From NCBI GenBank assembly GCA_918292005.1, contig CAKJZJ010000002.1, forward strand, positions 28,423 through 92,422: a stretch of DNA of 64,000 nucleotides, in the 5' to 3' direction. Below, piece by piece: positions 1-64,000 of the stretch. How positions within the stretch are numbered: the stretch's first letter is position 1; every line of letters starts with the position of its first letter. The stretch comes from Clostridiales bacterium (lineage in GTDB: Bacteria; Bacillota; Clostridia; Christensenellales; UBA1242). A program made the position numbers and the translations under genes. The notes beneath the pieces are model-generated. The model did not search any database. It saw only the letters and a program-made list of their open reading frames with translations, and was not told where the DNA came from.

Positions 1-1075
1 TAGGTCTGTACTCTTCTGCAGATAGACCGAATAGATCTATGCTTGCATTGTAAACCAATTGATATTCGCCCTCTACTTCTGGGTGGAAAGTATAATTCTC
101 CATATCTACGTCGTATTTAATGGTACGATCTGCAATATTAACTGCTTGAATCTTTACATACGCATTTACAGTATCGGTAGAGTCTTTATCTTCTAGAATA
201 GAAACTTTAGGAACAGATACATCTGTACCAACACTACCAGTAGAAGACACACTGCTAGCCAATTTGAAATAAAGATTCAAATCACTAGTCTTATAATCTT
301 TTACTACCTGGAAACGAGATGATAATTGTTTTACCATTGTACCATTCTCGGAATAAATATATCTTATCTCATATGTTCCAGCGTTTGCCAAATTATCATC
401 ATTGGCTGTAGCATTTACTGCATAATAATCGCCATTAGTAGTGTCTGTTGTAAGAGCTAGAGCAACTTGAGTACCATCTGGTTTAACCAATTTAACTGCA
501 AGTTTATCACCTACTTCTGCAGCAGTCTTTACTACTTCTTCGCCTGCTTCTTCATAAGTAACTGTAGGAGCAGGTATTTTCATATCCTTCTGGCTAGTAG
601 GAACTTTGGCTGGGATAACATATTTGCTATTGGTAGGCAAATTAATTACAGCCTCATTTTTTACTACCCAAACAGTTAGATTATCTAGAACTGTTGAAAC
701 ATGTCCATCGGATACTGCTGTGATAGTTACATTATATGCACCAGTAAATCTAGGAATAAAGTACTGACGAGCACCCTCTGTCAATAATTCAATATTCTGT
801 GAACCACGAGTAACTTTGTACTCAACAGATGCACCACCAGTTACAGTAACTGTAGGCATATAAACTTTTTGATCGTCTTCAACATTCAGATTGTAACTAT
901 CTTTGAATGGATTGTGATTCTCTAGAGTAATGGTTGCGCCATTCATGTCATTATATTCAGTCACTTCTGCAGCTTGAACAGAAACCTCTTGTTGTTGCAC
1001 ATGTGCTACTATACCAGTAGTTGTAGTAATACCAGCTAGTAGAAGTGGAACTATATACTTTTTCTTGCCTTTCAT
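1..1075 (-). CDS. Exported surface protein, N-terminal 358 residues (cut by window edge)
   Basis: The reading frame is open from the ATG at 1075 to the window edge without a stop, so this is the N-terminal part of a longer protein. It begins with a basic stretch (MKGKKK), a hydrophobic core and Ala-rich end (VSVQAAEV), a classical signal peptide of about 33 residues. The rest is rich in Thr, Val, Ser and Asn with short beta-strand-like segments, suggesting tandem Ig-like or other beta-sandwich domains (inference; no family recognised). The start is supported by an AGGAG site at about 1088-1093. It has its own consensus-like promoter. It probably acts on the cell surface. Confidence 0.75.
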   Translation of the reverse strand, partial: MKGKKKYIVPLLLAGITTTTGIVAHVQQQEVSVQAAEVTEYNDMNGATITLENHNPFKDSYNLNVEDDQKVYMPTVTVTGGASVEYKVTRGSQNIELLTEGARQYFIPRFTGAYNVTITAVSDGHVSTVLDNLTVWVVKNEAVINLPTNSKYVIPAKVPTSQKDMKIPAPTVTYEEAGEEVVKTAAEVGDKLAVKLVKPDGTQVALALTTDTTNGDYYAVNATANDDNLANAGTYEIRYIYSENGTMVKQLSSRFQVVKDYKTSDLNLYFKLASSVSSTGSVGTDVSVPKVSILEDKDSTDTVNAYVKIQAVNIADRTIKYDVDMENYTFHPEVEGEYQLVYNASIDLFGLSAEEYRP

Positions 1076-1117
1076 CTTTGTCAAAAATCTCCTTAATAAT
1101 TTAATTGTAACGAAGTT

Positions 1118-1146
1118 ATTTTATAATGTTTTAGGCTTTTTGTCAA
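1118..1146 (-). promoter_or_regulatory. Sigma-A-type promoter of the exported protein gene
   Basis: Reading minus, TTGACA (1141-1146) and TAAAAT (1118-1123) are separated by 17 bp, about 40 bp before the start codon. Confidence 0.7.
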
Positions 1147-1275
1147 CTATATAATACAATAATTTCTATTATATAATATATTTAATAACATAATTATCCG
1201 AGCCAATGCTTCGTTATTTCTAGTGTGTACAGGTATTTCCAAATTATGTAAATTTTTTTGTAAAATTTTTCCAAT

Positions 1276-1319
1276 AAAAAACTCTCCCCAGATGTGCTCA
1301 TGTGTACATCTAGGGAGAT
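1276..1319 (-). terminator. Intrinsic terminator after the Cys-rich protein
   Basis: A 12-bp stem (arms 1284-1295 and 1306-1317, one mismatch) is followed on the minus strand by a T-rich tract. The remaining 1076-1275 stretch holds only the promoter of the next gene and AT-rich DNA. Confidence 0.8.
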
Positions 1320-1332
1320 GTGATAATAAAAA

Positions 1333-1533
1333 TTAACAACCTAACATATTACCACAGCCACAGCTATTCAATATGATAAGTAATAATATGGTATTCCAAC
1401 AACAATTATCTTCGCCAAATCCATTACAACCACATAGTAATAATAAAAGTAATAAGCAAGAGCAATTGTCATCTTTTCTACGACCGCCAATATTTGTGTT
1501 GCCACCATTACAACCGCCGCAATTTCCGAACAT
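1333..1533 (-). CDS. Small Cys/Gly/Leu-rich protein, spore-coat-like
   Basis: A 66-residue protein with ten Cys and Gly-Asn runs around a run of seven leucines and a second aliphatic run (ILLLII). It resembles the small 'high-cysteine, chorion-like' proteins common in spore-forming Clostridia, but no precise family can be named and function is unknown. A strong AGGAGG site lies just before the ATG and a terminator follows, so it is an independent transcription unit. Sporulation-stage expression is a guess from composition. Confidence 0.65.
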   Translation of the reverse strand: MFGNCGGCNGGNTNIGGRRKDDNCSCLLLLLLLCGCNGFGEDNCCWNTILLLIILNSCGCGNMLGC

Positions 1534-1646
1534 ATAGTTTTCCTCCTAAATTAATTTAGAAAGCAGTATGTAAGTAATTATTTTGCTTTCCTACTTCATA
1601 CTACTCAAACAGAAAAAAAATTGTGCATAAAAGTGATTTTTTATAT

Positions 1647-1677
1647 AAAAAAATAAAAGCCACACTGTGTAGTGTGA
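1647..1677 (-). terminator. Intrinsic terminator after hflX
   Basis: CACACT/AGTGTG hairpin (1661-1676) followed on the minus strand by a T-rich tract, just past the hflX stop. Confidence 0.8.
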
Positions 1678-1686
1678 CTGTTTATA

Positions 1687-3255
1687 TTATTTACTACTTA
1701 ATAATTCGGCAATTTTATTTTTCAAAAGATCAATGCCGGTATTCTGCATGGCAGATATATAGATAGCATCTGGTATCTCGTCATAAGCATCCACCCTATC
1801 GCATTTATTGAATACCATTTGTACTGGTGCCGTACAACCCAATTTAGATAATACTTCATTGGTAACGATAATATGTTTGTTGTAATTAGGATTACTAATA
1901 TCTACCACATGTAATATTAAATCTGCATATCTGGTCTCTTCTAGAGTACTCGCAAATGCTTCAATAAATTCGTGTGGTAAATTACTTATAAAACCAACAG
2001 TATCGGTGAATAACACCTCACCCATGTCACCCATCCAAACTCTACGTGTGGTTGTATCTAGTGTGGCAAATAATTCATCTTTTACATAGACATCAGATTT
2101 GGCAAGTCGATTAATAAGTGTACTTTTGCCACTATTAGTATAACCTACTATAGCTACTACTGGTATAGAGTGAACGACTCTATTCTGCCTATTTATATCT
2201 CTCTGTTGTTTTAGTTTTTTCAATTCGTCAGACTTACGCTGAATATTCTGTTCTACAATTCTACGATTTAATTCCAATTTGGTTTCACCAGGGCCACGCA
2301 TACCTACCCCTCCACCAAATCTGCCACTACTCTCTGCATAGGCATTCAGTCTAGGGAGCGAGTATTTGAGTTGCGCCAATTCTACCTGCAATTTACCCTC
2401 ATTGGTTCTAGCCCTACTAGCAAATATATCTAGTATCAGCATACTCCTATCAATGACTTTCACTCCCAAGGCATTACTAATAGCACTAACCTTGCTACCG
2501 GACAATTCGTTATCAAAAATAACCATATTGGCATCATTTAATTGTATCATATCCTTGATGGTATCTATCTTGCCCGAACCAATAAAAAATCTACTATCTG
2601 GTTTCACCCTGAATTGTGACACTCTACCTACGACATCTATTCCTGCTGTTCTAGACAAACTCTCCAACTCATCTAGATCTGTCTCAATATCACCTTTCTC
2701 TTTTAGTGCAACTTTGACAATAATAGCCCTATTATTATCCGTTTTTCGCAAGTTTGCGATATAGTCTCTATATAGCTTTTCATTCTCAAATATTTTCTCT
2801 ATCAGTCCATATTTATTGAGATATTCAGCATTATGGCACTTTACCACAGCCACATCTGCACCGGCTAGATATCCCACCTGTGCATCATATGGTCTACCAT
2901 CTTTTACCCCTATTGCACACATAGCATCTAATTGTTTATTTTTCAGAAAAGAGATATCCATATTACTAAGAGCACTATTACCACTAGGATGGGTATGTAT
3001 AGCACGATATCCAGAATATCTATCGCCACCACTTTCCACACTCAAGTCTGCAGAAGTTTTATCACCCACTGACACATCTACAATTTCACCTTTTCTAGAC
3101 ACCAAAAGTGCTACTTCATATCCCGTCCTACCTGTTACATCACATATCAATTTTAGAATAGCATCATCAAGAAAAAGAGACTTGTCGAATGTTACTCCAA
3201 CAAGACTGGTTAGTTTCTCTCTAATATCTTTTTTTAGTTTTTCTGGTAAATTCAT
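1687..3255 (-). CDS. hflX: GTPase HflX with N-terminal JAMM/RadC-like domain
   Basis: 522 residues, about 100 longer than usual HflX. Residues about 175-522 are HflX: the GSGK and QVELAQLKY regions and the glycine segment GRFGGGVGMRGPGE belong to the HflX N-domain, followed by a G domain with P-loop GYTNSGKST (371-379), DTVG (418-421) and NKCD. HflX binds 50S subunits and splits ribosomes stalled by stress. Residues about 30-140 form an extra domain with H87-T-H89-P and S97-x2-D100, a JAMM metal site as in RadC/MPN proteins; E47 could be the upstream acid. Its ATG overlaps the preceding gene's stop by 4 bp, so the two are translationally coupled. Confidence 0.93.
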   Translation of the reverse strand: MNLPEKLKKDIREKLTSLVGVTFDKSLFLDDAILKLICDVTGRTGYEVALLVSRKGEIVDVSVGDKTSADLSVESGGDRYSGYRAIHTHPSGNSALSNMDISFLKNKQLDAMCAIGVKDGRPYDAQVGYLAGADVAVVKCHNAEYLNKYGLIEKIFENEKLYRDYIANLRKTDNNRAIIVKVALKEKGDIETDLDELESLSRTAGIDVVGRVSQFRVKPDSRFFIGSGKIDTIKDMIQLNDANMVIFDNELSGSKVSAISNALGVKVIDRSMLILDIFASRARTNEGKLQVELAQLKYSLPRLNAYAESSGRFGGGVGMRGPGETKLELNRRIVEQNIQRKSDELKKLKQQRDINRQNRVVHSIPVVAIVGYTNSGKSTLINRLAKSDVYVKDELFATLDTTTRRVWMGDMGEVLFTDTVGFISNLPHEFIEAFASTLEETRYADLILHVVDISNPNYNKHIIVTNEVLSKLGCTAPVQMVFNKCDRVDAYDEIPDAIYISAMQNTGIDLLKNKIAELLSSK

Positions 3256-4061
3256 AATAATCCTTTAATCACATCATTGGCTGTCAACATTTTATCCTGA
3301 TTGGCAGTGTAATTAGGATTGACAGTTTCAGATGCAGTATAGACATTATTAATGTCATTCCCGACCGACATTAGTCGATAACTAATGGCTATAAGTTCGG
3401 CTTTTTCTACTTTGACTTCTGTATCTTTGTGTTCATTAAACTGGGAGTACAATCTATCAAAATAATCTTGTAAACAATTAATAATGCTATCTGTATAGCC
3501 ATCTGGAGTCTCATAAAAACCTGCAGTACTATTATTCACAAATATCCCCAATGAATAGTAGCCTGTATCACTAAAAGTATAACTCTCATAATTGCTAAAA
3601 TCGGATATCGCATAGCCAAATGCCCTTTCGGTCTCGCCTATACGTACTAGAGAATTTATGTATTTGTTTCTCAAATAATTGCCTTCATTCAACATGGCAC
3701 TCATCTCTAATACACCAATATTTAGTTGTCTATTCTTACTATCAATATTTGCTATAAAATCGGCACTATTTTCATCTGCCACAAATTTCTCATACGTTTT
3801 TACAATGCCATAATTGTCGTTTATTTTGATTTTCACACACAACGACTTATAACAATAGTACAAATCTCCAGATTTCTCATACTCCCTGGCATAGAGTGAG
3901 CTAGCCAGTCTATCCATACCCAGCGAATAAACAAAGTCAGCAGAAACTCTCGTAAAGCCCAATAGCATTACCACAGAAAAAATAGCAAAAGCCACAACCA
4001 TAATAACCAATGTTGCTAAAGCACTTTTTAGTATTGACTTTTTATAACTATTATCGTTCAT
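3252..4061 (-). CDS. Membrane-anchored protein of unknown function, coupled to hflX
   Basis: 269 residues: a short basic N-terminus, one transmembrane helix (about residues 12-36), then a soluble, mostly helical domain with many Tyr and Asp, probably outside the membrane. No family recognised; TPR-like helical packing is possible but not demonstrated. RBS AGGAT lies before the ATG, with a promoter TTGATT-N17-TAAAAT at 4093-4121. Its last codons overlap hflX (ATGA), forming a two-gene operon, so a role near ribosome rescue or stress is possible by context only. Confidence 0.75.
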   Translation of the reverse strand: MNDNSYKKSILKSALATLVIMVVAFAIFSVVMLLGFTRVSADFVYSLGMDRLASSLYAREYEKSGDLYYCYKSLCVKIKINDNYGIVKTYEKFVADENSADFIANIDSKNRQLNIGVLEMSAMLNEGNYLRNKYINSLVRIGETERAFGYAISDFSNYESYTFSDTGYYSLGIFVNNSTAGFYETPDGYTDSIINCLQDYFDRLYSQFNEHKDTEVKVEKAELIAISYRLMSVGNDINNVYTASETVNPNYTANQDKMLTANDVIKGLL

Positions 4062-4092
4062 TCGCAGTATCCTAATTACAAATCTATAGATA

Positions 4093-4121
4093 TTTTAAAA
4101 CAAAATACAACAAAAATCAAT
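4093..4121 (-). promoter_or_regulatory. Promoter of the membrane protein-hflX operon
   Basis: TTGATT (4116-4121) and TAAAAT (4093-4098) with a 17-bp spacer, reading minus. Confidence 0.6.
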
Positions 4122-4150
4122 AAAATAGACTATACCACGGGCATTTTTGC

Positions 4151-4180
4151 AAAAAAAATAACAAGCCCTATCGCTTGTTA
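4151..4180 (-). terminator. Intrinsic terminator of the micropeptide transcript
   Basis: AACAAGC/GCTTGTT hairpin followed by eight or more T on the minus strand. Confidence 0.85.
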
Positions 4181-4207
4181 TACCGAATATATAGACATAG
4201 GAATTGT

Positions 4208-4270
4208 TTACTTCAAACTCATAAGAACAGTTAACACAACGCCTAGTCCTGCAACTATTACAAATCCCAT
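4208..4270 (-). CDS. 20-residue hydrophobic micropeptide
   Basis: A 20-codon ORF beginning MGFVIVAGLG and ending MSLK, almost entirely hydrophobic with a C-terminal Lys, so a single membrane helix. It has a GGGGGG ribosome site 8 nt before the ATG, a perfect TTGACA-N17-TATAAT promoter whose start point is about 20 bp upstream, and a strong intrinsic terminator 30 bp after the stop; the whole transcript is about 140 nt. The complete set of signals makes it far more credible as a gene than the longer overlapping frame. Function unknown; candidates are a membrane-protein cofactor peptide, a small toxin, or a regulatory RNA that also encodes a peptide. Confidence 0.65.
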   Translation of the reverse strand: MGFVIVAGLGVVLTVLMSLK

Positions 4271-4297
4271 AATTATTACCCCCCAAAATTCATAGAC

Positions 4298-4326
4298 ATT
4301 ATAGCACTATATGGTACTTTTGTCAA
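4298..4326 (-). promoter_or_regulatory. Perfect consensus sigma-A promoter
   Basis: TTGACA (4321-4326), exactly 17 bp, TATAAT (4298-4303) on the minus strand, driving the micropeptide. Confidence 0.88.
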
Positions 4327-4433
4327 TACCCTTTTTAAAAAAATTATGTAGTCAATAATTATAAATTTTTTATTGCAAAATATTTGAATATAAAGCCATA
4401 AAATCACAGATGCATAGTACTGTAATCTTCAAT

Positions 4434-4462
4434 AAAAAAATTGGATAAAATTAATTATCCAA
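4434..4462 (-). terminator. Terminator overlapping the end of rpiB
   Basis: TTGGATAA/TTATCCAA stem whose first arm lies in the last codons of rpiB, followed by seven T on minus. Confidence 0.75.
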
Positions 4463-4873
4463 TTCATCTATTCTAGACTGATATTTACCACCCAAAAACT
4501 CGGTATTTAGAAATGTATTTATTATTCTAATAGCACGCTTATAACATATGTAATCACATGGCAATATACATACATTTGCATCATTGTGTTTTCTAGACAT
4601 CTCGGCGAAGATAGGCTCTATACACAATGCACCACGGACGCCTTTGCACCTATTACTAGCCATACTCATACCTATGCCCGACCTACAACCATATATGCCA
4701 ATATTACCTTTTTTCACAAGTGCATTGGCACGCTTGGCCATAGTAGCGAAACTATCCGAAGGATCATACTTAGGACTAGCACACTCGGTATATTCTATTT
4801 TGTTTTTTTCCAAATACTTCTTTATTCTCTGAAACATATCATGTGCCCCATGATCATAAGCCAATACTATCAT
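4451..4873 (-). CDS. rpiB: Ribose-5-phosphate isomerase B (RpiB/LacAB family)
   Basis: 140 residues, the usual family size. RpiB interconverts ribose-5-phosphate and ribulose-5-phosphate in the non-oxidative pentose phosphate pathway. Visible family features: N-terminal AYDHGAHD (substrate-binding Asp-His), the Cys loop GCRSGIGMSMASNR with the catalytic Cys, GVRGALC, and RKHNDANV near the C-terminus. The loop reads CRSG where CGTG is more common, so a related sugar-phosphate isomerase specificity is possible. AGGAG lies before the ATG. Single-gene unit with its own terminator. Confidence 0.9.
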   Translation of the reverse strand: MIVLAYDHGAHDMFQRIKKYLEKNKIEYTECASPKYDPSDSFATMAKRANALVKKGNIGIYGCRSGIGMSMASNRCKGVRGALCIEPIFAEMSRKHNDANVCILPCDYICYKRAIRIINTFLNTEFLGGKYQSRIDELDN

Positions 4874-4949
4874 TATCTATCTCCTTACATTTATATTACT
4901 ACAAAACAAAATTAATAACAAATAAAAATTCTGCATTCCCCCACATGAA

Positions 4950-4988
4950 ACAAAAAAAGCACAACTAACGTTGTGCATTTTTGGCTCC
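4950..4988. repeat. 39-bp direct repeat, copy 1 (tRNA-Asn 3' end plus terminator)
   Basis: Identical over 39 bp to 5750-5788. It carries the GCACAAC/GTTGTGC terminator hairpin of tRNA-Asn and the last bases of that tRNA including CCA. The second copy lies exactly 800 bp away. This is what an attachment-site duplication at a tRNA 3' end looks like. The rest of 4874-5076 shows nothing else recognisable. Confidence 0.85.
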
Positions 4989-5076
4989 CCAAAGTATTTG
5001 AAATAAGAACAGAATTATTTTCAATAGCATTTAAAATATCTTCAGCAAAAAAAATTTATAAAATTTTAGTTTGATA

Positions 5077-5105
5077 TTGAAATCTATATTTTATTATGCT
5101 ATAAT
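5077..5105 (+). promoter_or_regulatory. Promoter of the orphan gene at 5139
   Basis: TTGAAA (5077-5082), 17 bp, TATAAT (5100-5105). Confidence 0.75.
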
Positions 5106-5138
5106 TGGATATGTAAAATGGTTGGGGGTATAAAAATT

Positions 5139-5588
5139 ATGAAATATTTAACAGATGAATTATTATTAGAATGTTTTATGGGAACTAGATATGAAGAGAA
5201 TGAAGATAAATTTTTAATTGGTCATCTAAATAATAGAAAGAATAAATTTAAAGATGTGGTAACAGGACAGATTATTGAAGGCAAATTTTTTTCTCCATTA
5301 TCCGAATTAAAAAAATTTAATCATAATGGAAATGACATGGCTTTAGGATATATGACTGGTCTCCGTGCTAACAATGCTTCATTTTTACAACGCATTGAAG
5401 CTAGATACATTGACTCTATTTTAAATCATGACAAAATTGATTTAGAAGATATCAAGAAAATAAAGAAAATTATGAACCAAGAAATCATATCAGAACATAA
5501 TAAAGCCGTTAAAATAATACATGCTTTAAACAAAAAGAACGAAAAATTAAAACAATACTCTATTTCAGAAGAAGAAAGAGATTTTTAA
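5139..5588 (+). CDS. Orphan protein inside the tRNA-Asn repeat unit
   Basis: 149 residues from the ATG at 5139. An ATG at 5118 lies upstream, but the GGGGG ribosome site falls inside that extension, so the internal start is preferred. The protein is highly charged, Lys/Asn-rich and without membrane segments; residues about 90-145 are predicted helical (IDLEDIKKIKKIMNQEI, then a Lys/Asn-rich helix). No family recognised. It is one of few plus-strand genes here and is bracketed by copies of the tRNA-Asn 3' end, so it is likely cargo of a small integrated element. Confidence 0.65.
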   Translation: MKYLTDELLLECFMGTRYEENEDKFLIGHLNNRKNKFKDVVTGQIIEGKFFSPLSELKKFNHNGNDMALGYMTGLRANNASFLQRIEARYIDSILNHDKIDLEDIKKIKKIMNQEIISEHNKAVKIIHALNKKNEKLKQYSISEEERDF

Positions 5589-5601
5589 TAAAACAAAATT
5601 A

Positions 5602-5640
5602 GCACAACTTATGTTGTGCTAATTTTTGGCTCCTCATGTA
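5602..5640. repeat. Diverged third copy of tRNA-Asn 3' end plus terminator
   Basis: Contains a GCACAAC/GTTGTGC hairpin (5602-5620), then the complement of the last 15 or so tRNA-Asn bases (14 of 16 match). The hairpin with its flanking A and T tracts also works as a terminator for the gene at 5139. Confidence 0.7.
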
Positions 5641-5749
5641 GCGGCTCGTCTATATGAACGCAGTGAATATATCTCGTGAGTTCTACGAACGAGTACCGTT
5701 CGAGCGTATGCATAGCATACGGGCAATTTATTGCCCACCTACTTGTAGG
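5641..5749. repeat. Palindrome-rich intergenic block
   Basis: A run of short perfect inverted repeats: GTATGC-N4-GCATAC type (5706-5720), GGGCAA-N4-TTGCCC (5721-5736) and CCTAC-N2-GTAGG (5738-5749), preceded by interleaved CTCGT/ACGAG and GTTCGA-type elements. Markedly higher GC than its surroundings. No coding potential; possibly a folded RNA or a remnant of a mobile element. Confidence 0.5.
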
Positions 5750-5788
5750 ACAAAAAAAGCACAACTAACGTTGTGCATTTTTGGCTCC
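5750..5788. repeat. 39-bp direct repeat, copy 2 (intact tRNA-Asn end)
   Basis: Perfect match to 4950-4988; overlaps the 3' end of the functional tRNA-Asn gene and its terminator. Confidence 0.85.
5752..5779 (-). terminator. Intrinsic terminator of tRNA-Asn
   Basis: GCACAAC/GTTGTGC hairpin followed by seven T on minus, immediately after the CCA end. Confidence 0.85.
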
Positions 5789-5856
5789 TCAAGTAGGGCT
5801 CGAACCTACAACCTACCGGTTAACAGCCGGTTGCTCCGCCATTGAGCTATTGAGGA
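5782..5856 (-). tRNA. tRNA-Asn (anticodon GTT)
   Basis: 75-nt cloverleaf on the minus strand: acceptor TCCTCAA/TTGAGGA, anticodon loop CTGTTAA with GTT at 5822-5824, T-arm loop GTTCGAGC, encoded CCA (5782-5784). Preceded by a perfect promoter and followed by a terminator, so it is transcribed alone. Its 3' end is duplicated twice downstream, marking it as an integration target. Confidence 0.96.
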
Positions 5857-5867
5857 ATAACACGACT

Positions 5868-5896
5868 ATTATATGTGAAAGCCTACATTTTGTCAA
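5868..5896 (-). promoter_or_regulatory. Perfect consensus promoter of tRNA-Asn
   Basis: TTGACA (5891-5896), 17 bp, TATAAT (5868-5873) on minus. Confidence 0.92.
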
Positions 5897-5960
5897 CTAG
5901 TTTTTTGTAAAAATTGGTAAAATTTTAAAATCTCATTGTTACCTAATAATATAAATTTCC

Positions 5961-5989
5961 TTGTGTTTTTCTGGCATATCAAATATACT
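5961..5989 (+). promoter_or_regulatory. Promoter of the SDR gene
   Basis: TTGTGT (5961-5966), 17 bp, TATACT (5984-5989). Confidence 0.6.
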
Positions 5990-6019
5990 AATAAAAAACA
6001 ACAAAAATAAGGATATAAA

Positions 6020-6757
6020 ATGGATAATAAAGTAGTATTAATCACTGGTGGTAGCCGTGGCATCGGTAGAGCAACGGCAATAAAATTTGCCCAACGGGGT
6101 GGGTACTGCGTCGTAATAAATTACAAAAGTAATGAAAACGAAGCACAAAAAGTCATTAGTGAAATAAAAAAGTATAAATGCCCCACACTCGCCATAAAAG
6201 CAGATATATCTAAAGAATCTGAAATAGATAGACTGGTATCTACCTGTATAGATAAATTCGGTAGAATAGATGTACTAATCAATAATGCCGGCATTGTGTA
6301 TGACAGAGAATTCGAAGATATAAAATATGAAGAAAGTCTAGAGATAGTAAAAACTAATATGCTTGCCCCACTATTTCTCAGCCAAAAGATTGCACCATAT
6401 ATGATTAAACAAGGCTCTGGTTGTATAATAAATATTAGCTCCACTAGTGGAATGTATGATTTCAACCCAGGTACTGCAGACTATGCTATGACCAAACTGG
6501 CACTACAATCGCTAACTAAAGACCTATCTATGAAATATGCTCCAACCATACGAGTAAATGCTGTAGCACCTGGCTGGGTAAATACCGATATGAATGCAGA
6601 CCTACCAATAGACTTTGTAAAAAGCGAAACACAGAAATATCATATGGGTAGATGGGCAGAACCAGAAGAAATAGCCGATGCAATAATATATCTAGCTAGC
6701 GATAATGCAACATATATGACTGGTCATGTACTCGTACTAGATGGTGGACACTGCTAA
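6020..6757 (+). CDS. Short-chain dehydrogenase/reductase (FabG-like)
   Basis: 245 residues, the classical SDR length. NAD(P)-binding TGGSRGIGRA at residues 9-18, NNAG in the middle, catalytic Ser in INISSTSG, and YAMTK with catalytic Tyr and Lys; the C-terminus ends LVLDGGHC as in FabG-type enzymes. It would reduce a 3-oxoacyl or other carbonyl substrate. It stands alone, not in a fatty-acid operon, so 3-oxoacyl-ACP reductase is only one possibility. AAGGA site before the ATG. Confidence 0.88.
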   Translation: MDNKVVLITGGSRGIGRATAIKFAQRGGYCVVINYKSNENEAQKVISEIKKYKCPTLAIKADISKESEIDRLVSTCIDKFGRIDVLINNAGIVYDREFEDIKYEESLEIVKTNMLAPLFLSQKIAPYMIKQGSGCIINISSTSGMYDFNPGTADYAMTKLALQSLTKDLSMKYAPTIRVNAVAPGWVNTDMNADLPIDFVKSETQKYHMGRWAEPEEIADAIIYLASDNATYMTGHVLVLDGGHC

Positions 6758-6763
6758 AATAAA

Positions 6764-6790
6764 AGACTTGCAAAATGCAAGCCTTTTTTT
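6764..6790. terminator. Bidirectional terminator between the SDR gene and sigG
   Basis: CTTGCA/TGCAAG hairpin with T tracts on both strands; serves the convergent SDR (+) and sigG (-) genes. Confidence 0.85.
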
Positions 6791-7562
6791 AAAATGCTTT
6801 TTTGATTTCCTTTATGGCATTTTTCTCGAGTCTACTTACCTGAGCCTGAGATATGCCAATTTCTTCCGATACTTCCATTTGGGTTTTACCTTCGAAATAA
6901 CGAAGTTTCACAATCTCTTTTTCTCTATCATCTAGTTTGGATAGAGAGTCCTTGAGATTGAGTCTTTCCACCCACCTATCTTCATTATCCATACTATCAC
7001 TGACCTGGTCAATAAGATATATAGTATCGTCGCCATCATTATACACGGGGTCGCATAGACTCATAGGCTCACTGATTGCCTCCAATGCAATAGCCACTTC
7101 GGATACAGGTATAGAAAGATATTCTGCCACCATATCTACGCTAGGTTCTTCTGCATTATCTTTAATTAATTCTTCTCTGGCTTTCAATACTTTGTATGCA
7201 GTATCTCTGAGACTCCTGCTCACTCTGACACTACTATTGTCCCTAAGGAATCTCTTGATCTCACCAATAATCATAGGTACAGCATAGGTTGAGAATTTTA
7301 CATTCTGATTGATATCAAAATTGTCTATCGCTTTCATTAGTCCTACACAGCCTACTTGAAATATATCATCTGTGCAATTATACCTACTACGAAATCTCTG
7401 TAGTACACTGAGCACCAGTCTCATATTGCATACAGCAAATTTTTCTCTAGCATCTTTGTCTCCAGCCTTTAGTTTTATCATCAGTTCTGCCTGCTCCTTA
7501 CCAGATAGTTTCGGCAAAGAATTGGTATCCACTCCGGTAATAACTACTTTATTGTTTCCCAT
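6789..7562 (-). CDS. sigG: Forespore sigma factor G
   Basis: 257 residues from the ATG at 7562, chosen because GGGAG precedes it; an upstream in-frame ATG at 7577 lacks a site. Very close to Bacillus SigG throughout: NKVVITGVDTNSLP at the start, region 2 DDIFQVGCVGLMKAIDNFD and VKFSTYAVPMIIGEI, region 4 GKTQMEVSEEIGISQAQVSRLEK. It directs late forespore transcription after engulfment. It follows sigE and spoIIGA as in other spore formers. Tandem Spo0A-like boxes lie 75-90 bp upstream. Confidence 0.96.
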   Translation of the reverse strand: MGNNKVVITGVDTNSLPKLSGKEQAELMIKLKAGDKDAREKFAVCNMRLVLSVLQRFRSRYNCTDDIFQVGCVGLMKAIDNFDINQNVKFSTYAVPMIIGEIKRFLRDNSSVRVSRSLRDTAYKVLKAREELIKDNAEEPSVDMVAEYLSIPVSEVAIALEAISEPMSLCDPVYNDGDDTIYLIDQVSDSMDNEDRWVERLNLKDSLSKLDDREKEIVKLRYFEGKTQMEVSEEIGISQAQVSRLEKNAIKEIKKAF

Positions 7563-7635
7563 AATATACTCCCACAAAAAGTATTTGTAGGAATATTTTT
7601 TACAAGTTAAAATTATTTATTCATAAAAATAATTA

Positions 7636-7653
7636 TTCGACAATTTATGACAA
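7636..7653 (-). promoter_or_regulatory. Tandem Spo0A-box-like sites upstream of sigG
   Basis: Reading minus, TTGTCATA (7646-7653) and TTGTCGAA (7636-7643) repeat with a 10-bp period. TTGTCGAA matches the 0A box core TGTCGAA exactly. Located between sigE and sigG. Confidence 0.5.
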
Positions 7654-7687
7654 TAATGTATAACTTTTTGTCATATGTATATGTATA

Positions 7688-8398
7688 TTATGCCAATTTG
7701 CTTATTTCTTTTCGAATACGTACAACTATCTTTTTTTCAAGTCTACTGATATAACTTTGACTAATCCCCATACTGTCTGCTACTTCTTTTTGGGTAAGCT
7801 CGTCACCACCAGTGAGACCAAATCTCATTATCATTATTTCCTTTTCTCTCACGCCCAAACTATTGATTATATTCCACAGTACCTGTTTTTCGGTACTACG
7901 TTCCATATCTTCCTGTGGAGTATTATTTTCGTCAGGCAATAGATCATTGAGTACCAATTCATTACCATCACCATCTACATTCAATGGCTCGTCCAAAGAT
8001 ATTGTATTTTTCTGTTTACTTATTTTACGCAGATACATTAGTATTTCGTTTTCAATACATTTGCTAGCATAGGTGGCAATTTTTATATTTTTATCTGACT
8101 TATACGAATTGACTGCTTTGATAAGTCCCAGACTCCCTATACTTATTAGATCTTCTACATCTATATCGGGACTAGCGAATCGTTTTGCCACATATACTAC
8201 AAGCCTCAGATTGTGTTCTATTAATTTTTGTTTGCAATAGTCATCGCCTTTTTCTAGACCTGCTATATACACCTTTTCGTCTTCTTCAGATAGTGTCTCT
8301 GGTAGGGCTTCACCAGAGCCCAAAAACATCAACATTTCATCATCAAAATTGCAGAATTCTCTTAATGCCATTTTAAATAATTTTATTAGACTACTCAT
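7688..8398 (-). CDS. sigE: Mother-cell sigma factor E precursor (pro-sigma-E)
   Basis: 236 residues. N-terminal pro-sequence of about 25 residues, then LGSGEALPETLSEEDE matching the start of mature sigma-E; region 2 VEDLISIGSLGLIKAVNSY and IATYASKCIENEILMYLRK; region 4 ELTQKEVADSMGISQSYISRLEK. Made inactive and processed by SpoIIGA, whose gene overlaps it by 4 bp (ATGA). Controls the first mother-cell regulon. The pro-sequence is shorter and less basic than in Bacillus. Confidence 0.96.
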   Translation of the reverse strand: MSSLIKLFKMALREFCNFDDEMLMFLGSGEALPETLSEEDEKVYIAGLEKGDDYCKQKLIEHNLRLVVYVAKRFASPDIDVEDLISIGSLGLIKAVNSYKSDKNIKIATYASKCIENEILMYLRKISKQKNTISLDEPLNVDGDGNELVLNDLLPDENNTPQEDMERSTEKQVLWNIINSLGVREKEIMIMRFGLTGGDELTQKEVADSMGISQSYISRLEKKIVVRIRKEISKLA

Positions 8399-9234
8399 TT
8401 TATACCCCCTAAAATGTCTTTGTGTAATATTACATCAAAATTTCCAAAATCTTTGTACGTTATGGCCAGATATGGATTGTGTATAGTAATATCATTAATC
8501 CTAATAGCATCTATCATACAAGAAAGATATTTCTTGCTACCACCGATAGAATCGATACTAATATATTTCATGTTTTTTAGCATTATATTTTCTTTGCCAC
8601 TTAATAAGTCTACAATACTAATATCGTTATGCAATTTTTGAAATAAATTAATGCTCACTATAGACACACCATTATTACTATTTTCTACGCAATTACCACT
8701 ATCATAGTAGCCTATCGCCTTTACTTTTTGACCATTATCAATGAGTTCTATATTATATAAATACTTTTGTTTTTTTATGTTTTTATATATGTAGACAATA
8801 CACATTTTTATGAGCCACATTACACCATACAATACCAGAATAACTATCGACATTGGTAATTCCGTATCAAATATAAATAGCGCATTATTCTGCGTCTTTA
8901 ATCCAAAACCAATGAGTATGCCATAGCACAAACCTGCAATCAAACTAGTGAATAAAATGCTTACAAATATATGTATTATATATTCCCCTATACTCCTATA
9001 TTTTTTTAATACCAAAGTCATTAATAAAAAGGCAAAAAGTTTGTACAGGATAAGTACGCTATTTGCATATAAGTACACATATGGGACAATGAGTGCAGAT
9101 ATGATGCTTATAGCAAAAAATGCTAGTCGCCTATACCTATTAGGTCTCAGGGACATAGTCCATCTCATCATAGACAATATATAAATATCTATCAAAACAT
9201 TATCCAAAATTACATATTCTATATATAATTCCAT
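8395..9234 (-). CDS. spoIIGA: Pro-sigma-E processing peptidase SpoIIGA
   Basis: 279 residues from the ATG at 9234 (MELYIEYVILDNVLIDIYIL), which aligns with the known SpoIIGA start; a 15-residue upstream extension is disfavoured because GGTGG precedes this ATG. Five hydrophobic helices in the first half anchor it in the septal membrane; the C-terminal half contains GYYDSGNCV, the aspartic-protease DSG/DTG motif. It cleaves pro-sigma-E after a signal from the forespore. Overlap with sigE implies coupled translation. Confidence 0.93.
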   Translation of the reverse strand: MELYIEYVILDNVLIDIYILSMMRWTMSLRPNRYRRLAFFAISIISALIVPYVYLYANSVLILYKLFAFLLMTLVLKKYRSIGEYIIHIFVSILFTSLIAGLCYGILIGFGLKTQNNALFIFDTELPMSIVILVLYGVMWLIKMCIVYIYKNIKKQKYLYNIELIDNGQKVKAIGYYDSGNCVENSNNGVSIVSINLFQKLHNDISIVDLLSGKENIMLKNMKYISIDSIGGSKKYLSCMIDAIRINDITIHNPYLAITYKDFGNFDVILHKDILGGIK

Positions 9235-9310
9235 ACACCACCACTTATACACTAGTAGCATAACATAATATATTCCCAAGCATAATTTATTAGCAGGTGG
9301 ATATTGGGCA

Positions 9311-9346
9311 AAAAAAAGAGAATAAACACATAAAATGTTTATTCTC
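9311..9346 (-). terminator. Terminator of ftsA-ftsZ
   Basis: GAGAATAAACA/TGTTTATTCTC perfect stem with eight T following on minus, between ftsZ and spoIIGA. Confidence 0.9.
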
Positions 9347-9361
9347 CAGTATTATTAATTA

Positions 9362-10561
9362 TTAAAATCTAGATTTCAATTTTTTAATAAACGATGGAAT
9401 ATCGCTATCATTGATCTCTATTCTGCTACTAGGATTCTCTACAGGCTCTGTACCATCTTCTTCGGTAGTTGTTTGAGTCATAATAGGAGATTGTGGAGTC
9501 TCAATAGGCTCACTATTGTCATCTACTAATTGAACGTTGGTAACAATATTCCTTTTTACTTCTTGTTTTACATCTTCAGAAGACAATGCCGAACCAGTAA
9601 ATCCGGTAGCAATAACTGTAATCTCTACTTCATCTTCCATCTTAGGATCTACACCATTACCGAAAATGATATTACATGTAGGATCTACTACTTCTTTTAC
9701 TAGGTCAGCAGACTCATATACTTCGTCTAGAGTCAAGTTTGGAGAGCCTTTGATGTACAGAATGATACCAGTTGCACCCTCTATGGTAGTCTCTAGCAAA
9801 GGACTAGATACAGCCTGTCTAACAGCCTCTATAGTTCTATTTTCGCCCTTACCACGACCTAAACCCATATGTGCTAGACCCTTATTTTTCATAATAGTCT
9901 TGATATCGGCGAAGTCTAGATTTATCATACCAGGATTAACAATCAAATCAGATATACCCTGAATACCCTGACGTAATACATCATCAGCAGTTTTAAATGC
10001 TTCGATAATAGGTGTGTTTTTAGGTACAATTGTTAGAAGTTTATCATTAGGAATAACTACTAGAGTATCTACTACACCCTTTAGTTCTTTTATACCCCTT
10101 TCGGCATTTTCCATTCTCTTTCTGCCTTCGAATCTGAAAGGCTTGGTAACAACGGCGATTGTGAGTATTCCCATTTCTTTTGCGATACTAGCAACTACAG
10201 GCGCTGCACCTGTACCTGTACCACCACCCATACCAGCAGTTACGAATACTAGGTCGGTGTCTTTCAATATCTCTTCGAGCAATTCTCTGCTCTCTTCGGC
10301 TGCCTTTTTACCTATCTCTGGATCGGCACCAGCACCCAAACCCCTAGTTAATTGCTCACCTATCTGTAGTCTGCTAGGAGCCTTGCTCATTAATAATGCC
10401 TGTTTATCTGTATTAATAGCCACAAATTGTGCACTAGTAATACCTGCATATATCATTCTATTTACGGCATTATTACCACCGCCACCTATACCTATTACTT
10501 TGATTTTACAGATTGGGGAATCTTCTTCTGTTTCTTGATTATTATCAAATGAAATATCCAT
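9362..10561 (-). CDS. ftsZ: Cell division GTPase FtsZ
   Basis: 399 residues. Tubulin-fold GTPase that forms the cytokinetic ring. Nucleotide-binding [13 protein letters not shown] near residue 24, tubulin signature [10 protein letters not shown] near 117, the T7 loop [11 protein letters not shown], then an acidic/Thr-rich linker (about 325-385) and the conserved tail [13 protein letters not shown] that binds FtsA, SepF and others. AGGAG before the ATG. Nine bases separate it from ftsA upstream, and it ends at its own terminator. Confidence 0.98.
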
Positions 10562-10570
10562 AATTATCTC

Positions 10571-11689
10571 CTATTTATATAAATTAATAGCCATATTAAG
10601 TAAACTAATTGAACTAGACAAATCTGGTTTGCGATACAGTAATGCTCTAGGTGCTACGAAAATCACTTCTCTATCAAATACTCTCCTAAAGTAATCGCTA
10701 ATACCCTCTATATAGTTTAGTCCACCACCAGTTAGATATATTGGTATATAATCTGGTAATTGAACTTTGAAACTAGCCAAACACTTTTTTATCATCTCTA
10801 CTATTTGGTCTACACGACTGAGTATTATCTCATTCACAGCACCAATGCTATATTTTTTACCATTCACTTCGTAATTATCATCTGCACCAGATAGTGTTAC
10901 CACAGCCTGACCTTTGAGTGCTTCTGCTTCTTCAAAAGGCAAATCCAGCGCCTTACATATATCAGCCGTAATAAACCCGCCACCTAGAGAGAAACTCTTT
11001 AATTCTTGCAAACCATCACCCATTATTTGAGCTACACTGGTCGTAATATGACCACAGTCTACAAGTATTGCACCCTCATTCCTTTTATGTTCATCTATTA
11101 GATAAACACTCTCAGCAAGGGTATTAGATAGGTAATCAAAGTCTCTAATGCCTAGATTTTCAAAAATACCATTGATGAGTATTTTAAATTTATTCTCTAC
11201 CAAAATATAACTAGTCTTTGCCTGTAATTTAGTCGCCACCATTCCTATAGGATCATTGGTCCTATTGTCGTCATTAATGACATAGAAAAGTGGTGCTTTA
11301 TTCACAATGGTATGTGTATTATATGGATTGTTCTCCATGTCTTCCATAAATAGACTATCTACAATTTTGGCCGTTATTTTGGTCTTTTTAGCAAATGTCC
11401 TAGTAAGCATCGTATCGTAAACAAAGCAAAATTCTGCAGGCACACCCACATATACATTGTCTAGTCTACAATGCAATTCGCCTTCCACTTCGTCAATAGC
11501 CTTTTTCAAAGCATCTTGCAGAGCATTGGGCTCTATGAATTGACCATTGGCAAAGCCATCATATCCACTATCTGCACTCGCTAGCAATCTGAAACTTTTA
11601 TTAACTTCTTTTACTCCCGCCAGAACCGTAATTCTAGAAGAACCGAAGTCTATAGCGGTCACCATATTCTTAATAGCCATATTCACCAT
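10571..11689 (-). CDS. ftsA: Cell division protein FtsA, short form
   Basis: 372 residues, about 50-70 shorter than E. coli or Bacillus FtsA. Actin-like fold: phosphate-1 loop AIDFGSSRITVLAG, AILVDCGHITTSVA, and TGGGLNYIEGISDYF. The chain ends soon after the core (LLNMAINLYK) without the linker and amphipathic membrane-targeting helix of typical FtsA, although the final 12 residues are weakly amphipathic. FtsA links FtsZ to the membrane; another anchor such as SepF may compensate. Starts with weak ribosome sites; in-frame ATGs lie at codons 4 and 9. Cotranscribed with ftsZ. Confidence 0.93.
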   Translation of the reverse strand: MVNMAIKNMVTAIDFGSSRITVLAGVKEVNKSFRLLASADSGYDGFANGQFIEPNALQDALKKAIDEVEGELHCRLDNVYVGVPAEFCFVYDTMLTRTFAKKTKITAKIVDSLFMEDMENNPYNTHTIVNKAPLFYVINDDNRTNDPIGMVATKLQAKTSYILVENKFKILINGIFENLGIRDFDYLSNTLAESVYLIDEHKRNEGAILVDCGHITTSVAQIMGDGLQELKSFSLGGGFITADICKALDLPFEEAEALKGQAVVTLSGADDNYEVNGKKYSIGAVNEIILSRVDQIVEMIKKCLASFKVQLPDYIPIYLTGGGLNYIEGISDYFRRVFDREVIFVAPRALLYRKPDLSSSISLLNMAINLYK

Positions 11690-11718
11690 ACTTATAGTTA
11701 TTTTCTGCTTACATTTAA

Positions 11719-11747
11719 AGTATATAATTATTAATTTTTATTGTCAA
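11719..11747 (-). promoter_or_regulatory. Promoter of ftsA-ftsZ
   Basis: TTGACA (11742-11747), 17 bp, TATACT (11719-11724) on minus, 30 bp before ftsA. Confidence 0.8.
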
Positions 11748-11804
11748 ATTTATTTCTACTAATTTATGAATAGTCGATATTCAATAGGTTTTTTCCTATA
11801 AGTC

Positions 11805-11829
11805 AAAAAAGTGTGCAACTAGCACACTC
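11805..11829 (-). terminator. Terminator of ftsQ
   Basis: GTGTGC/GCACAC hairpin overlapping the ftsQ end, followed by six T on minus. Confidence 0.8.
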
Positions 11830-12637
11830 ATTCTACATAATATCTAGCAAGTACTTTACCCATTGTTTCATTATACCATGCTTCGATTGTACCATCTACA
11901 ACTCCGTCTTGATGTTTTTCATTGTACAAGCCCAGAGCCAATAAAAATTTATCTGTAGTATAATCTTCGGCATTCTTTAATCTCATCAGCATGCCATTCC
12001 TAGTCTGTAAATTAATTTCACTATTATTATCGCCACTAGCAACTATATTAATGTGCTTGAAGACACCCTTTGAGGTCGTTGGCATATAATTCGATTCACG
12101 CAAAGTATAGGACAAATTATCTAGTATTTTAGCCACTCTATCTGCTTTCACCATTTCCCCTAGTACAAAATTATCGGCAGAAATAGCAAAACCATCAAAT
12201 TTGACTCTAATAGGTCTAGCACCTAGATCCAAATCACTTTCTGCAAAAATAGAACTATTACTAATACGCAAAACTTTGCCCGTCTCATCTAGAACTGCAT
12301 ATTTACCATCACCGATATCTACAGCATACATAGGCTCACGTTCGGCACAATGCAATACAATTCTATTAGGGAATTTTGTCTCAATGCTAACTACATTGAT
12401 ATAATAGTACTTTTTCTCCAATTTCTCGGTAATGATGCCCTTTTTTACCAAAAAAATACTGCCACCCTTTCCTACCGAATCGACTATATCATAATCTTTA
12501 TAGTTTCTCATTTCATTTTTGGTTGTGAGCCAATTAATATCTACAGTTTGCAAAGTAAAAATAGTGCTGTTGAGAACCACCAGTACTGTAAGCACCGACA
12601 ATATTGTTATAAACACAATCAGTTTTTTACTTTTCAT
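11828..12637 (-). CDS. ftsQ: Cell division protein FtsQ/DivIB
   Basis: 269 residues from the ATG at 12637 (MKSKKLIVF). An upstream frame extends to 12718, but that extension overlaps the murA terminator, so it cannot be the usual start. One transmembrane helix (residues about 5-25) is followed by the POTRA-like segment (VDINWL, GGSIFLVKK, VVSIETKFPNRIVLHCAEREPMYAV) and a beta domain. It works with FtsL and the septal PBP in the divisome. Ribosome site is weak (TTTGGG). Confidence 0.88.
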   Translation of the reverse strand: MKSKKLIVFITILSVLTVLVVLNSTIFTLQTVDINWLTTKNEMRNYKDYDIVDSVGKGGSIFLVKKGIITEKLEKKYYYINVVSIETKFPNRIVLHCAEREPMYAVDIGDGKYAVLDETGKVLRISNSSIFAESDLDLGARPIRVKFDGFAISADNFVLGEMVKADRVAKILDNLSYTLRESNYMPTTSKGVFKHINIVASGDNNSEINLQTRNGMLMRLKNAEDYTTDKFLLALGLYNEKHQDGVVDGTIEAWYNETMGKVLARYYVE

Positions 12638-12670
12638 CACAAACCCAAATTCTATTAATAGATGACGCAC

Positions 12671-12700
12671 AAAAAATGTGTAAGTCAACTTACTTACACA
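12671..12700 (-). terminator. Terminator of murA
   Basis: TGTGTAAG/CTTACACA stem then six T on minus; lies inside the apparent 5' extension of ftsQ. Confidence 0.85.
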
Positions 12701-12745
12701 TATTCTAGCAAAAATCAAACGATTTCACAACAAATTTTGATACTA

Positions 12746-14002
12746 CTATTTATTTATTCTCTTGATTTCAGCCCCTAATTTACAAAAATCATCTTCTATT
12801 GACAGATATCCACGATCAATATGATACACATCTTCTATGGTTGTATAGCCATCGGCCGTTAGTCCTGCCAGCACCAGCCCAGCACCACCACGCAAATCAG
12901 TCGCTGTAACATTGGCACCATATAATTTTGGCACTCCATTAATTATAGCCATTCTATCATTAATCCTAATATTTGCGCCCATTTTTATGAGTTCATTACA
13001 TATTTTATACCTACTTTCGTACAGGTTTTCTACTATCACACTAGTACCCCTGCTAATCGTCTGCAAGGCAAGTATCTGACTCTGCAAATCGGTAGGAAAC
13101 CCGGGATAAGGCTGAGTAACAATATTACTAATGCTTTTTGGTTTTGATTTCATAGATAGATACAGTCTATCTTTTTTAGACCTAATATTCAATCCACACG
13201 ATTTGAGTTTGTCAATTAAGGCTAAATTGTGGGATTTTTCACAATTTTTTAATTCAATACCACCACCACACATAGCACATGCTATCATGTATGTACCAGC
13301 AACTATTCTATCTGGAATCGCCGTATATTCTACATCATGAAAATTTTCTACACCAGTAATACTAATGATGCTACTACCTGCACCAGAAACCCTACCACCA
13401 CATGCATTGATAAAGTTTTGTAAATCTTCTATCTCAGGCTCTCTAGCACAATTATATATGGTAGTGGTACCTTTGAGTCCCACTGATGCCATCATAATAT
13501 TCTCTGTAGCTCCCACACTAGGGAAATCTAGATGCACATCACCCGAACGCATGTTGGAGCCATCACAATATATGTATCCATGTCTTTCTTCTATTTTTAC
13601 ATTTAGACTCTTTAAACCCTTAATATGTAAATCTATCGGTCTATTCCCAATATTACAGCCACCAGGATATGCCACTTTTGCCCTTCTAAAACGGCTAAGC
13701 AAAGGCCCTAACATAAATATACTAGAACGTACTTTTTTGGTAAATTCTTCACGAACTTCGTATTTATCTGCGAGTACAGTATCCACTACCAGATCATCTC
13801 CAATAAGTGTAACAATACACCCCAGACTCTCCAGTATTTTAATCATATACGAGACATCAGTAAACATCGCTACTCTATGTAAAACTATCACCCTAGCAGT
13901 AAGGAGCCCACACGAGAGTATTGGCAATAATGCATTTTTTGCAGTAACAATATCAATATCTCCATGTAATTCCTTGCCACCTAATACATATAAAGTTTCC
14001 AT
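12746..14002 (-). CDS. murA: UDP-N-acetylglucosamine 1-carboxyvinyltransferase
   Basis: 418 residues from the ATG at 14002; a GTG two codons upstream is possible but GAGGG is better spaced for the ATG. MurA transfers enolpyruvate from PEP to UDP-GlcNAc, the first committed step of peptidoglycan synthesis. Visible: AKNALLPIL near the N-terminus, YPGGCNIGNRPIDLHIKGL with the fosfomycin-target Cys, and TDLRGGAGLVLAGL near the C-terminus. It stands between ftsQ and the accessory region, where ftsW or murG would normally be nearby. Confidence 0.97.
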   Translation of the reverse strand: METLYVLGGKELHGDIDIVTAKNALLPILSCGLLTARVIVLHRVAMFTDVSYMIKILESLGCIVTLIGDDLVVDTVLADKYEVREEFTKKVRSSIFMLGPLLSRFRRAKVAYPGGCNIGNRPIDLHIKGLKSLNVKIEERHGYIYCDGSNMRSGDVHLDFPSVGATENIMMASVGLKGTTTIYNCAREPEIEDLQNFINACGGRVSGAGSSIISITGVENFHDVEYTAIPDRIVAGTYMIACAMCGGGIELKNCEKSHNLALIDKLKSCGLNIRSKKDRLYLSMKSKPKSISNIVTQPYPGFPTDLQSQILALQTISRGTSVIVENLYESRYKICNELIKMGANIRINDRMAIINGVPKLYGANVTATDLRGGAGLVLAGLTADGYTTIEDVYHIDRGYLSIEDDFCKLGAEIKRINK

Positions 14003-14152
14003 ACTCACACCCTCATAGCCTATTTATCTTCGACCTATGCTACTTCATAATATGGACTATGCCTATAATATGTGAATATTCGCCACTTTCACACCCCCTA
14101 CATGTAATTATATGAAATGTAGGAATATAAAGTTAATACCACATCTCTCGTA

Positions 14153-14181
14153 TTGACATAAAATAATAAATAGAATAAAAT
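14153..14181 (+). promoter_or_regulatory. Promoter placing the start point at the ATG (leaderless candidate)
   Basis: TTGACA (14153-14158), 17 bp, TAAAAT (14176-14181), then six bases and ATG. No Shine-Dalgarno is possible. Confidence 0.75.
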
Positions 14182-14187
14182 AAAAAC

Positions 14188-15216
14188 ATGGAAACTAATA
14201 GGCAAAAAGCAAAATCATACGTAATAATAGCACAAGGTGGTCATTGTGGAAATGGCTATTTTATCCCAATGATATCATGGTGTAGAGCACAAAGTCCCAA
14301 AGAAGCCAGTGAAAAAATTATTGACCTGGCTCGTGTAAAGAAAGATAAAAAACACGCTATCATGTATGTAGATCAAATAACCACTATGGAAGGTCTACTA
14401 ATCGAATTTATCAATAACTACGATACATATCTCACAGCATCAAATATTGACAATGAACTAGACAGTCGCAGACTAAACATACCCTACATGGTAGAAATAT
14501 ACAATAACATTCAGAATGGTCACCAAAAAAATCAGTCTAGATACTCAAATATAGACCACATTATTACCAGAAACTCTTTTTCTGAAGATTATCCAATACA
14601 GAGACACATTGCTCCCTATTACGATGGGAATAAATATGTATATGACAAAACTATAGATATGCACGAATTACTACGCGACTTTTTTACAGTATCAGTAAAA
14701 AATATAGCCATGAAAAAACTAGCATATATCTCCGAATTAAAAGAAAAATATGATAAAAAACTCGCAGATAAATCAGAAATAATGGAATATAGCATTATGA
14801 AACGTGAATTCGAAGTGCATCTGCTACAATTTCTAATGGTATATTACAAATTATTCGGAAAGAACAACCCATTGGGAATAACACACGATCGTAGCACACA
14901 CAGTATGCATTTTAGCATTGATGGAAAACCTGTTTCTATTGAAATTCCACAATTTCCATTCCATGGCAGAAGTTCACTTAATTGCCAAGCACACGAGAAT
15001 TTCTCATACTACAAAAACAAGTCGGGAGAAAATAAAAATCTAGAAGAATTGATAATAGATGCAAATGTCCAACCTATATATGCAGAAACCACTCAAACAT
15101 CTGATGATAATACAGTAGAAGAAACATCTTATCCACGTCCAAGCCAAACAGAAAAATTCTATAATAAATTTCAAAAATATTTAGACATTAAAAATAGTCA
15201 CGAAAGAGAAAGATAA
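14188..15216 (+). CDS. Hypothetical protein, probably leaderless mRNA
   Basis: 342 residues, no signal peptide or membrane segment, no family recognised. The N-terminal 70 residues (YVIIAQGGHCGNGYFIPMISW) look like a compact alpha/beta module; residues about 170-225 are strongly helical and charged; the last 45 are polar and probably disordered. The promoter leaves no room for a ribosome site. It reads opposite to the division cluster beside murA and begins the accessory block. Confidence 0.7.
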   Translation: METNRQKAKSYVIIAQGGHCGNGYFIPMISWCRAQSPKEASEKIIDLARVKKDKKHAIMYVDQITTMEGLLIEFINNYDTYLTASNIDNELDSRRLNIPYMVEIYNNIQNGHQKNQSRYSNIDHIITRNSFSEDYPIQRHIAPYYDGNKYVYDKTIDMHELLRDFFTVSVKNIAMKKLAYISELKEKYDKKLADKSEIMEYSIMKREFEVHLLQFLMVYYKLFGKNNPLGITHDRSTHSMHFSIDGKPVSIEIPQFPFHGRSSLNCQAHENFSYYKNKSGENKNLEELIIDANVQPIYAETTQTSDDNTVEETSYPRPSQTEKFYNKFQKYLDIKNSHERER

Positions 15217-15243
15217 AAAAAGAGTCACTTTGACTCTTTTTTA
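15215..15243. terminator. Bidirectional terminator
   Basis: AGAGTCA/TGACTCT stem with A and T tracts on both sides, between two convergent genes. Confidence 0.9.
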
Positions 15244-16851
15244 ATTCTCCAAATAGTCTACAAATGCAGAGATACAAGCCTTTAATTCTAATTCATTAGC
15301 CTTGCCTTCTCTCACATTGATATTAACCGAATTACAATACATTTTCAGATATGCATTTCTAACTATTCTACTATAGATAATGTCACATTTTTCTTGAGTA
15401 GAATAATCATCTGTACCAAACAACTTTTCGGAGAACATCTGCAATCTTTTCGATTGTGTCAAACCATCATAATAATCATATATTGCCTGTGAAATAGACC
15501 TTTCATTGTATGGCATATTGTAATAAACAGTAATAATATTAACTGCATCTATATCTGCTAATAAATCGTCCGAATCAAAGCAACTACCCCTTTTATTAAA
15601 TTTAGATAAAACTAATGCCTGCAATTCTTCCAGAGTGGTAGTTTTGCCTGCTATCTCGGCAGTTAATTGACACAAATCTCCACCCCAACCGCCTAGGTCG
15701 CCTTCGTTTTTACCTACCAATATAGCACTCATTGTAGCAAACATATGTACAAAATCAATTCCCTGTCCAGTTACCACATCTGTCATACTACCTTTTGAAC
15801 GTAAATAAGTTACATCATGATTGCCCTGGTTGTTTTTAATATAATTTGGAAAATCACTTTCCAATTCACCACCTACAATCTCCCATTTGTAACCTTTATA
15901 TTTAGCAGACCTAACATATATCACCGTTCTCTGATTATATCTAGAGCTATTGTATTGCTTGGATAAATTCTCAATGATTCTAATATCGCTAATAATATTC
16001 TCCAAATCTATTTGAGCTTGAGTCTTTAATTGTGGGATTATTGTACCAACACACAATCTCAATCCACAATCTACACAATATTCATCACCTGTATATCCAG
16101 TAGATGTATATGTAGGAGCAAGTGCATTTCTCATCTCTGTATGTAAATGACCAGTAGCAGGAATGTTTTCACCTAAATTTATAATCTGACCACAATCATT
16201 ACAAATCGTATCACCAGTATAACCTGCTGTAATACATGTAGGATTTACCCTACCTGTGATAGATAGATGTGTATGTCCTAGTGGTAATGTAATAAATCCA
16301 CGATTAATTAGATGCCTACAACTTTTGCAATAAACGTCACCTGTATATCCCGTTTCTGTACATGTTGCTACCCTAGTATTAACGTAGTACATATAATTAC
16401 CATCTGCGATATCCATGGTAACATCATCATCGGATAGAATAGCATTACAATATTGGCATTGTTTTTTGATTATTGGCTGATATACATAAGAGCCATCATC
16501 TATATAATCATCTGCACCATTATCTTCTGGTACATCGTCTGTATTAGGTGTATTGTCATTCACAATTTCTTCGTCTATCGAAATATCAATATCAGCAGAA
16601 TCGTTATCATTACCATCAGAATCTACCACTTGCTCAGCGTCATCACTAGATGAATCAAAAGTATAATCGCTGGAATCTCTAGAAACATTAATACTACTGC
16701 CAACCATGTCGCTATCGTTTCTCAGTAATATAAAATCGTAACCTTTGATAATATCGTATTTAAGATCTAATACTACAGCCACACCAAAGAAAACAATGAT
16801 GGTTAATACAACATTGATTAATGTTCTGAAAAATATCATGGACTTTTTCAT
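15241..16851 (-). CDS. Membrane-anchored protein with three TGYTGD/CxxC repeats
   Basis: 536 residues from the ATG at 16851 (AGGAG before it; an upstream frame start at 16893 has none). A basic N-terminus and one membrane helix (about 7-30), an acidic Asp/Ser linker (about 45-125), a CQYC pair near 132, then three repeats of about 40 residues each with T-x2-GYTGD-x2-C-x2-C (about 163-194, 204-236, 244-276), of a kind seen in extracellular clostridial proteins. The C-terminal 250 residues (with DFVHMFATMSAI and GGWGGDLCQL) form a domain I do not recognise. Likely surface exposed. Confidence 0.75.
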   Translation of the reverse strand: MKKSMIFFRTLINVVLTIIVFFGVAVVLDLKYDIIKGYDFILLRNDSDMVGSSINVSRDSSDYTFDSSSDDAEQVVDSDGNDNDSADIDISIDEEIVNDNTPNTDDVPEDNGADDYIDDGSYVYQPIIKKQCQYCNAILSDDDVTMDIADGNYMYYVNTRVATCTETGYTGDVYCKSCRHLINRGFITLPLGHTHLSITGRVNPTCITAGYTGDTICNDCGQIINLGENIPATGHLHTEMRNALAPTYTSTGYTGDEYCVDCGLRLCVGTIIPQLKTQAQIDLENIISDIRIIENLSKQYNSSRYNQRTVIYVRSAKYKGYKWEIVGGELESDFPNYIKNNQGNHDVTYLRSKGSMTDVVTGQGIDFVHMFATMSAILVGKNEGDLGGWGGDLCQLTAEIAGKTTTLEELQALVLSKFNKRGSCFDSDDLLADIDAVNIITVYYNMPYNERSISQAIYDYYDGLTQSKRLQMFSEKLFGTDDYSTQEKCDIIYSRIVRNAYLKMYCNSVNINVREGKANELELKACISAFVDYLEN

Positions 16852-16981
16852 ACTAATTCTCCTTTTTATAGTGTAGTCAAACATAGTCATCACATCTTTA
16901 TTAGTATATTATATCACAACAGAACATGAATTTCAATATCAAATCAAAAATTTTATATAAAACAAGTTTTATATAAAAAAC

Positions 16982-17008
16982 AAAAAATGGGGTGGCAAAA
17001 CCACCCCA
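16982..17008 (-). terminator. Terminator of the acetyltransferase operon
   Basis: GGGGTGG/CCACCCC stem followed by ATTTTTTG on minus. Confidence 0.9.
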
Positions 17009-17037
17009 AATGACACTATTAATAAACGTATAATATC

Positions 17038-17595
17038 CTAATCGCACAATTCGTACGTAAAATCAATACTAGCGTAATAATTCTCAAAATCAAACTTGGT
17101 TAAAATCGTGACAATTTCTCTAACGTCCACACCTAGTGCAGGACAATAATTTGTCTTTACTCCATAGTCCCTACCACCTATTCGGGATTGCATACGCCTC
17201 GACCTATCATTAAAGTCATAATAACCATTAATAAGTGCATCAGCACCCATGTAATCAAAGGCAAATTTAGCTCTAGCAGTCCATATCTCAGTACCATAAC
17301 CTAAACCCCAAAAATCTTTGGATATCCAGATGCCACCATGATATTCACCATCATCATTGATAGAAATACTAGTACCACCAATTATAGTACCATCAATAGT
17401 AGTAACAGCGAAATGATAATCACCACTAGTATGAGTACCATGCTTTTCTATAAATGCTTCACCATCTGCCCTAGTGTATGGAAAAGGCGTAGTAAGATTT
17501 TTGGCCACATCATATTCATTGAGACCATGCATTATTGCATCTATATCACTTTTTCTCCATTCACGCAAGACAAGTCTTTTTGTTTTTATTATCAT
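17038..17595 (-). CDS. GNAT-family N-acetyltransferase
   Basis: 185 residues of the RimJ/RimL-type GNAT group: N-terminal TKRLVLREWRKSDIDAI and the acetyl-CoA loop SKDFWGLGYGTEIW, a good match to Q/R-x2-G-x-G/A. Substrate unknown; such enzymes acetylate ribosomal protein N-termini, amino acids, polyamines or antibiotics. The C-terminal third is unusual for the family. AAGG site before the ATG, three bases after the upstream GNAT gene, so the two are one operon. Confidence 0.85.
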   Translation of the reverse strand: MIIKTKRLVLREWRKSDIDAIMHGLNEYDVAKNLTTPFPYTRADGEAFIEKHGTHTSGDYHFAVTTIDGTIIGGTSISINDDGEYHGGIWISKDFWGLGYGTEIWTARAKFAFDYMGADALINGYYDFNDRSRRMQSRIGGRDYGVKTNYCPALGVDVREIVTILTKFDFENYYASIDFTYELCD

Positions 17596-17598
17596 ATT

Positions 17599-18198
17599 CT
17601 ATACCTTCTTTTTTTCAAGCAACCATTCATCTCTAGTCTTTGCTCGCACAATCATTTTGGTACAATCGGTATTATACCATGGCTTATCCCTATCGTATGC
17701 GCCGACCATTTTCATATTGTTCTTTTCTTGAATTCTTTTACTACCAATATTTGCTTCATAATGTAGTGTCATGACAATATCTGCATACAATTTGTCAAAA
17801 ACATAATCAATCATGACAGCTAGCGACTCTGTACCAATGCCCACACCCCAATATTTTCTACCAATAGTTATACCTAATTCATATACCGACTTGCCACTAT
17901 TTATCATATCTAGACCGAATGTATTTTTATCATCTTTTACTCTCTCATTGATATGTACCACACCAATAGTGCCTATGACCTTACCGGCCTTCTTATCTAC
18001 CAATACATATATCTTTTCTACATTGTTAGGATCCAACCATTTCTCCATTACTTTCTTGGTATCTTCTATAGTAGTATGTGGTGGCCAGCCTGCACGTGGA
18101 CCAGTGTCGGCATCTTGCGCATACTCAAATATATCATCTGCATCTTCTGCACTGACATTCCTAATTAACAATCTTTCAGTCTCCAATATCATTTTCAC
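17599..18198 (-). CDS. GNAT-family N-acetyltransferase
   Basis: 199 residues, RimJ/RimL-type: N-terminal LETERLLIRNVSAEDADDIFEYAQD, acetyl-CoA loop GRKYWGVGIGTESL, and YEANIGSKRIQEKNNMKMVG, the SxxxxEK region of the family. Substrate unknown. GAGGG lies before the ATG. It sits between a CAT-like gene and a second GNAT gene; the three acyltransferases probably share a transcript and may modify related small molecules or proteins. Confidence 0.88.
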   Translation of the reverse strand: MKMILETERLLIRNVSAEDADDIFEYAQDADTGPRAGWPPHTTIEDTKKVMEKWLDPNNVEKIYVLVDKKAGKVIGTIGVVHINERVKDDKNTFGLDMINSGKSVYELGITIGRKYWGVGIGTESLAVMIDYVFDKLYADIVMTLHYEANIGSKRIQEKNNMKMVGAYDRDKPWYNTDCTKMIVRAKTRDEWLLEKKKV

Positions 18199-18211
18199 AC
18201 CCTCACATGTA

Positions 18212-18841
18212 TTATTGATTTATTTCAAATGCATCTATCTTTTTTTGCAATTCATTGAAAAATTTACCTGCACCCAGACCATCTAAAAGTGCATGATGAA
18301 ATCTAAGTGTGATATTTAGTTTTACCCGTTCTCCATCTCGAATATATTTCCCCCACATCATGAAGTGATCCCAAAATGAATCAGACAAACCTAGTGAAAA
18401 TGATTCAAATGGATAATTAATAACAGCAGATGTTGCTATTAATGCTCCATTATCCACCGAGTAGTGTTTACATTCCCTAATACACATCTCATTATTATCT
18501 CTATAGACTTTTTCAAATTCTGCAAATGTATCACAATATTTATAATCTACATAATAATGATTACCGTCAGCCCCTATTACAACTGCATTGGTCTTTACAT
18601 TATTATAGTAGTACAATTCTTTATCTTGACCGATGGAATAATGCATCTCGTCTATATCCTGACCAGCACGAGATATACAATAACACAACATTGCATTTAA
18701 ACTATGCTCCGATTTGTATTTGCACAAATTGGTTATATCGAAACATCCAGTTACACACACACTAGGATTTGTTTCTTGCATAAACCTTTCAAACATATTC
18801 TTGAATTTGTATTTCTCTAAATCTACTTTTACTTTATTCAT
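18212..18841 (-). CDS. Chloramphenicol acetyltransferase-like protein (type A CAT fold)
   Basis: 209 residues, about the CAT trimer subunit length. The catalytic signature is present as RFHHALLDGLGAGKFFNEL near the C-terminus (HHxxxDG with the catalytic His), and PFESFSLGLSDSFWDHFMMWGKY matches the PWxSFT-type region. Whether it acts on chloramphenicol cannot be told; many intestinal Clostridia carry housekeeping CAT-like proteins. AAGGG site before the ATG. First gene of an apparent three-acetyltransferase operon. Confidence 0.85.
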   Translation of the reverse strand: MNKVKVDLEKYKFKNMFERFMQETNPSVCVTGCFDITNLCKYKSEHSLNAMLCYCISRAGQDIDEMHYSIGQDKELYYYNNVKTNAVVIGADGNHYYVDYKYCDTFAEFEKVYRDNNEMCIRECKHYSVDNGALIATSAVINYPFESFSLGLSDSFWDHFMMWGKYIRDGERVKLNITLRFHHALLDGLGAGKFFNELQKKIDAFEINQ

Positions 18842-18916
18842 TGCAATACCCTTAATATAATATTTGCATTATTATAACATAAAGATATATAAACACCACC
18901 TAAATTCTATGAATAA

Positions 18917-18945
18917 TAAAAAAAGGTAGAGATAATCCCTACCTT
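18917..18945 (-). terminator. Terminator of the gene at 18944
   Basis: AAGGTAG/CTACCTT stem followed by seven T on minus. Confidence 0.85.
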
Positions 18946-19585
18946 ACAATATTGTTTCTTCTGTAGTATTTGTATTGCATGTATAGTCTTTCACATTCGC
19001 ATTCAAAGTCAAATAATCATGTGGGCATTGAATAATATTTCCTGCCAAATCATAGTATGTGCACAAATCCCTATCAGCAAATATCTTCACGCAATATGGC
19101 ATCCTAGAAGATAAATAACCATTGATGGCACCCTGCAAATAATTATTATCCACATCATGTGTAATAAAACTTACTTCAATCGGTCTAATGTTTTTATGGA
19201 ATGACTGGATATCATCAATGATAAAATCACTAAACAATCCACTCATATCTCCCCTAGTGAGTGCCAAATATGCATTAAATGCCCTGGCATATTCTTTTTC
19301 AAATTTAGGTTCATTTTTAAACAACTCAATAAGAACTCTATCCATTACATACTCTTGGGCTACTAATTGCTTTTGAATACGAAGCTCGCATTTGTCTAAA
19401 AGCTTAGATAATATCTCAATATCTGACGAGTCTATATTCACACAACATGACTTGACATCGCCCGTGGTATTCAAATACTTTCTTGCCAGTTTTAAAAAAT
19501 CATTAGAACAATCTGTAAAAACAAAATTATCCTTAATTCTGCCCGGTATTAAATAATTCTCTACAAAATAATCATCAATTTTCAT
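18944..19585 (-). CDS. Hypothetical protein, probably leaderless mRNA
   Basis: 213 residues, soluble, no recognised domain. Cys-containing (CSNDF, CCVN, CELR, CPHDY), mixed alpha/beta. The ATG is preceded by six bases and a TATAAT with TTTACA 17 bp further up, leaving no room for a ribosome site. Own terminator, so monocistronic. Function unknown. Confidence 0.7.
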   Translation of the reverse strand: MKIDDYFVENYLIPGRIKDNFVFTDCSNDFLKLARKYLNTTGDVKSCCVNIDSSDIEILSKLLDKCELRIQKQLVAQEYVMDRVLIELFKNEPKFEKEYARAFNAYLALTRGDMSGLFSDFIIDDIQSFHKNIRPIEVSFITHDVDNNYLQGAINGYLSSRMPYCVKIFADRDLCTYYDLAGNIIQCPHDYLTLNANVKDYTCNTNTTEETIL

Positions 19586-19591
19586 ATCTGA

Positions 19592-19620
19592 ATTATAACA
19601 TAGGTTCTATCACTTGTAAA
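19592..19620 (-). promoter_or_regulatory. Promoter at the start codon (leaderless candidate)
   Basis: TTTACA (19615-19620), 17 bp, TATAAT (19592-19597), six bases, ATG at 19585. Confidence 0.75.
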
Positions 19621-19635
19621 TACCCAAATCTATAT

Positions 19636-20394
19636 CTATTTTACGAGTCTGAATGCATACAAACGCCTGTCTAATTTTATACCTTTTTCGGTTGAATAAT
19701 CTGCTATGTAATGGTCTAGTATTTTCTCGTCTTCATCTTCATCGAAATAATCAAGTATTGGTGTCCTTGTCAAAAGATATTTTAATTGCTCCCTATTGGG
19801 ATAATACTCTACAAATCCAAAATTCTTTAGAACAATATCCGAAAAACCTAGGTCTACACATTGGTCAACAATTTCTTTTTTAAGTGGCTTGCCACCCTTA
19901 ATAGTCTCCCAACCTTGACCACGACCAAAGTACTCCTTTAATTGTACACAATCTAAATAGTCTATGTCTTCGGATATAAACACACCACCTTTTTTTAGTA
20001 CTCTATACACCTCGCTCATATTAGCACCACAGTGTCTTGAAACTACCAGGTCGAAGTATTCATCTGGGTAGTCCAGATGTCCATCTCCATCACCCAGTTT
20101 TACTTCAAATTTTTCCTGATCATTGGCATCTAACCATTTTTTCTTGTTATTTTCCACCCTTTTGAGCATTTCTGGCTCTATGTCTATCATGACAATGTGT
20201 CTAGCATTGCCAAAATATTTTAATGCTTTTTCTCCACTACCACAGCCTATGTCTAGCATAATTGTTGTTGGCTTTATTGCCTTTACCACTTCTCCATAGT
20301 AATAATAATCCGATGAATACTCTACCAATGGACTTATGGCATCAAAACACCAGCCTTGTTCTTTTGCTACATCTTTGTAATTGAATTTTATCAT
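19636..20394 (-). CDS. SAM-dependent class I methyltransferase
   Basis: 252 residues from the ATG at 20394, where AAGGAG is well placed; an upstream extension of 20 codons lacks support. Motif I is MLDIGCGSGEKAL (about residue 48), motif II VMIDIEPEM, then DLVVSRHCGANMSEVYRVLKKGGVF (motifs IV-V) as in UbiE/Methyltransf_11 proteins. Substrate unknown. Single gene between unrelated accessory genes. Confidence 0.85.
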   Translation of the reverse strand: MIKFNYKDVAKEQGWCFDAISPLVEYSSDYYYYGEVVKAIKPTTIMLDIGCGSGEKALKYFGNARHIVMIDIEPEMLKRVENNKKKWLDANDQEKFEVKLGDGDGHLDYPDEYFDLVVSRHCGANMSEVYRVLKKGGVFISEDIDYLDCVQLKEYFGRGQGWETIKGGKPLKKEIVDQCVDLGFSDIVLKNFGFVEYYPNREQLKYLLTRTPILDYFDEDEDEKILDHYIADYSTEKGIKLDRRLYAFRLVK

Positions 20395-20637
20395 AATTTT
20401 TCTCCTTGTAATATATAATACTTTTTGGTTGAAAATAAAAAACCTCCTTTTCATTAAACAGCAAAAAACTCAACCACGTTTGTATTGCGTGTCATATTTT
20501 TTGCCATTCATAAAGAAGATTTTAACCTAGTCTTTATTATTATTCTTACAAGCACATCGCGAATGGACGAATTGAAATGCTATACCTTTATTATATAAAA
20601 AATAGAATAATTGTCAAGCACAAAATCTAAATAGGCA

Positions 20638-21408
20638 TTACAATAATCTCTTAAACTCTTCTGCCAAAGCATGAGAATTGCATGCAATAGTAACCTTGGT
20701 ATCTCCAAATTTGCTCTCTATTATCTCGGCACCCGCCACCTGACATATATATTTACCTGGAGTAATATCCCAGACATTATTAGTTATCAATACATATGCC
20801 TGTATTTTATTACTAGCAACGAATGAAAACTCAAATCCAGCCGAACCAAATACTTTGATACGCATTACCTTGGGTGCCAATCCACAGATAATACTATTCT
20901 GATATTTAAATTTATCTGCATCGGCAAATATATCACAGAAATTCACAATACTATCTTGTACTGGAACACTATCATTAATAGTGGTCTTTTTACCATTAAC
21001 ATATAGACCATCAGCACTTGCCTCATACAATTCACCTATAGTGGGACAGTATATCACTGCCAATTGACACTCTCCGTCCACAACAAATGCCGTCTGTATG
21101 CACCACATAGGTATATCTCTGGAGAAATCTACTGTACCATCAATAGGATCTATTACCCAACATCTACCTACGCACTCTTTATTTGGATTATTCTCTTCAC
21201 TGACGATATTATCATTAGGATAGTGTTTTTTAATCTCCTGTATGAGATATTGCTCTACAGCCAAATCACAATTTGTTACGAAATCTCCACCATAATTTTT
21301 GGAATATTTCCTATCCACCATCTTGGGAGTATTCTTTATATATTTATCATAAGCATTTATCACTACACCTTTTAAAAACTTCAATTCATCTGGATATTTA
21401 TTTTCCAT
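20638..21408 (-). CDS. Inositol monophosphatase-family phosphatase
   Basis: 256 residues. Metal-dependent sugar-phosphate phosphatase: SEENNP (metal Glu), WVIDPIDGTVDFSRDIP (the DPIDGT motif), and a C-terminal WDITPGKYICQVAG matching the WDxAAG motif with Thr-Pro replacing Ala-Ala. Substrates could be inositol phosphate, fructose-1,6-bisphosphate or PAP. AAGGAG before the ATG; single gene. The 20395-20637 gap upstream shows only AT-rich DNA and a 13-codon frame without a ribosome site. Confidence 0.88.
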   Translation of the reverse strand: MENKYPDELKFLKGVVINAYDKYIKNTPKMVDRKYSKNYGGDFVTNCDLAVEQYLIQEIKKHYPNDNIVSEENNPNKECVGRCWVIDPIDGTVDFSRDIPMWCIQTAFVVDGECQLAVIYCPTIGELYEASADGLYVNGKKTTINDSVPVQDSIVNFCDIFADADKFKYQNSIICGLAPKVMRIKVFGSAGFEFSFVASNKIQAYVLITNNVWDITPGKYICQVAGAEIIESKFGDTKVTIACNSHALAEEFKRLL

Positions 21409-21532
21409 TAGCTATCTCCTTATTCAGTATACAATGCTCATTATAACAGAGATTTTATTTTTCTCTTATCAATTTTATAAAACTTTCAAAAAAAGCAGTG
21501 CTATCATAGATTATCAATTTTGAAACTTGCAA

Positions 21533-21564
21533 AAAATAAAAGATTAGAGAAATTTCTCTAATCT
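21533..21564 (-). terminator. Terminator overlapping the nuclease gene stop
   Basis: GATTAGAGA/TCTCTAATC stem whose first arm includes the stop codon, then CTTTTATTTTTT on minus. Confidence 0.8.
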
Positions 21565-23207
21565 TTTTTATATCTCCAGTGATAACCTCCAGCAGTTTTT
21601 GATTTACCATTACAGCATGCTGATATAGAACCACCAGTTGTATTTATTGATTGTGCAGCTTCTTTTATACAATTATAAATTTCCCCAGTATCTAAATTGA
21701 TAACTTTTTTATAATGTGATGCAATTGTTATTTGTCTTGCACATTTCGGACAATTTTTTCCTTCTGTTCTATGACTTACAGCAGTTTTCCATTCATTTCC
21801 ACATTTACTGCATTTCCACCAGTATATTTTATTAGACATAGGTCTAATCTGTGATGGTTTAATATCTCCATTTTTTTCATAATTCCATTCTTTTGCAATG
21901 TTTGGGTATAGTGTTTGTAAATCATTTTCTCCAGTTAAAACCTTTTGTCCTGCACAATAAGGACAACCACATTTCATATTACCAGTTCTTGATGATATTG
22001 TTGCTTGCCACTCATGACCCTTTTTACATTTCCACCATACTTTTTTATCACTACCAATTGAAAGTAATTCTGGATTTAATCCTTTATTTTGTTTATAATT
22101 CCATTCATTTATCAAATCATTATTGGCTACATTTCTTTCTTTTGGAATAGTCAAAGTTTTATTAAGAATAATTGAATAATCATCTTCAATATTAGGTTCA
22201 GTATTTAATTTTGTATTGTATCTATTATTTATAAATTCAAATGTCTTTTTAATAATTTCTTTTAATTGTAAAATTGGATCTTTATCTATTTCTACTTTAA
22301 TGGTATCAATTTCTGTTTTATATTCTGGACAACCTTCTTCACGAATACGAATAAGCTGTAGATTATTTATTAAGCATAAATTATCTTTTTTTAAATCTCT
22401 TTGAGTGTTCTTATGCCATTGTCTACCATCATATTCAATGCCTAAATTTAATTCAGGTATATAAATATCTATTTCCATTTTATTAAGCCAATTAAAATGT
22501 TTGCTTTCTTCAATTTGATAATGCTGTGATAGATAATAAGCTAATGTTTTTTCACGAATTGAAGTTTTTAATTCATTTTTACAATAAGGACATTCTGTTT
22601 TCTGATATCCAGCTCGTGATGCAATAGTTGCTTGCCATTCGTGTCCTTTTTTACATATCCACCATACTTTTTTATTTACCCCATAGGTTAATTGTTGAGG
22701 AGTAATAGTATTTTTAGAGTAGTTCCATTCTTTTAAAAGTTCTGGGTTAGTTGTTGTTAAATCATTTACTCCAACAATTATCTTTTGATTAGCACATACA
22801 GGACAAATAATTTCACCTTTTACCACATGGTCAATTCTTGCTTCAAAAATATGCCTTTTGTCTTTATCACAAATCCACCATACCTTTTTGTTACTATGTG
22901 CAAAAACTTCATTCGGTTTTAAATCATTTAATTCATAATTCCATTTTTTTGAAATTGCAGGATAAACTGTTTGTAAATCATTTTTACCATCAATTAAGAC
23001 TTTATTTGCACAACATGGGCAATTTTGTCCTTTATTTCTATTATTACATATACTTTCCCATTCATATTTACATTTATGACATTTCCACCATACTTTTCGA
23101 TTACTACCACAGGTTAATTTATCTGGAAAAAGACCAAGAGAGCTATTTTTCTCCCAATTCCATTCTTTCATTAAATCTTTGTTATTTATTACATAATCTT
23201 TAGTCAT
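21558..23207 (-). CDS. Zinc-ribbon repeat / PD-(D/E)XK-like nuclease / NUMOD1-like fusion
   Basis: 549 residues from the ATG at 23207 (MTKDYV); a frame start nine codons upstream lies inside the -10 region. Five repeats of about 60 residues, each with NDL-x-EWN, KVWWxC and a CPxC pair (three before and two after the centre), are treble-clef zinc ribbons of the DUF4379 type. Between them (about 210-295) lies EIDIYIPELNLGIEYDG-x3-H followed by a conserved LIRIREEG strand: the D-x(n)-ExD pattern of Vsr/DUF559-like endonucleases. The last 45 residues (VINLDTGEIYNCIKEAAQ to GGYHWRY) match the NUMOD1 DNA-binding module of homing endonucleases. Likely a selfish or defence nuclease. Confidence 0.85.
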   Translation of the reverse strand: MTKDYVINNKDLMKEWNWEKNSSLGLFPDKLTCGSNRKVWWKCHKCKYEWESICNNRNKGQNCPCCANKVLIDGKNDLQTVYPAISKKWNYELNDLKPNEVFAHSNKKVWWICDKDKRHIFEARIDHVVKGEIICPVCANQKIIVGVNDLTTTNPELLKEWNYSKNTITPQQLTYGVNKKVWWICKKGHEWQATIASRAGYQKTECPYCKNELKTSIREKTLAYYLSQHYQIEESKHFNWLNKMEIDIYIPELNLGIEYDGRQWHKNTQRDLKKDNLCLINNLQLIRIREEGCPEYKTEIDTIKVEIDKDPILQLKEIIKKTFEFINNRYNTKLNTEPNIEDDYSIILNKTLTIPKERNVANNDLINEWNYKQNKGLNPELLSIGSDKKVWWKCKKGHEWQATISSRTGNMKCGCPYCAGQKVLTGENDLQTLYPNIAKEWNYEKNGDIKPSQIRPMSNKIYWWKCSKCGNEWKTAVSHRTEGKNCPKCARQITIASHYKKVINLDTGEIYNCIKEAAQSINTTGGSISACCNGKSKTAGGYHWRYKKD

Positions 23208-23213
23208 ACGTGT

Positions 23214-23219
23214 ATTATA
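23214..23219 (-). promoter_or_regulatory. Extended -10 element six bases before the ATG (leaderless candidate)
   Basis: TGTTATAAT on minus (TG-N plus TATAAT), six bases before the ATG at 23207; no good -35. Confidence 0.55.
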
Positions 23220-23277
23220 ACATAAAAATAACAAAAAGTCTTGATTTGATTATATTTTTATGATGGCATTTAAACGT

Positions 23278-23392
23278 GTGCTTGTCTTGATACAAGTCGT
23301 TGTCGCTTCGCTCCAACGAAGACAAGCACAACAATACACTAAGTTAGAAGAAAGAGTGTGTGCTGGCAGAGCAAATGCACGACACTCTTTCT
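23278..23392. other. Two long intergenic hairpins of unknown role
   Basis: First hairpin 23278-23329: GTGCTTGTCTT/AAGACAAGCAC arms with an inner TCGTTG/CAACGA stem. Second, 23349-23392: AGAAAGAGTGT/ACACTCTTTCT arms with an inner GTGC/GCAC, followed on plus by CTCTTTTTT. They fill the gap 23220-23538, which has no coding signal. They could form a plus-strand small RNA ending in a terminator, or mark a former mobile element. No clear promoter seen. Confidence 0.5.
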
Positions 23393-23538
23393 CTCTTTTT
23401 TCTCCTTGTTTTTAGTGTAAACGAATATTATTTGTAGTCAAGGTTAAAATGTATGTCTTGTAATTGTAAATATTAAGATAACAACGACAACCTATGACAA
23501 CGGCATAATATCCGTTTTGTTGGCTAGTTAAGAGAGAA

Positions 23539-23574
23539 TAAAAAAACACTCTAACTTTTTCAAGTTAAAGTGTT
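23539..23574 (-). terminator. Terminator of the HD-domain gene
   Basis: AACACT-x2-AACT/AGTT-x2-AGTGTT stem followed by seven T on minus. Confidence 0.8.
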
Positions 23575-23622
23575 GATTATTTGGCTAGTTTCAAAAGTCA
23601 ATGACTATGCACTGCTTTTATT

Positions 23623-25290
23623 CTACATTTCATTCCAGAAATTTTCATGCTTTAACTCAATTATTCTACGAGCAATATCCCCTGGTTTTTTAAAGGTCTG
23701 ACTAAATCTCTCATTACCATTCCTATAGTAGTCACCAGTATCGTGGTCACGAGTGATAGCATACGTAGAATATGCCCCACCATCGCATGCAAACATTACT
23801 TCTCCCATACACATGATTCCACGAATTTCATCAGGGGTAGGCATTCTATTTAGGTGTAGTGCTAGTTCCTCGACAATACGATCGCGCCATGCTTGTATCT
23901 CTGGTTTTTTATTTTGCAATTTATTCAAATGTGCCTTAGATGCCAATTCTAGATTCTCTGTAATTAAGAAATCTATTAGCCACTGGGCTGACTCTTTACC
24001 AATACCTATTTTAGGATAAATAACTTTGTGACAGGTCTCCATAGTATATGCATCTTCTTTATCCTTAGTACATGCAGATTTTTTACGTGCAATACCTTTA
24101 CCTATATCATGGATTAATAGCAGAAATCTTAACATTTTAGCCACATTTGGTGTAATTTTATGACTATAACCATCTTCAAATATTCTTAATGCCGTCTCGG
24201 TATGTTCTCCTACAGTGAAGCCTTCCCATACTCCTGCACTCATATCTAGATATTTCTGAATTCCCAGATGGGAGCTAGCAGCCTTCACAAATTCTTGTGG
24301 ATCATCTATGCTCAATATATCATTCTGAAATTCTTTATCCGGAATTCTATTATCAAATATCCTATCAACAGCATCATAATTCCTATGCATCTTTTCTCTG
24401 CTTTCTCTCACATAATCTACTGTATTTACTTTATCTAGATCAAAGATAAGAAAATTTACTAGTGTATCATTGAGAGTAGCAGAATCCACCATCGTTCTAT
24501 TACCAATTATATTGTTTTTCCTACACCATGCAAATAGTACTTGTGGATTAATATTATAGCTCCTACCATTATACTGAATGCTAGTCTCATTGTCGTACAT
24601 TACAGCATTCATTAGTTTAGCAGGATTTAAATATTTCAGGAATGTCTTGGTATTGAATGCTTCACAGAAAGCCCTAACATAATCGTTTACCTCATCCCGA
24701 TTTACACTAGGCATTCTCCTAGATGTTTCTCTAGATATTAGATCAATATCTTCATTAGACAGTGGCAAATGAATCTCATTCTTTTTACCCTTTTCCTGCA
24801 TTACACCCCTAGCCGTTTTCATGATAAGTCTATCTTTAAAATCAGCAGGCATAAGTTCGGTAACACTTACATTGCCTAGGGTTTTTATGGATTCTCTAAA
24901 TAGTATTTGTTTGCTTTCTTCGAGAGCATCCACATAGAATGCCGTTCTCATAAAATACAAATCTTCACTATCATCTAATGGCACAATTCTATGCACCTGA
25001 ATAGTAGATTTGGTAATAACACGATTAGGATAATTCCTACGATTCCTTCCATCTCTAGCTTCGGCAAAACGTCTAGCCACACCATATTCCCCAGTATTCA
25101 GTGCAGCTACATGGTTTACATTACGATTACCAGTAGAATTACCCGAATTATTAAACCTAGGATTAACATGCCAAACAGCATTAGTATCAGGATCGGTAAA
25201 AGCAGATCTACCATGAAATAATTGTAGATCTCTCATAGGAATTAGAAATCCTAATTGTACTAGATTTTGTATTGCTTCTTCTCTAGTCAT
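23623..25290 (-). CDS. Large protein with C-terminal HD domain and HGR-type N-terminus
   Basis: 555 residues from the ATG at 25290. The longer frame begins at 25350 inside the -35 element, so it is rejected; ATGs at 25305 and 25299 are alternatives. The C-terminal third has an HD phosphohydrolase core: HTETALRIFEDG, then LLLIHDIGKG and later His/Asp residues. Residues about 20-105 (LQLFHGRSAFTD, then LNTGEYGVARRFAEARDG and TIQVHRI) resemble an ADP-ribosyltransferase or RNA 2'-phosphotransferase-like fold with an initial H-G, but this is tentative. The middle is helical and unknown. Single gene with own promoter and terminator. Confidence 0.7.
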   Translation of the reverse strand: MTREEAIQNLVQLGFLIPMRDLQLFHGRSAFTDPDTNAVWHVNPRFNNSGNSTGNRNVNHVAALNTGEYGVARRFAEARDGRNRRNYPNRVITKSTIQVHRIVPLDDSEDLYFMRTAFYVDALEESKQILFRESIKTLGNVSVTELMPADFKDRLIMKTARGVMQEKGKKNEIHLPLSNEDIDLISRETSRRMPSVNRDEVNDYVRAFCEAFNTKTFLKYLNPAKLMNAVMYDNETSIQYNGRSYNINPQVLFAWCRKNNIIGNRTMVDSATLNDTLVNFLIFDLDKVNTVDYVRESREKMHRNYDAVDRIFDNRIPDKEFQNDILSIDDPQEFVKAASSHLGIQKYLDMSAGVWEGFTVGEHTETALRIFEDGYSHKITPNVAKMLRFLLLIHDIGKGIARKKSACTKDKEDAYTMETCHKVIYPKIGIGKESAQWLIDFLITENLELASKAHLNKLQNKKPEIQAWRDRIVEELALHLNRMPTPDEIRGIMCMGEVMFACDGGAYSTYAITRDHDTGDYYRNGNERFSQTFKKPGDIARRIIELKHENFWNEM

Positions 25291-25321
25291 ATTTTCCATC
25301 ACCATATTTCTTATTATATGT

Positions 25322-25350
25322 ATAATATCACAAATATGCAATTTTGTCAA
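25322..25350 (-). promoter_or_regulatory. Promoter of the HD-domain gene
   Basis: TTGACA (25345-25350), 17 bp, TATTAT (25322-25327) on minus; decides against the upstream start codon. Confidence 0.8.
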
Positions 25351-25399
25351 TATTTATGGGGCTATTTTCACACTTTGCATATCATTAGTTTTGCAAAAA

Positions 25400-25428
25400 C
25401 AAAAAAGCAGGACGACAGCCTGTTTTTC
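25400..25428 (-). terminator. Terminator of the gene at 25467
   Basis: CAGG/CCTG-centred hairpin followed by CTTTTTTG on minus. Confidence 0.65.
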
Positions 25429-25466
25429 AAATATTCAATAAAAACTTTTTATCATATATACCAATA

Positions 25467-25988
25467 TTACATCACGTCATCGTCATGTTCCATATTGTAC
25501 TGCACATGCCCTAGCATATCATTTAGAGTCTCGGCGAATAGATTTGAAATAGATTGGTAAGGCTCTGTATATCCATCTGGGCCACCCATACTAATATACC
25601 TATCTCCAAATGACTTCTTTTGAGCGGGAAAAAATCTAATACGGACACTATCTTTATCCATGGTGGCTATGTAACCAGCATTTTCTGAAAATGGTCTATC
25701 CCACGACCTAGCCATATGATGCCAAGTAAAAGTATTACCATCTATAAAACTTCCACCTACCATATCATTGGCTTTCACTATTCGCCCTGCAAATTTAGAT
25801 AGTATTTTATATAGAGATGGATTCTCCGTCTTCAAAAACACAAATTCTTGATTATCTCTAGGTGACACAATCACTTCATGAGAGAACCAAAAACATTCCA
25901 ATTCGTGTTTATTTGAATCTCTCAGTACTATATGGTCCGACTCAATATCGCTATTAATTTTTTCTTTATAAATATTTTTGATTTCCAT
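25467..25988 (-). CDS. Hypothetical protein, probably leaderless mRNA
   Basis: 173 residues, soluble, no signal peptide, no family recognised. Contains WHHMARSWDRPF and a very acidic C-terminus (MEHDDDVM). Promoter TTGACA-N16-TAAAAT ends seven bases before the ATG, with an extended TG element, so no ribosome site can exist. Divergent from the mgtC gene. Confidence 0.7.
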   Translation of the reverse strand: MEIKNIYKEKINSDIESDHIVLRDSNKHELECFWFSHEVIVSPRDNQEFVFLKTENPSLYKILSKFAGRIVKANDMVGGSFIDGNTFTWHHMARSWDRPFSENAGYIATMDKDSVRIRFFPAQKKSFGDRYISMGGPDGYTEPYQSISNLFAETLNDMLGHVQYNMEHDDDVM

Positions 25989-25995
25989 ATTTTAT

Positions 25996-26023
25996 ATTTT
26001 AACACATTTGTAGCATTTGTCAA
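25996..26023 (-). promoter_or_regulatory. Promoter at the start codon (leaderless candidate)
   Basis: TTGACA (26018-26023), 16 bp, TAAAAT (25996-26001), seven bases to the ATG. Confidence 0.65.
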
Positions 26024-26117
26024 TTTGACTTCAACCAATTTAAGATATGTAATTAATAAATACAATTTGTTGCTTTCTATAAAAAAATAGGTTATTATTA
26101 TAAAAAAGGATATCGTT

Positions 26118-26813
26118 ATGGAAGAAATATTTAATTCTATGTATGTTCTAGATGGAACACCACAAATCTGGAAAATTTTAATAAGGTTAGGTTTGGCTAT
26201 TATAGCAGGATTGATGATTGGTTTTGAGAGCAATAGTAGACTAAAAGATGCTGGAATAAAAACTCATACCCTACTCTGCCTAACATCATGTTTGCTAATG
26301 ATAATATCTAAATATGGTTTTTATGAGATAAGTAAATTAGATGGGATACAATATGATGCAGCACGTATTGCATCAACTATTATATCTGGTCTTTGCTTTA
26401 TTGGTGCAGGAATGTTATTTTACAAACAAAACTCAATCAAAGGTCTAACCACTGCCGTATCTCTATGTTTAACTATTGCTATTGGCATGTGCTTCGGCTC
26501 TGGACTATTAATCACAGCAGGGATTATCACTATAGTAGTTATTTTATTACAATTCATCCTACATAAAAACAAAGGCTTTTTCAAAAGAAAAAAACTAATA
26601 GTACTCAATGCCAAATTTTATGCAGAAAATGGGTACATAAAGAGATTTAAAGAAATATTTGATATTGACCATTTTGAACATTTCAGAATTTCTAAAGAAA
26701 ATGACAAGGCTATCATCGAAGTAGAATTTCTATACAAAATCAAAATTTCTAGTGAAGAAATTTTTGAAATAACCAAAAGTGAACCACAAATAATAATGGT
26801 CGAAAAGAATTAA
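26118..26813 (+). CDS. MgtC/SapB-family membrane protein
   Basis: 231 residues. N-terminal half has four or five membrane helices with the MgtC signature: GLMIGFESNSRLKDAGIKTHTLLCLTSCLLMIIS, then DAARIASTIISGLCFIGAGML. The C-terminal 75 residues form a small cytosolic alpha/beta (ACT-like) domain. MgtC proteins help growth at low Mg2+ and modulate ATP synthase or K+ transport in pathogens; in Bacillus the relatives are less defined. AAGGA site before the ATG. Single gene. Confidence 0.9.
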   Translation: MEEIFNSMYVLDGTPQIWKILIRLGLAIIAGLMIGFESNSRLKDAGIKTHTLLCLTSCLLMIISKYGFYEISKLDGIQYDAARIASTIISGLCFIGAGMLFYKQNSIKGLTTAVSLCLTIAIGMCFGSGLLITAGIITIVVILLQFILHKNKGFFKRKKLIVLNAKFYAENGYIKRFKEIFDIDHFEHFRISKENDKAIIEVEFLYKIKISSEEIFEITKSEPQIIMVEKN

Positions 26814-26826
26814 TACAAAAACAAAA

Positions 26827-26852
26827 ACTCTAGCGATTCGCTAGAGTTTTTA
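26827..26852. terminator. Terminator after mgtC-like gene
   Basis: Perfect 21-bp palindrome ACTCTAGCG-N3-CGCTAGAGT followed by T tract on plus; A-rich on the other side. Confidence 0.88.
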
Positions 26853-26900
26853 TTAAAACATCTTTTTATGACCTATTTTTCGCTGAGTATAAACATAAAA

Positions 26901-27575
26901 TTAAAATTTTTTTGAATCATCAAAGCCCGTGTCATAATCAACAGCACCAGAATTATGTTCCACATATTCATTGGATAATGCGCTAAACATACACAGAAAT
27001 GCTTTCGCCGTCTGTCTCGCATCGCCGATCGCACTATGTCTTTGTTCGCTAGATGTGACGAGATTATAATACTTCAATATATTATCAAGCGAACACCTGT
27101 CAAAATCTAGCTTGTTTTGCAATCTAAGAATAAGTGCCATTGTCGCTGTATCAATCGCATTTCGGCTAAACATATTATTATAATCATACGGATTGTTTGA
27201 AATTAACGATTGCATATCTAGTCCAGCATCAACAAACATTTTCTTTAAGAAAGCAATATCAAAGGCGGCATTATGCGCAACTATCGTCATAGGCTCGCTA
27301 TCAAAAAATTTGTTTTGAATATGTTTTAAATCTCTTATTATTTCTTGTGGATATTTCCCTTTTTGATTAATTTCTTGATCGGTTATCCCATGCATCTTTC
27401 TAGCAAATTCGTTACATAGGTATTTACCATCTTTTGATTTGACTAGAGATTCATATTCACCTACAACTTTTCCATCTTTTAATATCACACCCGCAATTTG
27501 CATTAAAGATGCAGTTTGTGGATCGAGACCACCCGTTTCGGTGTCTAATACAAATAATGTGTTATTTATTCTCAT
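26901..27575 (-). CDS. DEDDh 3'-5' exonuclease (DnaQ/PolC-epsilon-like)
   Basis: 224 residues. Exo I FVLDTETGG, Exo II VAHNAAFDIAFL, Exo III HSAIGDARQTA with the catalytic His: a complete DEDDh active site. As a stand-alone domain it could proofread, degrade DNA ends or act on RNA like RNase T/oligoribonuclease relatives; the first 110 residues are closest to DNA polymerase III epsilon-type domains. AGGAG before the ATG. Monocistronic in the accessory region. Confidence 0.9.
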   Translation of the reverse strand: MRINNTLFVLDTETGGLDPQTASLMQIAGVILKDGKVVGEYESLVKSKDGKYLCNEFARKMHGITDQEINQKGKYPQEIIRDLKHIQNKFFDSEPMTIVAHNAAFDIAFLKKMFVDAGLDMQSLISNNPYDYNNMFSRNAIDTATMALILRLQNKLDFDRCSLDNILKYYNLVTSSEQRHSAIGDARQTAKAFLCMFSALSNEYVEHNSGAVDYDTGFDDSKKF

Positions 27576-27707
27576 AATATCTCCTACTCTGATATTACTT
27601 TAACATGAAAAACTCAATAAATCAATATCAAGTTTAAAATCAACACCAAATAGTAGACTTTTCAAATTTACAATATGAATTCAAAATCAATATTAAAATT
27701 TGAATTA

Positions 27708-27789
27708 TATCATGACACAAAAAGACTTTACACCCCTGCTCTACTTTGAAACATTTATATGACCAATTATGGCACAGGAAGATTTTACA
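27708..27789. repeat. Imperfect short repeat after the flavodoxin-like gene
   Basis: A 21-bp core of type ATGRCACARRAAGAYTTTACA occurs at 27712-27732 and 27769-27789 (17 of 21 identical). The second abuts the stop of the 27790 gene. Looks like a duplicated gene end, as seen near ftsW and tRNA-Asn. Confidence 0.4.
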
Positions 27790-28359
27790 CTACTCTTCAT
27801 TGCAAGATTTTGCTATATCGGAAATCTTATTCAATATCATCGAGTTATTCTCAACACTCATCTCATCTGTGTTTAAACACAAAACCATATCTTTCTCTTT
27901 TAGTTGTGCATTAAGTTTTTTAAATATGTATTTGGCTTGTGCTATTGGATTACTCTCATTAAAGTCCCCCTTTAACATTTCAGAAGCACTGCCACCTCCA
28001 ACTAAAAATAGTACAGCCCTTTTAGGATTGAATGAATGTTTATAATTCAAATTAACTTTATTATTATACAAAAAATTAAATCTACTTATCAAACTCAACA
28101 TAGGGCCTGGAAGATTAGACATATAAATTGGACTTGCAATTACAATTATATGATAATCGTCCAATAATAATTTTGAAAAATCATCATTTATACAACATTT
28201 TTTATGCATTGTGCAATAACCACAATCTAGACAAGGCGAAAGATTTTTAAAAGGATTTATTATATCAATTTCTCCTTTAAAATTTTTAGTAAATTCATTA
28301 ATCATTACTGCAGTATTTCCATTTGCTTTTGGACTGCCATTTATAATCAAACATTTCAT
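27790..28359 (-). CDS. Flavodoxin-fold NAD(P)H-dependent oxidoreductase
   Basis: 189 residues. FMN phosphate loop INGSPKANGNT at the N-terminus, a Cys cluster CLDCGYCTMHKKCCINDD after strand two, and VIASPIYMSNLPGPM, as in iron-sulfur-flavoprotein/multimeric flavodoxin reductases (NADPH-dependent FMN reductase family). The Cys set could bind a cluster. Likely electron carrier or quinone/nitro reductase. GAGG site before the ATG. Confidence 0.85.
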   Translation of the reverse strand: MKCLIINGSPKANGNTAVMINEFTKNFKGEIDIINPFKNLSPCLDCGYCTMHKKCCINDDFSKLLLDDYHIIVIASPIYMSNLPGPMLSLISRFNFLYNNKVNLNYKHSFNPKRAVLFLVGGGSASEMLKGDFNESNPIAQAKYIFKKLNAQLKEKDMVLCLNTDEMSVENNSMILNKISDIAKSCNEE

Positions 28360-28426
28360 TTATAATTTTCCTCTAACTGATTTTATCATATATTTCTCTA
28401 TTTTTTATAATTTTTTTATAAAAAAA

Positions 28427-28560
28427 ACAAGCAGAGTTAAATTTTACTCTGCTTACTTATATTCAGCACTACTCCTATCGCACTCATAAAAACCACGAGC
28501 GAAGTTGAGCCAGCGCTGATAAACGGAAGCGGAAGCCCAGTGGAATCGAGCCTATTATGA
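28427..28560 (-). pseudogene. Remnant A: decayed copy of an ftsW 3' end with terminator
   Basis: About 110 bp translate, with one frameshift, to GSIP..GLPLPFISAGSTSLVVFMSAIGVVLNISKQS-like sequence, clearly homologous to the last 40 residues of FtsW (30477-31571). Even the terminator overlapping the stop codon is kept (AGCAGAGT/ACTCTGCT followed by eight T). It lacks any upstream coding part. It lies directly after the deoxyribosyltransferase-like gene and probably terminates it. Confidence 0.85.
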
Positions 28561-28564
28561 ACTG

Positions 28565-28975
28565 TTATAGCACTGAAATTTTTGTCAAATCATTTCCTAT
28601 AATAGTTGGATTGAATCCAATTAATTCATCTTTCAACATATTGTTAGGAATATCGTTTACAAAATAAATTTTTTTATTCATTCTAAATGCATCATATATC
28701 TCAAGAAATGTGGCTCCACCAATGTAGTTTTCTTGCCCATTTTTGTTAAAATTGAGAACCAAAACTGCGTCCATGTTTTTTATTGTTTCTTCGGATTGCC
28801 TAAACATTTTAGCCTTAAAAATATGGTGCTCGGGCGTTCCCCTATATTTCGCCTCTGTTTCTGGTGCATTCCAGCAATTTGGCATGAACACTTTGTGCCC
28901 TAAATTTTCTAGTTTTTGTTTGTAATCTTGCAATTTATCATAAAAAGCTTTACTGCAAATTAGTAATATCTTCAT
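28565..28975 (-). CDS. Nucleoside 2-deoxyribosyltransferase-like protein
   Basis: 136 residues with the fold of this family: N-terminal KILLICSKAF, central DAVLVLNFNK, then GQENYIGGATFLEIYDAF where the Glu would be the catalytic nucleophile. Family members hydrolyse or exchange the N-glycosidic bond of (deoxy)nucleosides; related proteins also occur in phage-defence and signalling loci. AGGAG before the ATG and a TATAAT further up. Flanked on both sides by ftsW 3'-end remnants. Confidence 0.75.
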   Translation of the reverse strand: MKILLICSKAFYDKLQDYKQKLENLGHKVFMPNCWNAPETEAKYRGTPEHHIFKAKMFRQSEETIKNMDAVLVLNFNKNGQENYIGGATFLEIYDAFRMNKKIYFVNDIPNNMLKDELIGFNPTIIGNDLTKISVL

Positions 28976-29035
28976 CTATTTCTCCTATGTGGTAATTATA
29001 ACATATAATACTTGATTATGCATCAAAATTTTTAA

Positions 29036-29100
29036 AAAATTAAAGCAGAGTCAAATTTTACTCTGCTTTGAATCGAACCTGTTACAATTTGTTATTGCAC
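29036..29100 (-). pseudogene. Remnant B: shorter copy of the ftsW 3' end with terminator
   Basis: About 30 bp match the VVTGSI-coding part of ftsW and remnant A, followed after a deletion by the SKQSK-stop codons and the overlapping terminator (AGCAGAGT/ACTCTGCT then T tract). Lies directly after the gene at 29109. Confidence 0.75.
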
Positions 29101-29108
29101 TGAAAAAT

Positions 29109-29663
29109 TTAATATCCTGTGCGTATTTCATAAACCACTATATTTTCGTTATTTACACCAACAGAAATATCAAAACACGCAAATTCGACTATAATATCAA
29201 ACAATTGGTGTTTTGATACATATTCATAGATCTTGTCAAAACATGGTATTTCATCAATATATTTATCAAAGATATTGGTTTTAAAGTTATAATCCGGATT
29301 TTTAAGAGCATCACGAACGGAATAACTAGGGTTTTTGGAAAGAGTGCCAGCCACAAACCCATCCCTAGTAAAGAAAATCTCTCCTACTAGCAACTGATTC
29401 TTTATGTAATTATAAGAACTTACATTTATAGAAAACTTCTCATAACCATATGTTTCTTTCAATAAATCATCTACTGTCACTTTTAACTTAAAAACCCCTC
29501 CCGCTTTTGATTTATCTCTTATTGCATAATATTCTGCAGGGTATTTTTTTATAAAATCTTTAATCAAATCTTGCTGTCCTTGCTTAAAGATTTTTTCTGG
29601 AAATCTATTAAGATTTAACTCCACAATCTTATTGTAGCTTTCTATTTTATTGTTTATTTGCAT
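29109..29663 (-). CDS. Hypothetical protein downstream of exonuclease III gene
   Basis: 184 residues from the ATG at 29663, which has GGAG upstream; the longer frame to 29711 runs deep into the exonuclease gene without a site. Soluble, Tyr/Lys/Asn-rich, mixed alpha/beta, no recognised domain. It overlaps the end of the exonuclease gene by 17 bp, so translation is likely coupled, hinting at a joint role in DNA metabolism or a mobile cassette. Confidence 0.7.
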   Translation of the reverse strand: MQINNKIESYNKIVELNLNRFPEKIFKQGQQDLIKDFIKKYPAEYYAIRDKSKAGGVFKLKVTVDDLLKETYGYEKFSINVSSYNYIKNQLLVGEIFFTRDGFVAGTLSKNPSYSVRDALKNPDYNFKTNIFDKYIDEIPCFDKIYEYVSKHQLFDIIVEFACFDISVGVNNENIVVYEIRTGY

Positions 29664-30411
29664 ATATATCTCCAAAATCAACCAAAATCGGTAAATGATC
29701 ACTATATTCAAGATTTAAAATATTAGCAGATTGCACAATGCTAAACAACCTATCACTACAGTAAATATAGTCAAATCTAAACTTCCAACCGAAATCATCA
29801 CCTAATATTCTTGACCTATATGATCTCCATGTTATTAAGAGTTCGTTATGATGTTTCTCTCTTAATATGTCCACAAAATTACAATCAAATATCTTTTTCT
29901 GTAAAACCCTTTCCTCTTGCAAAAAGCCTGAATGATTTACACAAGATTTAGGATTTGTTAAATCCAATTCTGTTTGTGCAGTATTCATGTCTGCACAAAT
30001 TATTACCGGTTTCTCTTTTTCTAAAAATGAAATATAATCTATAAATTTTTTAACAAACTTCAACTTTACATCTAAACGTGAACTGCCATTTGGAATATAA
30101 GCATTTACCAATTTAAAACTTCCAAAATCCAAAGTTATTACTCTGCCCTCTTCATCCAAAAACCCAAACCCAAACTTAATTGACAATGGCTTAATTTTGG
30201 TTAAAACCATTGTCCCAGAATATCCTTTTTTATGTGCAGGATTGATTATTGTTTGATATCCACAATCTTTAAATATTTCTGCACACACATCTTTGTTTGC
30301 CCTAATTTCTTGAATACAAATTATATCTGCATGGACAGACCTAATCCAATCAACTATTCCATGTTTCATGGATGCCCTTGCACCATTAATATTATATGTC
30401 ACAATCTTCAT
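29647..30411 (-). CDS. xth: Exodeoxyribonuclease III / AP endonuclease
   Basis: 254 residues from the ATG at 30411. ExoIII family of the endonuclease/exonuclease/phosphatase fold: VTYNINGARAS (Asn7-type metal ligand region), ICIQEIRA (catalytic Glu), ICADMNTAQ, WRSYR-x6-GWKFRFDYIYCSDR, and C-terminal SDHLPILVDF with the catalytic His. It cuts 5' to abasic sites and removes 3' blocks in base excision repair. A TGGTACAAT extended -10 lies six bases before the ATG, and no ribosome site is present. Confidence 0.93.
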   Translation of the reverse strand: MKIVTYNINGARASMKHGIVDWIRSVHADIICIQEIRANKDVCAEIFKDCGYQTIINPAHKKGYSGTMVLTKIKPLSIKFGFGFLDEEGRVITLDFGSFKLVNAYIPNGSSRLDVKLKFVKKFIDYISFLEKEKPVIICADMNTAQTELDLTNPKSCVNHSGFLQEERVLQKKIFDCNFVDILREKHHNELLITWRSYRSRILGDDFGWKFRFDYIYCSDRLFSIVQSANILNLEYSDHLPILVDFGDIYANKQ

Positions 30412-30417
30412 GATTTC

Positions 30418-30426
30418 ATTGTACCA
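30418..30426 (-). promoter_or_regulatory. Extended -10 element before exonuclease III (leaderless candidate)
   Basis: TGG-TACAAT on minus, TACAAT at 30418-30423, six bases before the ATG; no strong -35. Confidence 0.5.
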
Positions 30427-30457
30427 CAAAATTAACTAACTTGTATCGTTTTTTTTC

Positions 30458-30489
30458 AAAAAAATTAAGCAAGGCGTTACACCTTGCTT
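30458..30489 (-). terminator. Terminator overlapping the ftsW stop
   Basis: AAGCAAGG/CCTTGCTT stem beginning in the last codons of ftsW, followed by AATTTTTTT on minus. Confidence 0.85.
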
Positions 30490-31571
30490 TGTTTACTTAT
30501 ATTCAGCACCACCCCTATCGCACCCATAAAGACACTGAGACTAGTGCCACCTGCACTCACAAATGGCATAGGTATTCCAGTTGGTGGGATCGAGCCTGTA
30601 ACCACTGCTATATTGATAAGTAATTGTATGGCTATTACAGATATTATTCCACAAGACATATATGTACCCAGTCTATCTCTAGCATTTAGCGATATGAGTA
30701 TGCCCAGGGCTATGATAGTAATGTACACACCTATCACCAGAATAGCACCTATTAGCCCCAATTCTTCACCGATAATAGAAAATATAAAGTCACTCTCGGC
30801 AAATGGCAAAAATAAGTATTTCTGCCTACTATTGAATAATCCCACACCAAAAAGGCCACCTGCGCCCAGAGAATATAATGACTGGATGAGCTGATAGCCT
30901 TCTTCTTTTGGATTTGCCCACGGATTTATAAAGGCTATTAGTCTAGCAAATCTATACGGCTCTATCACAATAAGTCCAATGGCTATAAGGATGGCAGGAA
31001 TGGCTAGTAGTACGAAATGTCTAGCAGATATACCACCAATAAATAGCATTACTACCATAACCAGTCCTACACACATAGTAACACTCATATTTGGCTCTAG
31101 TATTATAAGCAAACACATCACTCCACCCACGCACAATATGGGTAGAATTCCTTTGAATTTTTTGGTCTCGGTATAATTTTTAGACAGATAACATGCAGAG
31201 AATATTACAAAGCCAAATTTCGCCACTTCGCTACTCTGCAGATTTATACCTGCGAAACCTATCCAACGTCTAGCACCATTGGCAGACACCCCTACACCAG
31301 GGACAAATACCAGTAGTAGCAGTAGTATGGATATGCCCACCAAATACCAACGAAATTTATAATATCTATGATAATCAAAATTGGCAGTAAAAATAAGCAT
31401 AGCCAGACCTAGCAAAAAGCCTAGAAACTGCTTTTTGACAAAGTGCATACTATCTGAAAATAACACACTACTAGAATATGAACTCGCACTATATATCATT
31501 ACCATACCAAATAGGCACAAAAATAGCACAAGAGATATTAGCATAATATTTCTAGATTTAGATTTTTGCAT
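30477..31571 (-). CDS. ftsW: Septal peptidoglycan glycosyltransferase FtsW (SEDS family)
   Basis: 364 residues, about nine or ten membrane helices. SEDS signatures: GARRWIGFAGINLQSSEVAKFGFVIF, FAESDFIFSIIGEELGLIG and TGIPMPFVSAGGTSLSVFM. It polymerises lipid II at the septum together with its partner PBP; SpoVE-like roles in spore cortex are also possible. Its start overlaps the end of murD. It closes the rsmH-to-ftsW part of the cluster and its 3' end is copied twice downstream. Confidence 0.95.
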   Translation of the reverse strand: MQKSKSRNIMLISLVLFLCLFGMVMIYSASSYSSSVLFSDSMHFVKKQFLGFLLGLAMLIFTANFDYHRYYKFRWYLVGISILLLLLVFVPGVGVSANGARRWIGFAGINLQSSEVAKFGFVIFSACYLSKNYTETKKFKGILPILCVGGVMCLLIILEPNMSVTMCVGLVMVVMLFIGGISARHFVLLAIPAILIAIGLIVIEPYRFARLIAFINPWANPKEEGYQLIQSLYSLGAGGLFGVGLFNSRQKYLFLPFAESDFIFSIIGEELGLIGAILVIGVYITIIALGILISLNARDRLGTYMSCGIISVIAIQLLINIAVVTGSIPPTGIPMPFVSAGGTSLSVFMGAIGVVLNISKQSKV

Positions 31572-32874
31572 TTGACATTTCCTTTACAATATCTGCAAAA
31601 GCATCTCCACGCTCGGCATACGAGTGAAATTCATCAAAACTAGCACAAGCAGGAGAAAGCAGTATAATATTATGCTCGGTAGCATACTGACATGCAGCAC
31701 GTACAGCATCAAAAAATGATTTATATTGTACAATACTATCGTAAGAGCAACGTTTGGCTGAAGACATGATTTTTTTCCTAGCACTACCGAAAGCGAATAC
31801 TCTAATTATCTTGGTGCCATATTTAGTAAAAATCGCATCAAAATTTAGATTTTTATCTTTGCCACCTAGCAAAAGTACCACACCATCTCCTACACATGAT
31901 AGTGCATTCATAGTGCTATGAATATTGGTACTTTTGCTATCGTCAATATATTTCACTCCACCACACTCTCGCACCGTCTGCAGTCTATGTGGCGCAGGCT
32001 GAAATTGCTTCACAGCACTCACTATGGCGTCTCTGTCACATTTGGCAAGAATTCCCACTAGAATAGCTGCCAAAATATCTTCTAATACGATTACATTGGC
32101 GCCTAAATCATCTACACTAATTATCTCGCCCGTCATCCTAGATATGCTTGAGTAAATTTTGCCATTACGTACATACACACCATGTACTTTTTCATATTTG
32201 GATATGTAATATTTTTTAGCCAAAATATTCTCTGTCTTGGACATCAATAATTGGTCATCTGCATTTAATACTACTATAGATTTTTCATTACAATTTTTTA
32301 GCAGACCTAATTTGCACTTTACATAATTATCAAAAGTTTTGTGCCTATCTATGTGATCTTCGGCAATATTAAGAATTACCGATATATATGGTCTAAATAG
32401 ATTGGTAGTTTCTAATTGAAAAGAACTAACTTCACACACTAGATAATCATAATCCACACCATAGGCAAGGCTCAGTGGTTTGCCTATATTACCATATGCT
32501 GCTGTACAATATTTGGTGGCTAGGATATCTGCAACCAGTGATGTGGTAGTAGTCTTGCCATTGGTACCTGTAATAGCCACTATAGGAGATGATGTAAACC
32601 AATAACCAAATTCTAATTCGCCAATAATTTTGATACCCATTCTCTCTGCATAAACTAGATATTTATTGTAAACCGATATCCCAGGAGACACGACAATCAA
32701 ATCAAAATTTCTAATAAATTTATGTGATAGATGAGATATATATTTACCACCATCAATTTTTTTTGCACCATCGTAAATGGTATAGTTGACACCGATTTTT
32801 TTACACACAGACTCCACTGCTTGACCACTAGCACCATAGCCCATTATTAAAATATTTTCATAATCAAAATCCAT
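31558..32874 (-). CDS. murD: UDP-N-acetylmuramoylalanine-D-glutamate ligase
   Basis: 438 residues. N-terminal MGYGASGQAVESV Rossmann-like UDP-binding domain, ATP loop AITGTNGKTTTTSL, NIAEDHIDRHKTFDNY, and HRLQTVRECGGVKYIDDSKSTN, all typical of MurD. Adds D-Glu to UDP-MurNAc-L-Ala. TAGGTG site before the ATG, seven bases after mraY. Overlaps ftsW by 14 bp. Confidence 0.97.
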   Translation of the reverse strand: MDFDYENILIMGYGASGQAVESVCKKIGVNYTIYDGAKKIDGGKYISHLSHKFIRNFDLIVVSPGISVYNKYLVYAERMGIKIIGELEFGYWFTSSPIVAITGTNGKTTTTSLVADILATKYCTAAYGNIGKPLSLAYGVDYDYLVCEVSSFQLETTNLFRPYISVILNIAEDHIDRHKTFDNYVKCKLGLLKNCNEKSIVVLNADDQLLMSKTENILAKKYYISKYEKVHGVYVRNGKIYSSISRMTGEIISVDDLGANVIVLEDILAAILVGILAKCDRDAIVSAVKQFQPAPHRLQTVRECGGVKYIDDSKSTNIHSTMNALSCVGDGVVLLLGGKDKNLNFDAIFTKYGTKIIRVFAFGSARKKIMSSAKRCSYDSIVQYKSFFDAVRAACQYATEHNIILLSPACASFDEFHSYAERGDAFADIVKEMSNAKI

Positions 32875-32881
32875 ATCACAC

Positions 32882-33862
32882 CTACAAATACAACGTTATT
32901 GTCAAAATACCTATTATTAATGTCACTATTATATATATTGTGACAACTTTGTTTTCATTACAATATTGTTCGAAATGATGATGAAGTGGAGCCATTTTAA
33001 ATATTCTTTTATGCGTGAGTTTATAATAAGACACCTGAATTATAACACTGAGTACTGTTAGCACATACGCAATACCAACGATGCATATTAGTAGATAATT
33101 TTGAGTAAGTACCACCATAGATGCCAAATATCCACCTATCGCCAATGAACCAGTATCACCCATGAATACTTTAGCCGGATAACCATTGTAACACAAAAAT
33201 CCTAGTAGTCCACCCACAACACCCATTGATACTATATTTAGATGTTCCATCTCGCTATATAGTGCCCCACTCCAATTCCTAGATATGAGAAAAAATATCA
33301 CAGTCAGGACTATTATTACCACACTACTTACACCTGCACATAGTCCATCTAGACCATCTATTAGATTGACACCATTGACAACTGCCAAATAGACGAATAT
33401 TACAAATGGTATTATCCAAAATCCAATATCGATAGTTGCATCACTAAAGGGAATACTAATGAGCCCGCCATTCATCTTTGAGAAATATACAAAAAGTGCA
33501 ATCGCAATAGAAATACCTAATTGTCCAACTATTTTTTGATATGGTTTCAACCCTTCATTTTGATGATATTTTACCTTGATATAATCGTCCAAAAATCCCA
33601 CTATACCAAAAAATAATAGAGACAATATCGAAATAGTAGCAAACGTATTTTCTTTACCAAAAAAGATAAAATAACCTATAACTGCAGACACAATAAAAAT
33701 GATACCACCCATAGTAGGTGTACCAGCCTTGGTCTTGTGCTTTTCCACATATATAAGTATATTCTGACCGAATTTAATTTTATGCAACCACCTAATAATA
33801 TATGGTGCAATTACAACCGACACGACGAAACATATTATTAGGTTTATGAGACCATATTTCAT
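32882..33862 (-). CDS. mraY: Phospho-N-acetylmuramoyl-pentapeptide transferase
   Basis: 326 residues from the ATG at 33862 (MKYGLINLII), with GGAAAA upstream; a TTG at 33877 would overlap the murE stop. Ten membrane helices; TPTMGGI, FLDDYIKVK (catalytic Asp pair), NGVNLIDGLDGLCAG, FMGDTGSLAIGG and MAPLHHHFE are classic MraY segments. Makes lipid I on the inner membrane face. Directly follows murE; murF, normally between the two, is absent. Confidence 0.97.
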   Translation of the reverse strand: MKYGLINLIICFVVSVVIAPYIIRWLHKIKFGQNILIYVEKHKTKAGTPTMGGIIFIVSAVIGYFIFFGKENTFATISILSLLFFGIVGFLDDYIKVKYHQNEGLKPYQKIVGQLGISIAIALFVYFSKMNGGLISIPFSDATIDIGFWIIPFVIFVYLAVVNGVNLIDGLDGLCAGVSSVVIIVLTVIFFLISRNWSGALYSEMEHLNIVSMGVVGGLLGFLCYNGYPAKVFMGDTGSLAIGGYLASMVVLTQNYLLICIVGIAYVLTVLSVIIQVSYYKLTHKRIFKMAPLHHHFEQYCNENKVVTIYIIVTLIIGILTITLYL

Positions 33863-33866
33863 AGTA

Positions 33867-35300
33867 CTATTTTCCAATTAGTTTTTTAACGACTGCTGTG
33901 TCGCTGTACTCCACCCTATCATTCCCTATAGTCTGAAAGTTCTCTGCACCTTTGCCAAGGATTACCAATGTATCACCATTGGACATAATATCATAGGCAT
34001 ACATAATAGCATTACATCTATCTTCTATACATTCATATTGAGTTGTAATGCCCTTAATCATATCGCGCATAATATCTTCAAAAGGTACTACACCACGATT
34101 GTCTGTGGTTATGATTATTTTATCTGCATATCTATCTACAGCTCTGGACATCGCTACACGTTTGGCAGTATCACTATATCCCACACAACCAAAAATCACT
34201 ATCAGCCTTTTCTCACACCTAGGACGAATAAAGGAAAGAACTTTTTCTATACTATCAGGTGTATGCGCAAAATCTATAATTAACCTTTTGCCATCTTTAT
34301 AATAAACATTAAATCTGCCATCAATAGGTGGCATCGACTGCAAGCAATTTTTCATAGCGACCACACTGATACCCAGCATTTTGCACACAGTCATAGCACC
34401 CAATATATTATAGACATTATACCTACCAAGCAAACCCGTCTGAATGGTCGCAATATCATCTAGAATATTAGCAGTAAACTCCAACCCATCTAATGATTCC
34501 ACTATATCTAGTGCAAAAGAATTTGCAGGAGATAAAAGCCCATAACTAATAGATGGGACTAGGGTATCATAGGCTAATTTTTTACCATACGGATCATCTA
34601 TATTTACCACACACTCATCCATATTTTTCGGAGAGAAATAATCCAGTTTGGTTTGCACATATTTATCCATAGAGCCAAAGAAATCTAGATGCTCAACACT
34701 AATATTAGTGAAGTCGACTATCCTATATCTAATGCCATACACTTTTTTATAAAATATCGCCTGAGCACTTATCTCCATAACTACAGTATCTATACCCAAC
34801 ATTCTCATCTGGTAGAATACATAATGTAATTCTAAAGGGTCTGGCGTCGTAAAACAACTATCATGTCGAATATTGTCAAAATATATAAAGTTTGTGCCAA
34901 TTATTCCTACATTTCTGCCAATACTTTTTAGAATATGAGATATTATCATTGTGGTCGATGTCTTACCAGACGTACCCACCACACCAATCATTTCCATCTG
35001 GTCGCAGCATTTATTATAGAAATTTTTGGCCATGATACTCATAGCAATTCTAATATCTTTTACCACTACGACAGCAATATTGGGTACGTATACATCATGG
35101 TCCACAACAATACATTTTGCACCGCGAGACACAGCATCATCTATATAGTCTAAACCATTATATTTTTCTCCAGCAATACATATAAAAATTGAATTTTTAA
35201 CCACATCATTTGACTTATGTGTAATGCAATTTATATTATAATTTTTGAAATTATTTAGTTTCTTTACACGTACATTTTCTAGTATCTTTTTTAGTCTCAT
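33867..35300 (-). CDS. murE: UDP-N-acetylmuramoyl-tripeptide synthetase
   Basis: 477 residues. ATP loop GVVGTSGKTSTTMI, TTPDPLELH, Mur ligase middle and C-terminal domains (GRFNVYY, IDFAHTPDSIEKVL, VFGCVGYSDTAKR). Adds the third stem-peptide residue. The specificity motif, DNPR in meso-diaminopimelate enzymes, reads DNRG here (TTDNRGVVPFED), so the amino acid added is uncertain. GGAG before the ATG. A terminator separates it from the PBP gene upstream. Confidence 0.94.
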   Translation of the reverse strand: MRLKKILENVRVKKLNNFKNYNINCITHKSNDVVKNSIFICIAGEKYNGLDYIDDAVSRGAKCIVVDHDVYVPNIAVVVVKDIRIAMSIMAKNFYNKCCDQMEMIGVVGTSGKTSTTMIISHILKSIGRNVGIIGTNFIYFDNIRHDSCFTTPDPLELHYVFYQMRMLGIDTVVMEISAQAIFYKKVYGIRYRIVDFTNISVEHLDFFGSMDKYVQTKLDYFSPKNMDECVVNIDDPYGKKLAYDTLVPSISYGLLSPANSFALDIVESLDGLEFTANILDDIATIQTGLLGRYNVYNILGAMTVCKMLGISVVAMKNCLQSMPPIDGRFNVYYKDGKRLIIDFAHTPDSIEKVLSFIRPRCEKRLIVIFGCVGYSDTAKRVAMSRAVDRYADKIIITTDNRGVVPFEDIMRDMIKGITTQYECIEDRCNAIMYAYDIMSNGDTLVILGKGAENFQTIGNDRVEYSDTAVVKKLIGK

Positions 35301-35403
35301 ACCTGCTCCAATTTTTATTATTTTATCATAAGTATTTTTTCATTAGACTAGTTCTACATTTTTAGTCATTCTTTGCATATAACAATACTCTCATTAACGA
35401 CAA

Positions 35404-35442
35404 AAAAATCTTGTATGTTCATCATTCATACAAGATTTTATT
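35404..35442. terminator. Bidirectional terminator between pbp and murE
   Basis: AATCTTGTATG/CATACAAGATT stem with T-rich tracts on both strands. Confidence 0.85.
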
Positions 35443-35443
35443 T

Positions 35444-37351
35444 TTATGTCTGTATCATTACAATACCATTTTTTACTACTTCTACATCTGCCACTGGGAA
35501 TTGAGATACAACCATTTCACCATCTCCCTGCGTTTCCACCTGAAGACCTGCTTTTTCTATACACTCTATTGCATCATATACGCTCATTCCCACCACATCT
35601 GGCATATTTACTTTTTCATTAAGTTTGGCTTTCTCTATTTCTTCATCTCCAGACGGCTCGTATTTACGATATTTGATGATGTCTTGAATAATCATTTTGG
35701 CATATGGAGTAGCAGCAATACTACCATAATAACTAGCCCCACCCGGCTCATCTACTATTATTAATACCACATAATCTGGATGGTGTGCTGGGAATGTGCC
35801 TACAAATGATGCTATATATTGACCATTTATTTTACCATTCTCATATTTTTGACTAGTTCCTGTTTTGCCACCGACTTCGTACCCTGGTATAAAGGCATAA
35901 TATCCACTATATTGTTTGATTACATCTAACATCATGGTCTGCATAATTTCACTAGTACTCTCGCTAATGGTGTTTTTGATTTTTTGTGGTAAATTTTCCA
36001 CTAGTTTTTGACCACTAGTATCATACATATTGCGCATAAAATATGGTTTATATAGAGTGCCACCATTCACAATACTAGATATAGCAGATATGAGTTGAAT
36101 AGGAGTCACTGCTACAGCCTGACCAAAGCCCATTCTAGCAACATCTACATTTTTAGCAGTGTCATGATTCATAATAATTCCATAGCCTTCACCCATAAAG
36201 TCTATACCTAGTGGTTTCCCTAGACCAAATTTATCGAACATCTCATATATACCTTCTTTGCCCAGTCTCAATGCCAAATCTACAAAGACACTATTACAAC
36301 TATTTGCCAAACCCTGACTGAGAGTCTGAGAGCCATGTCCCTTTAATTTCCAACACTTGATTTTTTCTCCATCTACCATTCTATATCCCGGATCATAAAA
36401 ATGGTCACTCAGATGTGCCACACCTTCATCAATAGAATTTGCCATCGTAATGCATTTAAATGTAGAACCAGGCTCATACACATCTACAATATTCATATTT
36501 TTGGTAGTCTCTAGCAGTTTTGACACATCATCTCTCGGTATATTATTTAGGTTAAAATTAGGATAACTAGCCATACTAATTATCTCACCAGTATTAGGAT
36601 TCATTATTATGGCACTCGCACGTTTGGGTTTTTGTTCTTCCACTAGTATCTTTAGAGCATTCTCGGTAAATCTCTGAATATTGATATCAATGGTCAATTC
36701 TATACTGCATCCCGGTATACTAGGCATGTATGTGGTAAGTGTATTATCTATTTTTACGCCCTTTACATCACTTTCTTCCATAATATAGCCATTTACACCA
36801 GTTAGATATTTATTGTAGTACGCCTCCAATCCTGCCTGTCCTACATTATCTATTGTAGTATATCCTAATACTTGAGTAAGCATTGTCTGAAAAGGATAGT
36901 ATCTAGAATTATTTTCACTGAGTTTAATACCCAAAAGATCATCACTTTTGAGTGTTTTTGCCTTTTCTTTAGGCACTTGCAATTTAATTAGACTCTCGGA
37001 CACATACCTATCTGTCACTCTAATATATGTCGTATCGTAGTCCACACCCAGAGTCTCAACCAAAACCTTGGTAACCTTTTTAGCATCTACCACCATACTA
37101 GGTCTAACATAAATATCATATGTGGAATAATTGGTTGCCAGTGTCACACCATTCCTATCCATTATCTCTCCCCTAATAGCATTCAAGGGCAATTCTCTAG
37201 TCCACTGGTCAATAGCACGTGCCTGCAACCAACCACCTTTAATTATCTGCAAATAGAATAATCTACATATAATGGCTAAAAAAAGAAAAGATACTAGCAA
37301 AAATATTGCTAGTAATCTTTTCTTGAGAGAAAATATAGAATTATTAATCAT
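35444..37351 (-). CDS. Class B penicillin-binding protein (FtsI/SpoVD type) with one PASTA domain
   Basis: 635 residues. N-terminal membrane helix (about 10-32), dimerisation domain with GEIMDRNGVTLA, transpeptidase domain with active-site YEPGSTFKCI (SxxK), ANSCNSVF (SxN) and GGKTGTSQ (KTG), and a C-terminal PASTA module (MPDVVGMSVYDAIECIEKAG). It crosslinks septal peptidoglycan. Position next to ftsL fits FtsI/PBP2B; a single PASTA also fits SpoVD, so both roles are possible. GTAGG before the ATG. Confidence 0.94.
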   Translation of the reverse strand: MINNSIFSLKKRLLAIFLLVSFLFLAIICRLFYLQIIKGGWLQARAIDQWTRELPLNAIRGEIMDRNGVTLATNYSTYDIYVRPSMVVDAKKVTKVLVETLGVDYDTTYIRVTDRYVSESLIKLQVPKEKAKTLKSDDLLGIKLSENNSRYYPFQTMLTQVLGYTTIDNVGQAGLEAYYNKYLTGVNGYIMEESDVKGVKIDNTLTTYMPSIPGCSIELTIDINIQRFTENALKILVEEQKPKRASAIIMNPNTGEIISMASYPNFNLNNIPRDDVSKLLETTKNMNIVDVYEPGSTFKCITMANSIDEGVAHLSDHFYDPGYRMVDGEKIKCWKLKGHGSQTLSQGLANSCNSVFVDLALRLGKEGIYEMFDKFGLGKPLGIDFMGEGYGIIMNHDTAKNVDVARMGFGQAVAVTPIQLISAISSIVNGGTLYKPYFMRNMYDTSGQKLVENLPQKIKNTISESTSEIMQTMMLDVIKQYSGYYAFIPGYEVGGKTGTSQKYENGKINGQYIASFVGTFPAHHPDYVVLIIVDEPGGASYYGSIAATPYAKMIIQDIIKYRKYEPSGDEEIEKAKLNEKVNMPDVVGMSVYDAIECIEKAGLQVETQGDGEMVVSQFPVADVEVVKNGIVMIQT

Positions 37352-37357
37352 TCGAAC

Positions 37358-37942
37358 CTACCCAAATATTCGGCTTAAGAAATTACAGAAAGCATCAAAC
37401 CAATTGGTAGGTGCCTGTAATGAAGTTACCTCCACTTTTTCTGGAATACTTACAGCTACTATATTTGAAGATGTCATCTCTTCATATCCCATCTGGGCTA
37501 GTTCTCCTTGTATATTGTCTGTGCTAGTGAGTCTATTGTATAGCCCCTCAGCCTCAAACAATTCACTTTCGTATGAAATGACTTCTTCTTGCAAATAATT
37601 TATGCCACCATTCATACTATTTATGACTGAAATATTGTATATACATAGGAATGCTAGTAACAATGTTACAAGTAATGCCGTAGACATAACCAACACTGTC
37701 CTGAATGGTACAGGTGTAGATACAGCATTTGTTTTCACTTGAGTCAGAGATTTGATTTTCTCTTCATCTAGAGTGATTTTATCGTACTCATTGTATAATG
37801 CTTCCAATTTTTCATTGCTAAAATTGGTATCAAATTTGGCTACTTGCTCATCCATTACAGAAGTATTCTCTTCTGGCTCAGCTACCATCTCATTAGCAAT
37901 CTCATCATTCTCGGTATACGATACATTGCTATAAGCACTCAT
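37358..37942 (-). CDS. ftsL: FtsL-like septum protein
   Basis: 194 residues: acidic cytosolic N-terminus (about 1-80), one membrane helix (about 83-105, VLVMSTALLVTLLLAFLCIYNI), then a short extracytoplasmic coiled coil (NYLQEEVISYESELFEAEGLYNRL). Sequence is weakly conserved, but topology and position between rsmH and the PBP gene support FtsL. AAGGAG before the ATG. The long N-terminal tail is larger than usual. Confidence 0.8.
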   Translation of the reverse strand: MSAYSNVSYTENDEIANEMVAEPEENTSVMDEQVAKFDTNFSNEKLEALYNEYDKITLDEEKIKSLTQVKTNAVSTPVPFRTVLVMSTALLVTLLLAFLCIYNISVINSMNGGINYLQEEVISYESELFEAEGLYNRLTSTDNIQGELAQMGYEEMTSSNIVAVSIPEKVEVTSLQAPTNWFDAFCNFLSRIFG

Positions 37943-37953
37943 AATGTTTCTCC

Positions 37954-38904
37954 TTATTCAAATTTTTCAAATATGCGTAATTTCGCACTGGTAGAACGTT
38001 TATTTTCTTCTTGTTCTTGTTTGCTGGCTTCTATTGGCTTTTTGTTTACCAATTCACCATCAGCATGGTGATTACATACACAGAATGGTATTGTTTTATC
38101 ACAGATACAATCAGTTGCATGCAATTTCATAATATTTTTAACGATTCTATCCTCTAGCGAATGAAATGTAATTATTGCAAGCCTGCCGTGAGGAGATAAT
38201 AATCCTATCATCTCATCTATGGCTTTATCTAGCCCATCTAATTCTCCATTCACTTCTATTCTGATAGCCTGAAATGTCTTTTTAGCCACACTTCCTTTGC
38301 CCCAGAATTTCTTTGGTACTGCACTCTCAATGAGTTTTACCAATTCACCAGTTGTTTCAATGTTTTTTAGTTTCCTACTCTCAATGATTTTATTAACAAT
38401 TGGCTTAGCGAAACTTTCTTCCCCGTAATTAAAGAGTATTCGTATCAACTCTTCTTTAGAATAAGTATTAACAACATCGTATGCCGAAAGTTTAGCAGAT
38501 TTATCCATTCTCATATCGAGTTTGCCATCAAACCTATAAGAAAATCCTCTCTCGGGTGTATCAATTTGGTAACTACTTACCCCCAAATCTAAAAGTATGC
38601 CATCTACGCTATCTACCCCAATATTATTTAGTACACTCGCCATATACTTAAAATCGCTTTTGATAAATTCGATTTTATCGCCATATTTGGCTAATTTTTG
38701 GCTAGTGAAACCCAATGCATCTTCATCTTTATCAAATGCATACAATTTGCCGGTTGTGAGTCTTTTTAAAATTTCTTCACTATGACCACCACCGCCCAAT
38801 GTACCATCCACATAGATACCATCAGGTTTGATATTTAGCCCATCTAGGCACTCGTTTAGCAAAACTGGAGTGTGTTGAAATGTATTTTCCAATGTTTTCC
38901 CCAT
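37954..38904 (-). CDS. rsmH: 16S rRNA (cytosine-1402-N4) methyltransferase
   Basis: 316 residues from the ATG at 38904, with GGGGAG upstream; the longer frame to 38955 has no site. TPVLLNECLDGLNI, YVDGTLGGGGHSEEIL (SAM loop), LLDLGVSSYQID, RGFSYRFDGKLDMRMD and the C-terminal LEDRIVKNIM are typical RsmH. First gene of the rsmH-ftsL-pbp transcript; mraZ, often upstream, is missing. A DnaA-box cluster lies upstream. Confidence 0.97.
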   Translation of the reverse strand: MGKTLENTFQHTPVLLNECLDGLNIKPDGIYVDGTLGGGGHSEEILKRLTTGKLYAFDKDEDALGFTSQKLAKYGDKIEFIKSDFKYMASVLNNIGVDSVDGILLDLGVSSYQIDTPERGFSYRFDGKLDMRMDKSAKLSAYDVVNTYSKEELIRILFNYGEESFAKPIVNKIIESRKLKNIETTGELVKLIESAVPKKFWGKGSVAKKTFQAIRIEVNGELDGLDKAIDEMIGLLSPHGRLAIITFHSLEDRIVKNIMKLHATDCICDKTIPFCVCNHHADGELVNKKPIEASKQEQEENKRSTSAKLRIFEKFE

Positions 38905-39054
38905 TTCTTTTTTCGCTCCCCTATATAATTTTAAATTGTATGCATATATTAACACACTCTGAATTTCTATGCATAAACAATCAAAAATTTAAAAGAGTAT
39001 TCAAAAAGGCTAATGCATTAATGTCGAATACTTACCTACTCTTTACATTCATAA

Positions 39055-39319
39055 TTATACACATTTTACACATTATCTCCAAATATTTTTACACCCTTTT
39101 ATTCACTTTTATACCAAAATTGTGAATAAATAATCACAGGTTATCCACATTGTGTATAACCTTTATTTTTCAAAATATACCATAATTTTCGCATAAAATA
39201 GTCGCTTTATTCATATATATAAAACATATGTTTGCTTATGTATTACATAATTATACATAATTATATTTTTATAACCCCATTCTGAATATTCATAAAAATG
39301 CATAAATGTCTGTGGAAAA
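39055..39319. promoter_or_regulatory. Cluster of six DnaA boxes with adjacent AT-rich stretch
   Basis: Matches to TTWTNCACA: TTATACACA (39055-39063), TTTTACACA (39064-39072), and on the other strand TTATTCACA (39121-39129); TTATCCACA (39141-39149) facing TTATACACA (39151-39159, minus); TTTTCCACA (39311-39319, minus). A near match is at 39099-39107. Between 39160 and 39300 lies very AT-rich DNA that could unwind. This fills the non-coding gap 38905-39356. Confidence 0.75.
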
Positions 39320-39356
39320 GTAGATAAATACAAAAACTAATTTTTTGAATAAATAT

Positions 39357-39385
39357 AAAAAAACCACTCATAAATTGAGTGGTCT
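39357..39385 (-). terminator. Terminator of the phosphoesterase gene
   Basis: ACCACTC/GAGTGGT stem followed by seven T on minus. Confidence 0.88.
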
Positions 39386-39389
39386 TTTA

Positions 39390-40085
39390 TTACAATATTT
39401 CTATCAATTTATTACCAACAATGTCGCAAGATGTCAGATAGTACTTTACATTATTCCTTTGATAAAAAAGTTTTTGATTTTTATCGTATTTGTGTAGATG
39501 CCCATAGACCACAGCATCAACACCATATTCTTCAAAAAGTCTCGTCATATCATTATCTTCCAGTCGAAAATTGAATGGTGGGAAATGTGTCATAACAATC
39601 ATTTTTTCGCCATTTTGCTGAAGATTTTTCATAGCCTTTAGGGATAATTCCATTCGAATGAGTTCTCGTTTGTATATTTTTTCATCTTCTGGAGACTCAA
39701 ATCCATTATCGTATGGAGTCCACCCACGAGAACCACCTATAATAAAATCGCCTATTTTCACAGCATCATTTTGTATTGCATAAGTATTATTGTTTAAGTG
39801 TGATCTAAGCTCACTAATAGAACTCCACCAATAATCGTGATTTCCCTTTAATATTACCTTATTACCATTGAAATTGCATATATATTCTAAATCTGGTAAT
39901 GCAGATTGCAGTTTCATAGCCCAAGAAATATCACCTGGAATAAGCACCACATCGTCATCTTTTACCTTGTTTTCCCAATCGCTTTCTATCTGTGAGAGAT
40001 AATTATCCCAAACAGGACCAAATATATTCATGGGTTTAGGATTATTAATACTTAAATGCAAATCACTTATTGCATATATTTTCAT
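39390..40085 (-). CDS. Calcineurin-like metallophosphoesterase
   Basis: 231 residues. Metal-binding motifs in order: AISDLHLS (DxH), LIPGDISWA (GD), LKGNHDYWW (GNHD), MTHFPPF and VYGHLHKYD (GHxH). Substrate unknown; the family includes nucleases, nucleotide and phosphoprotein phosphatases. AAGGGTG site before the ATG. Single gene with a terminator, just beyond the DnaA-box region. Confidence 0.9.
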   Translation of the reverse strand: MKIYAISDLHLSINNPKPMNIFGPVWDNYLSQIESDWENKVKDDDVVLIPGDISWAMKLQSALPDLEYICNFNGNKVILKGNHDYWWSSISELRSHLNNNTYAIQNDAVKIGDFIIGGSRGWTPYDNGFESPEDEKIYKRELIRMELSLKAMKNLQQNGEKMIVMTHFPPFNFRLEDNDMTRLFEEYGVDAVVYGHLHKYDKNQKLFYQRNNVKYYLTSCDIVGNKLIEIL

Positions 40086-40111
40086 TATTACTTTACACCC
40101 TTATAATCCAG

Positions 40112-40399
40112 TTATTTCTTCTTTCTGCTAGACATAATAAGATAAATGATTGCTATAGGCCAACACAAAAATAATAGCATAATAAAAACAAAAATATTCA
40201 TACCAGACGAATTGTTTTCATTAATATTAGACTCCACTTTATCTACAAAGTCATTAATAGCTTTTACATCATCATCAATCTTTTTTTCAGTTGCGCCAGT
40301 TTCAGTATGCACAGCACCACAATATGGGCATTTTGCTTTCCCTGTTACTTTATCATACTCCAATCTGCCACCGCAGTCTTCACATTTCATCGATTTCAT
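40112..40399 (-). CDS. Small zinc-ribbon membrane protein
   Basis: 95 residues from the ATG at 40399, chosen because AAGGAG precedes it and a promoter covers the longer frame. N-terminal CEDCGGRLEYDKVTGKAKCPYCG zinc ribbon, a polar acidic linker, and a C-terminal membrane helix (FVFIMLLFLCWPIAIIYLIM) with a basic tail. A sensor or adaptor role is possible; function unknown. Confidence 0.75.
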   Translation of the reverse strand: MKSMKCEDCGGRLEYDKVTGKAKCPYCGAVHTETGATEKKIDDDVKAINDFVDKVESNINENNSSGMNIFVFIMLLFLCWPIAIIYLIMSSRKKK

Positions 40400-40421
40400 T
40401 TGTTTACTCCTTACATGTTTA

Positions 40422-40450
40422 ATTATAACAAAAGTGTGCCAATTTATCAA
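40422..40450 (-). promoter_or_regulatory. Promoter of the zinc-ribbon membrane protein gene
   Basis: TTGATA (40445-40450), 17 bp, TATAAT (40422-40427) on minus. Confidence 0.75.
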
Positions 40451-40453
40451 GAA

Positions 40454-40482
40454 AAGTCTATCCATTTTTCAGGATAGACTTT
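40454..40482 (-). terminator. Hairpin terminator after the 40491 gene
   Basis: AAGTCTATCC/GGATAGACTT stem followed by TTTCTTG on minus; T tract is weak. Confidence 0.6.
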
Positions 40483-40490
40483 ATATAGTA

Positions 40491-41156
40491 CTAATTTATT
40501 TGTGTAGGTGGAGCCACAGGCTCTTGTGCTGGATATAATGGTAAATCAAAATATCCCGAACAAACATCTTGGGTATAATCCTGACATGGTGGTATCTGGC
40601 AGTATCCATATGTAGGAATCAAAATTTCTGCATCAACTACCACACGAATAATTAGAGTTACACAAGTATTTACTGTAAGGGAAGTTTCATTCGTAAATGT
40701 CCCACCTGCACATATAGCATTGGCAAAAGCAGTTACTTCGTATGGTATAACAGAAGGCTGTGGAACATATAATACTACATCAAAAGGCAATGTCATAGTA
40801 GATACACCACTACCTGCTGTACCATTAGCATCTGTAAAATTTACAGTAATTGGAACATTAGCACTACCCGAAACTCTAGCAAAGCATGGTTTATCATCAA
40901 ACCTATCCACAACCAAATTTTCTATTGTTACATTTGCCGTCTGTGTACTACAACTCACAAATGTATATGGTGCAGAAAGCCCCTCTGGAGTGATGTCAGT
41001 TAGTGTTAATTGCACACTATCCATCTGTAATTGTTTCATACATGCATCAAATACCTTTCTAGTCTGAATACATGCTTTCTCACATAAACCCTGCAATGGA
41101 TTACCACTCATCGGACCTGGATTGCACCCTTGTCTATTTCCGGAAAAAAACGACAT
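40491..41156 (-). CDS. Cys-containing beta-rich protein, possible spore-surface protein
   Basis: 221 residues without a signal peptide. N-terminus SFFSGNRQGCNPGP, a Cys-rich helix (CEKACIQTRKVFDACMKQLQ), then a beta-rich body (SAPYTFVSCSTQT, CFARVSGSANVPI, LIIRVVVDAEILIPTYGYC, PPCQDY). Such proteins occur in spore-forming Clostridia and may sit in the spore coat or exosporium; this is inference. A strong AGGAGG lies before the ATG. A candidate late-sporulation promoter (AAC-N17-CATATAATT) is upstream at 41181-41211. Confidence 0.65.
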   Translation of the reverse strand: MSFFSGNRQGCNPGPMSGNPLQGLCEKACIQTRKVFDACMKQLQMDSVQLTLTDITPEGLSAPYTFVSCSTQTANVTIENLVVDRFDDKPCFARVSGSANVPITVNFTDANGTAGSGVSTMTLPFDVVLYVPQPSVIPYEVTAFANAICAGGTFTNETSLTVNTCVTLIIRVVVDAEILIPTYGYCQIPPCQDYTQDVCSGYFDLPLYPAQEPVAPPTQIN

Positions 41157-41180
41157 ATATTTACCTCCTAAAAGTTCTAG

Positions 41181-41211
41181 TAAATTATATGTCGATACTC
41201 TCCATATTGTT
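41181..41211 (-). promoter_or_regulatory. Candidate sigma-K/E-type promoter
   Basis: AAC at 41209-41211 and CATATAATTTA at 41181-41191 with a 17-bp spacer resemble the AC-N16/17-CATANNNTA pattern. Confidence 0.35.
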
Positions 41212-41355
41212 ACAACACAAATTTGCTATGTGTTTACAGCACAATAATTATAATATTTTACACAGCAAATTATTACATTTATATCATAGTAATTGTCAAA
41301 CAACCATGTCTTTATGTCATTTACATTATATATGTGGTCATCCAAACAATACTAA

Positions 41356-41937
41356 CTACTCTAAAAATTGATCAAATTTAGACAAGATATCTAATCGTCC
41401 ATACCCCTTTTCCATACTAGACGGAAACACATTATCTTTTCCTACTCCCAGGGCATTGGCAATTTTCTGCATCTGTGGTTTGATCTGTGATTTTCCGAAC
41501 TTATCACATTTGGTCGCAATTATAATGAATGGTATTTGATAATAATTCAGAAATTTCATCATCTGTTTATCTTGTTGAGTAGGCTCTATTCTGCTATCTA
41601 CCAATACACAAACTAGTTTCAATCTCTCGTTGTTTATCAGGTACGGCTCAATCATGGACTGCCAACCATCTACTTCAGACTTGCTAGCCTTGGCATAACC
41701 ATAACCCGGCAAATCCACCAAATAAAAACTATCATTAATTAAAAAATAATTAATGAGCCTGGTTCTGCCCGGAGTAGAACTGGTTTTGCACAATTTGCTA
41801 CTTTTGGTCAACGTATTTATAAGGGTGCTTTTACCCACATTGCTACGACCAACAAAGGCAATCTGATTTTTTTCATCACATACTATATTTTTGCTATTCG
41901 CAACACTAGTTGCAAATTTAGCACTACGTATTTCCAT
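41356..41937 (-). CDS. engB: Ribosome-biogenesis GTPase EngB/YsxC
   Basis: 193 residues from the ATG at 41937, where AGGAG fits; a GTG-type start two codons upstream is possible. P-loop VGRSNVGKSTLINTL, switch region SSTPGRTRLINYFLIND, DLPGYGYAKASK (G3) and ATKCDK (G4). Needed for 50S subunit assembly. It follows clpX, just as ysxC follows lonA or clpX in other Bacillota, in the tig-clpP-clpX-engB operon. Confidence 0.96.
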   Translation of the reverse strand: MEIRSAKFATSVANSKNIVCDEKNQIAFVGRSNVGKSTLINTLTKSSKLCKTSSTPGRTRLINYFLINDSFYLVDLPGYGYAKASKSEVDGWQSMIEPYLINNERLKLVCVLVDSRIEPTQQDKQMMKFLNYYQIPFIIIATKCDKFGKSQIKPQMQKIANALGVGKDNVFPSSMEKGYGRLDILSKFDQFLE

Positions 41938-41946
41938 TACCATCTC

Positions 41947-43221
41947 CTAGGCAGTTTTTTCTTTGTCTACCTCTTCTTCTCTATGTTCAATTACTGGCTT
42001 TTTGGTTTTTACAGTATCTTCATTTACTATTATTTTTGATATAGTCCTATCATCTGGAGACTGGAACATAATATCCAACATAATATCTTCCATAATAGTC
42101 CTCAGTCCTCTAGCACCAGTTTTTAATTTCATTGCTTTTTTAGCAATTGCACGCACTGCATCATCTGTTATTTCTAGATTAATATTATCTATTTTAAACA
42201 TTGTTTTATATTGTTTTACTAGCGAGTTTTTAGGCTCTGTCATTATCTTTACTAATGCATCTTCTGTTAGTTCATCGAGTCCCACTACTATTGGTAGTCT
42301 ACCAACAAATTCAGGGATTAGACCATATTTTATCAGGTCTTGAGGCTGTAAATCTTTTATAAGTTCGCTATTTTTCTGCTCACTCTTGTCATTTTCATCT
42401 ACAAACCCTAGGCTCGTTTTATTTACTCTCTTGCCAATAACTTTGTCTAATCCTACAAATGCACCACCACATATAAACAAAATATTTTTGGTATCTATCT
42501 GAATAAGTTCTTGCTGTGGATGTTTCCTACCACCCTGTGGTGGAACATTAGCAATCGTACTCTCAATTATTTTTAGTAATGCCTGTTGAACACCCTCACC
42601 ACTCACATCTCTAGTGATACTAGGATTTTCAGATTTTCTAGTAATTTTATCTATCTCGTCTATATATATAATGCCCTGTTCTGCTTTCTTTACATCACCA
42701 CCAGCATTCTGGATAAGTTTGAGCAATATATTCTCTACATCTTCCCCCACATAGCCAGCCTCTGTTAGTGTAGTTGCATCTGCAGTAGCAAAAGGAACTT
42801 TTAATATTTTTGCCAAAATTCTAGCAAGCATAGTTTTACCACTACCGGTAGGACCAATAAGCAAAACATTACTCTTATCTAGGTCGAGTGCATCTTTTTC
42901 TTTTTTGCTATTTTTTACATCAATATTATAATTAATTCTCTTGTAATGATTATAGACTGCTACACTCAATACTCTTTTTGCTTCATCTTGCCCTACAACA
43001 TATTCATCTAACATTTTTTTGAGCATGCTAGGAGTAGGCAATTTGATTTTTTCTTGATTTTTGGGTTGCATAGTTTTGGCAATCATATCGGCACAAATAG
43101 CCACACAATCTTCGCATATAAAAGATGAGCCATCGGGACTAGTAATCATATTCCTAGTCTCCAATTGCGACCTGCCACAGAATGAACATTTCATCAATAT
43201 CTCGTCTATTTTCCCGTCCAT
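41947..43221 (-). CDS. clpX: ATP-dependent Clp protease ATP-binding subunit ClpX
   Basis: 424 residues. N-terminal zinc domain (CSFCGRSQ and ICEDCV), Walker [11 protein letters not shown], pore loop GYVGED, Walker [12 protein letters not shown], the ISGF-type IGF loop region near [11 protein letters not shown], and sensor 2 [10 protein letters not shown]. Unfolds substrates for ClpP. GGGAG before the ATG. Downstream of clpP after an internal hairpin that may reduce expression relative to clpP. Confidence 0.98.
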
Positions 43222-43235
43222 ATTATCTCCCTAAC

Positions 43236-43282
43236 CTAAAAAATATGTACTATGCCATACTGCAAAATTTAGCATAGTACAT
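43236..43282 (-). terminator. Hairpin between clpP and clpX, possible partial terminator
   Basis: ATGTACTATG/CATAGTACAT 10-bp stem followed by ATTTTTTAG on minus; within the operon, so likely leaky. Confidence 0.65.
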
Positions 43283-43292
43283 TTGCTCGTCA

Positions 43293-43874
43293 TTATTTTG
43301 TCCTATTGATTACTTTATCCACTAGGCCATATTTGACTGCTTCTTCTGCTGTCATGTAATAATCTCTATCTACATCTTTAGCCACTTTTGATAGTGGTTG
43401 TCCAGTATTTTTAGACAACATTTCTGTCATCTTCTTTTTGGTTTTTACAATATGATTAGCAGTAATCTCTATATCGCTAGCCTGCCCCTGAGCACCACCT
43501 AGTGGCTGATGAATCATTACTTCACTATTAGGCAAACAAAATCTTTTACCCTTGGTACCTGCTGCTAATAGGAATGCACCCATAGATGCAGCCAGCCCCA
43601 CACAAATAGTAGAAACATCACATTTAACATATTGCATGGTATCATAAATAGCCATACCTGCAGTAACACTGCCACCAGGACTATTTATGTATACACATAT
43701 ATCTTTCTCAGGATTTTTTGCTTCTAGATAAATAAGTTCTGCTACTACAGTATTAGCTGTAGCATCATCTATCTCTCCAGAAATAAACACTATTCTATCT
43801 TCTAATAGTCTGCTATATATATCATAACTTCTCTCACCATTACTGGTCTGATCTACGACATAAGGTATTAGCAT
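43293..43874 (-). CDS. clpP: ATP-dependent Clp protease proteolytic subunit
   Basis: 193 residues. Serine protease: [30 protein letters not shown] with the catalytic Ser, [18 protein letters not shown] with the catalytic His, and the later Asp in [11 protein letters not shown]. Forms the tetradecameric chamber used by ClpX. GGGGGA before the ATG; 14 bp downstream of tig. Confidence 0.98.
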
Positions 43875-43888
43875 ATTTCCCCCAAAAA

Positions 43889-45169
43889 TTATTTATTATT
43901 CTCTACCAAGAAATCAAGCAATTTATTCATAAGCATTTCGTTACGAATATAATTCAATCTTTCTTCACTCAAAGACTTTTTATACTCGGCTAGAGTTTTA
44001 TTTGCTTTTTTAGCAATCTCTTCGACATGTTTGTCTACTTCTTTATCTGTTACGTCAATTTTCTCTGCCTTTAGTAATTCTTGTAAAGCAAGTCTGATTT
44101 TTACGCTCTTCTCTGCATCTTCATGTCTCTCGTGTTTGAGTTCATCTACAGTTTTACCCATATATTGAGCGTATTGTTCTAGAGTAACACCCTGATACAT
44201 TAGTCTATATTGCATATCTTGCATCATAGCATCCAATTCTCTATGTATCATTACATGTGGTACTTCTACTTCCATATTTTCAATTATTTTGTCTATTATC
44301 TTATTTTCTGTTTGAACTTTTGCATCCTGAACAGCATGCTCTTGCAAATGCTCTTTGATATGAGCCTTATAATCAGCCAAATTTTCATATTCAGATACAT
44401 CTGATGCAAATGCATCATTTATTTCTGGTAATTCTTTACGTTTAACAGCATTTACTTTACATTCAAATTTTGCATCCTTGCCAGCCAAATTCTCTGCTTG
44501 ATAATTATCTGGGAATTTAACTAAAACATCTTTGGTATCTCCAGCCTTTAGGCCTACCAATTGGTCTTCAAAATTATCTATAAAACTATGGCTACCTATT
44601 TCAAGATCAAAGCCTTCTGCTGTACCACCTTCAAAATACTCACCATCAACACTACCCTTAAAGTCAATATTAGCAACATCACCCTTTGCTACTTTGCCAT
44701 TCTTTTCTACTAGTCTGGTATTTTGAACCTGTACTCTCTTTAATTCATTTTCTACATCTTCATCTGTAATATCTTTAGGTTTAACACTTATTTTTAGTCC
44801 AGTGTATTTACCCAATTTTACTTCTGGTTTTACAGGAATTTCTGCCACGATAGTGATACCTGTATCGTCCAATTTTTCAACACTCAGTTCTGGGCTATCT
44901 ATTGGCTCAAATGATTTATCTTTAGCCAAAATCTCTGCATAGTGTTTACCAAATCCACTTAAAATTGCATCTTCATAGAAGGTCTCAAAGCCATACATTT
45001 TTTCAATAACCTTTCTAGGTGCTTTACCCTTTCTAAAACCTTCTACTCTATATTTGCCCTTATTTTTGTTATATGATTCTTCAACTAAACTATCCCATTC
45101 AGCCTTGTCTAATTCCATAGTTAGTTGCATATTTTTGTTTTCCAATTTCTTCAAAGTGTGTTTCATCAA
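43889..45169 (-). CDS. tig: Trigger factor
   Basis: 426 residues. N-terminal ribosome-binding domain with the signature [17 protein letters not shown], central FKBP-type peptidyl-prolyl isomerase domain ([31 protein letters not shown]), and a long helical C-terminal chaperone domain. Binds nascent chains at the exit tunnel. AGGAG before the ATG. First gene of the tig-clpP-clpX-engB operon. Confidence 0.98.
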
Positions 45170-45206
45170 ATTTCTCCTTTAATAATATACTTAAAACATC
45201 TGGGGT

Positions 45207-45235
45207 ATTATACCATACAATAGTATTTTTTGCAA
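45207..45235 (-). promoter_or_regulatory. Promoter of the tig operon
   Basis: TTGCAA (45230-45235), 17 bp, TATAAT (45207-45212) on minus. Confidence 0.8.
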
Positions 45236-45265
45236 CTGCAATATTCATTGCAATATCTAAAAAAT

Positions 45266-45619
45266 CTAAAAAAATACATACAAAATACAAAAAACCAGGA
45301 CAATTCCTAACGCCATATACATGACAGACATTAGCCTATTACTTTTAATTGCACGTTCATTGGCCCTATGCATTGATTCTAATTGCTCATGCGAATAAGG
45401 TAATTGGTCATATATTGCTTGTTGCTCTAAAATTTTTTTCTTTCTTTGTAGTATTTTGATACTTAGAAGTATAAAGAAAACCCCTTCGCACAATAAAAAT
45501 ATAATTGTAAATATTCTAGATATTTCTAGAAGCAAAAAAGCCAGTATCCCAATGCACTGAAATACTGTAAGCACTATATTCCATGTATCACTAAAAAACT
45601 CTTTTATCTTCTCTTTCAT
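45266..45619 (-). CDS. Small membrane protein of unknown function
   Basis: 117 residues: an N-terminal amphipathic stretch, two closely spaced membrane helices (about 16-35 and 37-53), a basic/charged cytosolic helix (ILQRKKKILEQQ to ANERAIKSNR), and a C-terminal membrane helix ending YVFF. No family recognised. AGTGAG site and a TATAAT upstream. Monocistronic. Confidence 0.65.
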   Translation of the reverse strand: MKEKIKEFFSDTWNIVLTVFQCIGILAFLLLEISRIFTIIFLLCEGVFFILLSIKILQRKKKILEQQAIYDQLPYSHEQLESMHRANERAIKSNRLMSVMYMALGIVLVFCILYVFF

Positions 45620-45699
45620 ACAATACTCACTTGACTATTTGATTATAGCATAAAAAACATATTTTTAAAAAGAAAAAATAGTACAAAGTACCATATAAA

Positions 45700-45732
45700 A
45701 AAGAAAACACCCATACAAATAGTATGAGTGTC
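45700..45732 (-). terminator. Terminator of the gene at 45738
   Basis: ACACTCATAC/GTATGGGTGT stem followed by TTTCTTTTTT on minus. Confidence 0.85.
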
Positions 45733-45737
45733 GATTT

Positions 45738-46004
45738 TTATAAAATCATTAGTACAACGATGAGCACTACACAGATAACCCAAACGAGCCACCATGCCCA
45801 ATGTCTTTTATACCAAGCGAAAAATGCTGCTGCAATAGCGGTAACGATGTATGCAAGAATTTGAGCCACAGTACCGAATGCTGCTGCCAATTTACCGCCA
45901 CCTAATTTACCTATTAATAATGCAATACCCACACATACGATTGCAACATAAGCAACTAGATTTACAACGCCTCTCCAACTTCTATTAGATGTATTTTTAG
46001 CCAT
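45738..46004 (-). CDS. Small three-helix membrane protein
   Basis: 88 residues from the ATG at 46004, which has GGAGGGC directly upstream; an ATG at 46016 contains that site. Three hydrophobic helices: VAYVAIVCVGIALLIG, AAFGTVAQILAYIVTAIAAAFFAWY, and WAWWLVWVICVVLIVVLMIL. Trp-rich, Lys/Arg near the N-terminus. No family recognised; a similar layout occurs in small integral proteins of many Clostridia. Confidence 0.7.
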   Translation of the reverse strand: MAKNTSNRSWRGVVNLVAYVAIVCVGIALLIGKLGGGKLAAAFGTVAQILAYIVTAIAAAFFAWYKRHWAWWLVWVICVVLIVVLMIL

Positions 46005-46066
46005 AATGCCCTCCATTAATTTTACTAATTAGATTGTAACAAAATAAAATCTATACGTAAAGAAAA

Positions 46067-46966
46067 TTAATTTTGTTTATCCAAAATATTTAGCACATTC
46101 TGAAAATAATCTGGCAAATCACTCTCAAACGTCATAATTTGATTGGTGGTAGGATGAGTAAATATTAGTTTTTTTGCATGCAATAATTGTCCAGACAGAT
46201 TGAATTTACATTTATTATTATTGTAAAGTTTGTCCCCTACAATAGGATGATGCATATATGCAGAATGTACTCTGATCTGATGGGTTCTCCCCGTTTTTAA
46301 TTCAAACTCCACTAGAGTATATTTATCATACACTTTTAAAACACGATAGAGTGTATATGCTTCTTTTCCGTCATTAGTAACAGCCATTTTTAGTCTGTTT
46401 TTTTTGTCTCTACCGATTAGAGTTTTTATTTCGCCATCGGATTTTACTATACCATCTACCAATGCCCAATATATTCGCTTACATTCTTTGGTCGATATTT
46501 GTTTGGATAGTGACACATGCGCTTTGTCATTTTTGGCTACAACTAGTAGTCCACTGGTATCTTTATCCAGTCTATGCACTATACCCGGCCTAATGACGCC
46601 ATTTATAGAACTCAAACTATCTAGGTGATACATAAGTGCATTAACTAGAGTACCATCATAATTTTTTACGGCAGGATGCACCACCATACCCTGTGGTTTA
46701 TTAATAACTGCCAAATCATTATCTTCATACACAATGTCGATGGGAATATCTTGTGGAGCATTGGTAGCCACCTTTTCTGTAATGTCCCCAACAGTAACCA
46801 CATCACCACACTTTAGACCATATCCTGCCTTGACAGACTTTTCATTGACCAGAGCCACACCATCTTCTATCCAATGTTTGATGTGTGACCTAGTTTTATC
46901 TGGATACTTATCTAGCAAAAATATATCTAGACGTGTCCCCACTTCATCATTTATTATCCACTTCAT
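46067..46966 (-). CDS. rluD: 23S rRNA pseudouridine synthase, RluD type
   Basis: 299 residues from the ATG at 46966, with AAGGA upstream; it overlaps the lspA end by 20 bp. N-terminal S4 domain (TRLDIFLLDKYPDKTRSHIKHWIEDGVALVN), catalytic HRLDKDTSGLLVVAK, and GRTHQIRVHSAYMHHPIVGDKLY. Modifies helix 69 or related 23S sites. lspA followed by rluD is a conserved pair in Bacillota. Confidence 0.95.
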   Translation of the reverse strand: MKWIINDEVGTRLDIFLLDKYPDKTRSHIKHWIEDGVALVNEKSVKAGYGLKCGDVVTVGDITEKVATNAPQDIPIDIVYEDNDLAVINKPQGMVVHPAVKNYDGTLVNALMYHLDSLSSINGVIRPGIVHRLDKDTSGLLVVAKNDKAHVSLSKQISTKECKRIYWALVDGIVKSDGEIKTLIGRDKKNRLKMAVTNDGKEAYTLYRVLKVYDKYTLVEFELKTGRTHQIRVHSAYMHHPIVGDKLYNNNKCKFNLSGQLLHAKKLIFTHPTTNQIMTFESDLPDYFQNVLNILDKQN

Positions 46967-47474
46967 CAGTTTTTTCCTTATTTTGTTCTTTAGTCTTTTT
47001 TTCTCTAGCATCTTTAATAGTACGTATAAGTAGGAATACAACAAACATTATCGCACCAATGGTAATAAATAAATCTGCTAGATTGAATACAAACGAGAAA
47101 AGTTCAATACTAATAAAATCTCTTACGTATTGCAAAAATAATCTATCTATTAGATTACCAATAGCGCCACTAATAATAAATCCAAAACCAAGTGCATACA
47201 ACCAATCATTAGCATGATAGAAATAATCAAACACAAAGAAGCCAACTATGAATAATATAGATACTACACTCAGCCCCCATGTACTACCTGCAAAAATACC
47301 ATATGCCGCACCTTTATTCTCTAGATAAGTGAAACGGAAAAAATTAGGAATAACAATAATATCTTCCCTACCATTACTAAACATATTTGCAAATATATGC
47401 TTCGTGACTAAATCTAATATAACTCCTACAACTATAACTGTCGCAATAATAATATAACTGGTGCGTTTTTTCAT
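46947..47474 (-). CDS. lspA: Lipoprotein signal peptidase II
   Basis: 175 residues from the ATG at 47474. Four membrane helices; active-site Asp in GNLIDRLFLQYVRDFI and FNLADLFITIG. Removes signal peptides from diacylglyceryl-prolipoproteins. A longer frame from a GTG at 47507 overlaps the -35 element, so it is rejected. The promoter TTGTGA-N17-TATACT ends six bases before the ATG, leaving no ribosome site, so the mRNA is probably leaderless. The C-terminal 25 residues are a Lys/Glu-rich tail longer than usual. Confidence 0.93.
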   Translation of the reverse strand: MKKRTSYIIIATVIVVGVILDLVTKHIFANMFSNGREDIIVIPNFFRFTYLENKGAAYGIFAGSTWGLSVVSILFIVGFFVFDYFYHANDWLYALGFGFIISGAIGNLIDRLFLQYVRDFISIELFSFVFNLADLFITIGAIMFVVFLLIRTIKDAREKKTKEQNKEKTDEVDNK

Positions 47475-47480
47475 ACTTCT

Positions 47481-47509
47481 AGTATACAACACGTTTGATT
47501 TTTTCACAA
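47481..47509 (-). promoter_or_regulatory. lspA promoter adjoining the start codon (leaderless candidate)
   Basis: TTGTGA (47504-47509), 17 bp, TATACT (47481-47486), six bases, ATG at 47474. Confidence 0.65.
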
Positions 47510-47546
47510 TCTTTTTTGCAGATTAGCCAGTCGTTGAATCTAAAAA

Positions 47547-48350
47547 TTACAATTTATTGTATGTTTCGTACTGAATATGCACAACGTCACTTATTCCGTA
47601 TTTCAACTGATAATTAGTACCACGATTTTCGATGGTCTGCAATATTAATTGGTCAAGTATAGAATCAATACTAATTAACCCACCAGTAATACAGAGTATT
47701 CTATCATCACTACTAGTCAATCCCTGCATGGCACTAATGCTAGATTTTACCCTGCCACGAAGATTGGCTATATACGAACATACTGCTAGATTATTATAAA
47801 CTTTGCTGTCAAATTTTATAGAATAATCATATAGATTTTCGTACACTTCATCATATAGTGCTATAGCATCTCTTATTATTTTTACCTGTTTATTTTCCAT
47901 ATCAGCGAATGACAATTTTAATTTTTTCAATTTAATCTCTAATATGGACACATCATATCTGGTATCTTGCAAATTTGCCACCACCGATTCGGCATTTTCA
48001 CGAGTGTTGTATATATTCCCAATAACATAATATTTACCACTATTCCACACATACCCGCTAGCACCCTGCACATTAGCTCCCAGTCCAACACTAGTTGCTT
48101 CGTCAATACTATCGTACTGACCTAATGTCACAGCATAATATACTTTTTCATTACGGCTAATAGACGATCCACCATACACCATGACCGAACTAATATTGCC
48201 TACCATGAGTACCCTAGATAAATACACTCCAGACACCACACTAGCACTCAAAATTATTACTATTCCAAAAAAAATTAAAAACGCTCTAAACTTCGATTTA
48301 AAGGGCTTTTTTATAATTTTCACATCATCATAAAAATAAGTTTTTGGCAT
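47547..48350 (-). CDS. Membrane protein with SPOR-like domain
   Basis: 267 residues from the ATG at 48350 (MPKTYFYDD), 12 bases after GGGGA; an ATG four codons upstream is too close to that site. One membrane helix (about 26-46) follows a basic cytosolic tail; residues about 70-130 (KVYYAVTLGQYDSIDEATSVG, SGKYYVIGNIYNTRENAESVVANL) match the SPOR fold that binds denuded septal peptidoglycan. The remainder is helical. Possible role in division or engulfment, like SpoIIB (inference). Confidence 0.75.
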   Translation of the reverse strand: MPKTYFYDDVKIIKKPFKSKFRAFLIFFGIVIILSASVVSGVYLSRVLMVGNISSVMVYGGSSISRNEKVYYAVTLGQYDSIDEATSVGLGANVQGASGYVWNSGKYYVIGNIYNTRENAESVVANLQDTRYDVSILEIKLKKLKLSFADMENKQVKIIRDAIALYDEVYENLYDYSIKFDSKVYNNLAVCSYIANLRGRVKSSISAMQGLTSSDDRILCITGGLISIDSILDQLILQTIENRGTNYQLKYGISDVVHIQYETYNKL

Positions 48351-48583
48351 AAAGAATTGCATTCCCCATATATTGGTGTGTTATAATAAAATTGTATAGT
48401 TTACAAGCACATGATATGTCAACTACCACACCTTGACATATATATATTTTTTTCACTAAAGAAATATACTGCAATTCAATAAAATAATGCAAATATTGTC
48501 CGTATCTGACAAATATCTATGGGCAGTATTTTTTGTTGTGAAAAAATAGCATTGTAAAATATAACTACAATAAGGAGAAGTAT

Positions 48584-50501
<1,918 letters not shown>

Positions 50502-50502
50502 A

Positions 50503-50537
50503 GAAAAAAACGACATAAATTATATGTCGTTTTTTTT
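50503..50537. terminator. Bidirectional terminator after groEL
   Basis: CGACATA/TATGTCG stem with A7 and T8 flanks, between convergent genes. Confidence 0.92.
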
Positions 50538-51228
50538 ATTTCAATACGTCTAATTTAAAAGCATTCCATGGCACAATATTATCTGGTGGATATACCTTAA
50601 AAGTCATATTCTCTTTTGTGGTAGGATGCACAAATTTTAGTTCATAAGCCCAAAGTGCTAGATTGTGACCTTTAGCCAATTTATCCCCACCATATTTCAC
50701 ATCACCATATACAGGACACCCAATATGTTTCATTTGCACTCTTATCTGATGGGATCTACCAGTAAACAAATCTACTTCGATGAGTGATACTTTATCTTTT
50801 ACTTCTAGCACATTATACTCTAGTTCTGCACGTTTGGCATTTGTAGTCAATTCTGGTACCACCTGTACGGTATTGGTTCTAGCATTTTTTAGTAGATAAT
50901 TAACTAGTTTTGACCTATTCTCTTTTGGTTTACCTAGGACTACAGCCACATATTTTTTATGCATATCTCCAGTCTGTAATTGTTGAGTAAGTCTAGCAGC
51001 AGCCTTTGATGTTTTGGCGAATAACATTACACCACCAGTAGGCCTATCTAATCTATGTACTAGCCCTACATAAACATTTCCTGGTTTATTCTCTTTTACC
51101 TTGATATAGTCTCTAACCATAGTGAGCATATCCATATCTTTACTCTCATCTTCTTGTGATGGGATATTCTGTGGTTTTATAACTACTATGATATGATTAT
51201 CTTCGTATAATACTTTTAATTCTTCCAT
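50536..51228 (-). CDS. RluA-family pseudouridine synthase
   Basis: 230 residues, shorter than RluD and without the S4 domain. Catalytic LVHRLDRPTGGVMLFAKT, then TGRSHQIRVQMKHIGCPVYGD. Modifies rRNA or tRNA uridines; exact target not predictable. AGAGA site before the ATG. Twelve bp downstream of the lipoprotein gene, so likely at the end of the zinc-uptake operon transcript. Confidence 0.92.
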   Translation of the reverse strand: MEELKVLYEDNHIIVVIKPQNIPSQEDESKDMDMLTMVRDYIKVKENKPGNVYVGLVHRLDRPTGGVMLFAKTSKAAARLTQQLQTGDMHKKYVAVVLGKPKENRSKLVNYLLKNARTNTVQVVPELTTNAKRAELEYNVLEVKDKVSLIEVDLFTGRSHQIRVQMKHIGCPVYGDVKYGGDKLAKGHNLALWAYELKFVHPTTKENMTFKVYPPDNIVPWNAFKLDVLK

Positions 51229-51240
51229 AGATTTCTCTTT

Positions 51241-51642
51241 TTATTTTACTTCTAGTACTAGTAAATAATATGAAGTATGTCCACCCGTTTTTCTACTTTT
51301 ATATGTTCCTGTAAATATCTTTTTCCTATCATAAGTAGGTTTGATGGTCTCATCTTCAAATTCTACTTCTATCTGCCAATTACAACAAGATTCTACCTGA
51401 CCTACACCAGTTATATATTCCCAGCCAGCATCTTCTTCTAGTTTTGCCTTTATCTTTATATTCTTGCCCACATAGTCACCAGCAGTGCTATTATCCTGCA
51501 TACGAATAACCACACCCTGTACGGTCTGCTCGGTCATCTGTGACAAATCATAACTTACTCTAGCAGAGCCACAGGCAGAAAGTACCAGTGAAAATACCAT
51601 TAAAACCAATACAAAACTAAAATATGTAATACACTTTTTCAT
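51241..51642 (-). CDS. Lipoprotein of the zinc uptake operon
   Basis: 133 residues with a type II signal peptide: MKKC, hydrophobic core and lipobox LSAC (Cys24). The mature part is small and beta-rich (VQGVVIRMQDNSTAGDYVGKNIKIKAKLEED, YYLLVLEVK), OB-fold-like, with a CC pair that might bind metal. Overlaps znuB by 4 bp (ATGA), so it is coupled to the zinc transporter and may assist zinc capture. Confidence 0.75.
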   Translation of the reverse strand: MKKCITYFSFVLVLMVFSLVLSACGSARVSYDLSQMTEQTVQGVVIRMQDNSTAGDYVGKNIKIKAKLEEDAGWEYITGVGQVESCCNWQIEVEFEDETIKPTYDRKKIFTGTYKSRKTGGHTSYYLLVLEVK

Positions 51643-52493
51643 TTTGTTTTTTTACTACCCCTTAATATTATCTCTAAACACCAACATATCAAATAAACAA
51701 AAATATCAAATACAACAATAGTTGCACCTATTGGAGTACCCCACAGCATTGATACTAGTATACCAATAACAGAATTAAATACTCCTACTATTCCTGCAAA
51801 TATTATAACCTTTTTATAACTTTTAAACAACCTAAATGCACTAATTGCCGGAAATACAATAAGTGCAGATATGAGTAGTGAGCCCACCAGTTTCATGGCT
51901 AGCACAATAATAACACCAATAATCACTGCCATTATATTATTGTAGATGGCAGTCTTGGTACCAGTAGCATTAGAAAAATCTTCATCAAATGTTACTGAGA
52001 ATATTTTATTATGGAATACTATAAAGAATGTCAAAACAATTACCGTGAGTACAATGCATAGCCATACATCGAATGTACCTAGAGTCAAAATGCTAGTCGA
52101 ACCAAATAATGTCGTACACACATCAGATGCGACATTCGCCGATGATGAAAACAAATTGATAACCAAATATCCTATAGCTAATGCCCCAACCGAAAGCATC
52201 GCTATGGCTGTATCATTTTTTACCTTACCCTTATTGGTCATCCTAACTAGCAGTATTGCTACAAGTATCGTAATAGGCAACATTAGATACATATCGGCAA
52301 TAGTAAGTACTATAGCAAATGTCATTGCTCCGAATGCTACGTGAGAGAGCCCATCACCTATCATAGCATATCTTTTCAATACCAATGTAACACCCAATAT
52401 TGCACAACATAGAGATATAAGTACACCGACAATCAATGCATTTTTTACAAAATCAAATTGGAGATAATAACCTAATTCTTCGAATATATTCAT
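51639..52493 (-). CDS. znuB: Zinc ABC transporter permease
   Basis: 284 residues, about eight membrane helices, of the metal ABC-3 permease family: GDGLSHVAFGAMTFA, GALAIGYLVINLF and LLISALIVFPAISAFRLFKS. Imports Zn2+ (or Mn2+) with ZnuC and ZnuA. AGGGGG before the ATG; 4-bp overlaps on both sides show a tight operon. Confidence 0.93.
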   Translation of the reverse strand: MNIFEELGYYLQFDFVKNALIVGVLISLCCAILGVTLVLKRYAMIGDGLSHVAFGAMTFAIVLTIADMYLMLPITILVAILLVRMTNKGKVKNDTAIAMLSVGALAIGYLVINLFSSSANVASDVCTTLFGSTSILTLGTFDVWLCIVLTVIVLTFFIVFHNKIFSVTFDEDFSNATGTKTAIYNNIMAVIIGVIIVLAMKLVGSLLISALIVFPAISAFRLFKSYKKVIIFAGIVGVFNSVIGILVSMLWGTPIGATIVVFDIFVYLICWCLEIILRGSKKTK

Positions 52494-53200
52494 TCTTGAC
52501 CCCCTTCCAATTTGAAATATCTAGCATAATCACTCTGCAAAAACTCATCCTTGGTGCCAAAAAACTCTACTGTATTTTTCAGATACAATACATGAGTTGC
52601 TTTGTCAATAACTTTTTCTATATTATGAGATACCATTATTATGGTCAAATTGTTCTCTTTGTTTAGTTTAGCAATCAATTCATAAAAGTTTTTTATCGCT
52701 CTAGCATCCAGTGCATTAGTTGGCTCATCTAATACCAATAATTCATCTGTAGCACAGAGTGCACGTGCCAAAAGAACTCTCTGTTGCTGACCACCGGACA
52801 ATTCTTTGAAACTGCGATTCTGGTAGTCGGATATGCCTAGAGTTTTTAGGATAGTCTGTACTTTATCCTTCTCTGCCCTATTATAAAATGGCCTAAACCC
52901 CATTCTACCGATAAAACCAGACATTACTATCTCTTTTACAGTTGCAGGAAAATCTCTCTGTGCATCGGTCTGCTGTGGCAAATATCCCACATGTGTTTTA
53001 TTGAAATTATTATCAAATAAAACTTTGCCACCCAATGGTTTTATTAGTCCTAGTAGTGTTTTAATTAAAGTGCTTTTGCCACTACCATTTTCACCTATTA
53101 CACACAGATAATCGCCCTGGTCTACCGAAAAATTGATATCTTTACAGATAAGTTTGTCTGGATATCCAATATTCAGTTTTTTACACTCAATTATTTTCAT
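52490..53200 (-). CDS. znuC: Zinc ABC transporter ATP-binding protein
   Basis: 236 residues. Walker A GENGSGKSTLIKTL, Q-loop YLPQQTDAQRDFPATV, signature LSGGQQQRVLLARAL, Walker B LLVLDEPTNALDARA and the H-loop MVSHNIEKV. YLPQQ and the DFP motif are typical of metal-type (ZnuC/AdcC) ATPases. Overlaps both neighbours, 14 bp with znuA and 4 bp with znuB. Confidence 0.95.
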   Translation of the reverse strand: MKIIECKKLNIGYPDKLICKDINFSVDQGDYLCVIGENGSGKSTLIKTLLGLIKPLGGKVLFDNNFNKTHVGYLPQQTDAQRDFPATVKEIVMSGFIGRMGFRPFYNRAEKDKVQTILKTLGISDYQNRSFKELSGGQQQRVLLARALCATDELLVLDEPTNALDARAIKNFYELIAKLNKENNLTIIMVSHNIEKVIDKATHVLYLKNTVEFFGTKDEFLQSDYARYFKLEGGQE

Positions 53201-54170
53201 TTCTTAACGCCCTTTCTAGATTATATAAATTTCTTTCCATCATATCAATATACGTTATAGTATCCACAGCCTTGCCACTAACCGACTGGCACGAATTAAT
53301 CGTGAGTTTGCCGATATCTCTATCACAACCATCTTGGACAGCCCTAGCAATATTACCAGTGGTGGTCTCTAATACACATATATAATTTAAATTCTCTTCG
53401 TTCACTTTTTCAATTAGTTTAGTAATTGTGGAAGGACTAGCCTCGGTCTCTGCCGAGCAACCAGAGAATGCTGCAATATATTTCAAATTGTAATCGTTGG
53501 TTAGATATAAGAATGGGAATCTATCTGCGAATACCAGCGTTTTTTCACTGCCAGCTATTCTCTCTGTGTACATATCGTCCAATGCCTGCAATTTAGCAAT
53601 ATATTCTTCACTATTAATCCTAAATATTTCCTGCTTTTCTGGGAATGCCAGACTGAGAGTATTGGTTATAGATTTGGTCATTTCTATCATGTTTTTTATA
53701 CTCAGCCAGATATGCTCGTCGTATTCTTTTTCTTCTTCACCATGCTCTTCTTCATGCTCATGTTCTTCTTCATCGCCTTCTAGCACTACCTGTTCACTTT
53801 CTTCCAATGCCTCTATAGCATTAATTAGGCACAGAGTCTTTAGATTTCTATTAGCTGCCGACCTAATCGTGCCACCTACCCATTTATCACTCTCTCCACC
53901 TATGTAAATGAATACATTGGCTTTTGAAACGGCTGCGATATCTTTAGATGTAGGCTGAAAATTGTGTATGTCTGCGCCACTATCTTCTAGTAGCAATATA
54001 TCATCAGAGCTCCCCATTACATTTCGACAAATATCATAGATGGGGAAAATGGTTGCAATTACTTTATATTTTCCCCTGCCACCAGAAAAATAAATCACAA
54101 AAAATACCCCAGAACCGATAAGAATGGTTAGTATTAAATATGCCAAAAATATTTTCAATTTACTAAACAT
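53187..54170 (-). CDS. znuA: Zinc ABC transporter substrate-binding protein
   Basis: 327 residues from the ATG at 54170, which has GGGG seven bases upstream; an ATG at 54191 has none. N-terminal membrane helix without a lipobox, so membrane-anchored. Metal ligands: ADIHNFQPTSKD (His), a His/Glu loop (EEEHEHEEEHGEEEK, ZnuA-type), and DEHIWLS. The third ligand His, normally in a SHxAF segment, is replaced (FADRFPFLYL), so the site may use another residue. Zur-type operator upstream. Confidence 0.88.
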   Translation of the reverse strand: MFSKLKIFLAYLILTILIGSGVFFVIYFSGGRGKYKVIATIFPIYDICRNVMGSSDDILLLEDSGADIHNFQPTSKDIAAVSKANVFIYIGGESDKWVGGTIRSAANRNLKTLCLINAIEALEESEQVVLEGDEEEHEHEEEHGEEEKEYDEHIWLSIKNMIEMTKSITNTLSLAFPEKQEIFRINSEEYIAKLQALDDMYTERIAGSEKTLVFADRFPFLYLTNDYNLKYIAAFSGCSAETEASPSTITKLIEKVNEENLNYICVLETTTGNIARAVQDGCDRDIGKLTINSCQSVSGKAVDTITYIDMMERNLYNLERALRNENN

Positions 54171-54195
54171 AGGTCTGCCCCGTTTTTTCATTTCT

Positions 54196-54216
54196 AAATG
54201 CGAATTATTCGCATTT
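54196..54216. promoter_or_regulatory. Zur-box-like palindrome
   Basis: A 21-bp inverted repeat, AAATGCGAAT-T-ATTCGCATTT, perfect except for its centre base. It lies downstream of the znuA -10 (TATAAT, about 54222-54227), covering the start point, and 45 bp before the zur promoter. Fits 10-1-10 Zur boxes of Gram-positive bacteria. Confidence 0.75.
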
Positions 54217-54259
54217 GCTACATTATATTAAAACAATTTGATTTATATGTCAAGGGGTG

Positions 54260-54288
54260 TTGACTAAAAATAATAAAAAATATATAAT
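54260..54288 (+). promoter_or_regulatory. Promoter of the zur gene
   Basis: TTGACT (54260-54265), 17 bp, TATAAT (54283-54288). Confidence 0.8.
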
Positions 54289-54327
54289 ATTAATGAATTG
54301 TAAAGAAACAAAAAGAAGGTGTAAATC

Positions 54328-54708
54328 TTGAAAAAGACTAAAACTAGGGAAAAAGTAAGGGAAGTATTGAGTAATTCAAATATACCCATGACAGCTGCAG
54401 ATATATATGAAAAATTGAAGGGAGATAGCATCACATTATCTTCTATATATCGTACACTAGACACCTTTACTAGTGAAGAAATAGTAGTAAAAGATATAGA
54501 TAATTCTGGCACGGCTTTGTATTCCATTCATCAAGAAAACCACTGCCATTATCTAGAATGTAAAAACTGTCATAATAAAATCAAACTAGACTATTGTCCT
54601 TATCATAATGTAAATAAAAAAATAAAAAGCAAAACAAAATTTGAAGTAGATGAACATGGTGTCATTCTGTATGGTACATGTGAGAATTGTCGGAAAAAAG
54701 GCAAATAA
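54328..54708 (+). CDS. zur: Fur-family repressor, probably zinc-responsive (Zur)
   Basis: 126 residues, starting at TTG with GAAGGTG upstream. Winged helix (TREKVREVLSNSNIPMTAADIYEKL, SSIYRTLDTF), then HCHYLECKNCHNKIKLDYCPYH and YGTCENC: two CxxC pairs forming the structural zinc site, and a His-rich metal-sensing region. Divergent from the zinc transporter with a palindrome between, supporting zinc as the signal. Confidence 0.88.
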   Translation: MKKTKTREKVREVLSNSNIPMTAADIYEKLKGDSITLSSIYRTLDTFTSEEIVVKDIDNSGTALYSIHQENHCHYLECKNCHNKIKLDYCPYHNVNKKIKSKTKFEVDEHGVILYGTCENCRKKGK

Positions 54709-54736
54709 AAAAGCGTGGATTTACCACGCTTTTTAT
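54706..54736. terminator. Bidirectional terminator after zur
   Basis: AGCGTGG/CCACGCT stem with A and T tracts on both sides. Confidence 0.9.
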
Positions 54737-55680
54737 TTACTTAATTCTTCGATAGTATCTGCCCTGCTGATTTCCAATCCATCAATCAATTTTGGGTGAG
54801 TGGTCCAATTAATATGATCCTGAATATCTTGGGCTTCTTTTTTAAAATCAATTTTAGATATTTCCTTTAGTAAATGTCTCAAAACTATTATGTCTCTATC
54901 ATCAAATTTCACTCCATCTACAGATTCACCGGCTAATAATCTGCGCAGATAATTCATGATAGTAGCCCTATCTTCTTCTACCAAACCAAAACCATTATAG
55001 CCATGTTCTCCACACATATACATTAGTTTCAAAGTCTCTTCTTTCGTCTTGCCTAGATACATAGAGTCTCTACCAGAATATCCTAGGTCAATAGGAATAA
55101 AAGTGTCATATTTACCATCAATATCTCCTGTCTTTGCCCAAAATGAATTGGAATATCCAGCATCTTTATTATTAAAAGCCAATGACATAATTAATTCTTT
55201 TAATTTTGCTATCCTGATACTTTTGTCAACAGGCAATTCTTCTATCTTTTTGTACAGTCCTTGTATCGTGTGTAAATCTTTATAATACAAATGTTTAGCC
55301 GTAGGGTATTTATCATGAACATCTCTAGTTACCACACCTGCTGGCATTCTATAGAATTGTTTACTTCTAGCATAAATTGGGATATCGGCTTCATCCATCC
55401 AAGGATATGCTATAGGCGTCTCCATGCCTAGTTTATTGTAGATTCTAGAAAGTAATATCTCGGCATAAATTTGACCAAAGTCCATGGATTTGAAAAATAC
55501 ATTTTCATCCCCAATCTTACATTTATGCGGTTTCAAATAATACTCTCCGTGGTAATGGGTAAAATCGTTAACAGCATGTTTAGTACCCGATTTGCGTTCA
55601 ATATAATCTCTAATGTCCAGACCATCTTCTGTGAACAATTCAGCATCTTTTTCTAGTGCAGAAATAATTAGATCGCTCAT
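54733..55680 (-). CDS. HipA-like or atypical kinase-fold protein (tentative)
   Basis: 315 residues, soluble. ENVFFKSMDFGQIYAEILLSRIYNKLGMETP resembles the Lys- and Glu-bearing N-lobe of HipA/PI3K-like kinases, and FNNKDAGYSNSFWAKT followed by TFIPIDLGYSGR resembles their catalytic Asp...Asn loop and the DFG-like metal site. The match is from pattern only. Followed by a helical C-terminal part. GGGGTATGGGG region before the ATG. Single gene between zur and ileS. Confidence 0.6.
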   Translation of the reverse strand: MSDLIISALEKDAELFTEDGLDIRDYIERKSGTKHAVNDFTHYHGEYYLKPHKCKIGDENVFFKSMDFGQIYAEILLSRIYNKLGMETPIAYPWMDEADIPIYARSKQFYRMPAGVVTRDVHDKYPTAKHLYYKDLHTIQGLYKKIEELPVDKSIRIAKLKELIMSLAFNNKDAGYSNSFWAKTGDIDGKYDTFIPIDLGYSGRDSMYLGKTKEETLKLMYMCGEHGYNGFGLVEEDRATIMNYLRRLLAGESVDGVKFDDRDIIVLRHLLKEISKIDFKKEAQDIQDHINWTTHPKLIDGLEISRADTIEELSK

Positions 55681-55821
55681 TTCCCCATACCCCCTATTAT
55701 ATTCTAATATATTCTACCATATGTGAAGAGCAAAATCAATAGTGAAATAAAAATGCCCATGCATGGCATAGACATTTTAAAAATATTTATCAACTAATTC
55801 AAAAATCGAAATATGATTGCT

Positions 55822-55858
55822 AAAAAAACACTATCCATTTGCGGATAGTGTTTTTTTA
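55822..55858 (-). terminator. Terminator of ileS
   Basis: ACACTATCC/GGATAGTGT stem followed by seven T on minus. Confidence 0.92.
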
Positions 55859-58800
55859 TTATTTGGATACTCTCATACTATAATGAACCACTACATTATC
55901 CCCTACTTCTAGATCTTTTTCTATATCTGGAGTGAATGTAATTTCATTGTAAGTATTGCCCAATACTTCTGCTTTTATTTTGCTAGCATTATCTTTTAGA
56001 ATAGTGGATACTGTAGCATCTGCAGATGTAATATTGATATCTATTCTATCATCAATTTTGAAGTCTGCTTCTTTACGCAATACTTGAGCATTACGGATAA
56101 TCTCACGCAGTATTCCCTCATTTATAAGTTCCGGACTAAGTGTGGTATCTAGAACAACAGTCATATGGCCATCACTCTCCATGATAAATTCACTCTTAGG
56201 TTTAGAATTTTTCACAAACAAATCACTCTCGAATGCATCAAAGCCTTTTACTTGTACTTTGCCCTGGTCAAACTCTGCTACGTATTTATTCATCTCATCG
56301 TCTGTAGCATTGGTTAGAGCATCTTTCATCTTCTGCACATCACCTTTCAGCACCCTACCTGCTGTACGGAAATTGATGGTCAAGAAATGATCATTGAATC
56401 TCTCTACATCGGTAGTCAATTCTATCTCTTTGATATTCAATTCGTCTTCTATGATATTTTTATAGATACTGATAGCATCTAGAGCATTAGCATCAGCACT
56501 GATAACAAATGCTTTTTGCAGTGGTTGTTTTACTTTCAGATTATTCTCATTACGTAGTTTCAGAGCAGATGCAATAATGTCTCTAGCCAGATTAGTTTTC
56601 TCTACTAGATTTTCACTTGGAACATTCACACTGGCAATTTTAAATCCAGATAACATTACAGATTCACTAGCATTTTTCTCCACTTCTCTGACTTGATTCT
56701 GCCAGATGTATTCCATCATAAATGGCATAATAGGTGCCATAACCATAGCAATATTTTTGATAGCATAATGCAAGCAATAATATGCATTTAGTTTATCGTC
56801 ATCTTCTTCATTCTTCCAGAATCTTCTACGATTGACTCTAATATACCAATTAGATAATTCATCTACAAATTTTTCAAATTCGGATATAACTTCACATGTA
56901 CGTACTTGCTGATAATATTTATCTGCAGTAGTAGCAAATTCATTTGTTCTAGCAATCAACCATTTATCCATTACACTCAATTTATTTACATCGACATGAT
57001 AGTCATTTAGATCCGGATGATCAATAACTGCATAGGTATTGAAGAATACATATACATTCCAGAATGATAATAATTTTCTTCTAACTTCGTCAGTAGATGT
57101 ATAACTGAATATTACATCACTCTGTGGATTGGTAGAACAGAATGTATATCTAATAATATCTGCACCGATATTCTCAAAGGCTTCATTCAAAGGTATATTA
57201 TTAGGGCTAGATTTTGACAATTTCTTGCCATCTTGTGCCAAAAGCGAGCCATATGTTGACACTTTCTTATATGGACTCCTTCCTTCTAGAGCAACACCCA
57301 TAACCAATAATGAATAGAACCATAGCCTAATCTGCTCCTTCATTTCTATTACACATTCGGCAGGATAATTCTTCTCCCAAAATGCCCTATCGGAGAAATA
57401 TTTATTGGTACTGAATGGAGCAATACCTGCATCTAGCCAACAGTCACCTACATCTTTTATACGTTCTACTGCTGCATTACATTTAGGACAATGTATTTTT
57501 ACAGTATCGATATATGGTCTATGCAAATGTGGTAGTTTATCTACAGCACTAGGATCCACTGCTCTATCTCTCAATTCTTCTTTGGAGCCGAGTACAGTGA
57601 TTTCACCACAGTCTGGACATACATAGATAGGTAATGGTAGACCATAATATCTCTTTCTAGATATAGACCAATCTCCCATGTTTGTTAGCCAGTCTATCAT
57701 ACGCTTCTCGTAGAATGCAGGTTGCCACTCTACCTTTTTAGCTTCTTCTATTAGTTTTGGTCTAATCTCATCCATGGATATAGCCCACTCTTTGATAAGT
57801 CTAAATAGTATTGGACTCTTACATCTCCAACAATGTGGATATCTATGGGTGTAGTCATGAGTATAATATAGTTTGTTTCTCTTTTTGAGTTCTGCGAATA
57901 CTTCATCTCTAAGTTCGTCTTTATTGGCATCTTTGCCAGACATAAATCCAAAGTTATCATAGAATATTCCAGCATCATCAATAGGACATACATTAGGTAG
58001 TCCCAGCTTCTGTCCCAATTCAAAGTCTTCTGCACCACATCCAGGAGCAATATGCACAGCACCTGAGCCTTCGGTGGCATCTACTTCGTCCCATGCGACT
58101 ATCTTATGCTCGAATTGTTGCTCTGGTAATTCTTCGAAACATGTCTCGTATGTCTTGCCTACTAGCTCACTACCTTTTACAGTTTTCTCTACAGAGACAA
58201 TATCATCTTTTAGCACCTTTCTAGCAGTAGAACATACACATAGTAGTTTATCATCAGATTTTACTTTACATAGGTCGTATTCCAAGTCTGGATTGACAGC
58301 AATAGCCACATTACTAGATAATGTCCAAGGTGTAGTAGTCCACACTAGCATTCTGAAATTTTCGCCCTTTACTGGTAATTTGAAAAATACTGCTTTACAG
58401 GTATCATTCCTATATGCATCGGCATCACTCATCTCATGCTCAGATAGACTCGTTCCACATCTAGTACACCATGGCATAGGACGATATTTCTGTACCAGCC
58501 ATCCCTTTTCGTGACATGTCTTTAAAAAATGCCAAATAGTTGTAATATTGGTATCTGAATTGGTGTAATAACTATCATCCCAATTCATCCATTGACCGAG
58601 TCTTATAGATTGTTCGGTCATCTTACCCGCACATGTTCTTACCTTATTCATGCAGAATTCGGTAAATTTATCTATACCATATCTCTCAATATCTTTTTTA
58701 GAGTTTAGTCCCAAATCTTTCTCGGCATTTACTTCTACCCACAAGCCCTGTGCATCGAAACCATTTTGATAATGCATATCATGACCGGTAATAGCTCGAT

Positions 58801-59014
58801 ATTTAATCATTGAATCTTTTAGAGACCTACCAAATGCATGATGCAAACCCATAGTCATACCATTAGCAGTAATAGGGCCATCCATTGTAGCAAAGTATTT
58901 GCCTGTCTTTTTATTTTGTGCCTTTAGTTTCTCAAAAATCTGATTGTCTTCCCAAAATTTAAGCATCTCTTTTTCGTTTTCCACTATGTTTGGTTTAATA
59001 CTTTCTTTTTTCAT
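55859..59014 (-). CDS. ileS: Isoleucine-tRNA ligase, long form
   Basis: 1051 residues, over 100 longer than E. coli IleRS and in the range of the 'eukaryote-like' type. PITANGMTMGLHHAFGRSLKD is the HIGH region, here a divergent GLHH variant seen in a recognised bacterial subgroup; the editing domain follows (FRMLVWTTTPWTLSSN), then DGKKLSKSSPNN (KMSKS as KLSKS) and an anticodon-binding domain with a long C-terminal part. Charges tRNA-Ile. AAGGAAG before the ATG. A T-box leader controls it. Confidence 0.96.
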   Translation of the reverse strand: MKKESIKPNIVENEKEMLKFWEDNQIFEKLKAQNKKTGKYFATMDGPITANGMTMGLHHAFGRSLKDSMIKYRAITGHDMHYQNGFDAQGLWVEVNAEKDLGLNSKKDIERYGIDKFTEFCMNKVRTCAGKMTEQSIRLGQWMNWDDSYYTNSDTNITTIWHFLKTCHEKGWLVQKYRPMPWCTRCGTSLSEHEMSDADAYRNDTCKAVFFKLPVKGENFRMLVWTTTPWTLSSNVAIAVNPDLEYDLCKVKSDDKLLCVCSTARKVLKDDIVSVEKTVKGSELVGKTYETCFEELPEQQFEHKIVAWDEVDATEGSGAVHIAPGCGAEDFELGQKLGLPNVCPIDDAGIFYDNFGFMSGKDANKDELRDEVFAELKKRNKLYYTHDYTHRYPHCWRCKSPILFRLIKEWAISMDEIRPKLIEEAKKVEWQPAFYEKRMIDWLTNMGDWSISRKRYYGLPLPIYVCPDCGEITVLGSKEELRDRAVDPSAVDKLPHLHRPYIDTVKIHCPKCNAAVERIKDVGDCWLDAGIAPFSTNKYFSDRAFWEKNYPAECVIEMKEQIRLWFYSLLVMGVALEGRSPYKKVSTYGSLLAQDGKKLSKSSPNNIPLNEAFENIGADIIRYTFCSTNPQSDVIFSYTSTDEVRRKLLSFWNVYVFFNTYAVIDHPDLNDYHVDVNKLSVMDKWLIARTNEFATTADKYYQQVRTCEVISEFEKFVDELSNWYIRVNRRRFWKNEEDDDKLNAYYCLHYAIKNIAMVMAPIMPFMMEYIWQNQVREVEKNASESVMLSGFKIASVNVPSENLVEKTNLARDIIASALKLRNENNLKVKQPLQKAFVISADANALDAISIYKNIIEDELNIKEIELTTDVERFNDHFLTINFRTAGRVLKGDVQKMKDALTNATDDEMNKYVAEFDQGKVQVKGFDAFESDLFVKNSKPKSEFIMESDGHMTVVLDTTLSPELINEGILREIIRNAQVLRKEADFKIDDRIDINITSADATVSTILKDNASKIKAEVLGNTYNEITFTPDIEKDLEVGDNVVVHYSMRVSK

Positions 59015-59035
59015 TTTAATCCACTTCCTTTATAA

Positions 59036-59082
59036 TAAAAAACTTGTAGTGAATTAGCATATATGCAAAAAATCACTACAAG
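59036..59082 (-). terminator. Regulated terminator of the ileS T-box leader
   Basis: CTTGTAGTGA/TCACTACAAG perfect 10-bp arms (59043-59052 and 59073-59082) followed by six T on minus, 22 bp before the ileS ATG. Confidence 0.85.
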
Positions 59083-59275
59083 AATAAATCCTAGTATAAT
59101 TCCATCATATGCCATCACATATTATCTCTATAACGGGAGAACCCGAATGAACTTACTATTACTTCGGCTCATCAACTAAAAGGTGATACCCATGTTATTA
59201 CTCAAATACAGATTTTCACCCACCATCTGCTCTCTAAAAATCTTTCGTAACCGGACGTGTCCTTTATCATAGTTT
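59083..59275 (-). promoter_or_regulatory. T-box leader of ileS (isoleucine-specific)
   Basis: Reading minus: stem I start AGAGAGCAGATGGTGGGTGAAAA, then GGTATCACC with the specifier ATC (Ile, 59185-59187) followed by a purine, GAGCCGAAG, a stem III of type CGGGTTCTCCCG followed by TTATAGAG, and the terminator. Uncharged tRNA-Ile would favour antitermination. The tRNA-acceptor-pairing T-box sequence (usually TGGTACCGCG) is not canonical; the nearest is TGGAATTATAC. Confidence 0.8.
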
Positions 59276-59300
59276 TTTTATTCTATATGTACCTATAAAC

Positions 59301-59331
59301 AAAAAAAATACTTGTACTATAAGTACAAGTA
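59301..59331 (-). terminator. Terminator of the CBS-domain gene
   Basis: TACTTGTACT/AGTACAAGTA stem followed by eight T on minus. Confidence 0.9.
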
Positions 59332-59368
59332 TATATTATATCATTACATAATCTTTGTCAAGTCAATC

Positions 59369-60094
59369 TTAATATTTATCTAGTGTTTTATTCACGTCCA
59401 TTATATCTGCAATAGCCACACAGCCTATTGGTTGCTCTAGCAAACTACCCGTCTCAGTAATGACAATGAGAGACAATTTTCTATTCTCTGAGAATAGATT
59501 TAAAATTTTGTCCAAAGTAACATTTTTATTTACTATGGTATAGTATGGATCTTCGCCAAAATTATTTATAGCATCTTCTATTTTGGTATTGTGAATAAAA
59601 TCATCTATGTCTTTTTTCTCATAAATTTTTTTACCCATTTCTTTGATAAGTCTTCTAGAATTGGCAATACCAATGAGCATACCATCTTTATAAACAGGTA
59701 GATTACTATTACCAGTCTTATATATAGTCTCAATAGCCTCAGATACCGTCATATCGTGTGGAATAGTTTTCATATTCTTATTGCAAACAGTATCTATAGC
59801 TAGTGGTGGCGTACAAATAGTTTTCGCCAATCTCTCATAGTCTTCTACTACATCTTGATGTGGTTCGGCGATTATCATATCTTCATTATATGAATGAACT
59901 ATTGCATTACGTAGTCTACCATAATCTATTAGCACATCTTCATATTTTTTCACAAAAGCATTAGTTCTAGCAGATTTTCTGATAGCTTCTGTATAACTCA
60001 TACTTTTACCCAGGTCAGATTGTGCACGTAGAGCCTGATCTATTTGATTGTAACATGTAATAAATCTATTTGCATTATCCGAAAACATTGCCAT
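59369..60094 (-). CDS. HEPN-like / CBS-pair protein
   Basis: 241 residues. Residues about 1-95 are helical and contain LRNAIVHS (R62-N63-x3-H67), the Rx4-6H motif of HEPN domains. Residues about 105-241 form two CBS motifs (MTVSEAIETIYKTGNSNLPVYKDGMLIGIANSRRL and VTLDKILNLFSENRKLSLIVITETG), which usually bind adenine nucleotides. A nucleotide-sensing, RNA- or protein-binding role is possible. GGGGTG before the ATG; own terminator. Confidence 0.75.
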   Translation of the reverse strand: MAMFSDNANRFITCYNQIDQALRAQSDLGKSMSYTEAIRKSARTNAFVKKYEDVLIDYGRLRNAIVHSYNEDMIIAEPHQDVVEDYERLAKTICTPPLAIDTVCNKNMKTIPHDMTVSEAIETIYKTGNSNLPVYKDGMLIGIANSRRLIKEMGKKIYEKKDIDDFIHNTKIEDAINNFGEDPYYTIVNKNVTLDKILNLFSENRKLSLIVITETGSLLEQPIGCVAIADIMDVNKTLDKY

Positions 60095-60197
60095 AAATAT
60101 CTCACACCCCTATTAATTGTTATTATTAGGTTATCTAATACATATAAAGTGTAACATAATATAGCAAAATCCACAAATTAAATTTACACAATTACTC

Positions 60198-60226
60198 TTG
60201 CAAAAAATGGTATTTTACGATATAAT
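60198..60226 (+). promoter_or_regulatory. Promoter of the SRP RNA gene
   Basis: TTGCAA (60198-60203), 17 bp, TATAAT (60221-60226). Confidence 0.85.
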
Positions 60227-60232
60227 ACTAGT

Positions 60233-60507
60233 ACTGTGCTAGGCGGGGAGTTAGTTGTGCCCTATATCCGAAACCAACTATATGCGGAGCGGAACTACTA
60301 CCCTAGGTGTCACTGTGTGATAGTACTATTTATGGTATTGAAATGTTGATATCAAGGTCTTATGCAATACTCTGCTATGAACCATGTCAGGTCAGGGATG
60401 AAGCAGCATTAAGTAGATGTGAGTATGTGCCATAAGGTAGCTTTGAAGTAGTGGAAGATCATAGGTATGCTACCATGCACCATCGAAGGTAGTTGCACAG
60501 TTTTTTT
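60233..60507 (+). ncRNA. ffs: Signal recognition particle RNA, large Alu-containing type
   Basis: About 275 nt. Ends pair (ACTGTGC at 60233-60239 with GCACAGT at 60495-60501) and the last arm plus seven T forms the terminator. Alu domain: GTGCTAGGCGGGGAG near the 5' end and CCTAGG near 60305. S domain: ACCATGTCAGGTCAGGGATGAAGCAGC-like core (60380-60406) that binds Ffh M domain. The capping tetraloop is GGGA closed by UCA/UGA instead of GGAA closed by UCC/GGA, still a GNRA loop. Acts with Ffh in membrane targeting. Confidence 0.93.
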
Positions 60508-60541
60508 ATGCCCATGATAGTGTGCTTATATGACACACTTT

Positions 60542-61537
60542 TTATAACAATTCAATTTTCATATCACTACATTTATCTAGAGTGTCTCTATCCCAATAAC
60601 TAGACTGCACTTCGCCTATATGTGCACGACCTAATAATAGCATGCAGAGTCTACTTTGCCCTATACCACCACCAATAGTTAGTGGTAATTTTTCTTTTAT
60701 TATTGATTGGTGATAAGCATATTCCAATCTTTCTTCCTTATGTGCCTTGCTTAATTGCTGGACTAGTGAATCTTTATCCACTCTAATTCCCATACTAGAT
60801 ATTTCTAGTGCCATATCCAATACAGCATGATAAAATAATAAATCTCCATCCATGCTCCAATCATCATAATCAGGTGCTCTCAAATCATGTGGTTTACCAT
60901 CACTCAAAGCATCTCCAATGCCTATTATAAATACAGTTTTATACTTTTTTGTAATCAAATATTCCCTTTCTTTAGCTGTTTTGTCCGGATACATGTCTAG
61001 CAAATCTTGACTAGAGATAAAATATACATCAGGACAAATATCCACGCCAACAAAGCCTTTGGTTTTTAGATATTGACTGGTATCATAGATTGCTTTTACT
61101 ATCTTTTTTACTGTTCTTTTTAAGTAATCAATAGTCCTATCAGACCTATCGATTATCTTTTCCCAATCCCATTGATCAACATAGATGGAGTGTGTCTCAT
61201 CCATCTGGTCGTCTCTACGAATGGCTGTCATATCTGTATATAGACCTTTGTGCATATCAAAACCATATTTGTCTAATGCAAATCTTTTCCATTTAGCCAG
61301 AGACTGCACTATTTCCAATTCTTTGCCATCTTTTAAAATATCAAAAGATACTTTACGTTCCACCCCACTCAAATCATCCTGTAACCCACTTTCTTTTGTA
61401 ACAAGTAATGGGGCTGACACTCTGGTCAAATCCAGAGCCTTGGACAATTTTCTCTCAAATTTGTCTTTTATTATTTTAATGTATTTTTGCTTTTCCATTA
61501 TGCTCATTTGCACATATTTTTTTTCTATAAATTTCAT
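60542..61537 (-). CDS. asnA: Aspartate-ammonia ligase
   Basis: 331 residues, the family length. Class II tRNA-synthetase-like enzyme making asparagine from aspartate, ammonia and ATP. Visible: RVSAPLLVTKESGLQDDLSGVERKV, DMTAIRRDDQMDETHSIYVDQWDWEK and LPLTIGGGIGQSRLCMLLLG. AAGGAG before the ATG. Its 370-nt leader contains an Asn-rich short ORF, two terminators, a second short ORF, and an anti-SD sequence, so asparagine level likely sets expression. The 3' end faces the SRP RNA gene, with a hairpin at 60520-60541. Confidence 0.97.
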   Translation of the reverse strand: MKFIEKKYVQMSIMEKQKYIKIIKDKFERKLSKALDLTRVSAPLLVTKESGLQDDLSGVERKVSFDILKDGKELEIVQSLAKWKRFALDKYGFDMHKGLYTDMTAIRRDDQMDETHSIYVDQWDWEKIIDRSDRTIDYLKRTVKKIVKAIYDTSQYLKTKGFVGVDICPDVYFISSQDLLDMYPDKTAKEREYLITKKYKTVFIIGIGDALSDGKPHDLRAPDYDDWSMDGDLLFYHAVLDMALEISSMGIRVDKDSLVQQLSKAHKEERLEYAYHQSIIKEKLPLTIGGGIGQSRLCMLLLGRAHIGEVQSSYWDRDTLDKCSDMKIELL

Positions 61538-61543
61538 AATTAT

Positions 61544-61606
61544 TCTCCTTAAATTTGTATTCTAGTAGATTGTAAATTTATATATCTAAAGGAGACTACA
61601 ATCTAC
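61544..61606 (-). promoter_or_regulatory. Anti-SD and hairpin before asnA
   Basis: The asnA ribosome site AAGGAGA (61544-61550) can pair with TCTCCTT upstream (61589-61595). The latter lies in the loop of an alternative hairpin, GTAGATTGTA/TACAATCTAC (61565-61574 with 61597-61606). The two folds could switch translation. Confidence 0.55.
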
Positions 61607-61617
61607 CAAATATCTCC

Positions 61618-61671
61618 CTAGAAATAGCCATTATTATCTTCTTCGCCCGCTACGGCATTAATTTCCCCCAT
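61618..61671 (-). CDS. Second short ORF in the asnA leader (17 codons)
   Basis: ATG at 61671 with AAGGAG seven bases upstream; peptide MGEINAVAGEEDNNGYF, with three Asn in 17 codons, stop at 61618-61620. It lies between the tandem terminators and the anti-SD hairpin. Its translation could control folding over the asnA ribosome site. No other role suggested. Confidence 0.5.
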   Translation of the reverse strand: MGEINAVAGEEDNNGYF

Positions 61672-61693
61672 ACCCAACTCCTTATATGTTTAA

Positions 61694-61730
61694 TCAAAAA
61701 ATAACACACTCTACCAAGCGAGAGTGTGTT
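61694..61730 (-). terminator. asnA leader terminator 2
   Basis: AACACACTCT/AGAGTGTGTT perfect 10-bp stem, then ATTTTTTGA on minus. Confidence 0.85.
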
Positions 61731-61740
61731 TATAAATTTT

Positions 61741-61777
61741 AAAATAAAAACACTCTCTTGAGTTTCAAGAGAGTGTT
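61741..61777 (-). terminator. asnA leader terminator 1
   Basis: AACACTCTCTTGA/TCAAGAGAGTGTT perfect 13-bp stem with 3-base loop, then TTTATTTT on minus; 22 bp after the leader peptide stop. Shares the ACACTCT core with terminator 2, so arms of the two may pair alternatively. Confidence 0.85.
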
Positions 61778-61798
61778 GAATTTAATATTTTTATACGC

Positions 61799-61882
61799 TT
61801 AGATTTTTTCAACAACAAAAATGAAACCCATACAATATGCGTTTAAATTATTATTGTTGTTATTATTAATTAGTCTAAACAT
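61799..61882 (-). CDS. Asn-rich leader peptide of asnA (27 residues)
   Basis: ATG at 61882 with AAGGGG eight bases upstream, stop at 61799-61801. The peptide is MFRLI, then seven consecutive Asn (AAT AAT AAC AAC AAT AAT AAT), LNAYCMGFIFVVEKI. A -35/-10 pair gives a start point about 25 bp before the ATG. The Asn run just before tandem terminators and the asparagine synthetase gene fits a classical attenuation leader: a ribosome stalled for lack of Asn-tRNA would alter folding of the hairpins downstream. Confidence 0.85.
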   Translation of the reverse strand: MFRLINNNNNNNLNAYCMGFIFVVEKI

Positions 61883-61912
61883 AATATTACCCCTTAATCA
61901 AATTACATAGTC

Positions 61913-61941
61913 ATTGTATCACAATATAAAATTTTTGTCAA
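61913..61941 (-). promoter_or_regulatory. asnA promoter
   Basis: TTGACA (61936-61941), 17 bp, TACAAT (61913-61918) on minus. Confidence 0.88.
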
Positions 61942-61947
61942 TATAAG

Positions 61948-61990
61948 CAAAAGACACCCTAGTTCAGAAGAACCAGAGCGTCTATTTTTT
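61948..61990. terminator. Hairpin terminator after the coiled-coil gene
   Basis: AGACACCCTAGTTC/GAACCAGAGCGTCT imperfect stem with a T tract on plus and a weaker TTTTG on minus, directly after the stop of the 61996 gene. Confidence 0.65.
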
Positions 61991-61995
61991 AAAAG

Positions 61996-63783
61996 TTATT
62001 TATTCTTTTTGTCGTTCTTATTGTAGTATTCGATAGCCTTTTCGCAAACTTTGATATCATCATTGATTCTCTCAATCTGCTTGGTAATTAATTGATTATT
62101 TTTCTCAATTACTGGATATCTATCTTTATTTTTCTTAATAACTTCTTCGCAATGTGCTACACTGTCTTTTAGTTCTGCTAATTGCTGTAGATTTTCATCT
62201 AATTTTGCTTTTTTAGCAGGATCTACTTTTGTAGAATTAACGCCATATAGAGCCACTTTTTGTTTGGCTACTTGCATTTCTTTTTTACGTAATTTTTCGC
62301 TATCTCTCTCATAAGCATTATATATTCTAGTTAGTGGAACGTACTCGGATTTATTGAGTCTGAGTTCTTTCTCAGCATCTTTCAATTCATCTTCTAGTTC
62401 TTGTAATTTTGATTCATAATACTCTTTTTCAAAAGTAGGTTTAGCAGTTGCTTTCATAGGAGTTTTTTCTACAGTTTTGATTTGAGTATCGGTATGAGGA
62501 ATAGTTTGAGTAGTTTCTACTGTCTGTTCTACTACTACCTGTTCTTTTACTTCTTCTACTGGTTGATCTTTTGGAACTCTAACAGTTCTACTATCAAGTT
62601 TATACTTGCCAGCACGTTTGCTTACTTCGTTTAATTTTCTAGAGATTTCATAACTCTTTTGCAAAGCAGCTTTTTGTTTTTGGATTCTTTCCTGCTCTTC
62701 TCTGAGTTTCTTTTCTTGCTCTTCTCTTTCAGCCTTTTCTTTAGCCTTTCTCTCAGCTTCTTCTTTAGCTATTTTTTCTTGTCTTTCTCTTTCTTGACGC
62801 TCAATTTCGTTCTGACGCTCGATTTCTTTTTGTCTCTCTTGCTCAGCTCTTTCTTCTGCTTTTCTTCTTTCTTGTTCTTGTTTCTCTAGTGCTTTTTGTT
62901 TCTGAGCAGCTAGTCTATCTGTGTCTCTGATGATTCTAGTGAGTCTTTGGTTCATTCTCATTAGATTCTTATATTTCATCTTGTTGAGTTCTTCTTCATC
63001 TTTCATTGCTGTTTGTTGTACGATAGGCTCAACATTTTCGTCTACTTCTGGCTCTTTATTCTTTTCTTCTTCAAGCTCTTTCTTCATTTGCTCGAGTTTT
63101 TCTTGCTCTTTGATAGCATCTTGTCTGATCTTCTCGATTTCTTCTTCTTTGGCTTTATTTAGGTCTTCTTTAAGCATTGCTAGTTCTTCTTCTTTCTCTC
63201 TAGCAAAATCTTCTTTCATTTGTTTGAATTCTTCGATTTCTTTTTGTTGTTGCTCTTTAAGTGCCTTCAATTCTGCCAATTCTTTTTCAGTTTCACTTGG
63301 CTCTTTTTCTTCAGCTACAGTTTCAACTTTTTCTTCCTTCTCTTCGCCTTCTGGTTTTTTAGCTTCGGCGATAACTTCGTCTAGCAAGCCATTGAATTCT
63401 TCATCTTCATCATTATCCCAGAATACTTCATCTTGTTCAGGAGCTTCCTCAACTTTCTTTTGAGCCTTAGCCTGTTGTGGTTGTCTAGCAGCATTGATTT
63501 TATTCTGCTCTTCAACAGCCTTATCATAATCTATCTCCTGAATCTCTTCATCGTCGGCAGCCTTTGCTTTATTCTCAGGCTCCTTGTTAGGATTCTCTTT
63601 ATTTGAGTATACGACTATTTCGTCTTCGTCGACTACTCTACCCTTTTCGTCACGATCTTCATCTTGTTTTTTATTATCAATGAAAAACAAAATTAGTCTA
63701 GCTAGTGCTACAACTAAAGCAGCACCTAGTGCAATGATTATAAGTATTGCCAAAATGTCTAGTATAATATTAAGAACTCCCAT
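61996..63783 (-). CDS. Membrane-anchored long coiled-coil protein
   Basis: 595 residues. One N-terminal membrane helix (about 5-34), an acidic stretch (about 40-145), then long Glu/Lys/Arg/Gln-rich coiled coils (about 165-390 and 455-585) separated by a Val/Thr-rich linker. It resembles structural proteins such as EzrA or TolA only in layout; no family recognised. Presumably cytosolic coils tethered to the membrane. AAGGGG before the ATG. The remaining 63784-64000 shows an AT-rich upstream region with TATACT repeats (63864-63882) but no further gene. Confidence 0.7.
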   Translation of the reverse strand: MGVLNIILDILAILIIIALGAALVVALARLILFFIDNKKQDEDRDEKGRVVDEDEIVVYSNKENPNKEPENKAKAADDEEIQEIDYDKAVEEQNKINAARQPQQAKAQKKVEEAPEQDEVFWDNDEDEEFNGLLDEVIAEAKKPEGEEKEEKVETVAEEKEPSETEKELAELKALKEQQQKEIEEFKQMKEDFAREKEEELAMLKEDLNKAKEEEIEKIRQDAIKEQEKLEQMKKELEEEKNKEPEVDENVEPIVQQTAMKDEEELNKMKYKNLMRMNQRLTRIIRDTDRLAAQKQKALEKQEQERRKAEERAEQERQKEIERQNEIERQERERQEKIAKEEAERKAKEKAEREEQEKKLREEQERIQKQKAALQKSYEISRKLNEVSKRAGKYKLDSRTVRVPKDQPVEEVKEQVVVEQTVETTQTIPHTDTQIKTVEKTPMKATAKPTFEKEYYESKLQELEDELKDAEKELRLNKSEYVPLTRIYNAYERDSEKLRKKEMQVAKQKVALYGVNSTKVDPAKKAKLDENLQQLAELKDSVAHCEEVIKKNKDRYPVIEKNNQLITKQIERINDDIKVCEKAIEYYNKNDKKNK

Positions 63784-64000
63784 AATTACCCCTTAATTAA
63801 TTATTTTTTCTTTCCCATGCCATAGTTAAATTCCACCTAAACTACCTCGGCACAAGATTATTAGTATACTCAGTATACACCATTTTTTTGCAAATTTAAA
63901 GACCTTTTTCAAAATTTTTTCAAAAAACTTTACAAAATCTCTAAAAATACATAGATATTGTACACTATTTATAAATATTTTTCAATAGAAAAAGCACAAA

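Follow-up and report, generated by a model that had tools for sequence, protein, structure and literature searches.

A leader ORF with seven consecutive asparagine codons probably places asnA under ribosome-mediated transcription attenuation in a family of Clostridia

The attenuated amino-acid operons of enterobacteria include trp, his, leu, ilv, thr and phe. In Bacillota, such genes are usually preceded by T-box leaders (RF00230), which bind uncharged tRNA directly. A further class, the ermC-type translational attenuators, depends on translation of a small ORF, which exposes a hidden ribosome site. In addition, the excerpted text of PMC6123439 reports ribosome-mediated attenuation of ilv in S. 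aureus and L. monocytogenes, and that of PMC8632094 describes the uORFC-8-2 motif, which precedes cysS in Rhodobacterales and for which ribosome-mediated attenuation has been proposed.

Here we describe the leader of asnA in a 64,000-nucleotide stretch of DNA from a Clostridiales bacterium (the window). We consider asnA to be under ribosome-mediated transcription attenuation with a probability of about 0.88. Because the leader joins a run of Asn codons to switching hairpins, the cell can probably sense Asn shortage through a stalled ribosome. The initial annotation had already read this leader as an attenuator, and comparison of the leaders of relatives supports that reading. The relatives belong to a family of Clostridia with small genomes, where genes for the synthesis of asparagine or of Asn-tRNA frequently follow a leader of this type.

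All elements of the locus lie on the minus strand. The regulated gene, asnA (60542..61537), encodes an aspartate--ammonia ligase that matches TIGR00669 with 336 bits (cutoff 292.8), confirming its annotated identity. A large bacterial SRP RNA (60234-60500, plus strand, 152.3 bits) adjoins the 3' end of asnA on the opposite strand. The annotated sigma-70-type promoter, TTGACA-N17-TACAAT, with a TG before the second hexamer (61913..61941), has 11 of 12 matches and the top score among 25 promoter-like sites in a 3.6-kb stretch; since shuffles hold 20.2 such sites, the promoter is not significant by itself. Downstream of it, the ribosome site AAGGGG (61895-61890) and the 27-codon leader ORF1 (MFRLINNNNNNNLNAYCMGFIFVVEKI, 61799..61882) stand as annotated, forming a small ORF with a ribosome site near the transcript start, for which translation is predicted from sequence. 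ORF1 contains seven Asn codons in a row (61847..61867), the proposed sensor, and the run is kept in relatives. Runs of seven AAY codons occur in 0 of 100 dinucleotide shuffles of the window, and the run is a single occurrence in the 1.2 Mb genome, where a reversed control pattern also has one match. When the window was searched for short ORFs that have a ribosome site and encode four consecutive identical residues, two were found: ORF1 and one with a Leu run at 59147 (plus strand).

Three RNA segments follow one another in and after ORF1. Segment 1 (61837..61861; AACAACAA at 61861-61854 and AAACGCAT at 61844-61837) can pair with segment 2 (ATGGGTTTC...TTGTTGTTGAA, 61808..61831), which alignment and folding mark as the partner of either segment 1 or segment 3. 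Segment 1 contains Asn codons, so the sensor overlaps in part with the first pairing arm. Segment 3 (TTCAACA...GAAACTC, 61760..61780), the antiterminator partner, includes the 5' arm and loop of terminator 1, an intrinsic terminator before the structural gene with a perfect 13-bp stem and a T tail (61777-61749). The perfect 10-bp hairpin of terminator 2 (61730-61703) follows with a T-rich tail; both hairpins agree with the initial annotation. In the 3.6-kb stretch, seven terminator-like sites were found, against 0.9 in shuffles. Between terminator 2 and asnA lies a second leader ORF, ORF2 (MGEINAVAGEEDNNGYF, 61618..61671), with the ribosome site AAGGAG (61683-61678) and an Asn codon, AAT (61659-61657), directly followed by the hairpin GCC-GTAGCG-GGC (61656-61645). 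ORF2, a coupling between terminators 1 and 2 and a possibly hidden asnA ribosome site, all discussed below, go beyond what had been annotated.

From these elements we infer how stalling, timing, a cascade of terminators in the cell and the action of ORF2 would fit together. ORF1 would be translated while the leader RNA is being made. With ample charged Asn-tRNA, the ribosome would reach the stop codon, segment 2 would be covered or paired with segment 1, and terminator 1 would form, leaving asnA untranscribed; since terminator 1 uses up its own 3' arm, terminator 2 could form too. With scarce Asn-tRNA, the ribosome would stall on the Asn run, covering segment 1, so that segment 2 would pair with segment 3 as the antiterminator. 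The freed 3' arm of terminator 1 would then pair with the 5' arm of terminator 2, and both terminators would be undone together. Further downstream, ORF2, with its Asn codon joined to a GC hairpin, would serve as a second sensor.

AsnA was found in 33 of 309 genomes of the family, and 30 loci were taken into the survey; two cut by contig ends (L033 and L040) were excluded, leaving 28 assessable loci. A homologous Asn-run leader precedes 20 of these, another Asn-rich leader precedes four (L005, L018 and L042, and weakly L038), and no leader is visible in four (L032, L035, L037 and L039). At L005, L018 and L042, the Asn-rich small ORFs before asnA lie outside the reach of our covariance model, R1; terminators were found in the leaders of L005 and L042, and that of L018 by eye. 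These three leaders either have a separate origin or have diverged fast. One asnA leader, L022, carries Asp in its run (NNNFNNNDLD). At L031 and L041, a further gene, gene X, stands between the leader and asnA; these two leaders were taken from L066 and L053, sequences that cover the same places. Gene X (L053:775-1536, L066:6333-7088) encodes weakly similar proteins between leader and asnA in two genomes, and these are without a Pfam or NCBIfam match. In other families of the order, all 12 asnA loci (L006-L017) are without an Asn-run leader, taken as any small ORF within 450 bases that encodes three consecutive Asn or four consecutive Asn/Asp residues, and R1 matched three of 396 order genomes, every one in the family of the window. 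Related contigs in a named collection belong to uncultured Clostridia, including Candidatus Caccopulliclostridium gallistercoris.

The leaders were compared in an alignment of 22 sequences, A1, comprising the 20 homologous leaders plus L048 and L056 from a scan of a genome collection for ORF2; L005, L018, L038 and L042 were too different to be aligned. The initial annotation had proposed to test whether the Asn runs and both hairpins are conserved upstream of asnA in relatives. In the alignment, Asn runs and hairpins are conserved and the terminator and antiterminator covary, but not all leaders have the second hairpin, which occurs in 13 of 22. Terminator 1 is 91.1% paired with 28 changes on both sides of the helix, and the antiterminator formed by segments 2 and 3 is 89.5% paired with 11 such changes (0 of 500 shuffles in either case); both exceed every slid version of themselves on paired percentage and on both-side changes. 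In one leader (L028), the T tail of terminator 1 is lost. The helix of segments 1 and 2 is paired in 96.1% of cells and barely varies; its paired percentage is reached in 98 of 500 shuffles and its both-side changes in 27 of 500, and versions slid by +2 and +3 surpass it in both-side changes. This helix is not set apart by covariation. The ORF1 peptide past the Asn run is not conserved, and in many leaders the stop codon precedes segment 2, with the RNA segment kept. Along with the helices, the leaders keep their start sites, their reading frames and the identity of the Asn/Asp codons. Taken as sequence, the relatives display the ORFs, the helices, their covariation and the gene association.

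The antiterminator and terminator 1 are close in stability, with median duplex energies of -14.9 and -16.6 kcal/mol, respectively, across the 22 leaders and -17.2 and -17.5 kcal/mol in the window leader. In 20 of 22 leaders, at least 95% of shuffles give a weaker duplex than the antiterminator. We folded transcripts of the 22 leaders cut at the terminator 1 loop, with ribosome masks applied. At least half of the antiterminator formed in 0 of 22 free cut transcripts; when a ribosome occupied the third or the fifth Asn codon, the count rose to 16 or 17 of 22. Among the stalled folds, L027 and L036 were without the antiterminator, as was L022 at the third Asn codon, and L023, L034 and L066 formed five or six of its 14 pairs. 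With the ribosome at the stop codon, half of the antiterminator persisted in 9 of 22 cut transcripts. In free cut transcripts, the helix of segments 1 and 2 reached at least eight of 15 pairs in just 7 of 22. In equilibrium folding of the full-length window leader, terminator 1 wins under every ribosome mask, so the switch must be kinetic, with timing needed. As a separate observation, the ORF1 start region is able to pair with the linker that leads into terminator 1 (61896-61778, minus strand); in 14 of 22 leaders this pairing ranks within the top 5% of the shuffle distribution, and it might shut ORF1 if no ribosome has started.

Terminators 1 and 2 appear to be coupled. Terminator 2 is found in 13 of the 22 leaders, in one of them (L021) by eye. 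In the window, its 5' arm (61727-61720) is complementary to the 3' arm of terminator 1 (61757-61750). This complementarity accounts for the ACACTCT core that the initial annotation had noticed in both hairpins. In 13 of 13 leaders, it exceeds that of at least 96% of 300 shuffled arms, and in just 6 of 20000 permutations do swapped arm pairs do as well as the leaders' own. The shared sequence may derive partly from duplication. Duplication alone is inadequate, because in L019, L024 and L056 the terminator 2 arm fits the 3' arm of terminator 1 better than a copied 5' arm would, and in L066 both coupled arms are altered (GTTGGTG with CGCCAAC).

Leaders of this type also precede other genes. A search of the 309 family genomes with R1 gave 51 matches in 46 genomes; one, antisense over an asnA leader (G079, plus strand), was discarded, leaving 50 sense matches. 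These precede asnA (21, two via gene X), genes for non-discriminating AspRS (18) or bacterial AspRS (4), gatC-gatA (5), one unknown protein (L108) and one contig end (L125), so that 48 of 49 assessable matches stand before asnA, an AspRS or gatCA. Five synthetases (L096, L104, L105, L118 and L123) and the GatA of L107 were named by NCBIfam, the other synthetases and GatA proteins by blastp against these, and gatC by eye. At L108 (1391-2173), the attenuator with ORF2 precedes the gene for a 261-aa protein; the same genome (G227) carries the leader at asnA as well. At L116, a 359-aa ORF from base 2125 (plus strand) follows the AspRS gene and is 25% identical to non-discriminating AspRS. In the genome of the window, which has an AsnRS (L151) and a bacterial-type AspRS match (L152, 579-aa frame), the sole R1 match is the asnA leader, and no leader was seen by eye upstream of asnS.

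The codons of these leaders vary with the gene that follows. Five to ten Asn residues are encoded by ORF1 in 28 of 29 non-asnA leaders; the remaining one, L123, before a non-discriminating AspRS, is Asp-rich (N2, D4) and occurs in a genome (G213) where an Asn leader precedes asnA. Both tRNAs are substrates of non-discriminating AspRS, and Asp falls within the run in seven of the 18 leaders before its genes (L098, L099, L101, L113, L114, L116 and L117). At the edge of the run, Asp is found in L106, also before a non-discriminating AspRS, and in L105, before a bacterial AspRS; none of the five gatCA leaders has Asp in the run. The leader codon mix thus tends to match the tRNAs served by the downstream enzyme.

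ORF2 was found in 20 of 22 asnA leaders and 17 of 29 other leaders (37 in all), with a common plan of ribosome site, in-frame start, Asn codon and GCC-(4 to 8 nt)-GGC. The GCC/GGC and frame features are partly so by construction, because the ORF2 searches required GCC and GGC and admitted a start codon only if it was in frame. A freer pattern that left codon and frame open and fixed most of the hairpin, with other hairpin versions uncounted, gave 21 distinct sites in the 309 genomes, 19 with AAY and two with GAY, and the first ATG is in frame at 20 of 21; the reversed control gave no match in the same genomes. In the genome-collection scan, 28 stretches carried the ORF2 motif; 15 are from low-GC Clostridia, all before asnA or gene X-asnA, and the other 13 (51-70% GC) were taken as chance. 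By eye, the leaders that gave no ORF2, apart from L122, have the gene almost immediately after terminator 1.

Asp replaces the Asn codon of ORF2 in L098, L101 and L123, all before non-discriminating AspRS. In 11 of 37 leaders the third base of this codon is C, always with a G after GGC. Since 35 of 37 leaders have that G, the C-G cases support a closing pair weakly; L109 and L112 have A opposite U. Sixteen example hairpins have fold energies of -3.8 to -10.5 kcal/mol. The peptide N/D-AVAG is encoded in 27 of 37 leaders and differs in ten (NALAG, NAVTG, NACGG, NAPKG, NARWG, NALLG, NALVG and NAHGG), with GCC...GGC kept. A role for ORF2 as a conserved peptide was dropped given these variants, and pairing of the motif with the tRNA 3' end finds no support in the commonest loop. 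Given its codon and GC hairpin, ORF2 probably acts as a second sensor. More tentatively, it could be a new kind of aminoacyl-tRNA sensor, in which the third base of the Asn or Asp codon closes the GC hairpin, making a two-stage switch with ORF1. If so, one amino acid would be read twice, for transcription first and then for translation or RNA stability.

In a subset of leaders, that of the window genome among them, possible pairings near the asnA ribosome site suggest an action of ORF2 on translation. A helix, X (X5 61606-61597, X3 61574-61565), holds in its loop an anti-SD sequence (2', 61594-61586) able to pair with the asnA SD (3', 61553-61545). Across the 12 leaders picked for showing ribosome-site pairings, helix X has 17 changes on both sides (0 of 500 shuffles), and the pairing between anti-SD and asnA SD is mostly invariant, with no both-side change. 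Helix X and the SD pairing would possibly form an H-type pseudoknot that hides the asnA ribosome site in these 12 leaders. Alternatively, the anti-SD may pair with a second copy of the SD sequence, with which ORF2 ends (1', 61622-61614); this pairing has three both-side changes (9 of 500 shuffles) and is not clearly above slid versions. Because these pairings were not seen by eye in the remaining eight of the 20 asnA leaders with ORF2, the possible switch (61545..61622) is an addition rather than part of the core.

Other explanations of the leader account for some of its features. Nascent-peptide arrest of the TnaC-like type, in which the ORF1 or ORF2 peptide would stall its own ribosome on free asparagine and codon supply would not be sensed, could draw on the recurrence of N/D-AVAG in ORF2. 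We regard it as improbable, since ORF1 is unconserved as a peptide past the Asn run and often stops before segment 2, the ten variant ORF2 peptides keep the hairpin, and Asp substitutes for Asn in some leaders of non-discriminating AspRS. Control of the terminator by a protein or small molecule bound to the leader RNA, with the ORFs incidental, would suit the strong conservation of the switching helices and the presence of a conserved GC hairpin in ORF2. The preservation of starts, frames and Asn/Asp identity together with the helices, and the lack of any Rfam regulatory family at gathering score on the asnA leader, make such a factor very unlikely.

Two further explanations have almost no probability. 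An unrecognised or degenerate T-box at asnA would be in keeping with the four T-box matches in this genome, all below cut-off. One of these is at ileS (59107-59279, minus strand), where the initial annotation had placed a T-box: the match has an E-value of 6.7e-14, but its 68.1 bits fall below the Rfam gathering score of 93. At the asnA of the window, where the annotation had seen no T-box motif, no match appears at E up to 5. None reaches the gathering score in 18 other asnA loci, a weak negative because the T-boxes of this genome all score below that threshold. The other explanation, two ordinary terminators and a chance Asn run with no regulation, gains from the fact that terminators are common here, a separate one (61983-61952, minus strand) ending the upstream 595-aa gene and parting it from the asnA promoter. 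That promoter, however, sits between the upstream terminator and ORF1, and the conservation, covariation and gene association in the compared sequences in effect refute this explanation. Separately, a candidate PyrG leader (RF02371) was rejected as a weak match (30.4 bits against a gathering score of 65).

On the attenuation reading, sensing by leader peptides would extend to asparagine, with aspartate mixed in, and would exist alongside T-boxes in this lineage. The leader tracks a pathway rather than one gene, preceding asnA in some genomes and AspRS or gatCA in others, and the regulon amounts to a natural experiment on a regulatory RNA changing both gene and codons. A search of open-licence PMC literature (titles and the starts of abstracts) found no Asn leader peptide.

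At the sequence level, ORF1 with terminator 1 has the marks of a ribosome-mediated attenuator, and we class it there as a variant with new amino acids, new genes and added stages. Like the enterobacterial attenuators, which have mutually exclusive 1:2, 2:3 and 3:4 helices, the asnA leader combines a leader ORF, predicted to be translated and carrying a run of end-product codons, with a terminator before the gene and an antiterminator that excludes it; a 1:2 helix is a candidate here, highly paired but with little covariation. It differs from them in its proposed sensing of Asn (and Asp), in preceding asnA, AspRS and gatCA, and in having a second terminator tied to the first, an ORF2 and possibly a hidden ribosome site. 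T-box leaders likewise sense tRNA, and one is present at ileS, but none was found at asnA. The ermC-type feature is our proposal for ORF2 in 12 leaders; unlike ermC, the ORF2 case is without an antibiotic and its pairing is proposed to be a pseudoknot. The uORFC-8-2 motif resembles the leaders described here in that ribosome-mediated attenuation is proposed for a small ORF that lies upstream of an aminoacyl-tRNA synthetase gene and carries cognate codons; it differs in its amino acid (Cys) and lineage (Alphaproteobacteria), with no second ORF mentioned in the excerpted text (PMC8632094). The ilv leaders of S. aureus and L. monocytogenes, as excerpted in PMC6123439, are likewise cases of attenuation in Bacillota and differ in sensing branched-chain amino acids. 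The initial annotation had considered a leader of this kind unusual for Clostridia; because ilv attenuation has been described in Gram-positives, the lineage is less surprising than claimed, and what is new is the amino acid sensed, Asn with mixed-in Asp, and the set of genes.
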